Source of the DNA: Cocleimonas flava
GTDB lineage: Bacteria > Pseudomonadota > Gammaproteobacteria > Thiotrichales > Thiotrichaceae
Assembly: GCF_004339015.1 (NCBI RefSeq)
Contig: NZ_SMFQ01000005.1
Coordinates: forward strand, 496,001 to 560,000
DNA length: 64,000 nucleotides
Reading direction: 5' to 3'
The notes under the pieces were generated by a model. That model ran no database searches. It saw only the letters and a list, made by a program, of their open reading frames with translations, and was not told where the DNA came from. Every line of letters starts with the position of its first letter. Position 1 is the stretch's first letter. Below, piece after piece: positions 1-64,000 of this stretch. The translations under genes were made by a program, and so were the position numbers.

Positions 1-47
1 TCATCTATGGTAGATGGAGCAAAGTATTCAAACTGCTCTGGAATCAT
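1..47 (-). CDS. coxM: CO dehydrogenase medium (FAD-binding) subunit, 5' end only
   Basis: Only the first 15 codons plus two bases are inside the window; the gene continues past the left edge. The visible peptide is MIPEQFEYFAPSTID. This fits the usual start of CoxM/XdhB-type FAD-binding subunits of molybdenum hydroxylases (MIP-x-x-F-x-Y-x-x-P). An ideal GGAGG ribosome site lies just upstream of the ATG at 45-47, so the start is firm. CoxM carries the FAD of aerobic CO dehydrogenase (CoxMSL). The family call rests on a short peptide, but the neighbouring gene is a strong match to the CO sensor RcoM, known to sit beside cox operons, and that makes CO dehydrogenase the favoured reading over other xanthine-dehydrogenase-like enzymes. 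Confidence 0.6.
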   Translation of the reverse strand, partial: MIPEQFEYFAPSTID

Positions 48-424
48 GGAACCTCCTTAAATTAACTTATTTTTTATCAATTATTATTTTTATAGAATTT
101 TCAATTGCTTTCTCAATAAGCCTAGGAACAACTAGAAAACAAAACAAGGTGAGATTAATCAATGGTTAGAATAACCACTTGAATAACCGTTATAAGAAAT
201 GAATGGTTATGATTTGATGAATAAATATTATTTTTAGATGTGATTTAGGATGTAAAAAAGAAATGAAAGTGTCATTTTTTTAATGTGAATACATTAAATT
301 TCATGAGAAAAGACGAGTGAAATTATCTTGTAGGAGTGACGAAAAAAAGACTAACAAAAAGATTAAGTTAGTATTAATTACACACAATATAATCAATACT
401 ATTAAAGGCAGTTAAGTACCTGAA
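48..424. promoter_or_regulatory. Upstream region of coxM with a cluster of GGTTA/TAACC motifs
   Basis: AT-rich gene-free region between the rcoM stop and the coxM start. It holds TGGTTA-GAA-TAACCA (163-177), a second TAACC 12 bp further on (184-188, within TAACCGTTA) and TGGTTA at 204-209. On the minus strand GTTATTC therefore occurs as a direct repeat. This is a plausible binding site for the adjacent RcoM-like regulator about 115-160 bp upstream of the coxM start. The assignment is inference from position; no -10/-35 pair stands out. Confidence 0.4.
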
Positions 425-1147
425 TTATTTTAGGCCAAGTAATTCTTTTATCATTTGTACATTACCTCGACTTACGGGTATCTCTGTTTCGTCATTATCG
501 TCTAATAAAATCATGCACTGATCATTCACTTTTTTGAAGGCTTTGGCATAACGAATATTTACGATAAAGCTGCGATGAATACGAATGAAACAGTCGGTAT
601 CAAGCCGCCCTTCTAAATCAGCAAGCGACAAATTACACAAGTAGCTATTATCTATACTTGAAACATCGGTGTAATGACCATCTGCCTTTAAATAAACCAC
701 TTGATCCAAATCTATTAAGGTGACTTGTTTGTTCGAATAAATAGGTAGTTTAAACAATAAGCGAAGCTCAGCATTGGCCCCTTTATTATCATTTATGGGT
801 AACGTTGTAATATCTGTAAGATCATAAAAAACCATACAGGTAGCCGTATAATCACCAGCACCAGTCATTTTGCTAACTTTAATCAGTAACACCTTATCTG
901 GGATGTTAATCATCATCGTCATAGGAGGAGGAGACTCAACTGGACAGCGAGAAGACTCTAGCAACCAAGACACCTTATCTCGGCTCTTTTCCGGGTGAAA
1001 TTGGAGAATCTGTTTACCAAGAACATCATCACCTTCGATATCTAAAATTTCAGTCGCAATGTCATTCATTGCAAGAACCTTGTTTTTCCCATCTAACCAA
1101 ATAATGCCAGGCTCAAACTTTTGTAATTTGTGTTGAAACGTCTCCAT
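425..1147 (-). CDS. rcoM: RcoM-type CO-sensing transcription regulator (PAS-haem + LytTR)
   Basis: Single-component regulator: an N-terminal PAS domain (about residues 5-115 of 240) followed by a LytTR DNA-binding domain (about 140-238). In characterised Burkholderia RcoM the haem iron is held by a His and either a Cys (ferric) or a Met (ferrous, displaced by CO). All three have counterparts here: His51 in FHPEKSRDK, Cys68 in CPVESPPP, and Met78 in MMINIPD, with the 10-residue Cys-to-Met spacing I recall for RcoM. I chose the ATG at 1145-1147 because AGGAA lies just upstream and homology to RcoM begins at this Met; an upstream in-frame start at 1231 adds 28 residues unlike the family. It sits behind a coxM-like gene on the same strand, the expected target. 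Confidence 0.82.
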   Translation of the reverse strand: METFQHKLQKFEPGIIWLDGKNKVLAMNDIATEILDIEGDDVLGKQILQFHPEKSRDKVSWLLESSRCPVESPPPMTMMINIPDKVLLIKVSKMTGAGDYTATCMVFYDLTDITTLPINDNKGANAELRLLFKLPIYSNKQVTLIDLDQVVYLKADGHYTDVSSIDNSYLCNLSLADLEGRLDTDCFIRIHRSFIVNIRYAKAFKKVNDQCMILLDDNDETEIPVSRGNVQMIKELLGLK

Positions 1148-1508
1148 CCTATTTCCTATATATATTTTTCGATGACACAAATAATTAATTTTGAAGTCAT
1201 TCAATACCTGATAATTAAAATACCCAGACAAATAACAACGACGAATATTTCTTCACGCTAGTTTGAGCATAAGACAAAACAAGCCATCTCCTATTTCATT
1301 GATCGAAAATAGCAAAAAAAAATAGATCTATCGATTTAAATTATGCTTTCATTAAAATAATGAGAGAGAGATACCTTTTAATATCAAACATATAAAACAA
1401 TCAACTTAGATATTAAGGTCAATACGCCGCAATATTTTTAGCGCAATGTTTAGAATTGTAGTCTATCCAACACTTGGAAGAAGGATAGACCTAATATAAG
1501 AAAAACGC
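1148..1508. other. Intergenic region with hairpin at 1461-1490
   Basis: AT-rich spacer between the regulator start and the end of the next minus-strand gene. It contains an 8-bp stem, GTCTATCC (1461-1468) paired with GGATAGAC (1483-1490). This lies 19 bp beyond the stop at 1509 in the direction of transcription, so it may end that transcript, although no strong T-tract follows. The rest holds the presumed rcoM promoter, which I could not place. Confidence 0.4.
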
Positions 1509-2204
1509 TCAAGTAAAACTATAATCATACAATTCATCACCTTGCTCACCATGAATCTGGGCATTGAATGAAATAATAATACGATCTTTTTCGCCGATAT
1601 AAGGCAGAGCGGTATGCTTGAGATGAGAAGGAAAAATACACAGCACTCCCTCCTCAGGTTTTGAATCAAAACTAGTGGATTGCATATAATGATTCCCTGA
1701 GTCCATATAGCCACCACCAATCAAATCCATGTGATGACCGTAAAAACGAGTGACACCATTCAATTCACCCAATTCTTTATTTTTCATGCGTGTTTCATCA
1801 TCGTCCACTTGCACATAATAAACACCTGACCAGCTGCAATTACCATGATTATGAGTTTCATGAAATCCGTAACCATTCTGTATTTGAAACCAGGCTCCTA
1901 CGACATTCATATTCATCTTTTTGGAAACGCAATGCTTCCACACATCCCCATTCAAAGTGCTCGCTACTTGAAAGACAGATTCTGATATAAAAGAAAATAA
2001 TTGATTCAATGCATCATTGTTGTAACGCATCAATAAATCGTCAGAACTCGCGTAAACAGGTGTACTCTGTTGATTATCTTCACGCATGTGCTGATAAAAT
2101 AATTCGGCTAATTTGGAGTTGATAAGCTCATGCTGTTTAAACTTTTTACGAAGCATTGGTGTTGGCCATAACAGCTGTATATCTGCGTTTTCATCATGCT
2201 TCAT
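1509..2204 (-). CDS. Putative 2OG-Fe(II) oxygenase-family protein (TIGR02466-like)
   Basis: A 231-residue protein. The central block HETHNHGNCSWSGVYYVQ, with the His/His/Asn cluster before a Trp-Ser-Gly-x-Tyr-Tyr strand, is the hallmark of the 2OG-FeII_Oxy_5 / TIGR02466 family. The second metal-ligand region is probably the His in FPSHLKHTALPY (about residues 190-205), followed by a basic RIIISFN segment for 2-oxoglutarate. Substrate unknown; relatives are often found in marine bacteria and cyanophages. AGAGGAAAT precedes the ATG. It appears monocistronic, bounded upstream by a long spacer carrying an interspersed repeat copy and downstream by a hairpin. Confidence 0.7.
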   Translation of the reverse strand: MKHDENADIQLLWPTPMLRKKFKQHELINSKLAELFYQHMREDNQQSTPVYASSDDLLMRYNNDALNQLFSFISESVFQVASTLNGDVWKHCVSKKMNMNVVGAWFQIQNGYGFHETHNHGNCSWSGVYYVQVDDDETRMKNKELGELNGVTRFYGHHMDLIGGGYMDSGNHYMQSTSFDSKPEEGVLCIFPSHLKHTALPYIGEKDRIIISFNAQIHGEQGDELYDYSFT

Positions 2205-2387
2205 TCAATTTCCTCTCATATTTATACAAATCACTTATCACTCTAGCACAACACTAAACAGGAAATAGCAGGAAGATATTATCTAAATCGCTTTTTTGTT
2301 CACATTTAAAAAACTGAGAACTTTCACTAAAAGTTGGCAAAACACGCCATAACGCAGCCAGATATACCTATCTTTAATTATTTAAAT

Positions 2388-2417
2388 GGCACCCCCCTAC
2401 TTTCGGGCACTTTTTTT
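2388..2417 (+). repeat. Interspersed C-tract/T-tract repeat, copy 1
   Basis: GGCA-CCCCCC-TACTTTC-GGGCAC-T7. One of nine copies in the window. The T-rich end is on the plus strand, although both flanking genes are on the minus strand. Confidence 0.8.
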
Positions 2418-2471
2418 AAATAAGCTAAATAAAATATTTGCCGTTGTAAATGACATACTAGATGAGAAAGC

Positions 2472-2508
2472 TCTACATCGACGATCCCTTCTGAATCATC
2501 GATGTAGA
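2472..2508 (-). terminator. Hairpin downstream of tex
   Basis: Ten-base perfect stem, TCTACATCGA (2472-2481) with TCGATGTAGA (2499-2508), starting 28 bp beyond the tex stop in the direction of transcription. The T-tract after it is weak, so it could be an RNA-end stabiliser rather than a textbook intrinsic terminator. Confidence 0.5.
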
Positions 2509-2536
2509 TTATTGGCACTTCGAGAATCTACGAAAG

Positions 2537-4960
2537 TTACTTTTTAAAGTTCCCACCTTTCAAAGCCGCACTTAGCTGATCTGCCATAGCATTATTTGGG
2601 GTTTGCGCTTGTTTTGAGCCACGCTGATTTTGACCAGACTTTTGATTAGCATTTTTATTTGCGCCTGGTTTTTGGTTGCTCGGCTTACGCGCATTTTGTG
2701 GTTTCTTATCTCCAGCATTGTGACCTGACTCTTGCTTGTCTTTAGCGCTGTCAGTGAGTCGCATGGTTAAGGCGATACGTTTGCGTTGAAGGTCAATTTC
2801 TTGCACTTTTACTTTAACGATCTGCCCTGCTTTAACGACTTTGTGCGGATCATCGACAAACTTATCTGCCAGACATGAGATGTGCACCAGTCCGTCTTGA
2901 TGGACACCGACATCGACAAATGCGCCGAAGTTAGTCACATTGGTTACGGTGCCTTCCAAAATCATGTCTTCTTTTAGGTCGCTGATTTTTTCGATGCCGT
3001 CTTTCAAGCTTGCTGTTTTGAACTCTGGTCGTGGATCACGCCCTGGTTTATCAAGCTCTGCAATGATGTCTGTGACGGTTGGCAAACCGAATTTCTCGGT
3101 TACATAGTCAGCTGGGTTTAGTGATTTCAACAGTTGAGTATCGCCGATAATATCGTTGATTTTTTTGCCTGTTTTTGTGGCGATTGCTTTTACCACAGAA
3201 TAGGCTTCAGGATGAACACCAGAGGCATCTAATGGGTTTTCACTACCCGAAATGATGCGCAAAAATCCTGCTGATTGCTCAAACGATTTAGCACCCATAC
3301 GAGGCACTTCTTTTAGCATTTTTCGGCTGGTAAAGCTGCCATGCTCATTTCTAAAATCGACAATATTATTCGCCAGAGTTTCATTTAGGCCAGACACTTG
3401 CTTCAGCAACGGCATAGATGCAGTATTCAGGTCAACACCGACATCATTTACACAATCTTCTATGACGGCTTCTAATGAGTCTGTGAGCTGGTATTGATTC
3501 ACATCGTGCTGATATTGTCCGACCCCGATTGATTTTGGCTCGATCTTAACTAACTCCGCCAATGGGTCTTGCAGACGTCTGGCGATCGATACTGCGCCAC
3601 GAATGGTTACGTCCAAATCCGGGAATTCTTTGGCGGCAAACTCAGACGCAGAATATACCGAAGCACCTGCTTCATTGACCATCACTTTGGTGAGTCGTAG
3701 ATCAGGGTATTGCTTGATGATATCGCCCGCTAACTTATCGGTTTCACGTGAGGCGGTGCCATTACCTACTGCAATCAATTCTGCTTTATACTTTTTAGCT
3801 AATGCGCCAATGGTCGCGATTGACTCATTCCATTGGTTTTTAGGTGCGTGTGGGTAGATGGTACCTTGGTCCAGGTATTGACCGGTTGAATCGACCACCG
3901 CTACTTTTACGCCGGTACGAAGACCAGGGTCTAAGCCGATAGTTGCTTTCTGACCAGCAGGAGCAGCGAGTAGTAAGTCTTTCAAGTTTAAAGAGAAAAC
4001 ACGAATTGCTTCGGTTTCAGCCTGTTCGCGCAGTTGACTCATCAAATCGCCACTGATGTGCATGTGCATTTTGATTTTCCACGTCCAGCTTACCACTTGT
4101 AATAACCATGCATCGGCAGGACGACCATTATCTGCAATATTCCAGTGACCTGCGATCATTCTTTCGCAAGGGTGATCCATCGGTTTGGTAAAACCAAATT
4201 CGCCCGGTGCTTCAACGTCTAGTGTGACAAAAAGAATGCCTTCGTTTCTGCCTCTAAAAATAGCGAGTGCGCGGTGCGAAGGTACTTTTTTGAAGGGCTC
4301 CTGGTAATCAAAATAATCTTTAAACTTGATGCCTTCTTGCTCTTTTCCTTTGGCGACTTTGGCAATCACCAAGGCATTGTTTTCCATGTACTCACGCGTT
4401 CTGGCAAGTAAGGCAGCATCTTCACTGAAGCGATCCATTAAGATATAACGCGCCCCTTCTAAAGCAGCTTTTACGTCAGCAACTGGATTTTCTTCGCTAC
4501 TTGAGAGGTATTTTTCAGCTTCAACTTCTGGGTCAAGGTTTGGGTTTTCATAAAGCGCATCAGCCAGCGGCAACAAGCCTGACTCTATAGCTATTGTGGC
4601 CTTGGTACGACGCTTAGGCTTGTAAGGTAAATACAAATCTTCCAGAGTAGTTTTAGTATCAGCTGCTTGTATCGAGAGTGTTAACGCATCTGTGAGCTTA
4701 CCTTGATCGTCAATACTTTTAAGAATAGTTTCCCGACGTTGCTCCAACTCTCGCAGATACTTTAAACGCTCTTCTAATTGACGCAGTTGGGTGTCATCCA
4801 ACGCACCTGTGACTTCTTTTCGATAACGAGAAATAAACGGAACGGTTGCGCCATCATCAAGCAGCTCGATAGCGGCTTGTACCTGGCTTTCTTTCGTTGG
4901 TTTTACCGTAGAAAGTTCTTTGGCAATAGTGGAGATGATACGTGGCAGAGTAGTAGACAT
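2537..4960 (-). CDS. tex: Tex, transcription accessory RNA-binding protein
   Basis: 807 residues, the usual size for Tex/YhgF. In order: N-terminal Tex helical domain, YqgF-like RNase H fold ([19 protein letters not shown] near residues 345-363), helix-hairpin-helix pair (about 500-560; [19 protein letters not shown]), and an S1 domain (about 655-725; [20 protein letters not shown]). It ends in a lysine/glutamine/asparagine-rich tail of about 75 residues that is low complexity and probably disordered. Tex is a cytoplasmic nucleic-acid-binding protein affecting transcription and tolerance to stress. No convincing ribosome site is visible before the ATG. It stands alone between two repeat copies. 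Confidence 0.96.
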
Positions 4961-5059
4961 AGAGTTTTATTTTAATGAATGAAAATAGACAAAAATTGTG
5001 CGTATTATAATTAAGAATATAACTGGAATTATAGTAATTTGGGGAGAGTAACATAAAAA

Positions 5060-5089
5060 ACCCACCCCCCCACTTTAAGGCGTTTTTTT
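5060..5089 (+). repeat. Interspersed repeat, copy 2 (divergent)
   Basis: CCCA-CCCCCC-CACTTTAAGGCG-T7. It shares the C-tract, ACTT core, GG and T-tract with the other copies but has CG instead of CAC before the T-run. It lies between the tex start and the gabT terminator. Confidence 0.65.
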
Positions 5090-5114
5090 ATGCGTAAACT
5101 TAGCAACAAAACAG

Positions 5115-5153
5115 ACACAAAAAAGCCCGAATCTAAGTCGGGCTTTTTTGTGT
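5115..5153 (-). terminator. Bidirectional intrinsic terminator after gabT
   Basis: GCCCGA (5125-5130) pairs with TCGGGC (5138-5143). The stem is extended by an A-run on one side and a T-run on the other (ACACAAAAAA / TTTTTTGTGT), so it can end transcription in both directions. It lies about 60 bp beyond the gabT stop. Confidence 0.9.
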
Positions 5154-5213
5154 GCTTAATTTAGGTATCTTATTTAAACACCTTGTTTAAACATCTTATA
5201 AAAAACAATAAAA

Positions 5214-6512
5214 CTAAGCCGCTTGATGCATTGCAACCAATTCTTCAAAACACTCAGCAATGATTCCCAAGCCTTCCTCAATGATTTCATCTGAGATTGT
5301 TAATGGCGGTAAGAAACGAATAACGTTACCGTACAATCCACAAGAAAGTAACACCAAGCCTCTTTCCATTGCAGCACCAACAAGCGCTTTACATAAGTCA
5401 GCATCTGGCTCGTCAGCATTTCCGTTTTGCACAAGCTCAATCGCGATCATTGCGCCCCTGTTACGTACATCTCCGATTCTATCTGGATACTGTTGCTGAA
5501 GGTTTTTCATGTTCTCGATGAATTGATCACCTATTTGATTCGCACGTTGTACAAGGTTTTCTTCTTTCATCACCTCAATAACTGCTAGGGCTGCGGCACA
5601 ACCGACTGGTGAACCACCATAAGTACCACCAAGACCGCCTGGTAACGGTGCATCCATGATTTCTGCTTTACCAACAACTGCTGCTAATGGAAAACCACCC
5701 GCAATACCTTTTGCTGTGGTCATAAGGTCTGGCTCAACATCCGAGTATTCACTGCAGAAGAATTTACCTGTACGACCAAAACCTGTTTGGATTTCATCAG
5801 CAATCATAACGATGCCATGCTTGTCGCATAGTGCTCTTATGGCTTGCATAAATTCTGGAGGAGCAACATAAAATCCGCCTTCACCCTGAATTGGCTCTAC
5901 GATAATTGCCGCGACATCTGATGCTTCGATCTCAACTTTAAACAGTAATTCAAGTGCCTTTAATGAGTCTTCTACTGATATACCGTGATACTCATTTGGG
6001 AACGGAGCATGATAAATCTCGGCAGGAAACGGACCAAATTTACTTTTGTAAGGGGCTACTTTACCCGTCAATGCCATGGTCATATTGGTTCTGCCATGGA
6101 AGCCACCGTTAAATGCGATAAGTCCACGACGTCCCGTGTGCGCACGCGCAATCTTCACACAATTTTCTACCGCTTCTGCACCTGTTGTCACAAAGATTGT
6201 TTTCTTAGGAGTATTGCCAGGCGCTAATTCGTTTAATTGTTCAGCCAGTTGGACTGCCGAATCATACGGTGTAACCATCACACAAGTGTGGCTGAATTTT
6301 TCAATTTGTTCGATAGCTGCCGCTTTAACTTTAGGGTTTGAATGTCCCGTATTGGTTACTGCAATACCAGAACCAAAATCAATATAGCGATTGCCTTCTA
6401 CATCCCATAATTCAGCATTCTCTGCTCGCTCTATGTATACAGGTGCAAGGTTACCTTGTCCTCTTGCCATCGCTTTTTCTTTACGCGCTTGCCATTCACT
6501 ATTTGTAGTCAT
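5214..6512 (-). CDS. gabT: 4-aminobutyrate aminotransferase
   Basis: Class-III PLP aminotransferase of about 432 residues that moves the amino group of GABA (or 5-aminovalerate) to 2-oxoglutarate, giving succinate semialdehyde. Visible family blocks are GAEAVENCVKIARAHTGR, the Asp-containing IADEIQTGFGRTG, and the PLP lysine in TAKGIAGGFPLA. The chosen ATG (6510-6512) lies four codons inside a possible GTG start at 6524; the GAGTGAG ribosome site fits the ATG and the N-terminus then aligns with known GabT. It follows gabD by 51 bp on the same strand and is closed by the terminator at 5115-5153, so gabD-gabT form an operon. Confidence 0.93.
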   Translation of the reverse strand: MTTNSEWQARKEKAMARGQGNLAPVYIERAENAELWDVEGNRYIDFGSGIAVTNTGHSNPKVKAAAIEQIEKFSHTCVMVTPYDSAVQLAEQLNELAPGNTPKKTIFVTTGAEAVENCVKIARAHTGRRGLIAFNGGFHGRTNMTMALTGKVAPYKSKFGPFPAEIYHAPFPNEYHGISVEDSLKALELLFKVEIEASDVAAIIVEPIQGEGGFYVAPPEFMQAIRALCDKHGIVMIADEIQTGFGRTGKFFCSEYSDVEPDLMTTAKGIAGGFPLAAVVGKAEIMDAPLPGGLGGTYGGSPVGCAAALAVIEVMKEENLVQRANQIGDQFIENMKNLQQQYPDRIGDVRNRGAMIAIELVQNGNADEPDADLCKALVGAAMERGLVLLSCGLYGNVIRFLPPLTISDEIIEEGLGIIAECFEELVAMHQAA

Positions 6513-6563
6513 AATTTTTCTCACTCTTTAAGATGCTCAATGCTAATTGTTAACCAGTTTTGT

Positions 6564-8027
6564 TTAAGCTAAACCGCCCATACAGATGTACTTAATTTCC
6601 AGATAATCATCAAGTCCGTATTTCGAACCTTCTCGACCATTGCCAGATTCTTTAACACCGCCAAATGGTGCCATTTCATTAGAGATAATACCTTCGTTTA
6701 CGCCAACCATGCCATATTCCAAAGCTTCTGACACACGCCAGATGCGACCTAGGTTTTGTGTATAGAAGTAACAGGCAAGACCAAACTCAGTGTCATTTGC
6801 CATCGCAACCGCTTCGTCTTCGGTAGAGAATTTGAAGATCGGAGCAACAGGACCAAATATTTCTTCCCTGAATACGCGCATATCTTCAGAGACATCCGTC
6901 AATATAGCAGGTTGGTAAAAACAATCTTCAGGAGCTGTTTCAATATCACTGCCAGCCACTAGATTTGCGCCTTTTTCCACAGCATCTTTTACCAGGCTGT
7001 GGACATTATCGATAGCTGTTTTGGTGATTAATGGACCGATAGATACACCCTCTTTCAAACCGTCACCCACAGATAATGTTTCAACCGCTTTCGCTAATGC
7101 TGCAACAAACTGATCGTAAACGCCTTCCTGGACAAGAATACGATTCGCACATACACAGGTCTGCCCTGCATTACGGTATTTAGAAACGATAGCGCCTTGA
7201 ACAGCCTGATCGATATCGGCGTCATCAAATACAATAAACGGTGCATTACCGCCAAGTTCCATAGTGGTCTTTTTCACGGTACTCGCGCATTGCTGAATAA
7301 GTAGTTTTCCTACTGCTGTTGAACCAGTAAATGTTAATTTACGAATAATTGGGCTCTGTGTCAGTGCTTTTCCTATCTCGATGGTTTTTCCGCAAAGGAT
7401 ATTGATAACACCTGCCGGAATGCCTGCTCTTTCAGCAAGCACAGCTAACGCTAAGGCAGAAAGTGGCGTTTCATTCGCAGGTTTACAAACAACGCTACAA
7501 CCAGCTGCCAGTGCAGGTGCAATCTTTCTCGCTAACATCGCATTAGGAAAATTCCACGGTGTAATACAGGCAACCACACCTATGGGCTGTTTGATACAAA
7601 CAATGCGTTTGTCGCCTGCTGGCGCAGGAATAGTATCGCCGTAAACACGCTTTGCTTCCTCGGCAAACCATTCAATATAATTAGCGCCATAAGCTATTTC
7701 ACCACGTGCTTCTGCGATCGGTTTCCCTTGCTCTACGGTTAAAATCTGAGCCAGATCTTCCTGATTCTCCATCACTAGCTCAAACCATTTGCGTAAGATA
7801 TTTGCTCTCTCTTTTGCTGGCTTTTGTTTCCAGCTTTGCATGGCTTCTTCTGCAAACTCTATCGCGCGATTGGTTTCCGTTTCACCACAACTAGCTACTT
7901 CAGCAATCATCTCGCCTGTAGAGGGATTTGTAATTTGAATCGTTTCATTATCATCAGATTCAACCCATTGACCATTAATATAGGCTTGGGTTTTTAACAA
8001 TGACGGGTCTTGTAATTGTATCGACAT
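6564..8027 (-). CDS. gabD: Succinate-semialdehyde dehydrogenase (NADP-type)
   Basis: Aldehyde dehydrogenase of 487 residues closest to GabD. It oxidises succinate semialdehyde to succinate, the second step of GABA breakdown. Signature blocks: TPWNFPNAMLARKIAPALAA, catalytic Glu in MELGGNAPFIVFDDAD, and catalytic Cys in RNAGQTCVCANR; the C-terminal GMVGVNEGIISNEMAPFGG is GabD-like. The ATG at 8025-8027 is preceded by AAGGAAAAG, so the longer in-frame extension to 8090 is not needed. Divergent from a GcvA-like LysR gene across a 184-bp spacer, which suggests that this regulator controls the pair. A close paralogue sits at 54998-56470. Confidence 0.93.
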   Translation of the reverse strand: MSIQLQDPSLLKTQAYINGQWVESDDNETIQITNPSTGEMIAEVASCGETETNRAIEFAEEAMQSWKQKPAKERANILRKWFELVMENQEDLAQILTVEQGKPIAEARGEIAYGANYIEWFAEEAKRVYGDTIPAPAGDKRIVCIKQPIGVVACITPWNFPNAMLARKIAPALAAGCSVVCKPANETPLSALALAVLAERAGIPAGVINILCGKTIEIGKALTQSPIIRKLTFTGSTAVGKLLIQQCASTVKKTTMELGGNAPFIVFDDADIDQAVQGAIVSKYRNAGQTCVCANRILVQEGVYDQFVAALAKAVETLSVGDGLKEGVSIGPLITKTAIDNVHSLVKDAVEKGANLVAGSDIETAPEDCFYQPAILTDVSEDMRVFREEIFGPVAPIFKFSTEDEAVAMANDTEFGLACYFYTQNLGRIWRVSEALEYGMVGVNEGIISNEMAPFGGVKESGNGREGSKYGLDDYLEIKYICMGGLA

Positions 8028-8121
8028 ATCTTTTCCTTTCCGTAACACACAATAAATTGAATAACTGATGACAAATGTGCAGTGAACCAATTCAATAAAG
8101 TTAGGACTGGCGCATCTGCAC

Positions 8122-8150
8122 TTGACAAATCGAGTATAGTGATCAATATT
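8122..8150 (+). promoter_or_regulatory. Putative sigma-70 promoter for the LysR gene
   Basis: TTGACA (8122-8127), a 17-bp spacer and AATATT (8145-8150), about 60 bp upstream of the LysR start. A TTAGTAG / CTACTAA inverted repeat (8152-8158 and 8183-8189) lies just downstream and could be the autoregulatory LysR site shared with gabD. Confidence 0.5.
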
Positions 8151-8211
8151 TTTAGTAGCAAACGAGTTATTTTAACTTTTTCCTACTAATATTTCTCATA
8201 AGGAGAACCCC

Positions 8212-9093
8212 TTGTTAGATAAACGAACAATGCCACTTTCGGCGCTCAGAGCTTTCGAAAGTACAGGCCACCGCTTACACATGGGGCAGGCAGGTGAAGA
8301 CCTTGGCGTTACTCAAGGAGCCATCAGCCATCATATTCGTGCATTAGAAAAAGAGTTAGGTGTAAAGCTATTCACGCGTTCGAATAATCGCCTACAGTTG
8401 ACTGACTCAGGAGAACGATTACTCAAAGCTGTCACAGAAGGGTTTGATCGTATTCTGGATGGTGCGCAACATCTGGATTCTGATAGTTTATCTGGAAGAC
8501 TTGTCATAGGATGCACTCAAACCGCAGGAGCTAACTGGGCTGCACCCATAATCAGCGAATTTCATCAAAGCTACCCACTGATTGATATTCATACGGTTGA
8601 GATAAAGCCACAGCAAAAAGAAATCCCCAGAGAAATCGATATTGCAATTTGTTATGGCAAACCTATCGAAGACAATCGTCTGGTGGAAGAACTAACCTCT
8701 CTCGATATTTTTCCCGTGTGCAGCCCTCGACTGGTGCACAAAAAAAACACCGTTAGTAAACCGAAACATTTAACGAACTTCCCTTTACTTCATGAAGGTT
8801 TACAAAACTGGTCTCGCTGGTTTTCCAGCATGAATATTACGCCACCAGAAAACACTAAAAACATACATTTTTTTAACACCAATCTTACACTCAGTGCAGC
8901 CCGAGACGGATATGGCATTGCGCTTTGCAATCGTCTGGAAGTTCAACAAGATTTACTCGAAGGACGACTCATACAGCTACTGGATAAAACCATCCCCGAA
9001 CTCGATAGCTACTATTTATTATCAGATAAACCCGAAAAACGGTCGTTGCGCGCCAAGCTTTTTGAAGAATGGATTAAGAATATATTTAATTAG
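8212..9093 (+). CDS. LysR-family regulator, GcvA-like, divergent from gabD
   Basis: 293 residues: N-terminal winged helix-turn-helix (AGEDLGVTQGAISHHIRALE, about 26-45) and a LysR substrate-binding domain from about residue 95. The form MPLSALRAFE plus TQGAISHHI is typical of the GcvA-like subgroup. The start is a TTG: AAGGAG lies seven bases before it, while the next ATG (8230) has no site. Its position divergent to gabD-gabT suggests it senses GABA or succinate semialdehyde; this is inference. It is convergent with the next LysR gene, with only 34 bp between stops. Confidence 0.88.
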   Translation: MLDKRTMPLSALRAFESTGHRLHMGQAGEDLGVTQGAISHHIRALEKELGVKLFTRSNNRLQLTDSGERLLKAVTEGFDRILDGAQHLDSDSLSGRLVIGCTQTAGANWAAPIISEFHQSYPLIDIHTVEIKPQQKEIPREIDIAICYGKPIEDNRLVEELTSLDIFPVCSPRLVHKKNTVSKPKHLTNFPLLHEGLQNWSRWFSSMNITPPENTKNIHFFNTNLTLSAARDGYGIALCNRLEVQQDLLEGRLIQLLDKTIPELDSYYLLSDKPEKRSLRAKLFEEWIKNIFN

Positions 9094-9127
9094 TTAACTG
9101 GCTCAGCTTGCCTTGCAAAGACACCGA

Positions 9128-10051
9128 CTAGTGCTCAGTGTTATTTTTTATATTTTCTTGCACTTTCTTAACTACCGAGGTGAAACTTTTAATGATTGCA
9201 TTATTTTTACGTTTATCATGTGTGATCAGTGAGAATTGAAGGTAATGTGAAAAGATATCTTCTCTTAATATCTTTAATGTCCCTTCATCAACCCAGCGCT
9301 GGATATAATGCTTAGGTAAAGTACCTAAATGCTTCCCTGCAAAGATAAGGTGTAAACTGGCTTCTATGTTGTAAGTGTAAGAGGTTGTGAATGGGTGCAT
9401 TGCTTGAGGAATATTTTTAGGCAGCCTGTAATAATCAGATACCCAGTGGGATTGAGTTAGATCATGATACTCCATCTGCTTATCATCTAAATTAAACAGG
9501 GGGTGATACTTGCTGCAGCAAATCACTTCTTGCTCATCGAATAGCTTCACATATTGAAGCTCGGAAAGACTCTGCTCACGGATTCCAATTCCGATATCAA
9601 ACCTCCGATCTAGTACTGATTGCTCAAGATCTTCAGGAGAACTAATCTTGACGGTTACTTTGACATTTGGGTAGCGCTCCTGAAACAGCCGCAAAATTGT
9701 TGCAACATCAAGATGCTTGTTTGTGATCGAATTATCTACAATACCTAGCGTCAACTCCCCAACCAGTGATCCGCTGAGGTTACCAATGTGTTGATTAAAA
9801 CGCTGCATTTGCTCGAATATCTTAGTGGCTTCAACCTGAACATGCTCCCCCTCTGGGGTCATTGAGAACCCACTCCTGCCTCGGTTGCATAGTTTCATTC
9901 CCAGGCGGCTTTCAAGTTGCAACAATTGTGTACTAATGGTCGAAGGAGCAACGCCTAATCTTTGAGAAGCGAGCGCAACACCCTTGCATTCTGTGACGGT
10001 GATAAATATACGTAATAGATTAATTTCTGATGGATGTAACCGTGTAAACAT
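9128..10051 (-). CDS. LysR-family regulator, divergent from the polyamine cluster
   Basis: 307 residues with a LysR helix-turn-helix near the N-terminus (ASQRLGVAPSTISTQLLQLE, about 28-47) and a substrate-binding domain to about residue 295. It is transcribed away from the potF-like gene across a 363-bp spacer carrying several inverted repeats, the classical arrangement for a LysR activator of the divergent operon. The likely inducer is therefore a polyamine or guanidino compound (inference). The ATG has only a weak GCGGG-like ribosome site. Confidence 0.86.
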   Translation of the reverse strand: MFTRLHPSEINLLRIFITVTECKGVALASQRLGVAPSTISTQLLQLESRLGMKLCNRGRSGFSMTPEGEHVQVEATKIFEQMQRFNQHIGNLSGSLVGELTLGIVDNSITNKHLDVATILRLFQERYPNVKVTVKISSPEDLEQSVLDRRFDIGIGIREQSLSELQYVKLFDEQEVICCSKYHPLFNLDDKQMEYHDLTQSHWVSDYYRLPKNIPQAMHPFTTSYTYNIEASLHLIFAGKHLGTLPKHYIQRWVDEGTLKILREDIFSHYLQFSLITHDKRKNNAIIKSFTSVVKKVQENIKNNTEH

Positions 10052-10414
10052 ATAACCCGCTTAGTCTTTAGTTAACTAACTGTAATTATAGATACTCAAA
10101 TATTTTAACAAAAAAAGTCTATACCAACGTTGGCATTATACATCGATAATTTTCGATGTATACCAACCTAATTTTCTAATTTAAAGATCATAAATCTTTA
10201 TCTATGCTTCTGTACATGTTTAGTAAAGTATTAGTTTTATAGACGAGTCACTTTTTAAAACTGATGTATTTTGTCATTAATAGAGAACGTTTGAATAATT
10301 TTCTATGCTGTATATTTTAAACACCGTTAAAAAATACAAAATAAATATCATGAACTAGGCTTTGAGGACACTTTTAACCTCTCTAAATCACATCAATCTC
10401 AGGAGATTTATTAA
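10052..10414. promoter_or_regulatory. Divergent regulatory region of the polyamine cluster
   Basis: Contains three nested symmetric elements: CCAACGTTGG, a perfect 10-bp palindrome (10124-10133); TATACATCGA / TCGATGTATA, a 10-bp inverted repeat with 6-bp spacer (10137-10146, 10153-10162); and TATACCAAC repeated directly at 10120-10128 and 10159-10167. These lie about 250 bp before the potF-like start and 70-120 bp from the LysR start. They are good candidates for the LysR binding site. Confidence 0.55.
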
Positions 10415-11503
10415 ATGAAACACTGGAATAAAATCACAACAGCAATAGCATTAACGTCATGTATGGTTTTTCCTGCATTTGCCTCAGAGCTCAAGGTATT
10501 TAACTGGGCTGAATATATGGGTGAAGATACGCTTGCTAATTTCACTAAAGAAACAGGCATAGAAGTCGTTTACGACACTTACGATTCTCTTGAATCTATG
10601 GAAACCAAAATACTAACGGGAGGTGCAGGCTACGATGTGGTTTTTGCCGCTGGACCAGTTGTAGAAAGATTTGTTGGGGCTAAATTACTCCAGAAATTAG
10701 ATCAGGAGTCACTAACGAACAAGGGAAACCTTGACGCTTCGTTAATGAAAGTACTTGCAGGTCATGACCCAGACAATGCTCATGCTATTCCTTATATGTG
10801 GGGAACAGTAGGTATTGCTTACAACAAAGCTTTAATCGAAAAGCGAATGAAAGATGCTCCCTTGAATAGCCTGGATATTATTTTCAAACCAGAAATCTCA
10901 GCTAAATTTGCAGACTGCGGTATCGCTATTCTTGATTCCCCTGGTGAAGTTTTAAACGTAGCTTTGAACTACTTGGGACTTGATCCAACCTCTTCTAAAA
11001 AAGGAGATATCAAGAAAGCTCAAGAGCTCGTGACCTCGATTCGTCCCAATATCCGTTACTTCAACTCAGTTAAGCCTATTGACGATCTTGCTACAGGTGA
11101 GATCTGTATGGCTCTGATGTATAGCGGAGATGCAGGTATCGCCGCTGATGCCGCAAGCAATGGTGGAAAAGGTATAGAGATTAGTTACAGCATCCCTAAA
11201 GAAGGAACAATGATGTGGTTTGATTCCATGGTGATTCCTACAGACGCTGTTAACACTAAGGAAGCACACCAATTTATTGATTACATGATGCGCCCTAAGG
11301 TCATTGCAGAGATCTCAAATGGCATCTTTTATGCAAACGCCAACACTGCGTCTCTAGAATTTGTAGACAAAGACATAACCTCTGACCCTAATATTTTCCC
11401 TCCTGAAGACGTCCGTGCAAAATTATTTCCTGATGTGGCTTTAGCTAAAAAATCTACTCGTCTTCGTACTCGAGCGTGGACAAAAGTTAAAACAGGAAGA
11501 TAA
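10415..11503 (+). CDS. Polyamine ABC transporter substrate-binding protein (PotF/PotD family)
   Basis: 362 residues, with a cleavable signal peptide (residues 1 to about 23, ending PAFAS). The mature start ELKVFNWAEYM is the classic PotF/PotD opening, and DVVFAAGPVVERF plus WGTVGIAYNKA follow the family. It binds putrescine, spermidine or a related amine in the periplasm and hands it to the permease encoded just downstream. CAGGAG precedes the ATG. First gene of an apparent operon with ATPase, two permeases, guanidinobutyrase, aldehyde dehydrogenase and oxidase. Substrate could equally be agmatine or another guanidino amine, given the enzymes. Confidence 0.92.
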   Translation: MKHWNKITTAIALTSCMVFPAFASELKVFNWAEYMGEDTLANFTKETGIEVVYDTYDSLESMETKILTGGAGYDVVFAAGPVVERFVGAKLLQKLDQESLTNKGNLDASLMKVLAGHDPDNAHAIPYMWGTVGIAYNKALIEKRMKDAPLNSLDIIFKPEISAKFADCGIAILDSPGEVLNVALNYLGLDPTSSKKGDIKKAQELVTSIRPNIRYFNSVKPIDDLATGEICMALMYSGDAGIAADAASNGGKGIEISYSIPKEGTMMWFDSMVIPTDAVNTKEAHQFIDYMMRPKVIAEISNGIFYANANTASLEFVDKDITSDPNIFPPEDVRAKLFPDVALAKKSTRLRTRAWTKVKTGR

Positions 11504-11581
11504 TTTGCAGCTTTATTTTTAGAGTCCAAAACATTCAGTTTAGGACTCTAAACACCAAGAATAGATAGAGGAAATACCGTT

Positions 11582-12700
11582 TTGAAAACGCCACAAAGTT
11601 ATCAAGAAGATTTTATATCAATCAACAACGTAACCAAGAAATATGGTGATTACACTGCAGTTGATTCCGTTTCACTTGAGATTGGCAAGGGAGAAATCTT
11701 TTGCTTACTAGGTGGGTCGGGAAGCGGCAAATCAACACTACTACGTATGATTGCTGGATTTGAAGAAATCACTTCTGGAGATATATTAATAGACAGTGAC
11801 AGTGTAAATGGGGTGCCACCAAATCACTTACCCGTGAACATGATGTTCCAATCTTATGCTTTGTTTCCACACTTAACTATTGAAGCCAATGTTGCGTATG
11901 GCCTTAAACGTGAAGGCACTGCTAAACAGGAAATCAAAACACGTGTCGCAGAGATGCTAAGTTTGGTGAAATTATCAGAATTTGCTAAGCGTAAGCCCGA
12001 TCAACTATCAGGTGGCCAACGTCAACGTGTAGCGCTTGCACGTGCATTAGTTAAACGCCCAAAAGTACTTTTGTTAGACGAACCCCTCGGTGCTTTAGAT
12101 AAGAACCTTCGCGAAGAAACTCAATTTGAATTAATGAAAATTCAAAAAGAACTAGGTATCACTTTTATTGTTGTAACCCATGACCAGGAAGAAGCGATGA
12201 CCCTCGGAGATCGTATTGGTGTTATGGATAGAGGTCGAATTATACAAGTTGGTCCTCCTAGAGAATTATACGAACAACCTAATGATCTTTTCATTGCTAA
12301 CTTTCTAGGTGTTCTCAATCATTTCAAAGGACGTATCGTTTCAACTTCTGATGACGGTCTTTGCGACATAAAACTCAAAGATATCGATATGCATGTCAAA
12401 GTGAGTACTGAACTACCTTTCGAAGACGACCAGCCTGTGGTTGTTACCGTACGACCTGAGAAGATGGAAATATTCTCCGATCCACAAGGTAAACCAGGAA
12501 TGCAAAACCCTTTTATTGGCGTTGTGACTAGCATTGCTTATATGGGACATCTAACGGTGTATGTGGTCAAACTAGAAGCAGGTATCGAAGTAACCATAAC
12601 GGAATCCAATACGCACCTCTCGGCCAAAGCAGACATCTCAGAGAATGATACCGTGCGCGTAGAATGGCCTGCTCGTTCAAGCAATATATTCACTCGCTAG
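11582..12700 (+). CDS. Polyamine ABC transporter ATP-binding protein (PotA/PotG)
   Basis: 372-residue ABC ATPase with a C-terminal TOBE domain (about 290-365). Walker A GGSGSGKST (about 42-50), Q-loop MMFQSYALFPHL, signature LSGGQRQRVALARAL, Walker B VLLLDEPLGALD and the switch His in VTHDQEEAM are all intact. It energises uptake of the amine bound by the upstream binding protein. The start is a TTG preceded by GAGGAAA. The next gene begins nine bases after the stop, and its ribosome site overlaps this stop codon. Confidence 0.93.
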   Translation: MKTPQSYQEDFISINNVTKKYGDYTAVDSVSLEIGKGEIFCLLGGSGSGKSTLLRMIAGFEEITSGDILIDSDSVNGVPPNHLPVNMMFQSYALFPHLTIEANVAYGLKREGTAKQEIKTRVAEMLSLVKLSEFAKRKPDQLSGGQRQRVALARALVKRPKVLLLDEPLGALDKNLREETQFELMKIQKELGITFIVVTHDQEEAMTLGDRIGVMDRGRIIQVGPPRELYEQPNDLFIANFLGVLNHFKGRIVSTSDDGLCDIKLKDIDMHVKVSTELPFEDDQPVVVTVRPEKMEIFSDPQGKPGMQNPFIGVVTSIAYMGHLTVYVVKLEAGIEVTITESNTHLSAKADISENDTVRVEWPARSSNIFTR

Positions 12701-12709
12701 GAGTAACCC

Positions 12710-13621
12710 ATGAAACGATTTTTATCTCTATTTAGTAAAGATAGTTTAGGTAAGAAAACCATTATCGGTATTCCATATATCTGGTTCCTGATTTTCTTCC
12801 TGCTCCCTCTTTTCTATGTCCTTAAAATTAGTTTTTCAGAATCTATTATTGCCAGTCCTCCTATCGCTCCATTGTTTGAATATGACGGCGATGAACAGAC
12901 TCTGATTTCTACTTTAAGGCTCTCTAACTATGGTTACCTTATTGAAGATAATTTATATCTACTTGCGTACCTTAGTTCCATAAAAATCGCCTTCTTTTCA
13001 ACATTGATAACTTTGCTCATTGGCTACCCAATGGCGCTCGCAATTACTCGAGCTAACAAGCGCTTACAGCTAGCATTATTACTGTTAGTAATGCTTCCTT
13101 TTTTCACCAGCTTATTGATTAGAGTGTATGCCTGGATTGGTATTCTCAGAACGGATGGAACAATTAACACGATACTTATGTTCATTGGTGTGATTGATGA
13201 ACCCATTGTATTGCTTCAAACCGAGTTCGCGATGTATTTAGGTATTGTTTATGCATACCTACCTTTCATGATACTGCCACTTTATGCTGCTTTAGAAAAA
13301 CAAGATAAAAGCTTGCTAGAAGCCGCAAGAGACTTGGGTGCAAGCCCTGCAATAGCGTTTTTAACGGTTACTTTACCAGCCTCAGTTTCAGGGATTGTAG
13401 CAGGGTGCATGTTGGTATTTATCCCCGCTGTGGGTGAGTTCGTGATCCCCTCGTTACTCGGAGGCGAATCGACATTAATGATCGGACGTGTGCTTTGGGA
13501 TGAATTCTTTGCCAACCGTGATTGGCCTGTTGCTAGTGCTGTTGCCATTGTAATGCTAGCGATACTGATCATACCCATCATGTTATTCCAAAACCAGCAA
13601 GCTAAGTCCTCAGGAGAATAA
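12710..13621 (+). CDS. Polyamine ABC transporter permease (PotB/PotH)
   Basis: 303 residues with about six membrane segments. The EAA loop that contacts the ATPase is visible as EAARDLGASPAIAFLTVTLP (about 205-225). The family-typical AVGEFVIPSLLGG follows. Ribosome site AGGAG five bases before the ATG. Translationally linked to the second permease, which starts two bases after this stop. The long periplasmic loop near residues 40-75 is normal for PotB/H. Confidence 0.93.
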   Translation: MKRFLSLFSKDSLGKKTIIGIPYIWFLIFFLLPLFYVLKISFSESIIASPPIAPLFEYDGDEQTLISTLRLSNYGYLIEDNLYLLAYLSSIKIAFFSTLITLLIGYPMALAITRANKRLQLALLLLVMLPFFTSLLIRVYAWIGILRTDGTINTILMFIGVIDEPIVLLQTEFAMYLGIVYAYLPFMILPLYAALEKQDKSLLEAARDLGASPAIAFLTVTLPASVSGIVAGCMLVFIPAVGEFVIPSLLGGESTLMIGRVLWDEFFANRDWPVASAVAIVMLAILIIPIMLFQNQQAKSSGE

Positions 13622-13623
13622 TC

Positions 13624-14421
13624 ATGTCTAGATTTCTAAAAATATCATTATTCGCTGGATTTAGTTTTCTCTATATCCCGATATTCATTTTAATTTTTTA
13701 CAGCTTCAATGCATCAAAGCGAGGCGCTGTCTGGGGTGGTTTTTCAACAGAATGGTATGGAAAATTATTACAAGATCAACAGATATTAGATGCTGCCTGG
13801 ATCAGTTTTAAAGTCGCTTTTCTCAGCGCTTCAGGAGCCGTAATTATTGGCACCCTAGCAGCTGTTGTATTAGTCAGAATGGGAAAATTTAGAGGACGAT
13901 CAATGTTTTCCGGCTTAGTTTCAGCGCCGCTTGTTATGCCTGAAGTCATTACCGGTATCTCGTTGTTACTACTTTTCATCTCCTTTAAGGAGTTCTTAGG
14001 ATGGCCGCAACAAAGAGGGATAGCTACTATCGTTATTGCTCATACTACCTTCACTGCGGCATTTGTTGTTCTAGTCGTGCAGTCTCGTTTATACGCTCTC
14101 GATAAAAGCCTAGAAGAAGCTTCTGCAGATTTAGGAGCAACGCCTTTTGAAACTTTTTTCTATGTGACTGTGCCAATAATTGCACCCTCATTGGCCGCGG
14201 GTTGGATGCTCGCCTTTATCCTATCGTTCGATGATTTGGTTATTGCTAGCTTCACTTCAGGACCGGGATCAACAACCTTGCCTATGCTTATTTACTCGAA
14301 AGTTAAAATTGCTGTATCGCCCGATGTAAATGCACTAGCAACAATCATTGTTGTATCTATCTCGCTTGTCATTGCAGCGCTGGCCATATTCGCTTTCAAA
14401 AACCAGAAACAAGAACATTAA
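13624..14421 (+). CDS. Polyamine ABC transporter permease (PotC/PotI)
   Basis: 265 residues, about six membrane segments. The EAA motif is EEASADLGATPFETFFYVTVP (in part, about 158-178) and FILSFDDLVIASF is the PotC/PotI signature. Pairs with the upstream permease to form the channel. GGAG precedes the ATG. The cluster then continues with catabolic enzymes on the same strand after 40 bp. Confidence 0.93.
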   Translation: MSRFLKISLFAGFSFLYIPIFILIFYSFNASKRGAVWGGFSTEWYGKLLQDQQILDAAWISFKVAFLSASGAVIIGTLAAVVLVRMGKFRGRSMFSGLVSAPLVMPEVITGISLLLLFISFKEFLGWPQQRGIATIVIAHTTFTAAFVVLVVQSRLYALDKSLEEASADLGATPFETFFYVTVPIIAPSLAAGWMLAFILSFDDLVIASFTSGPGSTTLPMLIYSKVKIAVSPDVNALATIIVVSISLVIAALAIFAFKNQKQEH

Positions 14422-14461
14422 TCTCCAACAATAAAACACTAATTTTTAGCAGGAAATAATT

Positions 14462-15409
14462 ATGAAATACAACCAACCTTTAGGTGGCAATGACATGCCA
14501 CGTTTTGCAGGACCAGGCACAATGATGCGCCTACCTTCTCAAGATTCCGCAAAAGGGCTTGATGCTTGTTTCATAGGGGTTCCGTTAGATATTGGCGCTT
14601 CAAATAGAGCAGGCGCAAGGTTTGGTCCTAAAGGGATTCGTGCAGAATCATCGATGATCAGGCCTTACAGCATGAGGCTAGGCTACTCCCCTTTTGATTC
14701 ATTACAGGTTGCTGATATTGGCGACGTGCCAATCAATACATTCAATCTACTAAAGTCCGTAGATATTATCGAAAAGTTCTATGATGAGGTTGCGTCTCAT
14801 GACACCGCACCATTAACAATGGGAGGTGATCACACGATTGTACTTCCAATCCTTCGTGCCTTAAGCAAGAAACACGGCCCAATTGGTGTGGTGCATGTTG
14901 ATGCGCATGCCGATATTAATGACACCATGTTTGGTGAAAAAATTGCACACGGCACTCCCTTCCGCCGCATGATGGAGGAAGGCATTCTTGATGCTAAACG
15001 CGTTGTACAAATAGGTTTACGAACAACAGGTTATTCCGCTGATGATTTCGATTGGTCTCGAGATCAGGGTTTTAGAGTAGTGCAAGCTGAAGATTGTTGG
15101 CATAAATCTTTAGAGCCTTTAATGGCAGAAGTACGTGATCAGATGGGCGATGGCCCTGTGTATATTTCATTCGACATAGATGGTCTTGATCCTACATTTG
15201 CACCCGGCACAGGCACTATGGAACCCGGCGGACTGACGTCGATTCAAGCCTTTGAAATCATTCGAGGATGCCATGGTATGAATATTATTGGAGGAGACCT
15301 CGTTGAAGTCGCTCCAGCTTATGATAATTCAGGCATTACTGCGATGCTTGGCGCAAACCTACTCTATGAAATGCTTTGCGCTTTGCCAGGAGCAAGTGGC
15401 AAAAAATAG
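14462..15409 (+). CDS. Ureohydrolase: guanidinobutyrase / agmatinase family
   Basis: 315-residue Mn-dependent ureohydrolase. All metal ligands are visible: His in GGDHTI, the triad in VDAHADIND, and the two Asp in SFDIDGLDP. The N-terminus (GGNDMPRFAGPGTMMRLP) is of the guanidinobutyrase/guanidinopropionase group (GbuA/GpuA of Pseudomonas) rather than classic SpeB. It would split 4-guanidinobutyrate (or agmatine) into urea and GABA (or putrescine). GABA is the substrate of the nearby gabTD pair, which makes the guanidinobutyrase reading attractive. AGGAAA precedes the ATG. No urease or urea transporter is seen in the window. Confidence 0.85.
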   Translation: MKYNQPLGGNDMPRFAGPGTMMRLPSQDSAKGLDACFIGVPLDIGASNRAGARFGPKGIRAESSMIRPYSMRLGYSPFDSLQVADIGDVPINTFNLLKSVDIIEKFYDEVASHDTAPLTMGGDHTIVLPILRALSKKHGPIGVVHVDAHADINDTMFGEKIAHGTPFRRMMEEGILDAKRVVQIGLRTTGYSADDFDWSRDQGFRVVQAEDCWHKSLEPLMAEVRDQMGDGPVYISFDIDGLDPTFAPGTGTMEPGGLTSIQAFEIIRGCHGMNIIGGDLVEVAPAYDNSGITAMLGANLLYEMLCALPGASGKK

Positions 15410-15469
15410 TATGTAGATGTTTTAAAACATCATACCTAAAAATTGATACAGCAAATAAATGGTACCGTA

Positions 15470-16924
15470 ATGAATTTAGACGCATTAACCCAGCGCGAGC
15501 AGCCTTTATTTTATTCAGGAGAATGGCATTCAGCCTCTTCTGATAAAACAATAAATGTGATTGACCCATCGACAGCAGAAATTTTCTCGACATTGAATTC
15601 TGCCAGTGCTGAAGATGTATCCAGCGCTGTAGAATCTGCAACCACCGCATGGAAAAGCTGGAGAGATCTGGGTGGAAAACAACGCGCTTTCTATCTAAAT
15701 AAATTCGCAGAAGGATTAACAAGTCGTAAGGATGAGTTAATGCAACTGCAGATGAAAAATAACGGAAAACCAGCGTTTGAAGCAGAAATCGACGTAGAAG
15801 ATGCAATAAGCTGTTTTAAATATTACGCCACATTGGCTGAAAATCTGGATCAACAGCAAAATACCGCTGTTGAGTTACCTGATAATGACTTCTCTGCAAA
15901 GACCCGACTAGAACCAGTCGGCCCTGTGGGGTTGATCGTTCCCTGGAATTTCCCCCTTGTTACCAGTGCCTGGAAGATAGCCCCCGCTTTAGCGGCGGGT
16001 TGTACAGTGGTGATGAAAAATTCAGAAGTCACACCATTAATCGAATTGGTGTATGGCGATATCGCTATTGAAGCCAATCTCCCAGCTGGGGTATTAAACC
16101 TGGTTGTCGGTGCAGCTGAGACAGGAATTGCTCTAGTTAAAGATCAACGTTTACAAAAAATATCATTTACAGGCTCCAATCATGTAGGCGCAATGATCAT
16201 GTCTGATGTGTCCACTCGCACTTTACCCATCTCCTTAGAACTTGGCGGAAAATCACCCATAGTTATCCTCAAAGACGCCGATATAGATTTGGCTGTTGAG
16301 GTTGTATGCGCTGGAATTTTCTTCAACTGCGGCCAAATGTGCTCTGCAACTTCGCGCCTTATTGTGCATAAAAGTATTGCCGAGCAAGTCATCAACGGCG
16401 TCGTTGAGAAATCAAAGGAGATGAATATCGGCTCCCCTAATGAAGCAGATATAGAAATGGGGCCTCTAACAAGCGAAGCCCAACTTAAACAGGTACAAAA
16501 ATACTTTCAGATGGCTAAAGACGATCAAATCGAATGCCTAGTGGGCGGCGATACTAAACAACAAAAAGGGTATTTCGTCGAACCTACCGTTTACAAAGAT
16601 GTTCCTCAAGATCACCCTATTTGGCGCGAAGAGATATTTGGCCCGGTGTTAGCTACACGAACTTTCACCACTGAAGAAGAAGCCATCGCACTGAGCAATG
16701 ACACTCACTACGGATTAGTCGCCACCATTGTCAGTAAAGATGCCGAGAAAGCTGAATATTTTGCTTCTCAAATAGAGGCTGGGCATATCTGGATTAACGC
16801 ACCTCAAGTCATCTATCCACAAACCACCTGGGGTGGCTTCAAACAAAGTGGCATCGGAAGAGAATTAGGCCCATGGGGGCTGAATGCCTACTTAGGCGTT
16901 AAAAATATTACGATCGCCAACTGA
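15470..16924 (+). CDS. Aldehyde dehydrogenase, aminoaldehyde type (PuuC/KauB-like)
   Basis: NAD(P)-dependent aldehyde dehydrogenase of 484 residues. Core motifs: VPWNFPLVTSAWKIAPALAA, catalytic Glu in LELGGKSP, and catalytic Cys in NCGQMCSATSRL. The C-terminal PQVIYPQTTWGGFKQSGIGRELG is typical of betaine-, gamma-glutamylaminobutyraldehyde- and guanidinobutyraldehyde dehydrogenases. Between a guanidinobutyrase and an amine oxidase, the expected substrate is 4-guanidinobutyraldehyde or 4-aminobutyraldehyde. I prefer the ATG at 15470 over an in-frame TTG at 15443; neither has a strong ribosome site. Confidence 0.88.
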   Translation: MNLDALTQREQPLFYSGEWHSASSDKTINVIDPSTAEIFSTLNSASAEDVSSAVESATTAWKSWRDLGGKQRAFYLNKFAEGLTSRKDELMQLQMKNNGKPAFEAEIDVEDAISCFKYYATLAENLDQQQNTAVELPDNDFSAKTRLEPVGPVGLIVPWNFPLVTSAWKIAPALAAGCTVVMKNSEVTPLIELVYGDIAIEANLPAGVLNLVVGAAETGIALVKDQRLQKISFTGSNHVGAMIMSDVSTRTLPISLELGGKSPIVILKDADIDLAVEVVCAGIFFNCGQMCSATSRLIVHKSIAEQVINGVVEKSKEMNIGSPNEADIEMGPLTSEAQLKQVQKYFQMAKDDQIECLVGGDTKQQKGYFVEPTVYKDVPQDHPIWREEIFGPVLATRTFTTEEEAIALSNDTHYGLVATIVSKDAEKAEYFASQIEAGHIWINAPQVIYPQTTWGGFKQSGIGRELGPWGLNAYLGVKNITIAN

Positions 16925-17008
16925 TAAAACACCAACCTAAAAGTTAAACCAAAACACTTTCTTACTTGTTTTAAATAAACAAGAAGTACATATACGCGGA
17001 GTTTCACC

Positions 17009-18412
17009 ATGAACAGCCAACAGAAAGCACGCCAAGCACTTTCCACTGCCAAATTTGGATCATTCTGGCTTGATGCTGAGGGAAAACCTCCTGAGTTACC
17101 AGCTTTGACCGAAGAACTCAGAACAGACCTATTAATAGTGGGCGCAGGTTTTACAGGCCTGTGGGCTGCTATTCACGCTAAAGAGGCACAACCTGATAGA
17201 AATGTCGTGATTATTGAAGCAGACTCTATAGCCATAGGTGCATCGGGCAGACCTGCAGCCATTTTATCGACATCTGTCATGCACGGAATGGAAAATGCCC
17301 AACGCCTTTTTCCTAATGATATGGACGTTTTAGAAGAACTAGGCAAAGAAAATCTGGATGGGTTCAAAGATGCTATCGAACGTTATAAGATCGATTGCGA
17401 TCTGGAATGGGGCGGAGAATTAACCGTTGCTGTAGGCGAACAAGGAATACCTGATATCGAGTCAGAATATCAGCTTTACAAAAAGTACGGACATGACGCA
17501 CACCTATTAAATAAAGATGAAATTCAAAAAGAAATTCATTCGCCATTATTCCATGGTGGACTCTGGTCTAAAAAACGATCTGGGACAGTACATCCTGCAA
17601 AATTAGCATGGGGGCTTAAACGCACAGCGCTCAATTTAGGCGTAAAGATATTCGAAAATACCCCAATGCAAAGCAACACAAAAACGCAGGAAGGTATCGT
17701 TGTTACGACTCCAAATGGAACAGTCACAGCACCCAAAGTACTTTTGGCGACCAATGCGTTTAAATCATGCAATAAAAAGATACACAAACGTGTTTCTGCC
17801 ATTCGTGATCGCATCGTTATGACTGAACCCCTCTCCGCAGAACAGATGAAATCTATCGGCTGGGAGAATAGACAAGGTATTTATGATACCCGCACACAAC
17901 TTAATTACATGCGCTTAACTGCCGATAATCGAGTGCTATTCGGTGGCAGATTAAATTACTTCTTTAACAATAATACAGACCAGAAACTAGATAACTCGAT
18001 AGACCCGTTCATTATGCTTGTGGAAAATTTCCACAAGACATTCCCATCCTTAGAGACGGTACAAATCTCGCACGCATGGAGTGGTCCTATAGCCTTAACC
18101 ACAAGAATGGCAGTCCATTATCAGCGATACCATAATGGCGACATGATATACGCAGGAGGTTATTCGGGCTTTGGGGTAACAGCAACACGATTTGGCGCCA
18201 AAGTTGGCTTAGATATCCTGGACGGCAAAGAAACCAAGGCGAGTAAACTAACCTTCGCAAATACTCTACCAAGTTACATCCCGCCTGAACCTTTCCGATG
18301 GATCGGAGCAAAAGTGACAATGTACGCTTTAGACACTGTAGATCAAAAAGGTGGATGGAGAAAAACGTGGTTAAAAATGGTCGAAAAAATGGGCTTCCCT
18401 GTTATGCAATAA
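17009..18412 (+). CDS. FAD-dependent oxidoreductase, DAO family (PuuB-like)
   Basis: 467 residues. Rossmann FAD motif IVGAGFTGLWAA at about residues 43-54, followed by an acidic strand end (VVIIEAD), then a DAO core with a C-terminal second FAD segment (YAGGYSGFGVTATRFGAK). Similar in layout to gamma-glutamylputrescine oxidase PuuB and related amine oxidases: it oxidises an amine to the aldehyde that the preceding dehydrogenase would take. No PuuA ligase is adjacent, although a glutamine-synthetase-like ligase lies at 50018-51388, so a free amine such as agmatine or putrescine may be the direct substrate. GCGGAG precedes the ATG. Probably the last gene of the operon starting at 10415. Confidence 0.85.
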   Translation: MNSQQKARQALSTAKFGSFWLDAEGKPPELPALTEELRTDLLIVGAGFTGLWAAIHAKEAQPDRNVVIIEADSIAIGASGRPAAILSTSVMHGMENAQRLFPNDMDVLEELGKENLDGFKDAIERYKIDCDLEWGGELTVAVGEQGIPDIESEYQLYKKYGHDAHLLNKDEIQKEIHSPLFHGGLWSKKRSGTVHPAKLAWGLKRTALNLGVKIFENTPMQSNTKTQEGIVVTTPNGTVTAPKVLLATNAFKSCNKKIHKRVSAIRDRIVMTEPLSAEQMKSIGWENRQGIYDTRTQLNYMRLTADNRVLFGGRLNYFFNNNTDQKLDNSIDPFIMLVENFHKTFPSLETVQISHAWSGPIALTTRMAVHYQRYHNGDMIYAGGYSGFGVTATRFGAKVGLDILDGKETKASKLTFANTLPSYIPPEPFRWIGAKVTMYALDTVDQKGGWRKTWLKMVEKMGFPVMQ

Positions 18413-18512
18413 TGCCTCTTGCAATATGACCTTTGTGAAGGAAAGTACTCCCTGAAGAAATAACAACGGGTATAGACAGTGAAATCACGCTTTATTAATT
18501 TAAACCTGCCAT

Positions 18513-18541
18513 AAAAAAATGCCTGTAAGTAGGGGGGTGCC
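18513..18541 (-). repeat. Interspersed repeat, copy 3 (reverse orientation)
   Basis: A7-TGCC-TGTAAGTA-GGGGGG-TGCC on the plus strand, i.e. the element with its T-tract on the minus strand. It lies 100 bp after the oxidase stop. Confidence 0.8.
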
Positions 18542-18555
18542 TTTGAGATTAGCCT

Positions 18556-18617
18556 AACAGACGCTTAGTTAACTATTACGTATATGATTTGTGAGAAACT
18601 TATTCTAAGCGTCTGTT
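18556..18617. repeat. 13-bp perfect inverted repeat, 36-bp loop
   Basis: AACAGACGCTTAG (18556-18568) and CTAAGCGTCTGTT (18605-18617). Too long a loop for a typical terminator. It lies just downstream of repeat copy 3 and 80-140 bp upstream of msrA. It could be a cruciform, an operator pair or the ends of a very small element. Confidence 0.5.
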
Positions 18618-18695
18618 GTCGAATTTAGCCACTGCATGCATCTATATTTATTAACATAGCGTATACAGTTCATAACTAATCTATAGGTTTACACT

Positions 18696-19322
18696 ATGAA
18701 GAAAACACTGGGTGCTTTAATACCTCGACTTGCACTGTCTACGACTTTAGCGGCTACTCTAGCTCTTTCTATCTTTGGTACCTCCAGCGCCTTTGCCGAT
18801 AAAACCGTATTGGCTGGTGGCTGTTTCTGGTGTATGGAATCAGACTTTGAAAAATTAAAAGGCGTGACTGATGTTGTTTCTGGTTTTAGCGGCGGCACAT
18901 CACAGAACCCAACTTATAATGGCGATCATGCAGGTCATTACGAAGTGGTCGAAATCACGTATGACCCTAAGATTGTGAGTTACAAAGAAATTTTAGATTA
19001 CTACTGGGTGAATATCGATCCATTCGATGCTCGAGGACAGTTTTGTGACAAAGGATCTGAATACCTCAGCGCTATTTTTGTCGCTAACGAGGCTGAAAAG
19101 AAAATAGCCGAAGAGTCTAAAAAGAATATTCAGGCTCAGTTTGCATCACAGAAAATTGTTACACCGATTTTAAACGCTTCAACGTTCTGGCCGATCAAAG
19201 GTAAAGAAAGTTACCATCAGGATTACTACAAGAAAAGCCCAGTGAAATATAAATACTACAGATACAGTTGTGGTCGAGATAAACGCCTGAAATCCATCTG
19301 GGGCGATAAAGCTACGCAATAA
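18696..19322 (+). CDS. msrA: Exported peptide methionine sulfoxide reductase A
   Basis: 208 residues. Signal peptide (residues 1 to about 34, ending SAFA|DK), then a full MsrA domain with the catalytic GCFWCME (about 42-48) and the family motifs GGTSQNPTY and HAGHYEVVEITYDP. A further Cys in RYSCGRD near the C-terminus can serve as resolving residue. It reduces methionine-S-sulfoxide in the cell envelope. No MsrB is fused or adjacent, unlike many exported systems. Ribosome site is weak. The gene is isolated, followed by a repeat copy and a strong bidirectional terminator. Confidence 0.93.
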   Translation: MKKTLGALIPRLALSTTLAATLALSIFGTSSAFADKTVLAGGCFWCMESDFEKLKGVTDVVSGFSGGTSQNPTYNGDHAGHYEVVEITYDPKIVSYKEILDYYWVNIDPFDARGQFCDKGSEYLSAIFVANEAEKKIAEESKKNIQAQFASQKIVTPILNASTFWPIKGKESYHQDYYKKSPVKYKYYRYSCGRDKRLKSIWGDKATQ

Positions 19323-19334
19323 ACTAACCTGTAT

Positions 19335-19365
19335 GGCACCCCCCTACTTTGGGGCACTTTTTTTT
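19335..19365 (+). repeat. Interspersed repeat, copy 4
   Basis: GGCA-CCCCCC-TACTTT-GGGGCAC-T8. The most canonical copy, 12 bp after the msrA stop, with the T-tract pointing away from msrA. Confidence 0.85.
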
Positions 19366-19375
19366 AAATATCTTA

Positions 19376-19412
19376 AAAGAGTAAAACTCCTGATATTGGA
19401 GTTTTACTCTTT
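19376..19412. terminator. Bidirectional terminator between msrA and the FG-GAP gene
   Basis: 15-bp perfect stem, AAAGAGTAAAACTCC (19376-19390) with GGAGTTTTACTCTTT (19398-19412) and a 7-base loop. It separates two convergent genes. Confidence 0.85.
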
Positions 19413-19466
19413 AGCCTTTAGTTAACCGATCTCCAATTAACCTAGCACCAATCTACCTTTTTCTAA

Positions 19467-20276
19467 TTAACGACAAGTCAGTGCAGCAGTAGCGCTTGCT
19501 CTTCCGGTGTAAGGTCCAATGTCTTCACTTGTTAATTCGCCATTTTTAAGTGTGGTTTTGATGATTCTCTCCCAACTTGAATCGACGGTAATCATTGATG
19601 ATTGATTTCCACAGCGTTGTACGCCACCCGTAATATAAGCATTACCTATCTTGTGATTGGTTAAGCCTGATTTTTGCGCGGTTTGTTTCAGACTTCCATT
19701 ACGATAACTCCAGACTCGCAAAATTCTGGCTAAATGTGGACGATCTATATAAGCGATATCCATAGCACCATCATTATCAAAGTCAGCGATTCCAACTGGT
19801 GCCAACCAACGATGAGATTGCCCAATATAAGGCGTGCTGGCAATAACTGAAAGCGTGTTTGATGACGCTTCACGAATACCATAAACCGCTATTTGCGCAC
19901 CTTTTTGTTTGTGACTGCGAATGGTTATGATTTCGTTGCGTCCATCACCATCGATATCCGCTAAGCGTGGATTTATATCTTCAAAAACTTGCGCAGTTTC
20001 TAGAGAGATTGAAAACGTCTTACCATCTACTGTTTTGGCATGAAGCGCTGCCGCTTCTATTGCATCTCCCAATACGCCGTGTGCATAGCGCGTGGTCGCC
20101 TCATCATACCAGGCCGATTGAATGACACTTTTAGCAGCATCAGATACCACCAATGACTCTGGAAAGTCCGTTTTGGGCAGAGCTTCAGCTGAATTTGTCA
20201 CACTCAGAACTACTGTACTGAGTGTTAAAAGTGTGAAGGCGATAGGGTTATGGAAAATAGTGCTTTTATAAGTCAT
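19467..20276 (-). CDS. Exported FG-GAP/VCBS-repeat protein
   Basis: 269 residues with an N-terminal signal sequence (to about residue 33). Two calcium-loop-like repeat cores are visible: DIDGDGRNEIITI (about 111-123) and DFDNDGAMDIAYI (about 166-178). These are the D-x-D-x-D-G pattern of FG-GAP/VCBS beta-propeller blades. Two cysteines (CGNQ and the penultimate LTCR) may form a disulfide. Function unknown; likely periplasmic or surface. Convergent with msrA. Confidence 0.75.
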   Translation of the reverse strand: MTYKSTIFHNPIAFTLLTLSTVVLSVTNSAEALPKTDFPESLVVSDAAKSVIQSAWYDEATTRYAHGVLGDAIEAAALHAKTVDGKTFSISLETAQVFEDINPRLADIDGDGRNEIITIRSHKQKGAQIAVYGIREASSNTLSVIASTPYIGQSHRWLAPVGIADFDNDGAMDIAYIDRPHLARILRVWSYRNGSLKQTAQKSGLTNHKIGNAYITGGVQRCGNQSSMITVDSSWERIIKTTLKNGELTSEDIGPYTGRASATAALTCR

Positions 20277-20469
20277 AGGTATTTTTCTTGAAAGTTGTAA
20301 TGAAAATGCAATAAAAGTGCAATGAAAACTGTATTGAGAGTTCTCTTAAATTACGTTGTACCAGTGAATTAGGATGCATTCGCGAAAAGTCGTGACCAAG
20401 TTAAAATATGTTCTCGACGCATCCTCATAGCTTATAAGACCTATCTCCGCCAGCCTATAAGACTAATAT

Positions 20470-20934
20470 TTACAACGCCTGTTTATATAATTCCTTAAAC
20501 GTTTCAACTCTCTTTTTATTCACACCAGCATCGCTGTAGCCAACTCTTGATGCCGAGCGAAAATGTATCGCTCCTTGATCAGGGTCGATTCTGACTTCAA
20601 AATCATCCACAAAACCAAATAACGATGAAGAAAAAATTGCAGCAATGTAATTATTTTTTTCGATATATACGATGCCGTCCATACTTTGAATGGTGGACAC
20701 TATTGTGGACATTGTTTTAATCGTATCTATATCCTGCTGGATGATAGGTTGAATGAAATGCTCTGCATCATCCTGATATTCACTACTCACACAGTTAGGC
20801 TTTTCAGAACACTTTGATAGCTTGCCATCCACTAAACCAGGCGCTATTCCTTTTTGCGACATTTTCCCAAGCACGAAGAAAGAGGCAAGTCCTAAAATGA
20901 CCAATATTGCGATAATGATGAGCGCAGTTTTCAT
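20470..20934 (-). CDS. DUF1499 family protein, membrane-anchored
   Basis: 154 residues with an N-terminal transmembrane segment (about 3-23). The DUF1499 hallmarks are visible: KPNCVSSE (about 46-53), the HFRSASRVGYSDAGVN block and the KKRVETF end. Function of the family is not established. A ribosome site AGGGAA lies before the ATG. It may share a transcript with the small membrane-protein gene upstream. Confidence 0.82.
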   Translation of the reverse strand: MKTALIIIAILVILGLASFFVLGKMSQKGIAPGLVDGKLSKCSEKPNCVSSEYQDDAEHFIQPIIQQDIDTIKTMSTIVSTIQSMDGIVYIEKNNYIAAIFSSSLFGFVDDFEVRIDPDQGAIHFRSASRVGYSDAGVNKKRVETFKELYKQAL

Positions 20935-21028
20935 GTTTTATTATTCCCTGTTTTTGCTTGAGAGTAGTTTTTACTTAAGAGCTGTCTTTACAGAAATTAG
21001 CCCTAACCCAGATATTATTTAATTATCT

Positions 21029-21286
21029 TTACTGTTTTTTATCACTGCTTTTATCACTACTTTTATCAACGAATATAAACGTAAATAATGCTTTCGCAAT
21101 TAACAATAATGGAAACATGCCGTGTAGAAAAAGATCAAAAATATCAACACCATTGGATAACTGTCCATTCACCAGCATCTGGATTTTTTCAAACAGATGA
21201 GGTTGCGGTGTAAATGGAGCTAGACCGAGCGTTAATGAGCCGATGATCAACACTATCCATGGTAAGTTTCTAATTGTATTTATCAA
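21029..21286 (-). CDS. Small two-helix membrane protein, RND-transporter-annotated family
   Basis: 85 residues with two hydrophobic helices (about 8-25 and 53-72). The segment between them, FEKIQMLVNGQLSNGVDIFDLFLHG, is the conserved part (quoted here as the family feature in residues 33-57). Similar small proteins are often database-labelled RND transporter, but the size rules out a pump; role unknown. Start is a TTG with AAGGAA eight bases upstream. The C-terminus carries a repeated SSDKSSDK tail. Confidence 0.6.
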   Translation of the reverse strand: MINTIRNLPWIVLIIGSLTLGLAPFTPQPHLFEKIQMLVNGQLSNGVDIFDLFLHGMFPLLLIAKALFTFIFVDKSSDKSSDKKQ

Positions 21287-21341
21287 ACCGTTGTTCCTTA
21301 AATTGTTCTCTGATTAGCGATTTTTTTGACAATAGCGCGTA

Positions 21342-22211
21342 TTAATCACTCAGCGCAATTGTCGCCATTCTCATTGTGCTTTCAAATGATTCCGCACCTG
21401 CGATAAACAGACCATTGTGACAGAACATCGCATCCTTTATACCCGTTACTTGTTGAAGCTCGCCATCGGATAAACCCGCCCACGTTGAAGGCAACGGCTT
21501 TCTATCTTCGAATGATCCTGGCTCAACTGGCACGGTTTGTATTCTCCACTGGCCTGTCTGCGAAGGGTAAATCATATACAAGGCTCGTTCAGATAAATCG
21601 TGAACCGTTCTTTTCCATGGGGTATATTTTTCTAGCACGATAACCCGTGGGTCTTCGGCATTTTCAATCGCTTTAGCCACGATTTCTCTGGCACTAATGC
21701 CACCGTTTGCGGATGCAATAAAACGGCTTAACACGTGTGATGCAAACTCAACCGCTTCGTCAAAACAATCATCAAAGTGTGCATCTTCTTGCCACGTTGG
21801 GTTAAACATTGAAATCGTTTGGCTCAGACTAACACCTTCAGAAACACCAGTGACATGCCCACAATCGATAGCATCAATGGTTGATACAAGGCCTGTATCA
21901 ACTGCATGTGCGATATCTTTACTACCGCCACAAATCTCTACGCCATATTTTTGCCAGATTAAACCAAATGAAGAATAAGGAATACCGTTCTCGCGTTCGC
22001 CAGCGCCACCCCGTTGATGGTGGTCAAAACGACCAGCATCTGCATCGTATTCGCCACCGACATCAATTACGATATCTGCCTTGGCGATTTTATCTAAATT
22101 ACGGGTGCGAATCAGTGTGAAGGGAGGAAAAATACTTTTTAATGCCGCAACACTAAAAACATCATCTGCATGAAAATTGCCATTGTGTGTTGCTATTATT
22201 TTATTCGTCAT
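21342..22211 (-). CDS. MYG1/GAMM1 family (DHH-like) metal-dependent protein
   Basis: 289 residues. N-terminal THNGNFHADDVFSVA with the His and Asp metal ligands, DVGGEYD and FDHHQRGG are the MYG1 signature; FIAGAESFESTMRMA closes the domain. Eukaryotic MYG1 is a 3'-5' RNA exonuclease; the bacterial role is unknown. A 16-bp perfect palindrome lies 130 bp upstream of its start. Confidence 0.88.
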   Translation of the reverse strand: MTNKIIATHNGNFHADDVFSVAALKSIFPPFTLIRTRNLDKIAKADIVIDVGGEYDADAGRFDHHQRGGAGERENGIPYSSFGLIWQKYGVEICGGSKDIAHAVDTGLVSTIDAIDCGHVTGVSEGVSLSQTISMFNPTWQEDAHFDDCFDEAVEFASHVLSRFIASANGGISAREIVAKAIENAEDPRVIVLEKYTPWKRTVHDLSERALYMIYPSQTGQWRIQTVPVEPGSFEDRKPLPSTWAGLSDGELQQVTGIKDAMFCHNGLFIAGAESFESTMRMATIALSD

Positions 22212-22502
22212 TTTTATTGCGTGCCGCCAGATAGAGAAAATATATTGTTAATTAATAACTTAGACTTAAAAGCATCTAACTAACAATTATCGAGTGCAGA
22301 TTTTATAGTAAGACCGCCAACAAAAATAGCTGTTAACCAAGTATAGGGTTAACCCTATTACCTTATAACAAATATTTAAACATGAAATGAGCTGTATCAG
22401 TGGCAGTTGAGTTTTCTTAACCCACCAAGAAAGGGAGTTAGTTTGTTTATAATCGACATGAGCGGTGGTAAAAAGTCTATAGAGACTAAAAGACGAACAT
22501 CT

Positions 22503-22531
22503 ATTAAAGCGTCTAAGTCGCTTTAATTTTT
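22503..22531 (+). terminator. Orphan terminator-like hairpin
   Basis: ATTAAAGCG (22503-22511) pairs with CGCTTTAAT (22519-22527), followed by a T-run on the plus strand. No plus-strand coding gene ends here, so a small RNA could end at it. Confidence 0.5.
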
Positions 22532-22651
22532 AAAAGCCTCTCTTCTTTGAATGAAATTACGTTTTAGTATAGTGAAAACGAAAATAGAATTTATGCTTCA
22601 CAGGGACAGTTTTGATTTATTTATTTTTATATGTGTATGTAAACAATATGT

Positions 22652-22680
22652 AAAAAAGTGCCCCAAAGGTGGGGGGTGGC
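22652..22680 (-). repeat. Interspersed repeat, copy 5 (reverse orientation)
   Basis: A6-GTGCCCC-AAAGGT-GGGGGG-TGGC on the plus strand; T-tract on the minus strand. Confidence 0.8.
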
Positions 22681-22751
22681 TAAATAATCTAAGTATCGAC
22701 ACCCTGGTGTATTTAGGGATTTTTATCCTTGTGTATTTTCATCAACGAACT

Positions 22752-22991
22752 CTAGGTTGATCGAATTTGACGATAAATCCCATCTTTAAGAAACGAGCGT
22801 TCATGCTTCATTTTCTCTAAAGCTTCATCTGCAATCGGCTGACCTAATTCTTCGAACTTTCTAATCTCGTTATCGAGTTCGTTATGGCGTTTAACGTTGG
22901 CAGCAAAATCTGCATCTGTAGCAGATAATTCTTTTATGCGCTGTCTAAACTCAGGAAATTCAACTTCTATCTCGTGATGTTCACCTTGCAT
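22752..22991 (-). CDS. DUF465 / YdcH family protein
   Basis: 79 residues, almost entirely helical and charged. The EFPEFRQRIKEL start, the heptad-like middle (ELDNEIRKFEE) and the LKDGIYRQI end match DUF465. These are small cytoplasmic proteins of unknown role. AAGGAG precedes the ATG. Appears monocistronic, just downstream of the MDR gene on the same strand. Confidence 0.85.
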   Translation of the reverse strand: MQGEHHEIEVEFPEFRQRIKELSATDADFAANVKRHNELDNEIRKFEELGQPIADEALEKMKHERSFLKDGIYRQIRST

Positions 22992-23079
22992 GCTCTTTCT
23001 CCTTAATAATTTTGTAAAGTAGTTATAACGGGCAGCTAGTTAAAAATAGCTGCCCGAATACGTCTATCATTTTTCTTTA

Positions 23080-24075
23080 TTAGATTTCTACGACAACTTT
23101 ACCAATTGCCTTACCGCTTGCTAGACGGGCATAAGCATTACCTACTTGCTCCATTGTGAATTGCTGCTCATCAACGATTGGAGTCAATTTACCCGCATCA
23201 ACAATTTCTGCAAGCTTGGTTAAAATCTCACCGTGTAGTTCGCGCTTATGGTCGTACAACATCGGGATAAGCATAAATACTACGTGTAGAGATAATCCTT
23301 TAAAGTGCATAGGATTTAAATCAAGTTCTAACATCGAAACGGTTGTAGCAACATTGCCGTTTAATACAGCAGCTTCAAAAGAGTTGGTTAAGTTTGCGCC
23401 ACCTACTGAGTCAAAAACAACATCGAAACCAGAACCATCAGTGTGTTTTTCAACATAGTCTGCAACAGTTTCGTTCATGAAGTTAATTTTTGTAGCGCCA
23501 AGCTTTTCGATTACAGCGAGTTGCGTGTCATCACCACCTGTAGAGTAAACATCTCCGCCAAAGTAATTTGCCAACTGCACAGCGATATGACCAACCCCAC
23601 CAGCACCACCATGGACAAGTACTTTTTGACCTTGTGCAGTTCCGGCTCTGGTTAATCCTTCGTAAGCGGTAATGCCCACTAGCGGTATTGCAGCTGCTTC
23701 ACGCATCGAAATAGATTTTGGTTTATGTGCCACTAATTTAGCATCAGCAAGCATGTATTCTGCGAGCGAACCTTGTAAATCTGCAAGTCCGCCAGCACAA
23801 CCATAAACTTCATCACCCACTGCGAAACCCTTAACATCATCGCCTACCGCTTCGACAGTACCAGCGAAATCCATGCCTAAAATGGCTGGTAATGCTGGCG
23901 ATAACGGTAAATCTTCACCCATGTTACGGATCATGGTATCGACAGTATTCACACTGGTTGCAGCTACTTTAATCACCAAATGACCTGATTTTACAGCAGG
24001 CTTAGAGACTTCAGTTAATTGAAATTCAGCGTTTTCGCCGTATTCGTTTAGAGACATTACTTTCATTGAATTCAT
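23080..24075 (-). CDS. Medium-chain reductase, quinone-oxidoreductase-like
   Basis: 331 residues. A GroES-like N-terminal half (GMDFAGTVEAVGDDVKGFAVGDEVYG) and a Rossmann NADP(H) fold (HGGAGGVGHIAVQLA, about residues 155-169). It lacks the cysteine-rich structural zinc loop, so it belongs with zinc-free quinone/enone reductases rather than alcohol dehydrogenases. It reduces quinones or activated double bonds with NADPH. AAGGAAA precedes the ATG. A LysR gene lies 237 bp upstream on the same strand and may regulate it. Confidence 0.87.
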   Translation of the reverse strand: MNSMKVMSLNEYGENAEFQLTEVSKPAVKSGHLVIKVAATSVNTVDTMIRNMGEDLPLSPALPAILGMDFAGTVEAVGDDVKGFAVGDEVYGCAGGLADLQGSLAEYMLADAKLVAHKPKSISMREAAAIPLVGITAYEGLTRAGTAQGQKVLVHGGAGGVGHIAVQLANYFGGDVYSTGGDDTQLAVIEKLGATKINFMNETVADYVEKHTDGSGFDVVFDSVGGANLTNSFEAAVLNGNVATTVSMLELDLNPMHFKGLSLHVVFMLIPMLYDHKRELHGEILTKLAEIVDAGKLTPIVDEQQFTMEQVGNAYARLASGKAIGKVVVEI

Positions 24076-24312
24076 GGGTATTTCCTTAAGTTATTATGAG
24101 TTTTAACACTTAAAACATGGATAATTGGTTAGATATAAAAATCCACGTCGTTGGTTAAGTGGAAGACATATTAATCACTTTAAAAAAAATAAAAACTAGA
24201 CGAAATAGAATTCAGTATTTAGCTTTTCTATATAATAGAATAATAGAAAATCATGGGTTAAATTACCAAACGTACAAAACTCAGAGTACAAGAAAGTATT
24301 TAGTGTTTTGAC

Positions 24313-25233
24313 CTACGACTCAGTATCTTGGTTTTCCCAAATAGGCGGATCACCTATTTTTTCAAGAAGAAAATCAATAAACACTCTCACTTTTGCAGTT
24401 AGAACATTAGATTTCGGATAAACCAACCAGATTGCCGATTGATCATCAATCTCATAATCTGGTAACACTCTCACCAGAGTTCCTTCATTAATTTCTTTAT
24501 AGATACTCCAATAAGAACTCATTGAAATACCGACGCCTGAGAGCGTTGCAATTCTAGTGCTGGCTCCGTCATCGCAAATAACTCTATTAATGGTTCCTTG
24601 CGGTGGGAATTTTGCGTCTGGTTTATCCTTTGCCACCAACTTCAATGTTGCACCGTCCATAAATGTTAGCAATTGGTGTTCACTTAAATCATCTGGGTTT
24701 TGTGGAGTCCCATAGCGATTCAAATAGTCTGGGGAAGCACACAGAACTCGCTTATCACTGGCCAGTTTTCTAGCTCTAAGCCCACTTTCTTCAATAGCAC
24801 TGTTACGTAACGCTAGATCGAACCCCCCTTCGATTAGATTCATTGTGGTGTCGGATAATTTTAGTTGTAAATTAATGCCTGGGTAACGCTCTAAAAATTC
24901 CGGCAGGATCGGGGCAATATAAAGCTGACTAAATGTACTGGAGGCGGCGAAGCGCAATGTACCTGAAATTTCTTTGCTGCTATGGCCCAGTGCAGCACGA
25001 GCTGCATCTTCCTGCGCTAATATTTCTTTAGCAAAAGGTAAAAACTCCATCCCTTCTAAAGACAAAGAAACCTTTCTGGTTGAACGATGAAACAAATCCG
25101 CACCGAGCTGGTTTTCCAATTTCGCAAGTCTTGCACTAGCAACAGCAGGAGCTAAACCAAGTTGGCGACCGGCAGCGCTGATATTGAGCATTTCAGCGGC
25201 TATCGTAAACAGCTTAACGCCTTTTGTATCCAT
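24313..25233 (-). CDS. LysR-family regulator
   Basis: 306 residues. Helix-turn-helix in AAGRQLGLAPAVASARLAKLE (in part, about 20-40), a linker with FHRSTRKVSLSLEG, and a substrate-binding domain of the AaeR/CrgA-like type. It lies between the quinone-reductase-like gene (same strand) and an enoyl-CoA hydratase gene (divergent), so either or both may be targets. A GGAG site precedes the ATG. Confidence 0.88.
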   Translation of the reverse strand: MDTKGVKLFTIAAEMLNISAAGRQLGLAPAVASARLAKLENQLGADLFHRSTRKVSLSLEGMEFLPFAKEILAQEDAARAALGHSSKEISGTLRFAASSTFSQLYIAPILPEFLERYPGINLQLKLSDTTMNLIEGGFDLALRNSAIEESGLRARKLASDKRVLCASPDYLNRYGTPQNPDDLSEHQLLTFMDGATLKLVAKDKPDAKFPPQGTINRVICDDGASTRIATLSGVGISMSSYWSIYKEINEGTLVRVLPDYEIDDQSAIWLVYPKSNVLTAKVRVFIDFLLEKIGDPPIWENQDTES

Positions 25234-25535
25234 ACCATTATCTCCGAAAACATGAAAATAAACATTATAACGCTATTATTTAATACCTTTGCAAGATAAA
25301 AATCAGTACAAGACGAATCACCTAACTAGCACTCGCATTAACTATACAACTCCTAATTATATAGAAAAGCCGAATTATGATTGTTTATTTTGGTCATTTT
25401 GATATTTTTTCAATTCAATATACTTCAAATCACTCACTCGTTAGAAACTTAAAACTCATCTAACGAGTGTTAGAAACATTAGAAAAATACACGCAGAAAA
25501 TCTGCTTCACTAAACCAAACTATGAGAAAAATACA
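25234..25535. promoter_or_regulatory. Divergent LysR / enoyl-CoA hydratase promoter region
   Basis: Contains CACTCGTTAGA (25435-25445) and TCTAACGAGTG (25459-25469), an 11-bp perfect inverted repeat with a 13-bp spacer. Overlapping it is a direct repeat GTTAGAAAC (25440-25448 and 25469-25477). It lies 67-100 bp upstream of the enoyl-CoA hydratase start: a good LysR operator candidate. Confidence 0.55.
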
Positions 25536-26381
25536 ATGGAATATACAAATTTTGAAACGTTTAAGATCGATGTTAATAATGGCGTAGCAACAGTCACTTT
25601 TGATTACGGAACTGTTAATGTTCAGGGTTTACCCATGATTTCTGATTTGAACAACCTTGCACAAAAACTCGAAGTTGACAGCACAGTAAAAGTAGTTGTT
25701 TTTCAGTCTGCTCACCCAGAAATATTTGTTGCTCATGCGGATACAAATTTCCTCAAAGATATGTCGGGTAAAGCAGTATCGCGTGATGAGGTGAAACTAT
25801 TAGACCTACAAGTCGTGTTAGATCGAATCAGTAAATTACCCCAGGCAACTATTGCAAAAGTAGAAGGATTTGCCCGAGGTGGTGGTCACGAATTTATGCT
25901 TGCTTGTGATATGCGATTTGCGGCTCGTGGCAAAGCTAAATTTATGCAAATGGAAGTAGGCATGGGTATTTTACCATGTGGTGGTGGATCAGCTCGTATG
26001 GCACGTCAGGTAGGTCTTGGCCGTGCACTCGAAATAGTATTAGGCGCAAATGACTTTGATGCTGATGAAGCAGAAAGAGTAGGCACAATAAACCGCGCAC
26101 TTGATGCTGATGAAATTGGCCCTTTTGTAGATGCATTAGCAAAACGTATCGCGTTATGGCCTTCTGCCTCTATCAATGCAACAAAACAAGCTGTTTATGA
26201 ATCTATCGATCTGCCGATTGAAGATGCGCTTAAAGCAGAAGCTTACTGGTTATATCAGGCAACTAGCCAAACTCCGGCTTTAAAACGCTTCAAATGGGCT
26301 GACGATCAAGGTGCACAGTTTGACATGGAGAATCAGCGAATCTGGCCAGAAATGCTGGTTAATATCCAGGACGTGAATTGA
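25536..26381 (+). CDS. Enoyl-CoA hydratase/isomerase family protein
   Basis: 281 residues, crotonase fold. The oxyanion-hole regions are QSAHPEIFVAHADTNFL and VEGFARGGGHEFMLACDMRFAA; the latter keeps the glycine pair and an acidic residue in GGHEF. A second acidic residue, Glu in MEVGMGILPCGGG, is near the usual catalytic position. Exact substrate unknown. I chose the ATG at 25536; the frame is open upstream to 25467, but there only a TTG is available, inside the inverted repeat. Hairpin at 26415-26446 follows. Confidence 0.82.
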   Translation: MEYTNFETFKIDVNNGVATVTFDYGTVNVQGLPMISDLNNLAQKLEVDSTVKVVVFQSAHPEIFVAHADTNFLKDMSGKAVSRDEVKLLDLQVVLDRISKLPQATIAKVEGFARGGGHEFMLACDMRFAARGKAKFMQMEVGMGILPCGGGSARMARQVGLGRALEIVLGANDFDADEAERVGTINRALDADEIGPFVDALAKRIALWPSASINATKQAVYESIDLPIEDALKAEAYWLYQATSQTPALKRFKWADDQGAQFDMENQRIWPEMLVNIQDVN

Positions 26382-26414
26382 TTTTATAATTACATATCAA
26401 TGGCTAAAAATTTG

Positions 26415-26446
26415 ACTCACTATCAATAGGCTATCTGATAGTGAGT
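26415..26446 (+). terminator. Hairpin after enoyl-CoA hydratase gene
   Basis: ACTCACTATCA (26415-26425) pairs with TGATAGTGAGT (26436-26446), an 11-bp stem with a 10-base loop. The following T-tract is poor (TTAAAAC), so termination strength is uncertain. Confidence 0.55.
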
Positions 26447-26612
26447 TAAAACCAAAAACTCAAGCATTGATTGTTTGTGCTTAACCTTGAAAATTATATT
26501 CAGAAACCGAATTCTGTAGTCATTAACACGTGATTTATAAGCATATTGGGTTGTTATATATTACCTATTATTAACGAAATAGATTTTTCTCACCCAATTT
26601 TGGAGTAAAACA

Positions 26613-27392
26613 ATGCGACACCCCGCAACAGTGAACTATCATATTCAATCGGCTGAACGTCAATGCTTTCAGTTTGATGTTGATGGAATTACTGGAAATA
26701 TTATCCCTCCTGAACTTGTCAAAACATCTATTCAGGCCGAGGATTTAAGAGACAATTCATCTACAGTAAATTTCGATGTAGATGGCATCACTTTCGAAAA
26801 AAGTGCGACCAAAATAAAAGATTTCATTCATTCAACAGACTGGGAAGACACCTATAATGCTGAAATAAGAAATCTTCTTATAGATAAAATTGGTGCTAAA
26901 GACGTGATTGTTTTTGATCATACAATTCGTATAGATGATCCAGATTCACCTCGCACACCCGCTCGAAACGTACATAATGACTACAGTAAGATGGGCGCTG
27001 AAGAACGACTTATTGATATCCTAGGCAAACAGAAAGCCAGTCAGTTTAGCGAAGGTCACTACGGATTTGTTAACGTTTGGCGGCCTATCGAAGACATCAT
27101 ACGCTCATCACCACTGGGGTTTATTCGTCCTAGTTCAATTGAAGCAGAAGACTGGATGAATATCGATTTAATTTACCCCGATGAGGTTAGAGAGATTTTG
27201 GGTGTTGCGGCTAACTCAAATCATGAATGGTTTTATCAATCACACATGACACCTGAGGAAGTCGCTATTTTCAATGTATTTGATAATAAAGGACTTCCAT
27301 ACCTCGGACACAGTGCGCTTGATATGGAAATCCCGGAGAAAGTTCTAAGCCCAAGAAAAAGCCTAGAAAGCCGTACTATCGTTCGTTATTAA
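26613..27392 (+). CDS. CmcJ/NvfI-family oxidoreductase-like protein
   Basis: 259 residues. The blocks ARNVHNDYS, FVNVWRPI, the SNHEWFYQSHMTPEEVAIFNVFDN region and the RTIVRY end follow the CmcJ/NvfI/AsaB family. That family includes 2-oxoglutarate-dependent oxygenases and hydroxylase/desaturase-like proteins of secondary metabolism. No biosynthetic partner is near, so the substrate is unknown. The heptad FDVDGIT occurs twice near the N-terminus (about residues 22-28 and 54-60), suggesting a small internal duplication. TGGAG precedes the ATG. Confidence 0.72.
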   Translation: MRHPATVNYHIQSAERQCFQFDVDGITGNIIPPELVKTSIQAEDLRDNSSTVNFDVDGITFEKSATKIKDFIHSTDWEDTYNAEIRNLLIDKIGAKDVIVFDHTIRIDDPDSPRTPARNVHNDYSKMGAEERLIDILGKQKASQFSEGHYGFVNVWRPIEDIIRSSPLGFIRPSSIEAEDWMNIDLIYPDEVREILGVAANSNHEWFYQSHMTPEEVAIFNVFDNKGLPYLGHSALDMEIPEKVLSPRKSLESRTIVRY

Positions 27393-27459
27393 AAGCGAAC
27401 GATGCGATGTTTTACTACTTAATCAAAATCAGACTTTTTAACAAATTATAGAAGAGTAC

Positions 27460-27487
27460 GACACCCCCCTACTTATAGGGCTTTTTT
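27460..27487 (+). repeat. Interspersed repeat, copy 6
   Basis: GACA-CCCCCC-TACTTATA-GGGC-T6. CAC before the T-tract is reduced to C. It lies between two convergent genes. Confidence 0.75.
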
Positions 27488-27517
27488 ATGAATAAGTGAT
27501 AAGGTTTTTTCCTTTAT

Positions 27518-28789
27518 TTAACTGAAGGCATTAGAGACTAAAATTAGTCGCGTTAGAACACTACTGCTAGCCAATACGACTATGCTTAATGCACAGATCT
27601 GGCGCCAGTTTGTGCGGAACTTTACCAATGAATAATCAAGTAACATGATTAGTGGTAAAGCTATTGCATAGATTGCAAATTGACAAAGCTCCAGACCGAT
27701 AGCAAAAGCAGCTAAAGCCATTACATCAACTTGCCCCGCAAATAATACTTCAGAGGCAGAAGCTGCAAAACCAAAGCCATGAATCATTCCTATAATCAAC
27801 AATCCTCTCCAGCTTAGAATACTTTGACGACGAAAGATTATAAAGAGTCCCGCTACCACAATAGATAAAGCTATGGATAATTCTACCAATGGAATAAACC
27901 AGGAAACGGAAGGCGCGAAACCATAAAGCCCTGCTACCAAGGTTATCATGTGACCCAGAGTAAAAGCAGATGCCAAGACAAGTGCTTTGCGCCATGTTGA
28001 TGCGACGATAGCGATCAATATAATCATCGCTAAGTGATCTAAGCCTCTATATATATGTTCCGCACCAATCAGTGCTGACTCATAAAGCATTTCCCATTTA
28101 GTCTGAGTGCTTGGAAAAGTCACATCTACAACGCCTAAAACTGCTTTTGTTTCTGTATTATTATTACGATGAAGTTTCACAACTGTACCGAGTTTATCCA
28201 TCACCGGAAAGTTATGTCCAAGATTTGATCTTATGTGCAACTCTTTATTTAACCCATTAACGGGTACAGAAATCATCACATCGAGGGTGAGATCGAAATA
28301 AGAAGCACTTGTTATTTGGGCTTGATCTATGGGTAATTCGAATGTTTTGAGCGCTGATTTCAAAGTACCAAATTGCGGTCGCTCGTCATCGTTCCAGAAA
28401 CGAAAGCCCTCAACGTTTGTATCTGCACGCTTGTTTCCAACCCATAATTCTACAGCGTGGTTTAGTTGCTTTCGTAATATTGCATCGCTTTTTGTCACAG
28501 TAGATAAGTCTAGAATCGTTTTACCTTCCGATTCTAAACTGTATGGAGGAGTCGTTGATTCCTCTCCGACTTTCCAATCATCTGGAAGAAGTACAAGTGG
28601 TGCTGGCATACGAATCAGGACAACCGATGAATCATTAGTTTGCTGTGCTACATGAACAATTCGCGGGTCTGAATAGCTAAAATGTGCGAAAGCTATTGTA
28701 GGAATGCTACTCATGACAAAAACTACAAAAGTAATTAACCCTGAGAAAATTTTATTTCGATTGTTCTTATATGGACTGACTTTTATCAC
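27518..28789 (-). CDS. HupE/UreJ-like membrane protein with large extracytoplasmic domain
   Basis: 423 residues. Signal peptide (to about residue 36, ending IAFA|HF), a soluble domain of about 200 residues, then seven or so membrane helices. The helical part has the HupE/UreJ_2 motifs GAEHIYRGLDHLAMI, FTLGHMITL and IHGFGFA, whose histidines suggest metal binding. HupE relatives are linked to nickel or cobalt import; this longer form is of unknown role and the link to metal is inference. The start is GTG. It follows the VOC gene on the same strand after a hairpin (28813-28833). Confidence 0.8.
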   Translation of the reverse strand: MIKVSPYKNNRNKIFSGLITFVVFVMSSIPTIAFAHFSYSDPRIVHVAQQTNDSSVVLIRMPAPLVLLPDDWKVGEESTTPPYSLESEGKTILDLSTVTKSDAILRKQLNHAVELWVGNKRADTNVEGFRFWNDDERPQFGTLKSALKTFELPIDQAQITSASYFDLTLDVMISVPVNGLNKELHIRSNLGHNFPVMDKLGTVVKLHRNNNTETKAVLGVVDVTFPSTQTKWEMLYESALIGAEHIYRGLDHLAMIILIAIVASTWRKALVLASAFTLGHMITLVAGLYGFAPSVSWFIPLVELSIALSIVVAGLFIIFRRQSILSWRGLLIIGMIHGFGFAASASEVLFAGQVDVMALAAFAIGLELCQFAIYAIALPLIMLLDYSLVKFRTNWRQICALSIVVLASSSVLTRLILVSNAFS

Positions 28790-28812
28790 CTTTACACCCT
28801 ATAAAATGAAAC

Positions 28813-28833
28813 CCGGTGGACGTACTCCACCGG
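28813..28833 (-). terminator. Hairpin between VOC and HupE-like genes
   Basis: CCGGTGGA (28813-28820) pairs with TCCACCGG (28826-28833), loop of five. It starts 25 bp after the VOC stop. The tail TTTCATTTTAT follows on the minus strand, so it may be a partial terminator inside the operon. Confidence 0.6.
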
Positions 28834-28857
28834 ATTAGTTTCGACAAGACTTTATTG

Positions 28858-29463
28858 TTATTTGGATCGAGGATCCCATAAAGCTTCACCAGTTTTCTTT
28901 TCATGAGCGATACCTTCAGGAAAACTGACAAGCTCCATCTGCATTCCCCAAGGTGACAAAAAGTAAACCCATTCCTCTCCTTCAAGAGGAGTACCGGTCA
29001 GTGGATGCGGATTTTCCAAGACTTTTACATCATTGTCTCGTAAATACTTAACCGCTTTTTCCATATCATCGACATAAAAGCCAACGTGAAAACCGCCGAT
29101 ATCACTGTTCTTAGGCGGTTTCTGGTTTTGATCAGGCGACGAGTACTTGAAAATCTCGAATGCAGGACCGTTGGCGCAACGCACCATTGTAATAGTGTCG
29201 ATTACTGCACGAGGATTGACGTTTAGGTTCTTGGTCATCCAATCATCATCAAATGGACCAAAAGGACCAAATGAGAAGAACGATTTACAACCCATTACAT
29301 CCACAAAGAATTCCGTAGCCTTGTCCACATTTGGCACGGTGATCCCGATATGCTGTGTACCACGCATACCTGGTAGTTCTGCTAAAGTTACCGTATTCAT
29401 GCCAAAAGCTAATAAAAAAACGCCGACACACTTACTCATTATTTCACTTAATTTTTTACTCAT
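28858..29463 (-). CDS. VOC/glyoxalase-family protein with signal peptide
   Basis: 201 residues. An N-terminal hydrophobic export signal (about 8-29, ending VTLA|EL) precedes a vicinal-oxygen-chelate domain with paired betaalpha modules: HIGITVPNVDKATEFFVDVMG and GGFHVGFYVDDMEKAVKYLR (about 38-56 and 125-144). His and Glu ligands are plausible in HIGIT, FEIF, GFHVGF and MELVSF. A secreted VOC protein is unusual. The role could be dioxygenase, lyase or binding protein. GAGGAG precedes the ATG. Same strand as the GMC pair upstream, with a 166-bp gap. Confidence 0.8.
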   Translation of the reverse strand: MSKKLSEIMSKCVGVFLLAFGMNTVTLAELPGMRGTQHIGITVPNVDKATEFFVDVMGCKSFFSFGPFGPFDDDWMTKNLNVNPRAVIDTITMVRCANGPAFEIFKYSSPDQNQKPPKNSDIGGFHVGFYVDDMEKAVKYLRDNDVKVLENPHPLTGTPLEGEEWVYFLSPWGMQMELVSFPEGIAHEKKTGEALWDPRSK

Positions 29464-29629
29464 TATTTACTCCTCAAACTATTTGATTTCTATGACTTTC
29501 AGAATTACTTAACCTTCTATAAAGGTCTTGCTCTAATGTCTTAATCTAAAACCCTTCTTTAACAACATATGCATCACTAACATCACGTAGAAATTAACTA
29601 CAAATACATTGTTGGAAGGAGGTTACTCG

Positions 29630-31204
29630 TTAGATATTCTTGGCATTCATCTCCTGAGCAATATACTCAGCCTGACGAATTGCTAACGCGGCTATGGTCA
29701 AGGTAGGATTCTCTGCACCACTGGTTGTGAATTGACTACCGTCAGAAACAAATAGATTTTTCACATCATGAGTTTGTCCCCATTTATTTACCACGCCATC
29801 CTGAGCTTTCGCACTCATTCTATTGGTACCCATATTATGACTGGCAGGGTATCTACCCATAATATTCACTTTAGTTGCACCCACAGCCTCAAGCAAAGCA
29901 GTCGACTTAACATTTGAATGTTTTATCATTGCCGTATCATTATCATGATTACCTTTGTAAACCACGGGGATAGGCAAACCATTCTGATCTTTTTCTGTTG
30001 GATGAAGCGTTACGCCATTTGATTCCATTGGCATATCTTCACCACAGATCCAGAAACCTGCCATATTTCTAAAGTTTGCTAATGAATTAGCCATCTCACG
30101 TCCCCAACCACCAGGCTTAAGAAAAGCAGACATAAATGGCAGACCGATATGCAATATTTCTAACTCATAACCAGCCACATGCCCACGTGTTGGATCATTG
30201 TCGGCCCACTCTGATACTAGTCCTGGAACAACCGTACTTTTATGCATATTGACAGGCCCTGGCATTTCTCCATAAACGGCTGTACTCGTATGTGTCATGT
30301 AGTTTTTTCCGACTTGTCCGGAAGAATTTGCAAGACCGTCTGGAAATAAGCTGGATGCTGAATTGAGTAAAAGTCTTGGAGACTCGATAGAATTTCCAGC
30401 AACAGCAACTATCCGTGCTTTTTGAAAATGCTGATTTCCATCTTTATCAGCGTATAGAACCCCTGTCACCTTACCTTCTTTATTGTGCTCGATACGTAAC
30501 ACCATAGAATTAGGTCGGACTTCGATATTACCTGTAGCTTCTGCTTTAGGAATTGCCGCATCCATACTTGACCACTTTGCTCCGAAACGACAACCCTGCA
30601 TACAGAATCCAGTTACTTGACACGCAGCACGACCATCTCGAGGCTTAGTGTTAATTGCTAATGGAGCTGGGTGACAATGCGCCCCTATACGTTTGGCACC
30701 TTCTGCTATAACTTTATAGTGAGCACTGGGCTTATGATATGGAAGTCCAGAGGCTTTAGTTCCAGTTACACCCAATTTACTCTCTGCTCTTTCGTAATAA
30801 GGAGCAAGTTCCTCTAAAGATATTGGCCAATCCAATACATTAGCACCGGCTATATCACCATTGGTGGTACGCATTTTGAATTCATGCTCCTGGAAACGTA
30901 AAGCTACGCCTGCCCAATGCATAGTGGAACCGCCGACACCTTTTACTAACCAGGTAGGTAAGTTAGGGAAGTTCTTCGTTAAAGCTGTTGGGCCAGCTGT
31001 TACCCTTTTGTCTAACCAGGTGATTTTTCCAAACATCTTCCATTCGTCGTTTTCTATATCTTCACTAGTAAAACGTTTTCCTGCTTCTAGCACTACACAA
31101 CGAATGCCTTTCTTTCCTAGCTCTTCAGATAATGTTCCTCCTCCAGCTCCTGATCCAACTATTACTACCAAGCTATCATCATTAAGGTCAAATTTTGTAT
31201 TCAT
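29630..31204 (-). CDS. GMC-family dehydrogenase, gluconate-2-dehydrogenase flavoprotein type
   Basis: 524 residues. FAD motif IVGSGAGGGTLSEELG (about 15-30), GMC signature VKGVGGSTMHWAG, and the C-terminal NPTLTIAALAIRQA. The segment CQVTGFCMQGC has cysteines spaced 6 and 4, like the [3Fe-4S] ligands of bacterial FAD-glucose dehydrogenase, so a cluster is likely. It lacks a signal peptide. The TAT-signal small subunit encoded directly upstream (nine-base gap) would carry it to the periplasm. No third, cytochrome c subunit is seen nearby. Substrate unknown: an alcohol, sugar or polyol. Ribosome site AGGAG. Confidence 0.88.
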   Translation of the reverse strand: MNTKFDLNDDSLVVIVGSGAGGGTLSEELGKKGIRCVVLEAGKRFTSEDIENDEWKMFGKITWLDKRVTAGPTALTKNFPNLPTWLVKGVGGSTMHWAGVALRFQEHEFKMRTTNGDIAGANVLDWPISLEELAPYYERAESKLGVTGTKASGLPYHKPSAHYKVIAEGAKRIGAHCHPAPLAINTKPRDGRAACQVTGFCMQGCRFGAKWSSMDAAIPKAEATGNIEVRPNSMVLRIEHNKEGKVTGVLYADKDGNQHFQKARIVAVAGNSIESPRLLLNSASSLFPDGLANSSGQVGKNYMTHTSTAVYGEMPGPVNMHKSTVVPGLVSEWADNDPTRGHVAGYELEILHIGLPFMSAFLKPGGWGREMANSLANFRNMAGFWICGEDMPMESNGVTLHPTEKDQNGLPIPVVYKGNHDNDTAMIKHSNVKSTALLEAVGATKVNIMGRYPASHNMGTNRMSAKAQDGVVNKWGQTHDVKNLFVSDGSQFTTSGAENPTLTIAALAIRQAEYIAQEMNAKNI

Positions 31205-31213
31205 TTTATTCTC

Positions 31214-31792
31214 CTACCCTTTAAGCCAGTCAATCTCATCAAAACCTCTGTGGAGGTATCCACCCTTTTCCCAGGATGACCCTCCATATCCGAATCTTGG
31301 CCACAGTTCTTCGTTGTTATAGATTCCCATCATTACTGCATTTCTTAGTGTGCCAAAAAACTCCGTAGACTCGATTTCTTCAAGTACAACAACTCGATCT
31401 TTTTCTTTTTTAACCTCTATATATTTTTTACCAAAATGCTTCATTGAACGTTTATCTAACTCAGAAGCTCCATCATTAAGCTGTTTTTTAAGCGATGAAT
31501 CTTCAGTGGCTTTTTCGCCCATAGGTAAGATGATTTTCGCGTAATGAATATCTTCCAGATCATCGTTAGGGAAAAGATCTCTCGCCATCAGCAAAAGCGT
31601 TGAACTTGCATGTTTATCCAATGCTCCTTTAGCCCATGCGTCTGCAGAAGCTAATATGCCACCACCAAGTAAACTGACACTAACTACAGCAGCTCCGGCA
31701 GAAGATAAGAATTTACGCCTGCTTAATTGAACATCTTGTTGCTCGTCTGTTGTTTTGTTATCGGCATCATCGCCGAGTGAAACACGTTTCAT
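31214..31792 (-). CDS. Gluconate-2-dehydrogenase subunit-3-like protein, TAT-exported
   Basis: 192 residues. A twin-arginine signal, SRRKFLSSAGAAVVSVSLLG (about residues 25-44), ends near ADAWA. The rest matches the small gamma/subunit-3 family that partners GMC flavoproteins (LLLMARDLFPNDDL near the start, LFPND typical). It escorts the flavoprotein through the TAT system and stabilises it. Its upstream region shares motifs with those of the aco-like operon and the monooxygenase-like gene. GAGGAG precedes the ATG. Confidence 0.85.
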   Translation of the reverse strand: MKRVSLGDDADNKTTDEQQDVQLSRRKFLSSAGAAVVSVSLLGGGILASADAWAKGALDKHASSTLLLMARDLFPNDDLEDIHYAKIILPMGEKATEDSSLKKQLNDGASELDKRSMKHFGKKYIEVKKEKDRVVVLEEIESTEFFGTLRNAVMMGIYNNEELWPRFGYGGSSWEKGGYLHRGFDEIDWLKG

Positions 31793-32242
31793 TCGTTTGC
31801 TCCTCTAAATTCCTTTTTAATATAATTATTCACAGATACCTCCGAGTGAAGAGAGATAAGTTGTTGTTTTGCTTTGGGGTAATACACTCTAAAAGGTTTT
31901 GTCTACTGCTTATGTATCAAGCAAAACTAACCTCTGATTGAGTTTGGCAAACGTAGCTTTTGAGTAACAGAAGATCTCTTAGACAAAATATAAAGAGGAG
32001 GAATTGTGTTTCATATTTGTGACAAAGAAACACTATTGACACATGTTATTTAAAATTGAGACAAAGGGTCGTTTTGCTCTCAGTAGAAAACCAGGCTCAT
32101 AAAATAAAAAAGACTGTTTTTCTTTGAAAGTTATTTGGATGAATAAACGTTAAAGGAAAGAGATATTTTAATTACTGCTATGATTTTTTTACTAATTTTT
32201 CTGAATCAATTAGTTTCTGTACTTAGTTTATGTAGGTAATTG
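31793..32242 (-). promoter_or_regulatory. Regulatory region A of the GMC operon
   Basis: 450-bp gene-free stretch. Shared elements: GTTTGGCAAACG (31942-31953), AGATCTCTT (31972-31980), AATTGTGTTTCATA (32002-32015), TTGTGACA (32017-32024), GAAACACTATTGACAC (32027-32042) and TTGAGACAA (32057-32065). The same order and similar spacing occur in region B (33453-33721); the GTTTGGCAAA and GAGACA elements also occur in region C (39435-39777). Likely binding sites for the AcoR-like regulator at 33722-35584 (inference). Confidence 0.6.
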
Positions 32243-33007
32243 CTACCTATTCTCTAATAAAAAATTCATAACTATACGTTTAAATAAACCGGGCTTTTCA
32301 GCATGAAGCCAATGACTTGTATCTTCTATTATTTTTAAATGACAATTAGGAAAAAATGCATCGATGGCATTTTTATGTTTTGCTTGAATATAATCCGATT
32401 CATTACCTTTCAAAAAAAGAGTTGGCCCATCAAATGTACTTCCGGTTGGCGCTAAAACAATGTTTGGATATTCAGATTCAATTGCTTTTAAGTTAATTCG
32501 CCACTTAAAACCAGCAGATCTTTTAACTAAATTTTGTAATAGAAATGATCTAATATTTTTCTCTGGAATATCAGATGACAACAAATCATCTGCATCTTTA
32601 ATTGTTTTTATTTTTTCTAGATTAATAGAAGATAAAGCCTTAATTATATCGTCATGCCGATTTTTATAGGTGACTGGCGCTATATCAACGACCACTAAAC
32701 TATTTATACGCTGCGAATGGTTCATCGCTAGTTGCATGGCTATTTTACCGCCCATGGAATGCCCAATCAGGTTAGTCGAGACAATACCCTGACTATCCAT
32801 ATAACTCAGTATGTCATTTGCCATAGTCGGGTAGTCCATAGCGTGTAAATGAGGTGATTCACCGTGATTACGTACATCTAACCTATGCACAGTAAAATAT
32901 TCAGATAGAGACTTAGTGAGCATATTCAAATTGCTCAAAGAACCAAATAATCCATGAATTAAAATCACAGATTCCCCTATTCCTTGAACATTAGCGTTAA
33001 GATTCAT
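32243..33007 (-). CDS. ybfF: Alpha/beta hydrolase, YbfF-type esterase
   Basis: 254 residues. Oxyanion region HGLFGSLSNL, the nucleophile elbow GHSMGGK (Ser near residue 92), and the catalytic His in DTSHWLHAEKP are all present; the acid is probably the Asp/Glu in FLKGNESDY. Layout and length match YbfF acyl-CoA/ester hydrolase. Cytoplasmic; physiological ester unknown. No ribosome site is obvious. It lies downstream of the ABM-domain gene, separated by a repeat copy. Confidence 0.85.
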   Translation of the reverse strand: MNLNANVQGIGESVILIHGLFGSLSNLNMLTKSLSEYFTVHRLDVRNHGESPHLHAMDYPTMANDILSYMDSQGIVSTNLIGHSMGGKIAMQLAMNHSQRINSLVVVDIAPVTYKNRHDDIIKALSSINLEKIKTIKDADDLLSSDIPEKNIRSFLLQNLVKRSAGFKWRINLKAIESEYPNIVLAPTGSTFDGPTLFLKGNESDYIQAKHKNAIDAFFPNCHLKIIEDTSHWLHAEKPGLFKRIVMNFLLENR

Positions 33008-33059
33008 AGTTAGTTTTTGTGTAGGATGCGACTGGATATTAATAGAGGGATAACAAAAA

Positions 33060-33090
33060 GGTCACCCCCCTACTTATAGGCACTTTTTTT
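33060..33090 (+). repeat. Interspersed repeat, copy 7
   Basis: GGTCA-CCCCCC-TACTTATA-GGCAC-T7. Both neighbours are on the minus strand, so the T-tract does not end either transcript. Confidence 0.8.
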
Positions 33091-33098
33091 AATTAGGT

Positions 33099-33452
33099 TT
33101 AAATCGTAAAACCGCCGAATGGCTTCATATACTCTGGGTTAAGACCTGTAATTGCCTCTTGTAAATCATCAGTTATGTTACTGTAAACGACAAAACGGGT
33201 AATTTCAGAGGCTTCTAAAAAGCGCTCTGCAAGCTTCCCAAAACTGCCTAAATGAATCATCGCAGATTCAACATCTCGATAACGCTCATGAACATGAAAT
33301 GAAGTCTGATCTTCTGCAATAGTCCATTCATAGTTCATGGTACCTTGTTCTTGACGTGAAGCATCTATCAGATCTTTCATAACAGCATCAAACGCTTCTT
33401 TTTGTCCGTCTTTAATCTTGCCGTCTACTGTCCAAATAATATTATTACTCAT
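33099..33452 (-). CDS. ABM-domain (antibiotic biosynthesis monooxygenase-like) protein
   Basis: 117 residues: a single ferredoxin-like ABM domain (WTVDGKIKDGQKEAFDAVMK, then the FHVHERYRDVESAMIH strand-helix unit). Relatives include YgiN quinol monooxygenase and stress proteins; no cofactor is needed in this family. I chose the ATG at 33450-33452, which has AGAGGAGA upstream, over the longer frame to 33503. Its upstream region B shares motifs with those of the GMC operon and the aco-like operon. Confidence 0.83.
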   Translation of the reverse strand: MSNNIIWTVDGKIKDGQKEAFDAVMKDLIDASRQEQGTMNYEWTIAEDQTSFHVHERYRDVESAMIHLGSFGKLAERFLEASEITRFVVYSNITDDLQEAITGLNPEYMKPFGGFTI

Positions 33453-33721
33453 TATATTCTCCTCTGTTTTTTTAAAACTATATTTTCTATGAGAAAGATT
33501 CACAGCTGTGAACTGGATACATTGGGAGGTATCTTTTTGCTCGTAGAAATACAGTTTGGCAAACGCGAGACTGGGGTAATAGTAGATCTCTTTTAAAGAT
33601 CATAGAGAGGAGACAATTGTGTCTCATAATATACAGGATGAGACACTCTTGAAACGTATTACCTAAGGATGAGACATAATGAAAGTACTAGATTAAACAG
33701 AATAGCCTCATATGGAAATAT
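33453..33721 (-). promoter_or_regulatory. Regulatory region B of the ABM gene
   Basis: Holds GTTTGGCAAACG (33554-33565), AGATCTCTT (33584-33592), GAGACA-ATTG-TGTCTC (33610-33625), and GGATGAGACA twice (33636-33645 and 33667-33676), 31 bp apart, about three helical turns. The pattern parallels region A base for base in several blocks. GAGACA/TGTCTC is the presumed core of the AcoR-like binding site. Confidence 0.65.
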
Positions 33722-35584
33722 CTAGTTAGTCCGACTCAACTGATATGTTTTCATTTTGCGATACATAGTTGCCCTGCTTATACCTAATCGACGAGCAGCT
33801 TTACTCACATTCCAGTCTGTACTATTCAATGTTGAACGTAAATGTCTTGGGTCATTCTCATCAAGGTTAGAATTAGAGGATATTTTAATAGGCGTAGGGT
33901 TTTCAGTGTTTTTTTCTGTTACTTGTGTTCGAAGATTTTCAGGCAGATTTACTTCATGAATAGTCTTACCGTTTCCACCAAGTAAGGAATAACGCATGAC
34001 ATTACGTAATTCCCAGAAATTCCCCAGCCACTGATGGTCTAACAACAACGAATAGGCTGCATCACTAATATCTACGGGACCTTTTGCCAACTCAATAGCA
34101 ATTTGAGAAATTAAAAATTTCAAATCATTACGTTTTCTCAAAGGTTTGAGAACAATCGAAGCCCCATTCGTATGATGGAGTAATTCAAGACTAAGTTTTC
34201 CTTGTTTTACCAGTTCATTTGGCTCGTCATGTATAGAAGAAATGACCCGCAGTTTATTTCCTGACTCCAGATCATCATTTTGTACTGCGACATCAATTTC
34301 TTTCAAAAGAGAGACAACTGACATTTGTAAATTATTCGGAAGGCTGTCTATAGATTTTAAATAAATCGTTCCAGCAAATTCTTGTTTTGCTGTTTGATTA
34401 AGGCTGCGTAGGCTATCAAGTTCAGATAAAAATTTATCAACTCCCTCCTTAGTTACATCCACAATCGTACAATCAATAGAGACGAATGGAACATTCAAGA
34501 ATGACGATTCATCATGTAATAATTCGGCAAAGGTTTTTTTACCACATCCAGTTTCACCTTGAAGTAACAATGGAACGCCATGCTTGTATAATTCTTTAGC
34601 TCGATCTACCGTTGCAAGCATACTCTTGTCTTTACCAACGATATCACGTAAAAGTTTTTTCTTAGGCGTTTTGACACTACTAGCCTTTACTTTACTGCGA
34701 TTCAAATTGGGTAAAAAAGGAGTAGCTATAACCGTAGAACCTTGGTCGATATCTACATTAATTTTAGTACCTGCTAAAGATGCCAGCTTGTCTACATCAA
34801 GACCAAATACATCCTCTACTTTTTGATTAATTAGCTCTTCATGTTGCTTATAACCAAGAAGTTTAGCCGCGTAATTAGTAAGCCCGACAATATCTCCTGT
34901 TGCATTGACTGCGCATAGTGCATTGATAGATTCATCAGCACTGGAACCTACGCCCGCAAAAGATAGGTGCATAGTATCTATATCAGAATAATGTTTTTTG
35001 AATAGACGAGCCTGAATTCTGGCTGCTGCTAACGACAAGATATACTGATAAAAAATATAATTTTGTGATTGATCATCATCACGCCCCGCAATAGCCAAAG
35101 CACCTATAAGTTCATTTTGTGAATCGAAAAGAGGGGTTCCTGTACAACTGAATTGTCTAAAGGATTTATAGTAGTGACTTTTACCCTCAACGGTAATCGA
35201 CTTTTTTTCCTGTAATGCAAGTGAGACCGCATTAGTTGATGCTGCCGGTTCACTCCAACAGAAACCAGGTGATATGCTAGCTGGCTTAAGAAATGCAGTA
35301 CTTACATGCTCCTGATAACCCATCAATAATGTGCTATCAGTGCCAGCGACAAACAAACCTTTTTGAGATTTCTGCATTAACTCTGCCAAACACTGTATTT
35401 CTTTGGTATCGCCTAGTAAAAAATCAACTAACTGATCTTGTCTTCTAGTTAGTTCGGTATCTTGAAGACGTTGAATCGGACGCGGGGTATATTGAGAAAG
35501 CTGATAATCATTTCTACAGCGTTGCCACGATGATGCGATAGCTAGCTTATTTACACTACTATTTGGATTGTAGATATGTTTCAT
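33722..35584 (-). CDS. AcoR-like regulator with degenerate AAA+ domain
   Basis: 620 residues: GAF-type sensor (about 50-205), a PAS-like segment (about 215-290), an NtrC-type AAA+ domain (about 310-535) and a Fis-type helix-turn-helix (about 588-614). Walker A is GETGCGKK (343-350). The GAFTGA loop that contacts sigma-54 is absent. The Walker B acidic pair is replaced (TIYLKSIDSLP instead of a hydrophobic-DE form, 406-416), and the arginine-finger region is eroded (LSLELLHHTN). The HTH is intact. So it probably binds DNA but does not activate sigma-54 promoters. Start chosen at 35584 by the GGAGGAGG site; the frame extends to 35650. Last gene after the aco-like operon. Confidence 0.87.
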   Translation of the reverse strand: MKHIYNPNSSVNKLAIASSWQRCRNDYQLSQYTPRPIQRLQDTELTRRQDQLVDFLLGDTKEIQCLAELMQKSQKGLFVAGTDSTLLMGYQEHVSTAFLKPASISPGFCWSEPAASTNAVSLALQEKKSITVEGKSHYYKSFRQFSCTGTPLFDSQNELIGALAIAGRDDDQSQNYIFYQYILSLAAARIQARLFKKHYSDIDTMHLSFAGVGSSADESINALCAVNATGDIVGLTNYAAKLLGYKQHEELINQKVEDVFGLDVDKLASLAGTKINVDIDQGSTVIATPFLPNLNRSKVKASSVKTPKKKLLRDIVGKDKSMLATVDRAKELYKHGVPLLLQGETGCGKKTFAELLHDESSFLNVPFVSIDCTIVDVTKEGVDKFLSELDSLRSLNQTAKQEFAGTIYLKSIDSLPNNLQMSVVSLLKEIDVAVQNDDLESGNKLRVISSIHDEPNELVKQGKLSLELLHHTNGASIVLKPLRKRNDLKFLISQIAIELAKGPVDISDAAYSLLLDHQWLGNFWELRNVMRYSLLGGNGKTIHEVNLPENLRTQVTEKNTENPTPIKISSNSNLDENDPRHLRSTLNSTDWNVSKAARRLGISRATMYRKMKTYQLSRTN

Positions 35585-35671
35585 ATTGGTCCTCCTCCAA
35601 TATTCATTTACAAAATACTCTGATAACCAAAACTCGTCAAATTCCATCAAACAGTCATCGGTATTACGTAA

Positions 35672-36394
35672 TTAACTAAAATTTTTTATTTTTCTATATC
35701 TTTTTATTAAGTTTCTCGTCAGTTTCTCGGCAGTAGAATTCTGATTTACTTTCAAGTCTAATGTTTCAAAGTTGCAATGAGCATCGCTATCTACACGCTG
35801 CTCAAGTTTCAATAGGCTATTTAGTTGATTAACTGCTTTTGTTATTTCTTTTATATTAGCTTCGTAGATTAGCAATGCGTGAGCAAATAGGGCTTGTTGA
35901 CCATTTTGACCTTTTACCCGGGATCTTCTTTGAGCTGTTCCTACCAATTTCCTCCCATCTACAACTACATTATAGTCGCCGTCACAAAATGCACCCGGAA
36001 CAGATGAGCAATAACCTTTGATGTCTTGTGATGCGAGCTCATCTATAATCGGATCACAAATTATTCCGTAACTTTCAGCAATACTGAAAGGTCTGCCTGT
36101 AGTATTTGCCAAACCCAAAGAAATATTGAGTATACCTGGCCCTTGTGGAGTTATTCCTCCTCCTGTTTGGCGGACATATACTGGCCAACCCAAGGATTCT
36201 GATGCCTTTACAGCTTCCTCAAAATATTTATTATGTGTGAGCTTATAAGGCACAACAAGACATTGGTTGGCTGACCAAATAAAACAGGCGCTTTCATCTG
36301 TGCCAGCAACAATATCCTCTAATAGCTGCTGTTCATCTGCAAGCGCCTCATCAATGGTGTTATATACGACCAGAGAATTTCTGTGTCTGATCAC
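35672..36394 (-). CDS. Lipoate-protein ligase family (LplA-like)
   Basis: 240 residues of the biotin/lipoate ligase fold. The lipoate-binding RQTGGGITPQGPGILNIS (about 76-93) matches the RRxSGGGAV-x-x-GN block of LplA. The lysine in DGRKLVGTAQRR (about 149-160) fits the catalytic KIxG motif. It probably attaches lipoate or octanoate to the free lipoyl domain encoded two genes upstream. It starts with GTG, overlapping the E2 stop by one base (TAGTG), so it is translationally coupled. Confidence 0.82.
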   Translation of the reverse strand: MIRHRNSLVVYNTIDEALADEQQLLEDIVAGTDESACFIWSANQCLVVPYKLTHNKYFEEAVKASESLGWPVYVRQTGGGITPQGPGILNISLGLANTTGRPFSIAESYGIICDPIIDELASQDIKGYCSSVPGAFCDGDYNVVVDGRKLVGTAQRRSRVKGQNGQQALFAHALLIYEANIKEITKAVNQLNSLLKLEQRVDSDAHCNFETLDLKVNQNSTAEKLTRNLIKRYRKIKNFS

Positions 36395-37068
36395 TAAGTT
36401 GTGCCTTCTATCGTATTACATAAATCAGTTAAGAAATTTGCCGCGGGACCTCCGTCTATCGCCCGGTGATCAAACGTTAACGACAATCCCATAATGGGTT
36501 TCCAAACCAAACTATCACCTTCACGCACCGCTGTTTCTGTTATACACCCGACGCCCAAAATACCGATCTGTGGTGTATTCAGAATAGGAGTAAAATGCTC
36601 GACACGGGTTAAACCCAAATTACTAATCGTGAAAGTACCTCCTGTCATCTCTGTCACACTGAGTTTATTATTTCTTGCTCGATCAGATAAATCCTGACGT
36701 GCCGCTCTAAGCTCAAAGACATCCATTTTATTAGCACCAAAAATTGCAGGTGCTGCTAATAAATTTCCGGGAAGCGCTATTGCCACACATAAATCTACTT
36801 CATCAGGTAAGTGGATTTCTTTCTCAACGACAGTACCATTAATATCAGCATGTCGCTGTAATACCTCGACTACAGAAAGCATCAGTAAATCCTCTACTGA
36901 TACTTTGTTTCCAGTGTCTGCCAACTTGTTCTTTTCTGCAAGAAGAGAAGAGACATCACAACTAGCATGATGGGTAAGTTGCGCTGATTCCTGTAAGCTC
37001 TTTGCCATTTTATCGGCAATCATGGCGCGAGCGCCTCGCAACTTTACTACGTTTGAAGTGTTACTCAT
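36394..37068 (-). CDS. Dihydrolipoamide acyltransferase (E2) catalytic domain only
   Basis: 224 residues covering only the E2 acyltransferase core (VKLRGARAMIADKMAKSL to the end), with the catalytic HRAIDG within FDHRAIDGGPAA (about 199-210). A usual E2 is 370-430 residues with lipoyl and E1/E3-binding domains ahead of the core; both are missing here. The lipoyl domain is encoded by the separate 78-residue gene upstream. No subunit-binding domain is visible in either protein. It would transfer the acyl group from lipoyl to CoA. Ribosome site weak. Confidence 0.87.
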   Translation of the reverse strand: MSNTSNVVKLRGARAMIADKMAKSLQESAQLTHHASCDVSSLLAEKNKLADTGNKVSVEDLLMLSVVEVLQRHADINGTVVEKEIHLPDEVDLCVAIALPGNLLAAPAIFGANKMDVFELRAARQDLSDRARNNKLSVTEMTGGTFTISNLGLTRVEHFTPILNTPQIGILGVGCITETAVREGDSLVWKPIMGLSLTFDHRAIDGGPAANFLTDLCNTIEGTT

Positions 37069-37099
37069 AATTCAGTCCATAATCTCAAAACAAACACAA

Positions 37100-37336
37100 T
37101 TAAGCTTCAATATGGGCTATCACATCACCCTTATTGACAACATCATCTTCTTCTTTTGTGATTTTTATGGTTCCTGCAGCAGGCGACTCAACTTCACATT
37201 GAATTTTTTCTACCATCACTTCAGCTACTAAAGTTCCCACTTCTACCGTAGCACCATCAGATACCAACCAACTGGTTATAACACCTTCATTATCTTCTTC
37301 CCAAAGATCATCAGGAATAATTACGTCTATACTCAT
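37100..37336 (-). CDS. Free-standing lipoyl-domain protein
   Basis: 78 residues, one complete biotinyl/lipoyl domain. The lipoylated lysine is in MVEKIQCEVESPAAGT (near residue 44), where VEK replaces the common TDK. A partner PAAGTI turn follows. It would act as the swinging arm between E1, the separate E2 core and an E3 that is not encoded here. AAGGTGA precedes the ATG. Lies between E1 beta (53 bp) and the E2 core (31 bp) on the same strand. Confidence 0.9.
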   Translation of the reverse strand: MSIDVIIPDDLWEEDNEGVITSWLVSDGATVEVGTLVAEVMVEKIQCEVESPAAGTIKITKEEDDVVNKGDVIAHIEA

Positions 37337-37389
37337 ACATCACCTTAAATATTTAATCTTTAAGCTGCATCGTGCAGCTATTTATATTA

Positions 37390-38406
37390 CTAAGCTGCCA
37401 TCTTCTTATAAGTAGCGACAATTTTATCGGCATTAGGCAGGCAGAATTGCTCCATAATTTTAGCGTATGGAATAGGTACATCAGGAAAAGCAACTCGCTG
37501 AGGAGCAGCCTTAAGTACAGATATATCGTGCTCGACCACAGAAGCAATAACTTCCCCAGATACTCCGAAGCTATGATAATCTTCATCTACTACTATTAAG
37601 CGCCCAGTTTTAGCGACCGATGCTCTAATCGTATCTCTATCCAGCGGTACCAATGATCTCAAATCAACAACTTCTGCACTGACTCCACTTTCTTCAAGCT
37701 CTGCTGCCGCTTTCAATGCATGGTGAACTCCCATACCTAAACTAACGATACTGACATCTGTCCCCTCACGAACTACTGATGCTTTACCAATTTCAACTTC
37801 ATAGTATTCTTCTGGCGTATTTACCGTAGCTCCTCTCTCTGTACCTAACCAACCCATGCCTTGTAGACCTTTGTGGTACATATACACGACTGGGCTATCT
37901 TCTCTAATAGCGGCATTCATTAAACCCTTCGCATCGTAAGCATTAGAAGGAGCAACAACTTTCATGCCTGGCAAGTGGGCAAAAGTGCCATATACACATT
38001 GTGAATGCTGTCCCCCATCTGAGTAACCGCCACCCGTGGAAGTCATTAAAACCATCGGAACTTTAACGTTGCCTCCAGAAAAATAAATATTCTTCGCCAT
38101 ATTGTTATAGATCTGGTCGAAACACACTCCAAAGAAATCTACGAACATCAACTCTACGATAGGGCGCATACCATTTTGAGCTGCACCCACTGCCGCTCCC
38201 ATAAAGGCTGTTTCTGAAATGGGTGTATCACGAATACGTTCTTCACCAAATTCTTCAATTAAACCTCGAGTATTTCCATAAACACCACCAAGGACACCAA
38301 TATCCTCGCCCATTACAAATACTTTTTCATCTTTACGCATATACTGCGCTACTGATTCAGCCATTGCTCTGGCAATAGTTAGCTTTCTTTCTTTTGTATC
38401 ACTCAC
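37390..38406 (-). CDS. acoB: 2-oxoacid/acetoin dehydrogenase E1 beta subunit
   Basis: 338 residues, transketolase-like pyrimidine-binding domain plus C-terminal domain. Blocks FVMGEDIGVLGGVYGNTRGL, DTPISETAFMGAAVGAA and GGGYSDGGQHSQCVYG are standard for PDH/acetoin DH beta. It forms the heterotetrameric TPP enzyme with the alpha subunit just upstream. A GTG start has GAGGAG upstream. Acetoin is the best guess for the substrate because of the AcoR-like regulator and lipoate ligase, but pyruvate or a related diketone cannot be excluded. Confidence 0.88.
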   Translation of the reverse strand: MSDTKERKLTIARAMAESVAQYMRKDEKVFVMGEDIGVLGGVYGNTRGLIEEFGEERIRDTPISETAFMGAAVGAAQNGMRPIVELMFVDFFGVCFDQIYNNMAKNIYFSGGNVKVPMVLMTSTGGGYSDGGQHSQCVYGTFAHLPGMKVVAPSNAYDAKGLMNAAIREDSPVVYMYHKGLQGMGWLGTERGATVNTPEEYYEVEIGKASVVREGTDVSIVSLGMGVHHALKAAAELEESGVSAEVVDLRSLVPLDRDTIRASVAKTGRLIVVDEDYHSFGVSGEVIASVVEHDISVLKAAPQRVAFPDVPIPYAKIMEQFCLPNADKIVATYKKMAA

Positions 38407-38447
38407 AATTTTTTCTCCTCTTGATCAGGTATTTTGTTATCTACACA

Positions 38448-39434
38448 TTAGGCAAACACGCTGGTAAGCGCGTCTTCGGGTGCTGGGTCTTCACTTGCTC
38501 TTGCATGAGCGATAGCTTCATCGACCTGCGCTTGTGCGGCAGTCTCTATGTTTTCAATCTCTTGTTCTGTAGCATCACCTTGCTCTATAAGATGACTTCT
38601 GAATTTTGTAATTGGATCATCAGCTTCTAAAGCATCCTTTTCACCTTCAGGTCGGTACCCTTCCGCATCACCAATAAAATGCCCCGCTAGACGTGACGTT
38701 TGAAGTTCAAGTAATGTTGGACCTTTACCCGCGCGAGCACGCTCAATCGCTTCACCAGCTACTTTAAATATTTCTAATGGATCATTACCAGCCACATATT
38801 CACCAGGCATACCGTAACCGGCAGCTCTGACACTATTTTTTTCGACTGCTGTAGATTTTTGTTTGGAAACCGAAATACCCCAGGAATTATCCTCAATAAT
38901 AAACACAACAGGTAAATTCCAAACTGCCGCTAAATTCAGACTTTCATGAAATGCACCTTGATTAGCCGCTCCCTCTCCAATATAAGCAACAGCAATACCT
39001 GATTTTTTCTGCATTGTTTGCGATAAGGCTGCACCTACAGCAGGACCTAAACCTTGCCCAATGATGCCAGAGCAGGCAAAGTTCACATCATCATCAAAAA
39101 GATGCATGTGACCTCCACGTCCGCCTCCTAATCCATTCGCTTTACCAAAGATCTCAGACGTCATACGTTTAAGATCGACTCCTTTAGCAATCGCTTGATG
39201 ATGAGGTCTATGTGTTGCAGTCACTGTATCTTCATCTTTCAAGTGAGCACATACCCCCACTGCACAAGGCTCTTGACCGTTAGAAAGATGCATCTCTCCT
39301 GGTACAGGTCCATTTGCCATATTAAAGACTGGTGACTTGCCTTCCATATAGGCTGCGGCAATAGCCTCTTCGTAGCGTCTACTAACCACCATTTTTTCGT
39401 ACATCCACATTTTTTGTTCTAGCGTCGGTTGCAT
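38448..39434 (-). CDS. acoA: 2-oxoacid/acetoin dehydrogenase E1 alpha subunit
   Basis: 328 residues. The TPP-binding GEGAANQGAFHESLNLAAVWN (in part, residues about 166-185; G-E-G then N) is intact, and GGRGGHMHLFD is the phosphorylation-loop region of E1 alpha. First gene of the operon E1 alpha, E1 beta, lipoyl, E2 core, ligase, AcoR-like. GAGAGGA precedes the ATG. Upstream region C contains tandem TGAGACACTTT motifs. Confidence 0.88.
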   Translation of the reverse strand: MQPTLEQKMWMYEKMVVSRRYEEAIAAAYMEGKSPVFNMANGPVPGEMHLSNGQEPCAVGVCAHLKDEDTVTATHRPHHQAIAKGVDLKRMTSEIFGKANGLGGGRGGHMHLFDDDVNFACSGIIGQGLGPAVGAALSQTMQKKSGIAVAYIGEGAANQGAFHESLNLAAVWNLPVVFIIEDNSWGISVSKQKSTAVEKNSVRAAGYGMPGEYVAGNDPLEIFKVAGEAIERARAGKGPTLLELQTSRLAGHFIGDAEGYRPEGEKDALEADDPITKFRSHLIEQGDATEQEIENIETAAQAQVDEAIAHARASEDPAPEDALTSVFA

Positions 39435-39777
39435 AATTTATCCTCTCGATTCGGTGTTACAAATTTTGACTTGTATTTCACCGCTCTGACTTTATTAGTG
39501 TCATTTAGCGATCTGAGAATTATTTTGGCAGAAGCCAATAAGAAGAAGTAGGAGACAACTTTACTCAAGGTTTGGCAAAGCTAAATATGACTCATATTTC
39601 TCATGATGAGACACTTTTGAGACACTTTTTACTCTGATGAAACAACATCTCTATTTCTTCAAACGATGAGTATCCAGATTAACTTCAAAAACCGAATTCT
39701 GTTTCAAATTACGTGTCATTCTCTAAACAGATGTTCTCTATTAGACTGCTGTTTAATATGAAGTCAGGCGTTCCACT
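39435..39777 (-). promoter_or_regulatory. Regulatory region C of the aco-like operon
   Basis: 343 bp between divergent genes. Contains GTTTGGCAAAG (39570-39580), a 6-bp inverted repeat TCTCAT-G-ATGAGA (39599-39611), and the tandem perfect 11-mer TGAGACACTTT (39607-39617 and 39618-39628). The 11-bp period places both on one face of the helix, about 175-195 bp upstream of acoA. GGAGACAA also occurs at 39551-39558. No sigma-54 -24/-12 pair was found. Confidence 0.6.
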
Positions 39778-40389
39778 ATGAAAAAGATACTTATTAATTA
39801 TGCTCATCCAGCAAAGTCACGTTCAACCGTAAATCGTTCCTTGATAAAAACAACTAACAGCTTAGAAGGCCTAACAGTTAACGATTTATATGCCAATTAC
39901 CCAGATTTCTTGATAGATGTAGAACGAGAGCAAGCATTATGTGAAGCACATGACATAATCATCTTTCAACACCCTTTTTATTGGTACTCAACTCCCGCCA
40001 TTATGAAAGAATGGCTTGATCTTGTACTAGAGCATGGCTGGGCATATGGATCAAAAGGGCATCAGCTGGAAGGTAAAATATTTTTACAGGCTATTTCGTC
40101 TGGTGCAGATGCTGAAACTTATCAGCCGAGTGGATATAACGAATTTACCTACGCGGAGCTAACGACACCTTATCGTGCAACCGCCAAATTATGTAATATG
40201 ACATGGTTACCGCCTTTTGTTGTGTCAGGTGTACACAGAGGTTTAGCTCAGGATGAATTACAAAAACACACTGACGATTACCTTAAAACCCTGACAGCTT
40301 TACGCGATGATCAAATAGACCTTGTGCTCGCAGGACAACAAGAAACTCTAAACAGTGACTTGAATAGCGTCATCAAGGCTGGTATGTAA
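39778..40389 (+). CDS. kefF: KefF-type quinone oxidoreductase, ancillary protein of K+ efflux
   Basis: 203-residue flavodoxin-like NAD(P)H:quinone oxidoreductase. The N-terminal [15 protein letters not shown] and the [19 protein letters not shown] block (about 62-80) match KefF/KefG/MdaB. It is the soluble activator of the KefC-type antiporter and probably detoxifies quinones. Its stop overlaps the start of the antiporter gene (TAATG), confirming coupling. Only a weak ribosome site. Confidence 0.88.
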
Positions 40390-42239
40390 TGGAAGCATTT
40401 CTACTGTTACTTTTTATCTTCCTGGCTTCAGCTGCAATTGCAGTTCCTGTAGCAAAAAAACTTGGTCTAGGGTCTGTTTTAGGCTATCTCGTTGCGGGAA
40501 TCATCATTGGCCCATTTGGTATTTCTTTAATCCATGATACGGAAGATGTCATGCATTTCACCGAGTTTGGTGTGGTAATGATGTTATTTCTTGTAGGAAT
40601 GGAGCTTAAACCATCGCTATTATGGAAGATGCGCCTTCCTATTATTGGTATGGGAGGCTCTCAAGTTGTAATCTCCAGTTTATTGATAACAGCTATTGCA
40701 TTATTTTTTATACCCTGGGAACAAGCGATCGCTGTTGGACTCATTCTATCACTATCATCGACTGCGATTGTGTTACAGACTCTTCAGGAAAAAGGATTGA
40801 TGGAAACGGGCGCAGGTCGCTCTGTGTTTTCTGTTTTGTTATTTCAAGACCTTGCTGTAATACCGATGTTAGCGGGTCTCCCATTGTTAACTACATTAGC
40901 TATAGCAGGTGATGGTGGTCATGGTGCAGCTTTTTTTGATATCAGCACGCTACCTGATTATCAACGTGTCATCATTACTCTCTCTGCAATTTTACTGGTA
41001 TTAGTGCTCGGAAAGTTTGCTACTGGTCCAATATTCAGAACTATTGCTTCAATTGGTGTCCGTGAAATATTTGTTGCTGCCGCACTCGCGTTAGTTATTG
41101 GTACTTCATTGCTTATGATGACAGTAGGTTTATCTCCAGCATTGGGAGCGTTCTTAGCAGGAGTAATGTTATCTGATAGTGAGTTTCGCCATGAACTCGA
41201 AAGTGATATAGAACCGTTTAAAGGATTGTTACTCGGCATCTTCTTTATCTCTATCGGTGCCAGCTTAAATTTCACATTAATTGGAAATAATATCGCACTC
41301 ATCCTGGGTCTAACAGCTGGACTCATGATTATTAAGTGGCTGGTTTTAGTCGCTATCAGTCGAGTGTTTAAGATTGATTCTAAAGAACGTTCTTTGTTCG
41401 CTATTGCATTGGCTCAAGGTGGAGAATTTGCTTTCGTTCTGTTTCAATTTTCCCGCACACACGGTGTGTTACCGAATGATGTTATTGAACCGCTGATATC
41501 GGCAGTTGCTATCTCCATGTTCTTAACGCCACTACTGTTCTTACTTCATGAAAAATTAATCACTAAAGAGACGAACAATACACAAAATGAAGCAGATGAC
41601 GTAATCAAAAAGAGCGATCAAAAAGTCATTCTTGCTGGATTCGGCCGCTTAGGCACTGATGTTGGACGCTTCATGTTATCTGCTGGAATAAAGCCAATTA
41701 TTCTTGATCATAATGCTGGCAATGTCAGTGTTTTAAGAAAATTTGGCTTTGAAGTTTATTATGGGGATGCTACCAGATTAGACCTTTTAGAATCTGCCGG
41801 TGCCGCAAAAGCTGATTTATTAATCATCGCCATCGGTGATAAGGAACGTGCGATACGACTTGTTGAATTATCTCGAAAGCATTATCCAAACCTAAAAATA
41901 GTAACCAGTGCTTCAGACCGTGAAAGTGAATTTGAAATGATGGATTTAGGCGTAAAAGCAATTCACAGAGAAACCTTTGGTACTGCGTTATCATTAGGTC
42001 AAGAGGCTATGCAGCTACTAGATATAGATCCTTATGAAGCCTATCGTTTGATGCGTATATTCCGTAAGAAAGATCTAGAAATGACTAACGAATTATACAA
42101 ACTTCGAAATCAAGAAGAGAGTTACATATTTTATTACCAACAACAGCATAAGCAGCTAGAACAACTGATGCAGCTTGATAATGAAGAGAAACTAAATGAA
42201 GTCGATAAGGCCTGGAACGCAAAAGATCCTACCTTATAG
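40389..42239 (+). CDS. kefC: Glutathione-regulated K+/H+ antiporter (KefB/KefC)
   Basis: 616 residues: a CPA2 membrane domain of 12-13 helices (about 1-385) and a C-terminal RCK/TrkA-N domain with Rossmann motif [15 protein letters not shown] (about 415-429). The family block [17 protein letters not shown] lies near residues 28-44. It expels K+ in exchange for H+ when glutathione adducts form after electrophile stress, a hazard in an organism rich in aldehyde- and quinone-producing enzymes. kefB and kefC cannot be told apart here. Confidence 0.9.
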
Positions 42240-42317
42240 ATACTTCAAAACGTTATTGTATAAGTAATTAGGTTTAATGGCTTTATTGGGTTAACAGTAA
42301 AACTAAAGCATTAAAAA

Positions 42318-42346
42318 GCCACCTCCTCACTTTGGGTCACTTTTTT
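42318..42346 (+). repeat. Interspersed repeat, copy 8 (divergent C-tract)
   Basis: GCCA-CCTCCT-CACTTT-GGGTCAC-T6. C-tract interrupted by two T. Lies between convergent kefC and the Nramp gene. Confidence 0.7.
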
Positions 42347-42400
42347 GGGATTCACTGGTGTTTGATAACGCTTTTATAAAACGATAAAACGAAAGAAATA

Positions 42401-43675
42401 CTACATCAACCATTTCCACCAGATAAATACCGCTAGGAAGATAAATAAGTAAGCGAGCCCCGCCCAACTAAGTATTTTCATAAATGGGCTTAACGCGAGT
42501 TTACCTTTTAAATTAGAGGTTACTAACAAGCGGTAATTTAACAAGGCAAATACGGGAGTTGTAATAAATGCGAGCACCATCGCAAAATCTAACATGGTCA
42601 TTAACTTCGCGGTGAAAAACAGCAATACGATCATGGCAATAGCACTAACCACTGACATCCAAATTATGTGGTTTTTCCTTTGATCCAGTGGCTTCCTTTG
42701 AATCAACAAATGCGCTTCAGACAATGATCGGCAATATCCATCGATAACCGTAATGGTGCTTCCGAAAATACAAAAGAAAGCAACAACAGCAATCAGGTAT
42801 CGTGACCATTCGCCTATCGTTGATGCATACATACTAACCAGTTGATGGGAAAACCCAATGCCTGAGGATTTTAAGGTTTCGCCACTTCCATTGAGTACTA
42901 ACGCGCCTAGAGCCAGGAATACAATGGCAAGAAGCGCTGTGCCGATATAACCTACGTTGAAATCAAACAGTGCTTGTTTTTCTGAAACATCCTGCTCTTC
43001 TCTTTGCTTCTTTAACCACATAGAAGTGAGACTGGAAACCTCTATTGGGCCCGGCATCCACCCCATCATGATTACGATAAATCCGATTGCAGAAATATCC
43101 CAGATTGATGGTGACTGGAAATCTGCTGGAGCAACAGCCCCTTTACTGAATGCGATAATAGCGGCAGACACCGTTGCAACAACCAACACCAGCATAATTA
43201 CTTTAGACAGTGAACTTAACGCGGAGTAATGCCCGCCAAACAAGATTGCCAGACAAACAGTTAAAATAATCCCAGCATTCGCAGTAATCGAAAGATCAAA
43301 GGGAGAAAAGTAGCCAAATAAACTGGCACTAAACATCAATAAAGCAGCGGTACTAACAATGGAAGCAATAACCATAAGGATGGTGTATACCCAGAGATAT
43401 CCACGCCCCATTATGCTGTAGCCTTCAATCAGGCTTTTACCCGTTCCCATGGTGTATTGAATACCAGCCCTAAAGAATGGGTATTTGAACAGGTTTACCA
43501 AGAGAATAATGATCGCCAGTTGCCAGCCATAAATTGCGCCTGCCTTAGTCGATGCGACAAGGTGTGAGCCACCAACAGCAGCTGTGGCCATCATGATTCC
43601 TGGACCAAAACTATTTAATATATCTTTCAACCGGTTTGTATTGGTTGCTGGGTTGGCTGTTGTTACATTTTCCAT
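42401..43675 (-). CDS. Nramp-family transporter with altered metal-site motifs
   Basis: 424 residues, about 11 membrane helices, Nramp fold by sequence. In canonical Nramp the metal is held by DPGN in helix 1 and MPH in helix 6. Here the first is GGSH (GPGIMMATAAVGGSHL, about 24-39) and the second MPGP (GWMPGPIEVSS, about 203-213): Asp and the helix-6 His are lost, Met is kept and a His replaces Asn. This is a divergent subfamily that may carry something other than Mn/Fe. Monocistronic; weak ribosome site. Confidence 0.83.
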   Translation of the reverse strand: MENVTTANPATNTNRLKDILNSFGPGIMMATAAVGGSHLVASTKAGAIYGWQLAIIILLVNLFKYPFFRAGIQYTMGTGKSLIEGYSIMGRGYLWVYTILMVIASIVSTAALLMFSASLFGYFSPFDLSITANAGIILTVCLAILFGGHYSALSSLSKVIMLVLVVATVSAAIIAFSKGAVAPADFQSPSIWDISAIGFIVIMMGWMPGPIEVSSLTSMWLKKQREEQDVSEKQALFDFNVGYIGTALLAIVFLALGALVLNGSGETLKSSGIGFSHQLVSMYASTIGEWSRYLIAVVAFFCIFGSTITVIDGYCRSLSEAHLLIQRKPLDQRKNHIIWMSVVSAIAMIVLLFFTAKLMTMLDFAMVLAFITTPVFALLNYRLLVTSNLKGKLALSPFMKILSWAGLAYLFIFLAVFIWWKWLM

Positions 43676-43904
43676 CTTTGGCTCTACTTCGATTTATGAA
43701 AGTAGTTTACTTCTCTCAAGACAAGGATCGTGAAACTACTTTGAGAATTTCAGATTTTTCAAACAACCTTTTTCAAAGAATATTGATCCAGGCGATTCAA
43801 AATCGGGAGGCAATTATAGTAAGGGGACTTAACAGCTGTAAATGCCATTTATACGATTTATTGAATTAATACAGACAAATATCAAGAAACACTTTTAGAA
43901 GTAC

Positions 43905-43946
43905 CCAGTATTCAATACTCGCCTGAGTTTAATCATTGAATACTGG
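43905..43946 (-). terminator. Hairpin downstream of DegT-like gene
   Basis: CCAGTATTCAAT (43905-43916) pairs with ATTGAATACTGG (43935-43946); 12-bp stem, 18-base loop, 22 bp after the stop in the direction of transcription. T-tract weak. Confidence 0.6.
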
Positions 43947-43967
43947 CTTTGATTGCCGCTACGAGGA

Positions 43968-45167
43968 TTAGATTCGGGGCAACGTATCCAGCACTTCAAT
44001 AATTATGCTGGCAATCAATGTCATATCATCTAGGTCAAACGTTAACGGAATTCGTAAATCAAAGGTGTTTGATAATATCTTCAACGTCTGTGGTAATTCT
44101 GCGGTTTCCTCAATATAACGCCAGCTATCGAAACGACTCGTAAAGCCTTGAGGTTCTCCACCACCGAACCATTTTAGTTCTACCCCACGCTCAGCACATT
44201 GCTGAATAAAATCAGGAATACGTTTTTCATCGATGTCTTTCACTCTGAACTGAATCGAGCTTCCTACGAAATACTCCTGTTCTGGGCGATTCGCTAATTC
44301 AATCATAGGAGATACTGCTAGCGCTTGTTCCGCGGCATAATAACGATCATTCCAGCGTTTACAGTTCTCATCCAGCGTTGGTAATTGCACGCGTAAAATT
44401 GAAGCGCGAAGGTTATCCATGCGACCGCTGTAATTAGGTGTATCAAATTTAATATCTTTAAACACTGATGGATCAGGTGCGGCTAAATGACGTTCATAAA
44501 GCATATAAGAACCTGAATGCATGATGGCACGAGCCATAATTTCCGGGTCATCACTTATGAGCAATCCACCCTCACCCGAATTCATGTGTTTATAGGTTTG
44601 CGTGCTAAAACATGCAACCTTTCCGAATGACCCTGACTTTTTGCCGTTCCAGCTTGCACCCATGGTATGTGCGCAGTCTTCTATTAGCATCACATTATAT
44701 TTATCGCATAGGGCTGTTACTGCATCCATATCAGCTAAATGACCACGCATATGTGACATCATAAAAAAGCGACTTTTACTGGATTGCATAACCTCTTCAA
44801 GGTGCTTCAGATCAACACAGTAGTTTTCATCAATCTCGGCTAGTACGACTTTACCACCAGCATTATCAATGGCACCCGGAACAGGCGCTAACGTAAATGC
44901 ATTTGTAATAACAGGCTCACCCGGCTGCATTCCGGCAGCTTTTAGAGCAATGTGTAAAGCATAACCACCTGAAGCGCATGCCAAACAATATTTAGACCCT
45001 TGATATTCAGCATACTCCTGCTCTAGCAATGCTGTCTCTGAAGTCTCACCTTCAATCACATTATAACGATGCAATCGACCACCTCTTAGTATTTCTACTG
45101 CACGCTCGATGCCTGCCTCAGGGATAGTTTCTTGTTGTGTAAATGATTTATTGAAGGTCTTATTCAT
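43968..45167 (-). CDS. DegT/DnrJ/EryC1/StrS-family aminotransferase
   Basis: 399 residues. PLP-binding Asp in LIEDCAHTMGA and the Schiff-base Lys in STQTYKHMNSGEGG (near residue 198) identify the family. Most members aminate keto-sugars. Here no sugar genes are near, and the context is amine and organic-acid catabolism, so a catabolic or osmolyte-linked role is possible. I chose the ATG at 45165-45167 (GAAAGAAA upstream, conserved start of homology) over the frame to 45230. It follows the TRAP genes on the same strand, but a repeat and a hairpin intervene. Confidence 0.83.
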   Translation of the reverse strand: MNKTFNKSFTQQETIPEAGIERAVEILRGGRLHRYNVIEGETSETALLEQEYAEYQGSKYCLACASGGYALHIALKAAGMQPGEPVITNAFTLAPVPGAIDNAGGKVVLAEIDENYCVDLKHLEEVMQSSKSRFFMMSHMRGHLADMDAVTALCDKYNVMLIEDCAHTMGASWNGKKSGSFGKVACFSTQTYKHMNSGEGGLLISDDPEIMARAIMHSGSYMLYERHLAAPDPSVFKDIKFDTPNYSGRMDNLRASILRVQLPTLDENCKRWNDRYYAAEQALAVSPMIELANRPEQEYFVGSSIQFRVKDIDEKRIPDFIQQCAERGVELKWFGGGEPQGFTSRFDSWRYIEETAELPQTLKILSNTFDLRIPLTFDLDDMTLIASIIIEVLDTLPRI

Positions 45168-45411
45168 AATATTTCTTTCGTAACATTTTTGATAATGAGT
45201 ATCTAAAGCTTTTAGCCGAGTATTACTCAAAATATAGCCTAGTTGTTAATATTTCGTAAACTTAATCAATCTATCGAAAAATACATTGATCTGTTTATCA
45301 ATTTCACTTTGAAAAAAGTAGATGGGAATTGTGCAAAAACAGAAAAGTAATTGATTTATGGCTGATTGATAGCGATAAGAAAGGTTTTTAACAGTAGGTA
45401 AATTTAGCGAA

Positions 45412-45441
45412 GCCACCCCCCTACTTATGGGCACTTTTTTT
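45412..45441 (+). repeat. Interspersed repeat, copy 9
   Basis: GCCA-CCCCCC-TACTTATG-GGCAC-T7. Flanking genes are both on the minus strand. Confidence 0.8.
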
Positions 45442-45513
45442 AATAAGGATAGTTAAACTATTAAAAAGCAGGACTTGCTTGAATTTAGCTTAAGGTCATC
45501 ATTTATAAAGACA

Positions 45514-45557
45514 TCTTAGTCTTTGGAGATAATCTGAAATTATCCCAAAGACCAAGA
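45514..45557 (-). terminator. Hairpin ending the TRAP operon
   Basis: Long imperfect stem: TCTT-a-GTCTTTGG-a-GATAAT pairs with ATTATC-c-CAAAGAC-c-AAGA around a short loop, starting 41 bp beyond the dctP stop. Downstream on the minus strand it reads TGTCTTTATAAA. Confidence 0.7.
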
Positions 45558-45598
45558 GTGTATTTACATAATCATTTTTGCGTTAAACGAATAAAGAC

Positions 45599-46639
45599 TT
45601 AGTAACGGTAAGGAACGCCCGCTTTTGCCATGACTTCGTTGTATTTTTTGAATGCTTTAACCACTTCAGCAGCACGTTTGTTTTTAGAGGCTATTTCATC
45701 CCAGAAACCATCTGCGTCAGCTACAACTGTATCCCACTCTTCTTTAGGGATGGTAGTAAGTTCCATTTTATCACCATTCACACGAAGATCAGCTTCTCCA
45801 CCCCAGTACCAAACCTGACGGTAGTAATGCGATTGATCCATGGTAATTTTGAATAGCTCTTGTAAATGCGGTGGCACTTTTTCCCAACTCTTAGAATTTG
45901 CGAAGTATGAACCACACCATGCGCCAGTTACGTTATTGGTCAATGCATAATTACAGATATCTGCCCAGCCAACTTCATAAGCTTCGGTAAATCCACACCA
46001 TGCAACACCGTCTAACTCACCCGTTTGTAGCGCAACTTCAACATCTTCCCAAGGCACAGTAACCGGTATTAAGCCGTAACGCGCCAAGAATCTTCCAGCA
46101 GTAGGTACACCGAATACTTTCTTTCCTTTGAGATCTTTCAATGAACGAATTGGGTCTTTAGTGAAGATATGACATGGATCCCAAGCACCTGCACCTAACC
46201 ATTCAACACCTTCGATTTCATCATAGGATGCTTGCCAAATTTCATTTAATCCATAACGTTCGAATAATACGGGAAGATCAAGACTGTAACGCGTTGAAAA
46301 CGGGAAATATCCACCGAAATCAGCCACATCTGCTGGGGATGCCATGGTCGCATCATCCGATTGAACCGCATCTAATGTGCCTTTTTGTAGTGCACGAAAG
46401 AGCTCATTGGTTGGCACTAACTGATCAGCGTAAAACAGTTCTATCTCCATCTCTCCATTCGCAGCTTTGTTAAATGCTTCGATTTGAGGCTTAATTACAT
46501 GCGCACCAAGTGGAGCACCTGAATAAGTTTGGAGACGCCACTTTATGGGTTTCGCGGCTTTAATTATCGCTGGCGCTGCTACTGTCGCCGCAGCAGCGCC
46601 TATACCTGCTGCTTTTATGAATGAACGTCTGCTTGTCAT
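45599..46639 (-). CDS. dctP: TRAP transporter substrate-binding protein (DctP family)
   Basis: 346 residues with a twin-arginine signal (SRRSFIKAAGIG, residues 3-14, cleavage near IIKA). TRAP DctP motifs follow: ALQKGTLDAVQS, DLKGKKVFGVPTAGRF (with the conserved Arg that usually contacts a carboxylate), and GELDGVAWCGFTEAY. It binds an organic acid or zwitterion in the periplasm for the DctQM permease encoded upstream in the same operon. TAT export is common for this DctP subgroup (TakP-like). AGAGGAAA precedes the ATG. Confidence 0.92.
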   Translation of the reverse strand: MTSRRSFIKAAGIGAAAATVAAPAIIKAAKPIKWRLQTYSGAPLGAHVIKPQIEAFNKAANGEMEIELFYADQLVPTNELFRALQKGTLDAVQSDDATMASPADVADFGGYFPFSTRYSLDLPVLFERYGLNEIWQASYDEIEGVEWLGAGAWDPCHIFTKDPIRSLKDLKGKKVFGVPTAGRFLARYGLIPVTVPWEDVEVALQTGELDGVAWCGFTEAYEVGWADICNYALTNNVTGAWCGSYFANSKSWEKVPPHLQELFKITMDQSHYYRQVWYWGGEADLRVNGDKMELTTIPKEEWDTVVADADGFWDEIASKNKRAAEVVKAFKKYNEVMAKAGVPYRY

Positions 46640-46756
46640 CGTATTTTCCTCTGGTGTTGTGAATTAAATAAACAATAAAATAGGTAAACCTTACCTCCGT
46701 GTTATCCCTTCAAATATTGAAGGGCTGTAATTAATTTCCGTTTCTTTCGCTAAACC

Positions 46757-48082
46757 TTATTTGCCATATACATAGTTAGGTAACCACATGGCAATATTAG
46801 GGAAGATCATAATCAACGCTAAAGCGAGTGTCATGACTAACACGAACGGAATAATTGACGCATAAATATCGGGCATGGTGATTTCTTTGGGTGCCATGGC
46901 CCGCATTAAGAATAAGTTGTAGCCAAATGGTGGGGTCATATACGCGATTTGAGTAGTAATGGTATACAGAACTCCGTACCAGATGAGATCGAACCCAAGG
47001 CCATGTACTAAAGGCACATAAAGTGGCGCAACGATGACTAACATTGCCGTATCGTCTAAAAATGTTCCCATCAAGATAAATGACAATTGCATAAGGATTA
47101 AAATCGTCCAGGGGCTTAAACCAAGTTCCTCGGTGAATAAACCTTCAATCGCTTTTACTGCACCTAATCCATCAAATACAGCGCCAAAACCCAGGGCTGC
47201 AAGAACGATCCACATAAACATACAAGAAATAGCTAACGTGTTTCTAACGGAGTTTTCAAACACTTTACGCGTCATTCGGCCTTTTAAAACAGCGGCCAAA
47301 AATGCAGTGGTCGCACCAATCGCAGAACTTTCTACCAGGCTGGTCCAGCCTTTTACAAAGGGAATCATCATGGTGAAGAAAATAACTAATGGCAAAATAC
47401 CCGCTAGTAGTAGCTTACGCTTTTCCGCTTTGGTGTATTTCTCCATTTCTTCTTTGGGTAAAGCTGGGCCAAGTTCAGGCTGCATACGACAGCGTATATA
47501 AATATAAATAACAAACATGGTTGCCATCATTAAACCGGGCACTACACCAGCCAACCACAATTGACCAACCGGTTGACGAGCAATCATCGCGTATAAAACT
47601 AAAACGACCGATGGAGGCACCAGTATTCCCAATGAGGACCCGGCTTGCACTACTCCCGTGACCATGCGTTTATCATAGCCTCGCCTTAATAATTCTGGCA
47701 GGGCGATAGTTGCACCTATTGCCATGCCTGCAACTGATAAACCATTCATGGCTGATATCAATACCATCAAACCTATGGTTCCTATTGCAAGGCCACCATT
47801 GATTGGCCCCATCCACACATGGAACATTTTATATAAGTCTTCTGCTATCTTACTTTCGGAGAGGATATAACCCATGAATATAAAAAGGGGTAAGGTCAAC
47901 ATCGGGTACCATTTCATTACTTTCATGGCTGCCGCGAAGGGGATATCAGAACCACCTGTACCCCACAAAGTGATTGCTGCTATTGCTGCTACACCTCCAA
48001 TTGCACCAAATACACGCTGTCCTGTAAACAACATGAACATCATGGTGGCAAACATAAAAAAGGCGATTAATTCATACGACAT
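46757..48082 (-). CDS. dctM: TRAP transporter large permease (DctM)
   Basis: 441 residues, 11-12 membrane helices of the DctM family: FMGYILSES, NGLSVAGMAIGATIALPELL, GSSLGILVPPSVVLVLYAM and the TPPFGYNLFLM block. Na+-coupled permease. The ATG at 48080-48082 has GGAGCG upstream; it overlaps the end of dctQ by 11 bases, so the two are coupled. The frame extends to 48109 but lies wholly inside dctQ. Confidence 0.93.
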   Translation of the reverse strand: MSYELIAFFMFATMMFMLFTGQRVFGAIGGVAAIAAITLWGTGGSDIPFAAAMKVMKWYPMLTLPLFIFMGYILSESKIAEDLYKMFHVWMGPINGGLAIGTIGLMVLISAMNGLSVAGMAIGATIALPELLRRGYDKRMVTGVVQAGSSLGILVPPSVVLVLYAMIARQPVGQLWLAGVVPGLMMATMFVIYIYIRCRMQPELGPALPKEEMEKYTKAEKRKLLLAGILPLVIFFTMMIPFVKGWTSLVESSAIGATTAFLAAVLKGRMTRKVFENSVRNTLAISCMFMWIVLAALGFGAVFDGLGAVKAIEGLFTEELGLSPWTILILMQLSFILMGTFLDDTAMLVIVAPLYVPLVHGLGFDLIWYGVLYTITTQIAYMTPPFGYNLFLMRAMAPKEITMPDIYASIIPFVLVMTLALALIMIFPNIAMWLPNYVYGK

Positions 48083-48590
48083 TGATTGGCGCTCCACGAA
48101 GTTTGGCAATGTCTTTGAGCAATTCAGAAATAGCTTGAAGTAACATTAAAAAGATTCCAGTACACATGATGACTTTTATAGGCCACATAAGAGGGCGCCA
48201 GAGGCTAGGACTAAGTTCTTGATACTTTATAGCGTAGAGGGTCGAATCAATTCCTCCATATAACAGCACACCAAGATAAAAAATAAGTAGAAGTACGGTG
48301 AAACTATCTGTCCACGCTCTGCGTCGGTCTGACCATTTGGAATAGAATAAGTCCATCCTGACATTTGACCCAAGCTGTATAGAATAAGCCCCACCCAGTA
48401 AATAATAGCCAACAAGTACAAATTGCGCGACTTCCAAGGTCCAAAATGCAGGGATGGTGAAGGCGGCTTTCGAGATACTCGACCACATCAAAATACCAAT
48501 CATAAGAAATATTCCATACATCACAATACGCCCAACCCGATAGTTGAACTTATCTACGTACTTAACGAAAAGTATGGCAATAGTTGGCAT
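48072..48590 (-). CDS. dctQ: TRAP transporter small permease (DctQ)
   Basis: 172 residues, four membrane helices (about 20-42, 52-72, 95-115, 135-160). The GSNVRMDLFYSKWSDRRRAW loop is the DctQ signature (normal form: G-x-H-x-R-V-D). Stabilises DctM and couples the binding protein. Its start lies 42 bp after the aldehyde dehydrogenase stop on the same strand. Confidence 0.9.
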   Translation of the reverse strand: MPTIAILFVKYVDKFNYRVGRIVMYGIFLMIGILMWSSISKAAFTIPAFWTLEVAQFVLVGYYLLGGAYSIQLGSNVRMDLFYSKWSDRRRAWTDSFTVLLLIFYLGVLLYGGIDSTLYAIKYQELSPSLWRPLMWPIKVIMCTGIFLMLLQAISELLKDIAKLRGAPINVV

Positions 48591-48632
48591 TTTTATAGAC
48601 TCTGGTTAGATATAGGGCGAATAAAACTCTAC

Positions 48633-50012
48633 TTATTGTTTCTTCAAATGGAATGATTTAGGTCGGGTTAAATTGTGATACCCGATAACGGATAGACCTC
48701 CACCTCGTCCTGTATCTTTACAACCCGTCCAACACAACTCAGGGTCTACAAAATCACAGCGATTCATATACACAGTGCCCGTTTCAATCTGTGAGCCTAT
48801 CTCATACGCTTTATCCGCATCTTTAGTCCAGATAGAAGCGGTTAAACCAAACTCGCTATCGTTCATTAAAGCAATAGCTTCAGCATCATCTTTCACTGAC
48901 ATGATTCCAACGACGGGACCGAATGATTCTTCGCGCATCACTCTCATATCATGATTAACATTGATTAAAATTGTAGGGCTCAGATAAGCACCACCATCTT
49001 CAGCAAACACATCAACACAACGCCTTGCGCCCTGCTCTATCGCCTCATCAATCTGCGCACGCACTTCATTGGCAAAACGCACTGTCGCCATTGGGCCAAT
49101 CGTTGTTTCTGGGTCTAAAGGGTTGCCTAATTTATAGCCTTTAACGATAGCTGTGGCTTTCTCTATAAACGCATCAAATAAACTCTCATGAACGTAGATG
49201 CGTTCAATGCCACAACAACATTGGCCTGCGTTATACATGGCACCATCAATTAAGGTATCGACTGCCGCATCCAGGTCTGCATCTTCCCGAACATAGCCAG
49301 GGTCTTTACCGCCTAATTCTGTACCGACACCTGTAAAAGTTCCGGCTGCTGCAATTTCCATCGCCTTGCCACCACCTACGGAGCCGGTGAAGTTAACAAA
49401 ATCAAAAGCACTAGAACTAATCAGCTCCCCTGTTGTTTCATGACTGAGTAAGACATTTTGAAAAACATCTTTCGGAATTCCCGCTTCATGAAACGCTTTT
49501 TCTATACGCTCACCCACTAACAAAGTCTGCTCAGAATGTTTTAACAAAACAGAGTTGCCGGCTATGAGTGCTGGAACCACTGTATTTACCGCCGACATAT
49601 AGGGATAATTCCATGGTGCGATTACCAGCACTACACCTAGAGGAATACGGTCAATCCTTCGCACAAAGGCATCGCTATCTTCAACAATAATTGGAGCTAA
49701 TGCTTTTTCGGCAAGATCGGCCATGGTATCTGCGCGAAATTGAAAACCCGAATATTCACCACCATATCGAATGGGACGTCCCATTTGATGGGCTAATTCG
49801 ATGGTTGTTTCTTCCTGAATTTCACCTAATTTTAAAACACCCAGATTGACCAATTCAGATCTTTCTTTAATAGACTTTTTTGCCCATTCAACCTGCGCCA
49901 CTTTGGCTCGACTTGCTGCTTCATGAGCTTCAGTGCTCGTAAAGGTTTCACGCTCCGCATATAAACTTCCATCAATGGGAGATATGCATTTTAATATCTT
50001 AGTGTTAGCCAT
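48633..50012 (-). CDS. Aldehyde dehydrogenase in the gamma-glutamyl-amine cluster
   Basis: 459 residues, somewhat short for the family. Core motifs: IAPWNYPYMSAVNTVVPALIAG, catalytic Glu in GTELGGKDPGYV, and catalytic Cys in NAGQCCCGIERI. It starts five bases after the ligase-like gene stop. In context it would oxidise a gamma-glutamyl-amino-aldehyde to the corresponding acid. This is inference from neighbours; related enzymes are often annotated generically. Confidence 0.87.
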   Translation of the reverse strand: MANTKILKCISPIDGSLYAERETFTSTEAHEAASRAKVAQVEWAKKSIKERSELVNLGVLKLGEIQEETTIELAHQMGRPIRYGGEYSGFQFRADTMADLAEKALAPIIVEDSDAFVRRIDRIPLGVVLVIAPWNYPYMSAVNTVVPALIAGNSVLLKHSEQTLLVGERIEKAFHEAGIPKDVFQNVLLSHETTGELISSSAFDFVNFTGSVGGGKAMEIAAAGTFTGVGTELGGKDPGYVREDADLDAAVDTLIDGAMYNAGQCCCGIERIYVHESLFDAFIEKATAIVKGYKLGNPLDPETTIGPMATVRFANEVRAQIDEAIEQGARRCVDVFAEDGGAYLSPTILINVNHDMRVMREESFGPVVGIMSVKDDAEAIALMNDSEFGLTASIWTKDADKAYEIGSQIETGTVYMNRCDFVDPELCWTGCKDTGRGGGLSVIGYHNLTRPKSFHLKKQ

Positions 50013-50017
50013 TATTT

Positions 50018-51388
50018 TTATACTCTCTCAAAGCCACGTTTAACTTCCCAGTCAGTGACAACTTTTTCAAATTCTTCTATTTCTACTTCGCCACATCTTA
50101 CGTAATGTTTAACGACTTCCTCACCAAAGGCTTCTTTAAGCATATTCGATGCCCTCAAGGTCTCTATGGCTTTATATAAATTGCCTGGGATTGACTCAGC
50201 TTCTGAATCCTTATAAACATTGCCAGTGAATTCTGGTGGAAGTTTCATCTTTTCCTCAATGCCTTTTATACCCGCAGCTAACATTGCTGATTGCGCTAAA
50301 TAAGGGTTCATATCAGACCCGGGCACTCTACACTCAACTCTAATTGCTGAACTTCCTGCCCCACATAACCTGAAGGCTGCTGTTCGGTTATCTACAGACC
50401 AAACAATTTTTGTAGGAGCAAAGCTACCTTTGGCAAATCGTTTATAACTATTGACATAAGGCGCCATAAAATAGGTGTAATCCATTGCGTAGGCTATCAA
50501 ACCTGCAATGTAACTATCCATAATTTCGGATTTACCTAATTCGCATTTTTCATCAAAGAAAACCGAGTTTCCATCCTTCCACAAAGATTGATGCACATGC
50601 GACGAACTGCCAATACGTGTATGGTCCCATTTTGGTAAAAAGGTCACTGCATGCCCTTGTTGCCAGGCAATTTCTTTAGTCGCATGTTTTGCGATGGTAT
50701 GGTGATCAGCGCATGCGAGAGCTTCATCATATTTTATATTTAATTCTTCCTGACCCGCTTCAGCTTCACCTTTTGACCCTTCTACCGGAATACCCATTTC
50801 GTATAAATGGTTTCTCAGCGGGCGCATGACGCCTTCTTCTTTGGTGGTTTGAAAGATATGGTAATCTTCGTTATAAGCACCAATAGGCGTCATTTGCTTG
50901 TAGTTGCTATTCGCTAGTTCTTCAAAGCTTTCTTTGAATAAAAAGAACTCTAATTCTGTTGCCATATATGCCGTATAACCAAGACTTGCTAATTTTGCTA
51001 TTTGACCTTTAAGCATTTCTCTTGGTGAGTGAGGCACTGGTTTATGGGTACTATGATCAATCACATCACACAAAACCATTGCAGTCCCTTCAAGCCATGG
51101 CACATAACGTAAAGTAGATAAGTCAGGCTTCATGACATAATCCCCATAGCCTGCTTCCCAACTTGTAGAGGCATAACCATCAGGAGTTTCCATTTCTAAA
51201 TCTGTTGCCAGCAGATAAGTACAACAGTGAGTTTCCTGGTAGGCACTCTCAACAAAACTTTGAGCATGGAATCTTTTTCCCATCAGGCGTCCTTGCATAT
51301 CAACAAGGCAAACCAGAACAGTATCGATACTTCCATCATTTACGTCAGACTTTAAAGTCTCAAAGGTAAGTTGTTTGGTTTCAGTCAT
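50018..51388 (-). CDS. Glutamine-synthetase-like gamma-glutamyl-amine ligase
   Basis: 456 residues, glutamine synthetase fold (beta-grasp about 15-105, catalytic domain after). Metal/ATP motifs: ELEFFLF (about 138-144), EAGQEELNIKYDEAL, the His-containing GSSSHVHQSLW in place of the NGSGMHxHxS block, and RVECRVPGSDMNPYLA. The family form without the GlnA adenylylation loop is that of PuuA, IpuC and GlnA3/GlnA4-type ligases, which join glutamate to amines. Likely substrate is an alkanolamine or polyamine imported by the TRAP system. AAGGTGA precedes the ATG. Confidence 0.87.
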   Translation of the reverse strand: MTETKQLTFETLKSDVNDGSIDTVLVCLVDMQGRLMGKRFHAQSFVESAYQETHCCTYLLATDLEMETPDGYASTSWEAGYGDYVMKPDLSTLRYVPWLEGTAMVLCDVIDHSTHKPVPHSPREMLKGQIAKLASLGYTAYMATELEFFLFKESFEELANSNYKQMTPIGAYNEDYHIFQTTKEEGVMRPLRNHLYEMGIPVEGSKGEAEAGQEELNIKYDEALACADHHTIAKHATKEIAWQQGHAVTFLPKWDHTRIGSSSHVHQSLWKDGNSVFFDEKCELGKSEIMDSYIAGLIAYAMDYTYFMAPYVNSYKRFAKGSFAPTKIVWSVDNRTAAFRLCGAGSSAIRVECRVPGSDMNPYLAQSAMLAAGIKGIEEKMKLPPEFTGNVYKDSEAESIPGNLYKAIETLRASNMLKEAFGEEVVKHYVRCGEVEIEEFEKVVTDWEVKRGFERV

Positions 51389-51439
51389 TTTTATCTTTTC
51401 ACCTTTTGTATATTAGCCCTAAAAATTAGCGCTAGACGT

Positions 51440-52234
51440 CTATGCATTTGCTAAAGCTTCGTAAATGGAAGTGCTTAAATCTACAGCAATAGCGTTAATA
51501 TCTGATGAATTGGAAAGCAAATCATTCTTGATTTCTATCATCACATTCATGAAGTTTTTATCTTGAGCATGTTTATTTATTGTATGCATGACATTGTCAC
51601 TAACATCATAAGGAGCGTTAAATTCTGCCTTTAATTGAGTTCTATTCTTCACTTCTCGCATCATCAGCTTCGCTAGGCGATCATCTTTATCATGCAGTAT
51701 TCCTAACTCTACAGAACGCACCTCACCAAAAAAAACCGGTGTGAAACTATGTAATGTGATGATTGCTGGAGAAGCATGCTGCGCTGAAAGTGACAAGCGA
51801 TCAGGATTGTTAATTGTCTGATTTATCAACTTATGAAAGGGTTCGTAAACATGCTTAACCCGATCATCTATTTCGGCTTCACTTAAGTTTTTATTACCGG
51901 GAACGTCGATAACTTCGCTTTTACTAGGTATACCAATGCCTGACTCAGGTGCTCGATTACAATCATAAACAAGTCTTGATACATTCGCTGCTATCAAGGG
52001 CGCATCAAGCAGTTCACTAACTTCACAGGCCATTTCATAAGCACCAATATCCCATGCTGCATGTGACACCAGACCCTCTTGATTTAAACCCAGGTCATTT
52101 AAAAACGGTGGGATAAAATTAGAAGCGTGCTCACAGATCAAAACGATCGGAGCTTTGCCATCAGGGTTAATTAATTTAGCCGCTTCAACGCCTTGATCAG
52201 CAAATAAATTAATCGATGTATTATGATTTTCCAT
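51440..52234 (-). CDS. N-formylglutamate amidohydrolase-family protein
   Basis: 264 residues. The zinc-site block ICEHASNFIPPFL (about 33-45) and AAWDIGA are typical; the catalytic HSFTPVFFGEVR block follows (about 172-183). HutG-type members cleave N-formylglutamate, but no hut genes are near. In this cluster it may cleave a gamma-glutamyl amide, releasing glutamate (inference). I chose the ATG at 52232-52234; a TTG at 52243 lies within the palindromic operator. First gene of the TRAP-containing operon. Confidence 0.8.
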   Translation of the reverse strand: MENHNTSINLFADQGVEAAKLINPDGKAPIVLICEHASNFIPPFLNDLGLNQEGLVSHAAWDIGAYEMACEVSELLDAPLIAANVSRLVYDCNRAPESGIGIPSKSEVIDVPGNKNLSEAEIDDRVKHVYEPFHKLINQTINNPDRLSLSAQHASPAIITLHSFTPVFFGEVRSVELGILHDKDDRLAKLMMREVKNRTQLKAEFNAPYDVSDNVMHTINKHAQDKNFMNVMIEIKNDLLSNSSDINAIAVDLSTSIYEALANA

Positions 52235-52236
52235 TA

Positions 52237-52252
52237 TGTACAATTCTGTACA
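52237..52252. promoter_or_regulatory. Putative RpiR operator, TGTACA-N4-TGTACA
   Basis: TGTACAATTCTGTACA has symmetric 6-bp arms and sits directly before the amidohydrolase start, within the 97-bp divergent spacer with the RpiR gene. Likely the binding site of that regulator. Confidence 0.6.
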
Positions 52253-52331
52253 TTTATTTTAACACTGTCAATATTATTTCTGATAAAGTCTCTTCCATAA
52301 GAAATATACACATTCTTTGAGGAAGGTATTT

Positions 52332-53204
52332 ATGAAATCAGGCACAGGTATTGTTAAAGACATTTTGAGTGATTGCATGGATGAATTAACGCATTCAGAA
52401 CGTCAAGTAGCCAGTATTTTACTCACTGATTACCCGGTAGCTGGAATGCAATCGATTACTTCCTTGGCATCAATAGCCAAAGTTTCCACACCTACGGTAG
52501 TAAGACTGGCGAAAAAACTGGGGTTTGATGGTTTTTCTAAAATGCAGGAGGCACTGAGAGAGGAAGTAGCGGCACAAATAAAAAAACCTGTTTCAAAGCA
52601 TGATTCGTGGATTACTGAATCTTCAAATAAGCATATTTCACATCAATTTGCAGATGCTGTTGCCGCTAATTTACGCCATACATTAGATCGATTAGACCAA
52701 AATGCATTTGATTCCGTTGCAGAGATTTTAGGAGATTCCTCAAGAAGAATATTTTTAGTCGGAGGTAGAATAACGCGTTCGAACGCAGATTATTTTTATA
52801 ATCATTTACAGATAATTAGACCTAAAGTTACGCTGTTAAGCGAGTCATCTAATGTTTGGCCACAATATATTCTAGATATGGACGAGAGTTCCATACTGAT
52901 TATTTTCGACATAAGACGATACGAAAAAGACCTGCAAAAACTTGCTCATTTAGTCAAAGAGAGAGGATGTACGATAATTTTATTTACTGATCAATGGGGC
53001 TCACCCATTGAGAAGCATGCAGAATATTGTTTCAAGTCCCTCGTTGAAGTGCCATCCAGTTTAGATTCCACGATAGCTATTACCTTCATCGTCGAATCGT
53101 TATTGGCGCAGATTCAAAACCAAAGCTGGGATAGCAGTCGTGATCGTATTGAAAGTCTAGAAGCAATGTTTGGTGTCACTAAACTGTTTAGAAATTTAAA
53201 GTAA
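52332..53204 (+). CDS. RpiR/MurR-family regulator (HTH + SIS)
   Basis: 290 residues. N-terminal HTH (SLASIAKVSTPTVVRLAKKL, about 43-62) and C-terminal SIS domain (about 125-255; FLVGGRITRSNADYF). The effector is usually a sugar phosphate, but several RpiR members in marine bacteria control amine or osmolyte genes. Divergent from the TRAP operon and 19 bp ahead of the GMC gene on its own strand. Start at 52332 is supported by AGGAAGG; the frame begins 15 bases earlier. Confidence 0.88.
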   Translation: MKSGTGIVKDILSDCMDELTHSERQVASILLTDYPVAGMQSITSLASIAKVSTPTVVRLAKKLGFDGFSKMQEALREEVAAQIKKPVSKHDSWITESSNKHISHQFADAVAANLRHTLDRLDQNAFDSVAEILGDSSRRIFLVGGRITRSNADYFYNHLQIIRPKVTLLSESSNVWPQYILDMDESSILIIFDIRRYEKDLQKLAHLVKERGCTIILFTDQWGSPIEKHAEYCFKSLVEVPSSLDSTIAITFIVESLLAQIQNQSWDSSRDRIESLEAMFGVTKLFRNLK

Positions 53205-53223
53205 ATTTTCAAGAGAAAAGATA

Positions 53224-54840
53224 ATGAAGTCATTTGATTACATAATTGTTGGCGCCGGAGCATCGGGATGCGTAGTAGCCAATCGTTTGAGTGCTAATCC
53301 TAACGTTACAGTCTGTTTAATAGAAGCAGGCGGTAGCAATAAACAACCTTGGGTATCAATTCCTGCCGGCGTTTTTATTAGCTATAACAATAAAAACCAT
53401 GACTTTAAGTACGAAGGCGCACCACAAAAACACCTGAATAATCGTGTGATTACAGTCAATCGTGGTAAAGGTTTGGGTGGCTCAACTTCGATAAACAATA
53501 TGGTTTATATTCGAGGGAATCGCAAAGACTATGACACCTGGGAGCAACTTGGCTGCGAAGGTTGGTCTTATGATGATGTTCTTCCTGTTTTTAAAAAACT
53601 GGAAAAGAATGAAGTCGGTCAAAGCCCTGAGTTTCATGGTTTTGACGGTGAAGTTACTGTTGTAAAACCGCAAGATACCAACAAAGTAGGACAACTATTT
53701 GTATCTGCAGGAGAGCACATTGGGCTTCCTGAAAATACTGACTTTAACGGGAAAACTCAATTAGGCTTAGGCACGTTCAATTTAAAGCAAAAAAATGGTG
53801 AGCGAGTCAGCAGTTACACCGCATTTGTAAAACCAGTACTTGATTCTCGATCAAACCTAACGGTTATGACAAACACTGAAGTTTTATCTTTAAATATTGA
53901 GGGTGACAACGTCACCAGTATCAATATCGAACAAAATGGTGAAGCAAAAGTTCTTCAATGCAATAAAGAAGTAATCTTGAGTTCAGGCGTTATTTCTTCT
54001 CCACGTATACTAATGGCATCAGGTATAGGAAATGCCGATGAATTAAAAGAATTAGGTATTGAATGTAAAAAAGATTTGAAAGGAGTTGGGGAAAACCTTC
54101 AAGATCATATAGATAGCATGGTGACTGTTCGCTCAAACAGCGCCAGTTCAATAGGTGTTTCATTAAGAACTTTACTACCACATGTAATTCCAGCGCCCTT
54201 TAAATACATATTAAAACGCATGGGTTGGTGGACAACGAATTACACGGAGGTAGGAGGATTTGCCAAAACCAAGTTCGCCGAGCAAGCCAATGATGACCCT
54301 GACATACAATTTCACTTTACCCCCCTGTACAGAAGTCACCGAGGCAAAAGTTTTGAATTTGGCCATGGTTATTCCATCTTCACTTGTGTATTGAGACCGC
54401 AAAGCAAAGGTACCGTGAAATTAGCCAATGATGGTACTCATCGCAACGTCATTATCGACTACAACTTTTTTGCTAAAGAACAGGACCAGAAAGTACTCAT
54501 AGAAGGAGTCAAAAAAGCGCGCGACGTTCTTGCGTCACCTGTATTTGATGAAATACGCGGCAAAGAAATGGCACCAGGAAAAGACGTACAAACCGATGAA
54601 GAAATTTTAGAATATCTTAAGCAAACTACCACCACGGTTTATCATCCTGTCGGTACTTGTAAAATGGGAATTGACGAGCTGGCAGTTGTTGACCCAAAGA
54701 CCTTAAAAGTCATCGGGATGAACAATTTACGCGTGATTGATGCCTCGATAATGCCCAAATTAATTAGTGGCAATACATCAGCACCATCAATGATGATAGG
54801 TGAGATGGGCTCAATGATGATATTGAGAGATACAAAGTAA
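53224..54840 (+). CDS. GMC-family alcohol dehydrogenase (choline-dehydrogenase-like)
   Basis: 538 residues. FAD motif IIVGAGASGCVVANRLS (about 7-23), GMC signature 1 GKGLGGSTSINNMVYIRG (about 81-98), signature 2 GVISSPRILMASGIG (about 256-270) and the catalytic His/Asn region HPVGTCKMG plus SGNTSAPSMMIGE. It oxidises a primary alcohol to an aldehyde; choline, an aliphatic alcohol or a glutamylated alkanolamine are options. Downstream of and probably co-transcribed with rpiR. A strong terminator follows. Confidence 0.9.
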   Translation: MKSFDYIIVGAGASGCVVANRLSANPNVTVCLIEAGGSNKQPWVSIPAGVFISYNNKNHDFKYEGAPQKHLNNRVITVNRGKGLGGSTSINNMVYIRGNRKDYDTWEQLGCEGWSYDDVLPVFKKLEKNEVGQSPEFHGFDGEVTVVKPQDTNKVGQLFVSAGEHIGLPENTDFNGKTQLGLGTFNLKQKNGERVSSYTAFVKPVLDSRSNLTVMTNTEVLSLNIEGDNVTSINIEQNGEAKVLQCNKEVILSSGVISSPRILMASGIGNADELKELGIECKKDLKGVGENLQDHIDSMVTVRSNSASSIGVSLRTLLPHVIPAPFKYILKRMGWWTTNYTEVGGFAKTKFAEQANDDPDIQFHFTPLYRSHRGKSFEFGHGYSIFTCVLRPQSKGTVKLANDGTHRNVIIDYNFFAKEQDQKVLIEGVKKARDVLASPVFDEIRGKEMAPGKDVQTDEEILEYLKQTTTTVYHPVGTCKMGIDELAVVDPKTLKVIGMNNLRVIDASIMPKLISGNTSAPSMMIGEMGSMMILRDTK

Positions 54841-54872
54841 ATACTGTTTTTATAATTTAATGTTACGTTGAT

Positions 54873-54899
54873 AATGTGAGTCTCATATAGACTCACATT
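54873..54899 (+). terminator. Terminator after the GMC gene
   Basis: AATGTGAGTCT (54873-54883) pairs with AGACTCACATT (54889-54899), followed by TTTAAT. Confidence 0.8.
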
Positions 54900-54920
54900 T
54901 TAATATCGGCATCTAATGTT

Positions 54921-54960
54921 AAAAATATTTAGCAGAATCCCCTACAGAAACTGCTAAATA
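54921..54960 (-). terminator. Terminator of the liv-ADH-ALDH operon
   Basis: TATTTAGCAG (54926-54935) and CTGCTAAATA (54951-54960) form a 10-bp stem, followed on the minus strand by a run of T (54921-54925). It starts 37 bp after the aldehyde dehydrogenase stop. Confidence 0.8.
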
Positions 54961-54997
54961 AAATCCCATTAAGGGGAGAGAAATCAACAACCAAGAT

Positions 54998-56470
54998 TTA
55001 TTGCATTTGACCTAAACAGACATACTTCATCTCTAAGTAGTCGTCAGCTCCGTATTTTGATCCTTCACGACCAAGACCTGATTGTTTTATACCTCCGAAA
55101 GGAGCTACTTCAGTAGAAATTAATCCAGAGTTAACGCCGACCATTCCATATTCCAAAGCTTCTACAACTCGCCATACTTTTTTCAAGTCGTTAGCATAGA
55201 AATAAGATGCCAAACCATATTCTGTATCATTCGCTTGCTCAATCACATCTTCAACTGTCTCAAAAATAAATAATGGAGCAACTGGGCCAAATGTTTCTTC
55301 CTTAGCGATGAGCATCGTTTTATTGACGTTTGTTAGAATAGTGGGATTAAAATATGCACCTTCACCTTCTGGTCGATCTCCACCAATTAAAACCTTTGCA
55401 CCTTGATTCACCGCATCATCAATATGCTGTTGAACTTTAGTTAATGCAGATTCATCAATTAGAGGTCCAGTTGTAACCCCTTCAGAAAAGCCATCGCCAA
55501 CTTTTAATTCCGCCACTTTTTTAGCGAGTTTTTCAGCAAACTCTTCATAAACGCCAGATTGAACATATAAACGGTTTGCACATACGCAGGTTTGCCCAGC
55601 GTTTCTATATTTAGAAATCATTGCGCCATCAACGGCAGCATCTATATCAGCATCATCAAAGACAATAAAAGGTGCATTACCTCCTAACTCTAAGCTTACT
55701 TTTTTAATCTGATCTGAGCATTGACGCATTAGTATTCGACCTACTTCAGTCGAACCGGTAAATGTTAATTTCCGTACAGTGTCATTTTCACAAAACTCTT
55801 TTCCGATTTCTGCGCTCTGAGTACTAGTGATAACATTTAAAACACCTGCTGGTAATCCAGCACGGTCGGCTAATTCAGCCAAAGCAAGAGCAGACAGTGG
55901 TGTTTCAGCAGCCGGTTTACTTACCACAGCACAACCAACTGCCAGAGCAGGAGCAATCTTTCGCGCAATCATTGCATTAGGAAAGTTCCAAGGTGTAATT
56001 GCCGCAACAACCCCAATTGGCTGTTTCATTACAATAATCCTGATATCTTGCTGATGACCAGGGATTGTATCGCCGTATATTCGTTTGGCTTCTTCACTAA
56101 ACCACTCAACAAATGAAGCTCCGTATAAGATTTCACCTCTTGCTTCAGCGTGGGGCTTTCCCATCTCCATCGTTAAAATCGTTGCTAGATCATCAGCATT
56201 GGCAACCATTAGATCAAATAGCTTACGCAAAACTAACGCACGCTCTTTTCCTGTTTTAATAGCCCATGCGCGTTGTGCGCTCTCAGCTACTTGAATAGCA
56301 TTCTGCGTTGCTTCACGATCTAACTCAGGTAAAGTTGCAATAACCTCCATAGTAGATGGATTTGTTACATTAAATGTTTTATCTGAATAAACCCAACCTC
56401 CGTTGATATAGGCTGCGGGTTTTAACAGATCTTTATCTGTTAGCTTGTTCATCAATTGTTCTGAAATCAT
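54998..56470 (-). CDS. Succinate-semialdehyde dehydrogenase-like aldehyde dehydrogenase (GabD paralogue)
   Basis: 490 residues, colinear with the GabD at 6564-8027. Same blocks: TPWNFPNAMIARKIAPALAV, LELGGNAPFIVFDDADID, RNAGQTCVCANRL and GMVGVNSGLISTEVAPFGG. The GabD-type C-terminus implies a semialdehyde with a distal carboxylate, such as succinate or glutarate semialdehyde. In the same operon as an iron-type alcohol dehydrogenase, 45 bp downstream of it. AGAGAAG precedes the ATG. Confidence 0.9.
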   Translation of the reverse strand: MISEQLMNKLTDKDLLKPAAYINGGWVYSDKTFNVTNPSTMEVIATLPELDREATQNAIQVAESAQRAWAIKTGKERALVLRKLFDLMVANADDLATILTMEMGKPHAEARGEILYGASFVEWFSEEAKRIYGDTIPGHQQDIRIIVMKQPIGVVAAITPWNFPNAMIARKIAPALAVGCAVVSKPAAETPLSALALAELADRAGLPAGVLNVITSTQSAEIGKEFCENDTVRKLTFTGSTEVGRILMRQCSDQIKKVSLELGGNAPFIVFDDADIDAAVDGAMISKYRNAGQTCVCANRLYVQSGVYEEFAEKLAKKVAELKVGDGFSEGVTTGPLIDESALTKVQQHIDDAVNQGAKVLIGGDRPEGEGAYFNPTILTNVNKTMLIAKEETFGPVAPLFIFETVEDVIEQANDTEYGLASYFYANDLKKVWRVVEALEYGMVGVNSGLISTEVAPFGGIKQSGLGREGSKYGADDYLEMKYVCLGQMQ

Positions 56471-56515
56471 CTAAATTCTTCTCTTTGAATAATAAAAAGT
56501 AACTATCAACCAGCG

Positions 56516-57688
56516 CTATAGTGCTTTTTTATAAATATCTTTGGCATCTTGTAGTAATACTTCACGTGGATTATTTACCAATAGGCGTTGTTGCTTTAAT
56601 GCATCCTCAGCCAATCTATCAATATCACTCTCACTGATACCTACTTCTTTTAACGTAGTTTCAAGACCCAGGTCTTTAATCAAATCCTGTATTCCTTGAA
56701 TCAGTTCTGAAGTAATTGCTTCAGCTGATTGACTCAAATCGATACCAGGAAATATGTAAGGTGCTAACTCAGCATACTTATCGGCACATTCAGGGATATT
56801 AAATTCCATGACTTGGCAGAGAACTAGTGCATTTGATAAACCATGAGGAACATGAAACAAGCTACCGATTGGGTAAGCCAGGGCATGTACAGCAGCCACT
56901 GGAGAATTAGCAAATGCTTGGCCAGCTAACATAGATCCAATCATCATGTTTGATCGTGCATCTAAATTTGTACCGTTGAAAACAGCTTCTTTGATATTCG
57001 AAGATAGTAATGCAAGCGCTTTAGTCGCAAGTATCTTTGAGATAGGGTTATTGTTCACACTCATAGAGATATAAGCTTCAATAGCATGAACCATTGCATC
57101 AATGCCAGTTGCTGCTGTGATATGAGATGGCAGACCTATAGTGAGCTCAGCATCTAGTAATGCTAAGTCAGGCAATATAATGGGAGAAACCACCCCTTTC
57201 TTTTCATCTACACCTGTAGTTACTATCGACACTGCAGTTACTTCTGAGCCTGTACCTGCAGTAGTCGGCACTAGCACTAGTGGCAATCTTGATCCTTTAG
57301 CCTGATTGACACCGTAGATACTAGAAATTTCTTCTTCAGAACATGCCAATAGCGCAATCAATTTAGCAACATCCATTGAACTACCACCACCAAAACCTAT
57401 CACTACTGAGACATTATTTGATTTAGCAGTATCAACAGCATTCAAGACTGTTTCTTCTTTTGGATCAGCTTCCACTTGATCAAAAAGAATGGTCTTAAAA
57501 CCTGCTTTATCAAAGCTTTCTAATGCTGTAGAAGCCAAGCCAAGTGCCATTATTCCCGGATCAGTTACAAACATAATAACTGCATCTTTTTCAACCGAGG
57601 ACATCTTGCCAACTAACTCTCCAATCTTATTAGAGCTTCCTAGCTCATTATGAATTGAAGGTGTTGTATTAAAAGTAAAACTATTCAT
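56516..57688 (-). CDS. Iron-containing alcohol dehydrogenase
   Basis: 390 residues, group-III ADH. NAD-binding GFGGGSSMDVAK (about 98-109), PTTAGTGSEVT, and metal-site histidines in GIDAMVHAIEAY, VHALAYPIG and HVPHGLSNA; the Asp of TGIDAMVH completes the site. Paired with a GabD-like enzyme it could oxidise 4-hydroxybutyrate or a diol through a semialdehyde (inference). Start overlaps the livF stop by eight bases; TGGAGAA precedes the ATG. Confidence 0.9.
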   Translation of the reverse strand: MNSFTFNTTPSIHNELGSSNKIGELVGKMSSVEKDAVIMFVTDPGIMALGLASTALESFDKAGFKTILFDQVEADPKEETVLNAVDTAKSNNVSVVIGFGGGSSMDVAKLIALLACSEEEISSIYGVNQAKGSRLPLVLVPTTAGTGSEVTAVSIVTTGVDEKKGVVSPIILPDLALLDAELTIGLPSHITAATGIDAMVHAIEAYISMSVNNNPISKILATKALALLSSNIKEAVFNGTNLDARSNMMIGSMLAGQAFANSPVAAVHALAYPIGSLFHVPHGLSNALVLCQVMEFNIPECADKYAELAPYIFPGIDLSQSAEAITSELIQGIQDLIKDLGLETTLKEVGISESDIDRLAEDALKQQRLLVNNPREVLLQDAKDIYKKAL

Positions 57689-58340
57689 TGATATTCTCCA
57701 TCTGATTTATTGAGCCACGTTCAATTACATACACTTTATCGACGACTTCTTTAGAATGTGTGTAATCAGATTCTGAGATCAACACAGACAAATTTTCATC
57801 TTTAAGGCTCGATATCACTTCCATTAAGTGTTGCGCCAACGCTGGAGCAACTCCTTCAAAAGGCTCATCTAATAAAAGTAGATCTGTTCCTACGACCAAT
57901 GCTCTCGCTAGCGCCACTAACTTTTGCTGACCTCCACTTAATGTAAGTGCCTTGCGATCAGCAAAGCGCCCAATCTCAGGCATGAGATCATAGACCCACT
58001 TTAGTCTTGATAAGTCCGCAGTCTTTTTTGAAGCCCACAATGGCACTAAAATATTTTCTTCTACTGTAAAATGTGGAACCAGTCGTCTATCTTCCGGCAA
58101 GTAACCGATACCTAATCCAGCTCTTGCATGTGCTTTTTCAGCGTGTAATTTTCTACCTTTGAAGATTAATTCGCCTGACTCTCTATCAATTAACCCCATA
58201 ATGGCTCGCATCAAAGTCGTCTTACCGGCACCATTACGTCCAATTAACCCAACGGTTTCACCTTCTGCGATCGATAAAGCAACGCCATCGAGAATCGGTA
58301 CTTTTTGAATTGATAAACTTAAATCATTAACGGTAAGCAT
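57681..58340 (-). CDS. livF: Branched-chain-type ABC transporter ATPase (LivF)
   Basis: 219 residues. Walker A GRNGAGKTTLMRA (about 35-47), signature LSGGQQKLVALARAL, Walker B LLLLDEPFEGVAP. Short for LivF (usually 233-240). Start overlaps the livG stop as TAATG. GGGAGGG precedes the ATG. Confidence 0.92.
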   Translation of the reverse strand: MLTVNDLSLSIQKVPILDGVALSIAEGETVGLIGRNGAGKTTLMRAIMGLIDRESGELIFKGRKLHAEKAHARAGLGIGYLPEDRRLVPHFTVEENILVPLWASKKTADLSRLKWVYDLMPEIGRFADRKALTLSGGQQKLVALARALVVGTDLLLLDEPFEGVAPALAQHLMEVISSLKDENLSVLISESDYTHSKEVVDKVYVIERGSINQMENINE

Positions 58341-59128
58341 TAGGCAATCCCTCCCTGTTGTTCCGTTTCAGCTTGTCGATGGAATTCTTTTCCGATAACA
58401 AATTCACGTACTTTTTCGTTTTCAAGCACATCTGCAGCATCACCATCTGCGAGGACTGTGCCTTCATAAAAAGCGATAACCCTTGGCGCAAACTTCTCAA
58501 TGATTTCCATATCATGTTCAATAAACAATACTGCTGTTTTCGTACTTTTAAGTGCGCTGATTAGAACATCCATAATTTGCATTTTTTCGTCGGCACTGAC
58601 ACCACTGGTTGGCTCATCCAAAAATAACAACTCAGGGTCACCCACGGTTGCCATAGCAATATCAATCAATTTACGTATACCTTGCGCAAGAACTCCTACC
58701 TCGCTTTCTGCATATTGATCAATCTGGAATCTGCGCAGAATATCCATTGCCTCATCAAAAATTTCTTTATTGATAGTCGGTTTCAACATTGAAGGCTTTA
58801 CTTCTCTAGCCACTGTTAACGCAATAATAATGTTATCGATAACAGTCAATTCCATGAACAATTGCGGTATTTGAAAAGATCTGCAAATACCTAAGCGTGT
58901 AATATCACGCGTCTTTTTCCCCGTAATACTTTCACCGTGAAAAAGGATTTGTCCTGAGCTTGGTTCCAGATACCCCGTAACCATATTGACAAAGGTCGTT
59001 TTACCCGCACCATTTGAGCCAATGACACCCAATACTTCTCCAGCACCAATTTTAATATTTATATTGGATGCGGCAACCACAGCACCAAAGGTTCGCTTTA
59101 AATCTACCGTTTCAAGAATAGTATTCAT
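58340..59128 (-). CDS. livG: Branched-chain-type ABC transporter ATPase (LivG)
   Basis: 262 residues. Walker A GSNGAGKTTFVN (about 36-47) and Walker B LLFLDEPTSGVS are normal; the signature is the divergent LAQGIRKLIDIA in place of LSGGQ or LAYGQQ. Start at 59128 overlaps the livM stop (ATGA); the frame is open to 59179 inside livM and is not used. AGGAG lies 12 bases upstream. Confidence 0.91.
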   Translation of the reverse strand: MNTILETVDLKRTFGAVVAASNINIKIGAGEVLGVIGSNGAGKTTFVNMVTGYLEPSSGQILFHGESITGKKTRDITRLGICRSFQIPQLFMELTVIDNIIIALTVAREVKPSMLKPTINKEIFDEAMDILRRFQIDQYAESEVGVLAQGIRKLIDIAMATVGDPELLFLDEPTSGVSADEKMQIMDVLISALKSTKTAVLFIEHDMEIIEKFAPRVIAFYEGTVLADGDAADVLENEKVREFVIGKEFHRQAETEQQGGIA

Positions 59129-60084
59129 TTTTGAGTCGTCTCCTCTGCTGATGCCTTCTTTCGTTGTATCAAAGACCAAAGACCTTTTGGTAAAAAGATA
59201 ATGGTTAACAACATGATGACTCCTAAAATCATCTGCCAGGTATTGGGAGATGCTTCGACCGCATATACTCGAACAATTTCAAGAATAAAAGTGCCGAATA
59301 ATGGAGCTACGATATTGCCTACACCACTTAGAATTGAAATGAATACAAATTGTCCAGACGTCGTCCAATTTGTCATTTCCGGATCAACGTGACCCAAAGC
59401 TAAAGCCCATAAAACACCACCAAGACCAGATACCGTGGCAGCAATCATGTATTTGATATGAACTGCTCTATGTGCTGATGTACCTAGATACTCAAGACGA
59501 ATTTCATTTTCTCTGAGTGCTTCACCAATAAAACCCATTGGACTTCTTAAATAGCGATTCAATAACGCCGCACAAAGTAGCGCTGGAATACAAGTAGCAA
59601 TATATAAAGCATGCTTAGCAGTATCCCCTTCAGGTGCCCAACCCAAATAAGTAGGACTTGGTATATTGAAACCATCTGTACTACCTAAGACTTCCAACTT
59701 ACTAAGTAGTCCGTAGAGGATCATGGATAATGCTAGGGATAGCATTGCAAAAAATATTTCTCTATATCGACGCAATAAAAAACCTGCGATAAAAGCCATA
59801 AACAAACTAACAAGCATGCCGATAATTAACAGTATGAAAATATCTGAAACACCCATGAATTTCCCAGCCATTCCCGCTGCGTAACCACCAATGCAAAAAT
59901 ACAGGCCTTGACCAAAGCTAACCAGACCAGCACGCATTTGAATCATTACAGCCAACGCAACAAGACCAGTACCTAGTGATACTTGAATATAATTAACGAC
60001 CCATTCAGGTAAAACGAAACCTAATAAAATTAAAATAGGTATTCCTGCAAGTAACAGCTTCTCTGTTCTATCTAAATTCATCAT
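59125..60084 (-). CDS. livM: Branched-chain-type ABC transporter permease (LivM)
   Basis: 319 residues, about 8-10 membrane helices. GQGLYFCIGGYAAGMAG near residues 54-70 and the EAA-like GEALRENEIRLEYLG loop (about 195-209) are LivM features. First two codons are both ATG; start overlaps the livH stop (TAATG). Confidence 0.92.
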   Translation of the reverse strand: MMNLDRTEKLLLAGIPILILLGFVLPEWVVNYIQVSLGTGLVALAVMIQMRAGLVSFGQGLYFCIGGYAAGMAGKFMGVSDIFILLIIGMLVSLFMAFIAGFLLRRYREIFFAMLSLALSMILYGLLSKLEVLGSTDGFNIPSPTYLGWAPEGDTAKHALYIATCIPALLCAALLNRYLRSPMGFIGEALRENEIRLEYLGTSAHRAVHIKYMIAATVSGLGGVLWALALGHVDPEMTNWTTSGQFVFISILSGVGNIVAPLFGTFILEIVRVYAVEASPNTWQMILGVIMLLTIIFLPKGLWSLIQRKKASAEETTQK

Positions 60085-60980
60085 TAAATCTTCCTCCCTT
60101 GAGCCAAGGAAAATAAACCATAAGGTTTTATTGCCAGTACAGCTGCCATAACTAGATATATCGAAAAGAGTTCTGCTGGTGGATATAGATGTACCGATAC
60201 TGCTCTAGCAAAACCAACAAATATCGCACCGATAATGGCTCCGCCAATACTACCCATACCGCCAATCACGATAACGGCGAACGCCATTACAATAACTTCA
60301 GCACCGATACCTGGAACCACAGAAATCTGCGGAGCAGTTACAGCACCGCCTAATGCACCCAAAGTTGTTCCTATAACGAATGTTGCTGAGAAGAATAAAG
60401 TAACGTTAATACCTAAAGCACTACTAACCTCTCTATCTTCAATAACCACTAATAACAACTTGCCTGTTGTCGTTCTATTTAATCCCCACCAAAGGACAGC
60501 ACCGCATAAGACAGCCAATCCAATCAATGCAAATTTGTATACTGTGTATGGGATACCAAAAATTTCGATATTCCCTAAATAATATGCCGGCTGATACGCC
60601 ACCAGTGATTCAGTTCCCCAGATCAACTTTGTTGCATCTTCCAAAATTAAAAAAATGGCATAAGTCACCAAGACCATGAGCACTTCATCTCGGCCATACA
60701 TAAACCGTAAGATTCCTCTTTCGATTATCAGCCCCGCGACTAATCCGACCACTATCGCCATTAATGGAATCAACAGGTAAGTGAATGCTACGGACGACCC
60801 TGTTTGCATATACAGGCCAATTGCCCATGCAGAAGAATAAGCACCTAACGCATAAAACCCTCCATGCGCGATATTTAAAATTCGCATCACACCGTAGATC
60901 AGGGTTAATCCTACTGAAGACAGGAATAACCATGCGGCGAAGCCTAACCCATCTATTAATATTGCTACTGCAGTTAACAT
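60084..60980 (-). CDS. livH: Branched-chain-type ABC transporter permease (LivH)
   Basis: 298 residues, eight or so membrane helices. GLTLIYGVMRILNIAHGGFYALGAY (in part, about 23-42) and the GINVTLFFSATFVIGTTLGALGG end of the EAA loop are LivH hallmarks. GAGGAGG precedes the ATG. Separated from the binding-protein gene by 108 bp containing two hairpins. Confidence 0.92.
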   Translation of the reverse strand: MLTAVAILIDGLGFAAWLFLSSVGLTLIYGVMRILNIAHGGFYALGAYSSAWAIGLYMQTGSSVAFTYLLIPLMAIVVGLVAGLIIERGILRFMYGRDEVLMVLVTYAIFLILEDATKLIWGTESLVAYQPAYYLGNIEIFGIPYTVYKFALIGLAVLCGAVLWWGLNRTTTGKLLLVVIEDREVSSALGINVTLFFSATFVIGTTLGALGGAVTAPQISVVPGIGAEVIVMAFAVIVIGGMGSIGGAIIGAIFVGFARAVSVHLYPPAELFSIYLVMAAVLAIKPYGLFSLAQGRKI

Positions 60981-61003
60981 ATAGCCTCCTCAAATTTAGG
61001 AAA

Positions 61004-61073
61004 AATCTGGAGGAGATTTATCAAAACCTCCAGATTAAAATCTAGTGAGATCGCCTCATGGCAAACTCACTAG
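61004..61073 (-). terminator. Two hairpins between livK-like gene and livH
   Basis: AATCTGGAGG (61004-61013) with CCTCCAGATT (61027-61036), and CTAGTGAG (61042-61049) with CTCACTAG (61066-61073). No T-tract. Placed right after the binding-protein stop, they probably protect its mRNA 3' end or attenuate the permease genes. The first stem includes the AGGAGG that lies about 25 bases before livH. Confidence 0.7.
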
Positions 61074-61088
61074 CTATTGGAAGTTATG

Positions 61089-62390
61089 CTATTTACAAAC
61101 AGCACCTTTGAACCCTGATTCAATCCATTCCAGACTTTTCATACCTTCTGGAGGATTAACACATGCCGCGTTATAACGCTTAATATTAACTAATGTGCCT
61201 TTACCGGATGCTTTATCAAACTTATAGGTACCAAACGCTGTTCCCTGTGTTGCCTGATGGCCTCCTGCGAGATTCATAGAAATTTTTCCGCTAGGAACTT
61301 CAAACTCCAAGCCTTTAAACGCTTCAATTGTAGCTGCTTGATCTGTTGAATTTGCTTTATCAGCAGCAGACTTAACACCCAAGATAGCTTGAGCCATGTG
61401 ATAAGAAGGGTAAGTAGGAAGTGATTTAAAACGATCTACGTATGCTTTTACAAACCAATCATTTAATGCGCTATCTTCCGCTAAAGGACCATTCGGGCCA
61501 CGTGCTCCAATAATAGTGCCATCAGGTATTTGTGAACCTAAACGTTCTATACCGGTTTCGCCACCTGTTAAAACCACTTTGCTTCGTGAAAACAACTGAC
61601 GTCCGCCACCCTGAATAACAAGAGCTTCCATATCGCCACCCCAGAAACTCGAGTGAACTATATCTGGCTTCTTGGTCAACAATGCTGAAATCTCAGCCCC
61701 GTATTGTCCAGCAAACACCTTAGGGAATTGCTCGCTCACTGATTTAGCTGACTCTTTAAGGACCTTCATTGAACCAGAAAAGTCTCTCCATGAATCTTGA
61801 CCAAAAGCATAGTTTTGATTGATACCAGAATAGGTAGAAACATCTTTCACTGTATCGACTACGTATCTTGCCGCAGCAACATTATCCATAGTGGCATGAG
61901 CTGAAGTTCTAAAAACATACTTAGGCGATGTGATGATATCTTCGAAAACTTGCGATGTTCCACAATCGAAGAACACTGTTAATTTTTTCTCTTCTTCTGC
62001 TACTGGAGCAATAGCTTTACAACTACCAGAAGAGATGTAACCAATAACTGCATCTACTTCGTCTTTTTGAACCAATTTTTTATAATCAGCTACTTTCTGT
62101 TTACTGTTCTCATCAACAAAAATCGGAGCTATTTGCGCGCCGGCTAATCCAACAGATGAATACGCACCAGGTAATTGCCCTTTATTAATCGCATCAATCA
62201 AAAGCTCTGCCGCATTACGAGCTGGAATACCAAAAGGTCCCGCAGCACCCCCAGATAAAAATGTAACTACGCCCAGCTTTACTTCTTTTTTATCTTCCGC
62301 CACAGCCGAAGATGAGAATGCAGATACTACAAAAGCCGACGCCATCACTGAGGCAAGCAATCCTTTTTTTAACAATCTATCTTGAAACAT
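61089..62390 (-). CDS. Branched-chain-type ABC transporter substrate-binding protein
   Basis: 433 residues. Signal peptide (to about residue 31, ending SSAVAED), then a type-I periplasmic binding fold of the Peripla_BP_6 group (VKLGVVTFLSGGAAGPFG; AVIGYISSGSCKAIAP). First gene of the operon with livH, livM, livG, livF, an iron-ADH and a GabD-like enzyme. Ligand unknown; the enzymes suggest a short alcohol, hydroxy acid or their amide rather than leucine. AGGAGGAG fixes the start at 62390. Sigma-54 promoter lies about 75 bp upstream. Confidence 0.9.
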   Translation of the reverse strand: MFQDRLLKKGLLASVMASAFVVSAFSSSAVAEDKKEVKLGVVTFLSGGAAGPFGIPARNAAELLIDAINKGQLPGAYSSVGLAGAQIAPIFVDENSKQKVADYKKLVQKDEVDAVIGYISSGSCKAIAPVAEEEKKLTVFFDCGTSQVFEDIITSPKYVFRTSAHATMDNVAAARYVVDTVKDVSTYSGINQNYAFGQDSWRDFSGSMKVLKESAKSVSEQFPKVFAGQYGAEISALLTKKPDIVHSSFWGGDMEALVIQGGGRQLFSRSKVVLTGGETGIERLGSQIPDGTIIGARGPNGPLAEDSALNDWFVKAYVDRFKSLPTYPSYHMAQAILGVKSAADKANSTDQAATIEAFKGLEFEVPSGKISMNLAGGHQATQGTAFGTYKFDKASGKGTLVNIKRYNAACVNPPEGMKSLEWIESGFKGAVCK

Positions 62391-62461
62391 AACTCCTCCT
62401 AAAAAAATCATTTAATTTCCAAGCAACAAGAAAATATTCTGTTATTGCTGCCAACTAGGAT

Positions 62462-62478
62462 TGCAACAAGTGTGCCAA
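62462..62478 (-). promoter_or_regulatory. Sigma-54 promoter, -24/-12
   Basis: Minus strand reads TTGGCACACTTGTTGCA: GG and GC separated by exactly 10 bases, matching the TTGGCAC-N5-TTGC consensus. Transcription would start near 62450, 60 bp before the binding-protein ATG. Confidence 0.85.
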
Positions 62479-62533
62479 AAGAATAAGTCGTTGATTAATA
62501 TAGATATTGTTTTTTATGGCGTGTTATTTTGAT

Positions 62534-62577
62534 CGGATAGCGCTCGATCAAAAACGATCACTTGGCGGATACCGCTC
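62534..62577 (-). promoter_or_regulatory. Upstream activator sites for the sigma-54 promoter
   Basis: CGGATAGCGCTC (62534-62545) and CGGATACCGCTC (62566-62577) differ by one base and are 32 bp apart, three helical turns. The first is framed by TGATCG / CGATCA, and the second contains GCGG-ATA-CCGC. They sit about 85-125 bp upstream of the predicted start, the usual enhancer distance. Confidence 0.65.
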
Positions 62578-62610
62578 ATTTAGATTATTTAATAAATAAA
62601 ATTAGAATCA

Positions 62611-62652
62611 AAAAAGGCCGCTCAGAAAAACGTGATCTGAGCAGCCTTTTTT
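62611..62652. terminator. Bidirectional terminator
   Basis: GGCCGCTCAG (62616-62625) pairs with CTGAGCAGCC (62637-62646) with one mismatch, flanked by an A-run and a T-run. Ends the gene at 62820-64000. Confidence 0.88.
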
Positions 62653-62819
62653 GTTATTTTTCTTCGAAAGAAAATAGGTCTTTTAAGCAATTTTTTGAGA
62701 CAGCAATGTAGTTAGATGTATTGAGTCATCCAGAGAAATAAATATTGAGTTAAAAAATAAAAGGAAATGTAAAAAGAAATATAAGAAAACTCTCCAAATA
62801 AGAAATATATTGGACAAAA

Positions 62820-64000
62820 TTATTCGGGCATAAATACAAACCAGTCCCCTAATAGAACTTTCGCTGGTGCGTAATCATTATTCAGAATGGTTTTTCCAAT
62901 AGCTTGCGCTTGCATCATTTGGTGAGTTTTGGGATCCATTTTTGAAGAGAACCCCTTTGGGTCTTCTGGCAAATTCACTACTAAATTTTCCAACGCAAGT
63001 TGCAGTGCTTTTTTATCTTTAACGCCTTTAGCAATGCGTAACGCTTCACCAATAGCAATAATTCCGGCATAAGCACCTTCCGCAGCGTAGCTAGGAAATC
63101 GACCAGCCCTTTCATAAAAACCATTAACAAAATCACGATTTGCTTTTGTTTCTGGCCAGTTAACGTGATGCCTTGCAGATAAGATGATACCAAGAGGCAT
63201 CTCATCTCCCATCTCAGCCAACGTTTCATAATTGCCACCAGTATCAAAGTTCATCACCTGAGATTGATCAAATAAACCCAATGGTTTTGCTTGCTTGATA
63301 AACGTAACAAAGTCTTGCCCCCAATGCCCATTGATAACGATATCGGGCTTACTTCTATTGATTTCATGGATATAAATAGAATAGTCGGTTTCAAATAATT
63401 TCGGCCAGAACTCACCCACCACTTCAAAATTAAACCTCTGCTCTTTTAGAAAAAAGCGCAAATCATCCCACGCCTGATAGCCATATTCATAATCAGGGCC
63501 AATGAATGCTATTTTCAGCTTCTTTTTGGTCTTGAAGTTGCTTTGAATGTATTTAGCACCGGCTCGCATAGACTGCCGTGTGCCGTTATTCACCCTAAAA
63601 TAATAAGGATGTAACGATTCATTAATCAAACTAGGAGAAGCATGATCAGTACCGATAAAGAACACCTTATTTTCTCGTGAAATATCTGTCACAGCCAATG
63701 CTATTTGCGAACTAACTACCCCACAGAGGAAATCAACCTTGTCCTTATTAATAAAGTTACGTGCAATCTGTACTGCTCGATGTGACTTTGATCGTGTATC
63801 ACCAAATAAAACATCGATATCAGGGTAGTCATATTTTTTAGAGCTTTTAAGGTCAGCCAATGCCATTTTAATTGCAATAAGACTATCTCGGCCATACAAC
63901 CCACCGGGACCAGCCAAAGGAAACATACACCCAACCTTTACAGTCTCTTTATCCAAAGGGGAAGCTTCTGCTGAATAAACGGGGTTGAATATCCCAAGTA
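62820..64000 (-). CDS. ABC transporter substrate-binding protein (urea/amide type), 5' truncated by the window
   Basis: At least 393 residues; the frame is open to the right edge. Upstream of the domain the reading LGIFNPVYSAEASP looks like the end of a signal peptide (cleavage after SAEA or YSA), so the true start lies beyond 64000 and an internal TTG at 63956 is not the start. Type-I binding fold: VGCMFPLAGPGGLYGRD, FGDTRSKSHRAVQIARNFI and IGTDHASPSLI, resembling UrtA/AmiC-type proteins. A second binding protein directly upstream of a liv operon may share its permease. Terminator at 62611-62652. Confidence 0.85.
   Translation of the reverse strand, partial: LGIFNPVYSAEASPLDKETVKVGCMFPLAGPGGLYGRDSLIAIKMALADLKSSKKYDYPDIDVLFGDTRSKSHRAVQIARNFINKDKVDFLCGVVSSQIALAVTDISRENKVFFIGTDHASPSLINESLHPYYFRVNNGTRQSMRAGAKYIQSNFKTKKKLKIAFIGPDYEYGYQAWDDLRFFLKEQRFNFEVVGEFWPKLFETDYSIYIHEINRSKPDIVINGHWGQDFVTFIKQAKPLGLFDQSQVMNFDTGGNYETLAEMGDEMPLGIILSARHHVNWPETKANRDFVNGFYERAGRFPSYAAEGAYAGIIAIGEALRIAKGVKDKKALQLALENLVVNLPEDPKGFSSKMDPKTHQMMQAQAIGKTILNNDYAPAKVLLGDWFVFMPE

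Follow-up and report, generated by a model that had tools for sequence, protein, structure and literature searches.

A cassette-associated regulator of presumed AcoR-like ancestry lacking sigma-54 contact and ATP-hydrolysis residues in Cocleimonas flava

What might a regulator built like a sigma-54 activator do beside a dehydrogenase cassette, when the residues that contact sigma-54 and hydrolyze ATP are gone from it? The gene lies within 64,000 nucleotides of the Cocleimonas flava genome (the window, meaning the whole stretch analyzed, to which unlabeled coordinates refer). A preliminary description had proposed an AcoR-like protein that switched to sigma-70 activation or to repression, and such a switch is still the best reading of the sequence. 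The AcoR name is taken over from that description and is presumptive: the homologues compared are AcoR-like, none of them a characterized AcoR.

The regulator and its AAA+ domain

The open reading frame contains no internal stops and its 620-residue product carries the following features.

33722..35584, minus strand: AcoR-like regulator with a degenerate AAA+ domain, 620 amino acids (ORF translation, Pfam, alignment)
34532..34558, minus strand: Walker A, GETGCGKKT, kept (alignment)
34397..34477, minus strand: loop-1 region at the expected GAFTGA position, GAFTGA absent (alignment)
34337..34375, minus strand: Walker B region, AGTIYLKSIDSLP, with KS in place of DE (alignment)
34169..34228, minus strand: arginine-finger region without either arginine (alignment)
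33749..33823, minus strand: Fis-type HTH, intact (Pfam and alignment)

The Sigma54_activat match in Pfam is nearly full-length (profile positions 1-166 of 168) yet weak, at 60.5-61.6 bits, and corresponds to the bEBP fold without the sigma-54 contact loop. Ten other Sigma54_activat loci in the same genome score 119-249 bits, against 61.6 for the regulator; the P-loop, DE and both arginines are present in eight of the ten, and the GAFTGA pattern in three of those eight. AAA_lid_14 (38.5 bits) and HTH_8 (47.4 bits) are also matched, the latter in agreement with the intact HTH of the preliminary description. Its account of the motor holds equally at the level of single motifs. Walker A is retained, loop 1 reads KFLSELDSLRSLN where homologues have ELFGYxxGAFTGA, and the acidic pair of Walker B is replaced (IYLKSI versus LFLDEI in homologues). 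FRxDLYYRL of the homologues has become LSLELLHHT, with both arginine fingers gone, and, in a change that had escaped listing, sensor II has passed from WPGNxREL to WLGNFWEL, exchanging arginine for tryptophan. Set against the features of a sigma-54-dependent bEBP (EBP54), the protein thus has Walker A and lacks GAFTGA, the Walker B DE, the arginine fingers and the sensor II arginine. The sigma-54 contact and the ATP-hydrolysis residues (Walker B glutamate, arginine fingers) are gone, and we consider it highly probable that the regulator is uncoupled from sigma-54. Walker A being intact, ATP binding may still matter.

The sensor, also said to be intact, fares less evenly. The N-terminal region of E. 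coli DhaR, of solved structure (4lrx), is matched by residues 15-167 (E 1.2e-4), and W110, E112, T117, N118, H137, C147 and P151 are invariant across six members of the regulator's clade; the PAS match, at 22.6, falls exactly on the Pfam cut-off, and Pfam gives no GAF match in the protein.

A clade of eroded relatives

Is this one damaged gene, or a lineage? Among 63 genomes of the order, Cocleimonas flava included, the sole orthologue at E up to 1e-35 is in genome G022 (57% identity). A six-member profile run against 398 genomes of the phylum matched 81, the returned loci and ten chosen stretches being examined; a search of 1729 plasmid records, with four of 30 listed rows examined, and a second one that gave seven records, with all but Ruegeria examined, extended the sample. 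These searches added relatives in Gemmobacter, Roseibium, Phaeobacter, Mameliella, Paracoccus and three genomes of another class (L087-L089). Besides the G022 orthologue there are seven relatives, six adjoining the same cassette and one on a cut contig, and further eroded members may exist beyond the sampled loci. A separate scan of genome contigs yielded a single locus, the canonical activator L048.

The nine full-length members form one clade (SH-aLRT 99) in a tree built without the motif columns. All nine lack GAFTGA and the Walker B glutamate, as does a tenth, frameshifted copy from Mameliella, so that the loss of sigma-54 machinery first proposed for one gene is confirmed as common to the entire clade, which makes a single damaged copy unlikely. 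Other residues are lost unevenly: the Walker B aspartate persists in Roseibium and L087/L088, both arginine fingers persist in L087/L088, and the P-loop lysine is gone in the Phaeobacter and Mameliella copies. A 65-row motif alignment holds ten eroded rows, the nine clade members and L055; the P-loop GK, a GAFTGA-like loop, DE and both arginines are present in 55 of the 55 other rows (54 distinct genes). The label "sigma 54-interacting transcriptional regulator" carried by the Gemmobacter and Roseibium records is probably wrong.

On that tree, which has 69 rows, erosion requires four changes: in the regulator's clade, in L120/L121/L122/L124, in L055 and in L125, whose placement is a long-branch join. 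L120, L121, L122 and L124 make up a second clade, from another class, without GAFTGA and the Walker B DE. A second tree of 70 rows that included DhaR gave five changes, four of them forced by well-supported branches. We had considered DhaR as a clade member; the tree puts it outside the nine-member clade (support 100) and among the 17 rows of the next supported set, and its branch is so long that its position is unsure. As far as sequence can tell, the regulator's lineage is that of full-length AcoR-like homologues, and its sigma-54 function appears to have been lost separately from that of the other eroded homologues sampled, although the loss may be one that its clade has in common with DhaR.

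The long tree branches would suit a decaying pseudogene or outgoing allele, as would the frameshift in the Mameliella copy and the lack of any regulator in the 22.7 kb around the Aminobacter cassette. That reading is nevertheless extremely unlikely, because ten of the 11 regulator copies (two Phaeobacter strains counted) are full-length, the HTH and its predicted operator are conserved, and dN/dS is about 0.1. The last value comes from the sole testable pair, two Phaeobacter regulators that are 93.9% identical; for Cocleimonas flava and G022 the synonymous sites are saturated. With 113.7 synonymous and 41.3 nonsynonymous changes, the pair gives a dN/dS of 0.106 for the whole gene, 0.159 for the AAA+ domain and 0.092 for the N-terminal region, and the HTH end has ten synonymous changes and no nonsynonymous ones. 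Purifying selection therefore maintains the dead AAA+ domain in this pair. Synonymous divergence of the regulator (dS 0.31) is far above that of four adjacent cassette genes (0.025-0.107; L080 7980-9710 versus L085 12649-14379), so that the allele may have been exchanged separately.

The cassette, its promoters and a predicted operator

The genes surrounding the regulator are as follows.

38448..39434, minus strand: E1-alpha of a 2-oxoacid/acetoin-type dehydrogenase (domain and PDB matches)
37390..38406, minus strand: E1-beta (domain matches)
37100..37336, minus strand: stand-alone lipoyl domain, 78 amino acids (called "lipoyl domain-containing protein" in plasmid homologues)
36394..37068, minus strand: E2 catalytic core without lipoyl domain, 224 amino acids (domain match)
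35672..36394, minus strand: lipoate-protein ligase-like protein (Pfam)
33099..33503, minus strand: ABM-fold protein (Pfam)
32243..33007, minus strand: alpha/beta hydrolase (Pfam)
29630..31792, minus strand: GMC oxidoreductase and its small subunit (matches in L078, L080, L085)
27518..29463, minus strand: HupE/UreJ-like and VOC proteins (syntenic in Phaeobacter M644)

The order E1-alpha, E1-beta, lipoyl domain, E2 core, lipoate-ligase-like protein is conserved near the regulator, and genes for the GMC oxidoreductase with its small subunit, VOC and HupE/UreJ proteins often accompany it. E2 is split (36394-37336) into separate lipoyl-domain and core genes with the ligase-like gene adjoining, and the same split occurs in seven plasmids whose E2 core is at least 60% identical. 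No E2 core was found in the G742 and G776 cassettes. The cassettes at L117 5837-9208 and L118 10855-14044 have E1, the lipoyl domain and the ligase, and no E2 core was found in 19.9 kb. A related precedent for a stand-alone lipoyl protein is the case of sulfur oxidation, where lipoate-binding proteins have ligases of their own (PMC6067878). In the PDB, E1-alpha is matched best by pyruvate dehydrogenases, and acetoin as the substrate would be a matter of resemblance. E1-beta is 76-90% identical to the Cocleimonas flava copy in other cassettes, the regulators 25-57% (five compared). A literature search that covered subscription journals thinly found no description of the regulator's clade, the operator or the split-E2 cassette. 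Two further irregular cases come from the stretches L081 and L084: in the Mameliella cassette E1-beta is in two pieces and the regulator frameshifted, and in the Aminobacter stretch insertion sequences lie nearby and neither regulator nor E1-alpha was found.

Does anything in the cassette look like a sigma-54 promoter? The preliminary description had seen none, and we agree that none is convincing: across nine cassette segments no -24/-12 element scores better than shuffles (p 0.11-0.93). The best candidate upstream of E1-alpha, TGACACGTAATTTGAA, has one of the two Gs at -24 missing, and 23% of shuffles equal or exceed it; before the GMC genes 94 of 100 shuffles are as good, and before the regulator 24 of 100. 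Near-matches with up to two mismatches number 45 across the window against 35 (sd 5) expected, and the top score in Phaeobacter P78 (15.3, p 0.11) is not negligible. The same scan recovers a perfect sigma-54 promoter, TGGCACACTTGTTGCA, at 62462-62477, where none of 100 shuffles is as good; the genome has six perfect TGGCAC-N5-TTGCA sites, this one included (control, 0). That promoter precedes an ABC binding-protein gene (61089-62411). Shortly after the window ends there is an activator gene, its domain match 459 bp past the end, in which P-loop, GAYTGA, DE and arginine fingers are all present. Scanning whole canonical loci was uninformative as a control, as 52 of 53 pass and so do 98% of their shuffles.

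Absence of rpoN from the host, which we considered as a cause of the erosion, is ruled out: the gene is present in Cocleimonas flava and in all eight of the other genomes examined, including four with clade members, so sigma-54 independence was not forced. It is also on one of four plasmids examined, that of Gemmobacter, where the eroded regulator follows it in the same orientation after 110 bp (L078 6589-7875). This plasmid also bears a monooxygenase cluster (L146 6648-16794), which we take from its gene order to be of propane type, with an upstream -24/-12 candidate equaled by none of 100 shuffles, and an activator gene that has P-loop, GAFTGA and arginine fingers but a Walker B unrecognized by the search pattern; cluster and activator may be the partners of the plasmid rpoN. 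A sigma-54 partnership by another route, such as a mixed ring with an intact activator, could draw on rpoN in the genome and next to the Gemmobacter regulator, and on the other activator loci, of which eight in ten retain P-loop, DE and both arginines and three of these eight the GAFTGA pattern too. We hold it to be very improbable, since the targets are without a -24/-12 element and the arginine fingers or the P-loop are gone in several members.

A different sequence stands before the cassette operons, in distantly related bacteria: a 26-bp inverted repeat found by pattern scan, which is likely to be the regulator's operator. Three candidates are in the window.

33620..33645: predicted operator, perfect TGTCTCA-N12-TGAGACA, upstream of the ABM and hydrolase genes; extra half-site 33670-33676 (pattern scan)
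39588..39613: one-mismatch predicted operator upstream of E1-alpha, with a further half-site at 39618-39624; 11-bp direct repeat (pattern scan)
32037..32063: weaker predicted operator upstream of the GMC genes, two mismatches, N13 (pattern scan)

A strict form, TGTCTCR-N10-14-YGAGACA, was sought in ten genomes and plasmid records (about 24 Mb) with the backward pattern as control. It occurs once in the 4.49-Mb Cocleimonas flava genome, at 33620-33645 beside the regulator, once each in G022 and the Roseibium plasmid and twice each in the Phaeobacter M644 and Mameliella plasmids. By annotated coordinates, all seven sites precede E1-alpha, the regulator's own operon or, in Cocleimonas flava, the ABM gene; the backward pattern has no site in any of the ten records, and our own chance estimate is about two in 24 Mb. 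No strict site was found in G742, G776, G795, Gemmobacter or Paracoccus: the G795 sequence analyzed does not cover the cassette, Gemmobacter E1-alpha has a predicted operator with one mismatch, and Paracoccus, G742 and G776 have variant half-sites only. With up to one mismatch allowed, the operator is absent from 53 canonical-relative loci (about 1.5 kb on each side). The half-site TGAGACA is near chance overall in the window (10 copies, 8.2 expected), and six of the ten fall within 1332 bp of six cassette intergenic segments (p 1.6e-8), or within 1011 bp of three intergenic regions that were chosen after the motif had been seen (p 3e-9); among 8192 classes it tops the heptamers with at least four copies in those three regions.

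Mode of action and known systems

Which way would such a protein act? The main rival to activation is a repressor whose apo-protein sits on the operators until released by inducer. It is suited by a promoter-like match at 33599-33627 that overlaps the predicted operator (three found, 1.5 expected), and by the downstream arm, which in G022 and Phaeobacter P78, though not in M644, reads TTGAGACA and so resembles a -35 element. We regard repression as unlikely. In six cassettes the repeat starts 116-179 bp before the E1-alpha start codon, a long distance for simple blocking, and the extra upstream half-sites, one helical turn from the E1-alpha operator, suit activation better. So does the lack of a sigma-70 match at the E1-alpha genes of the window and G022, which fits an activator-dependent promoter, and regulators of bEBP and AcoR-like ancestry are mostly activators. 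We therefore consider an activator probable, with both the sign of regulation and the sigma factor inferred.

For an activator, an inducer, perhaps acetoin or some other small ketone, would bind the N-terminal domain, the inert AAA+ domain would hold the protein together as a dimer or higher oligomer, and the Fis-type HTH would engage TGTCTCA-N12-TGAGACA and nearby half-sites. Sigma-70 polymerase could then be recruited, with no use of ATP, to three targets: the GMC genes, the ABM and hydrolase genes, and the E1-alpha row. In Cocleimonas flava and G022 the E1 row ends with the regulator, which is encoded on that row's strand, and co-transcription would create positive feedback.

The sensor domains and targets of VpsR, HupR, NtrC and TyrR differ from those of the regulator, which is like TyrR, VpsR, HupR and the NtrC proteins of R. 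capsulatus and Caulobacter in being a bEBP relative without intact GAFTGA. According to PMC3162934, TyrR, DhaR and HupR depend on sigma-70, and VpsR and YplP have no GAFTGA; the NtrC proteins of Caulobacter and R. capsulatus are further such cases (PMC10274813). Most of these relatives are reported in the two papers to act at sigma-70 promoters. The preliminary description's "only a few" uncoupled members is thus an understatement, judging from these papers and from the four erosion events on our tree. E. coli DhaR is closest in design, with an AAA+ domain without GAFTGA, an altered Walker B (LFLEK), a Fis-type HTH and the matching N-terminal region, and it provides the best NCBIfam model (204.9 bits, yet far below the NF008485 cut-off of 551 bits). 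Unlike the regulator, DhaR has no more than 24% identity to any row, and there are no dha genes near the regulator. AcoR-like homologues with intact motifs have the same domain order at 24-28% identity over the whole length, and the setting beside acetoin/pyruvate-type E1 genes is like that of AcoR; the regulator differs in lacking the sigma-54 contact and ATPase residues and in having its own predicted operator. The regulator most likely works like DhaR, HupR, VpsR and the GAFTGA-less NtrC proteins.

The regulator belongs to a small family that moves together with a single catabolic cassette, and very probably serves there as an ordinary DNA-binding regulator. The overall reading, moderately probable, is of a cassette-specific regulator of AcoR-like ancestry that is independent of sigma-54 and most likely a sigma-70 activator of the split-E2 dehydrogenase cassette. 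There is an even chance that the mobile cassette carries its own regulator between bacteria of different classes while the motor decays stepwise and the operator stays nearly fixed in most, in a series from ATPase to pure scaffold. In such a series GAFTGA and the Walker B glutamate, gone in all members, would have been followed by the arginine fingers, and in Phaeobacter and Mameliella by the P-loop too.

GAFTGA-less bEBPs of the sigma-70 type are already known, and the regulator's clade would add to them. Operator and regulator together give a search handle for the split-E2 dehydrogenase cassette. The clade offers a natural gradation of dead bEBP motors that have a predicted operator in common, which makes the role of a non-hydrolyzing AAA+ domain directly testable.
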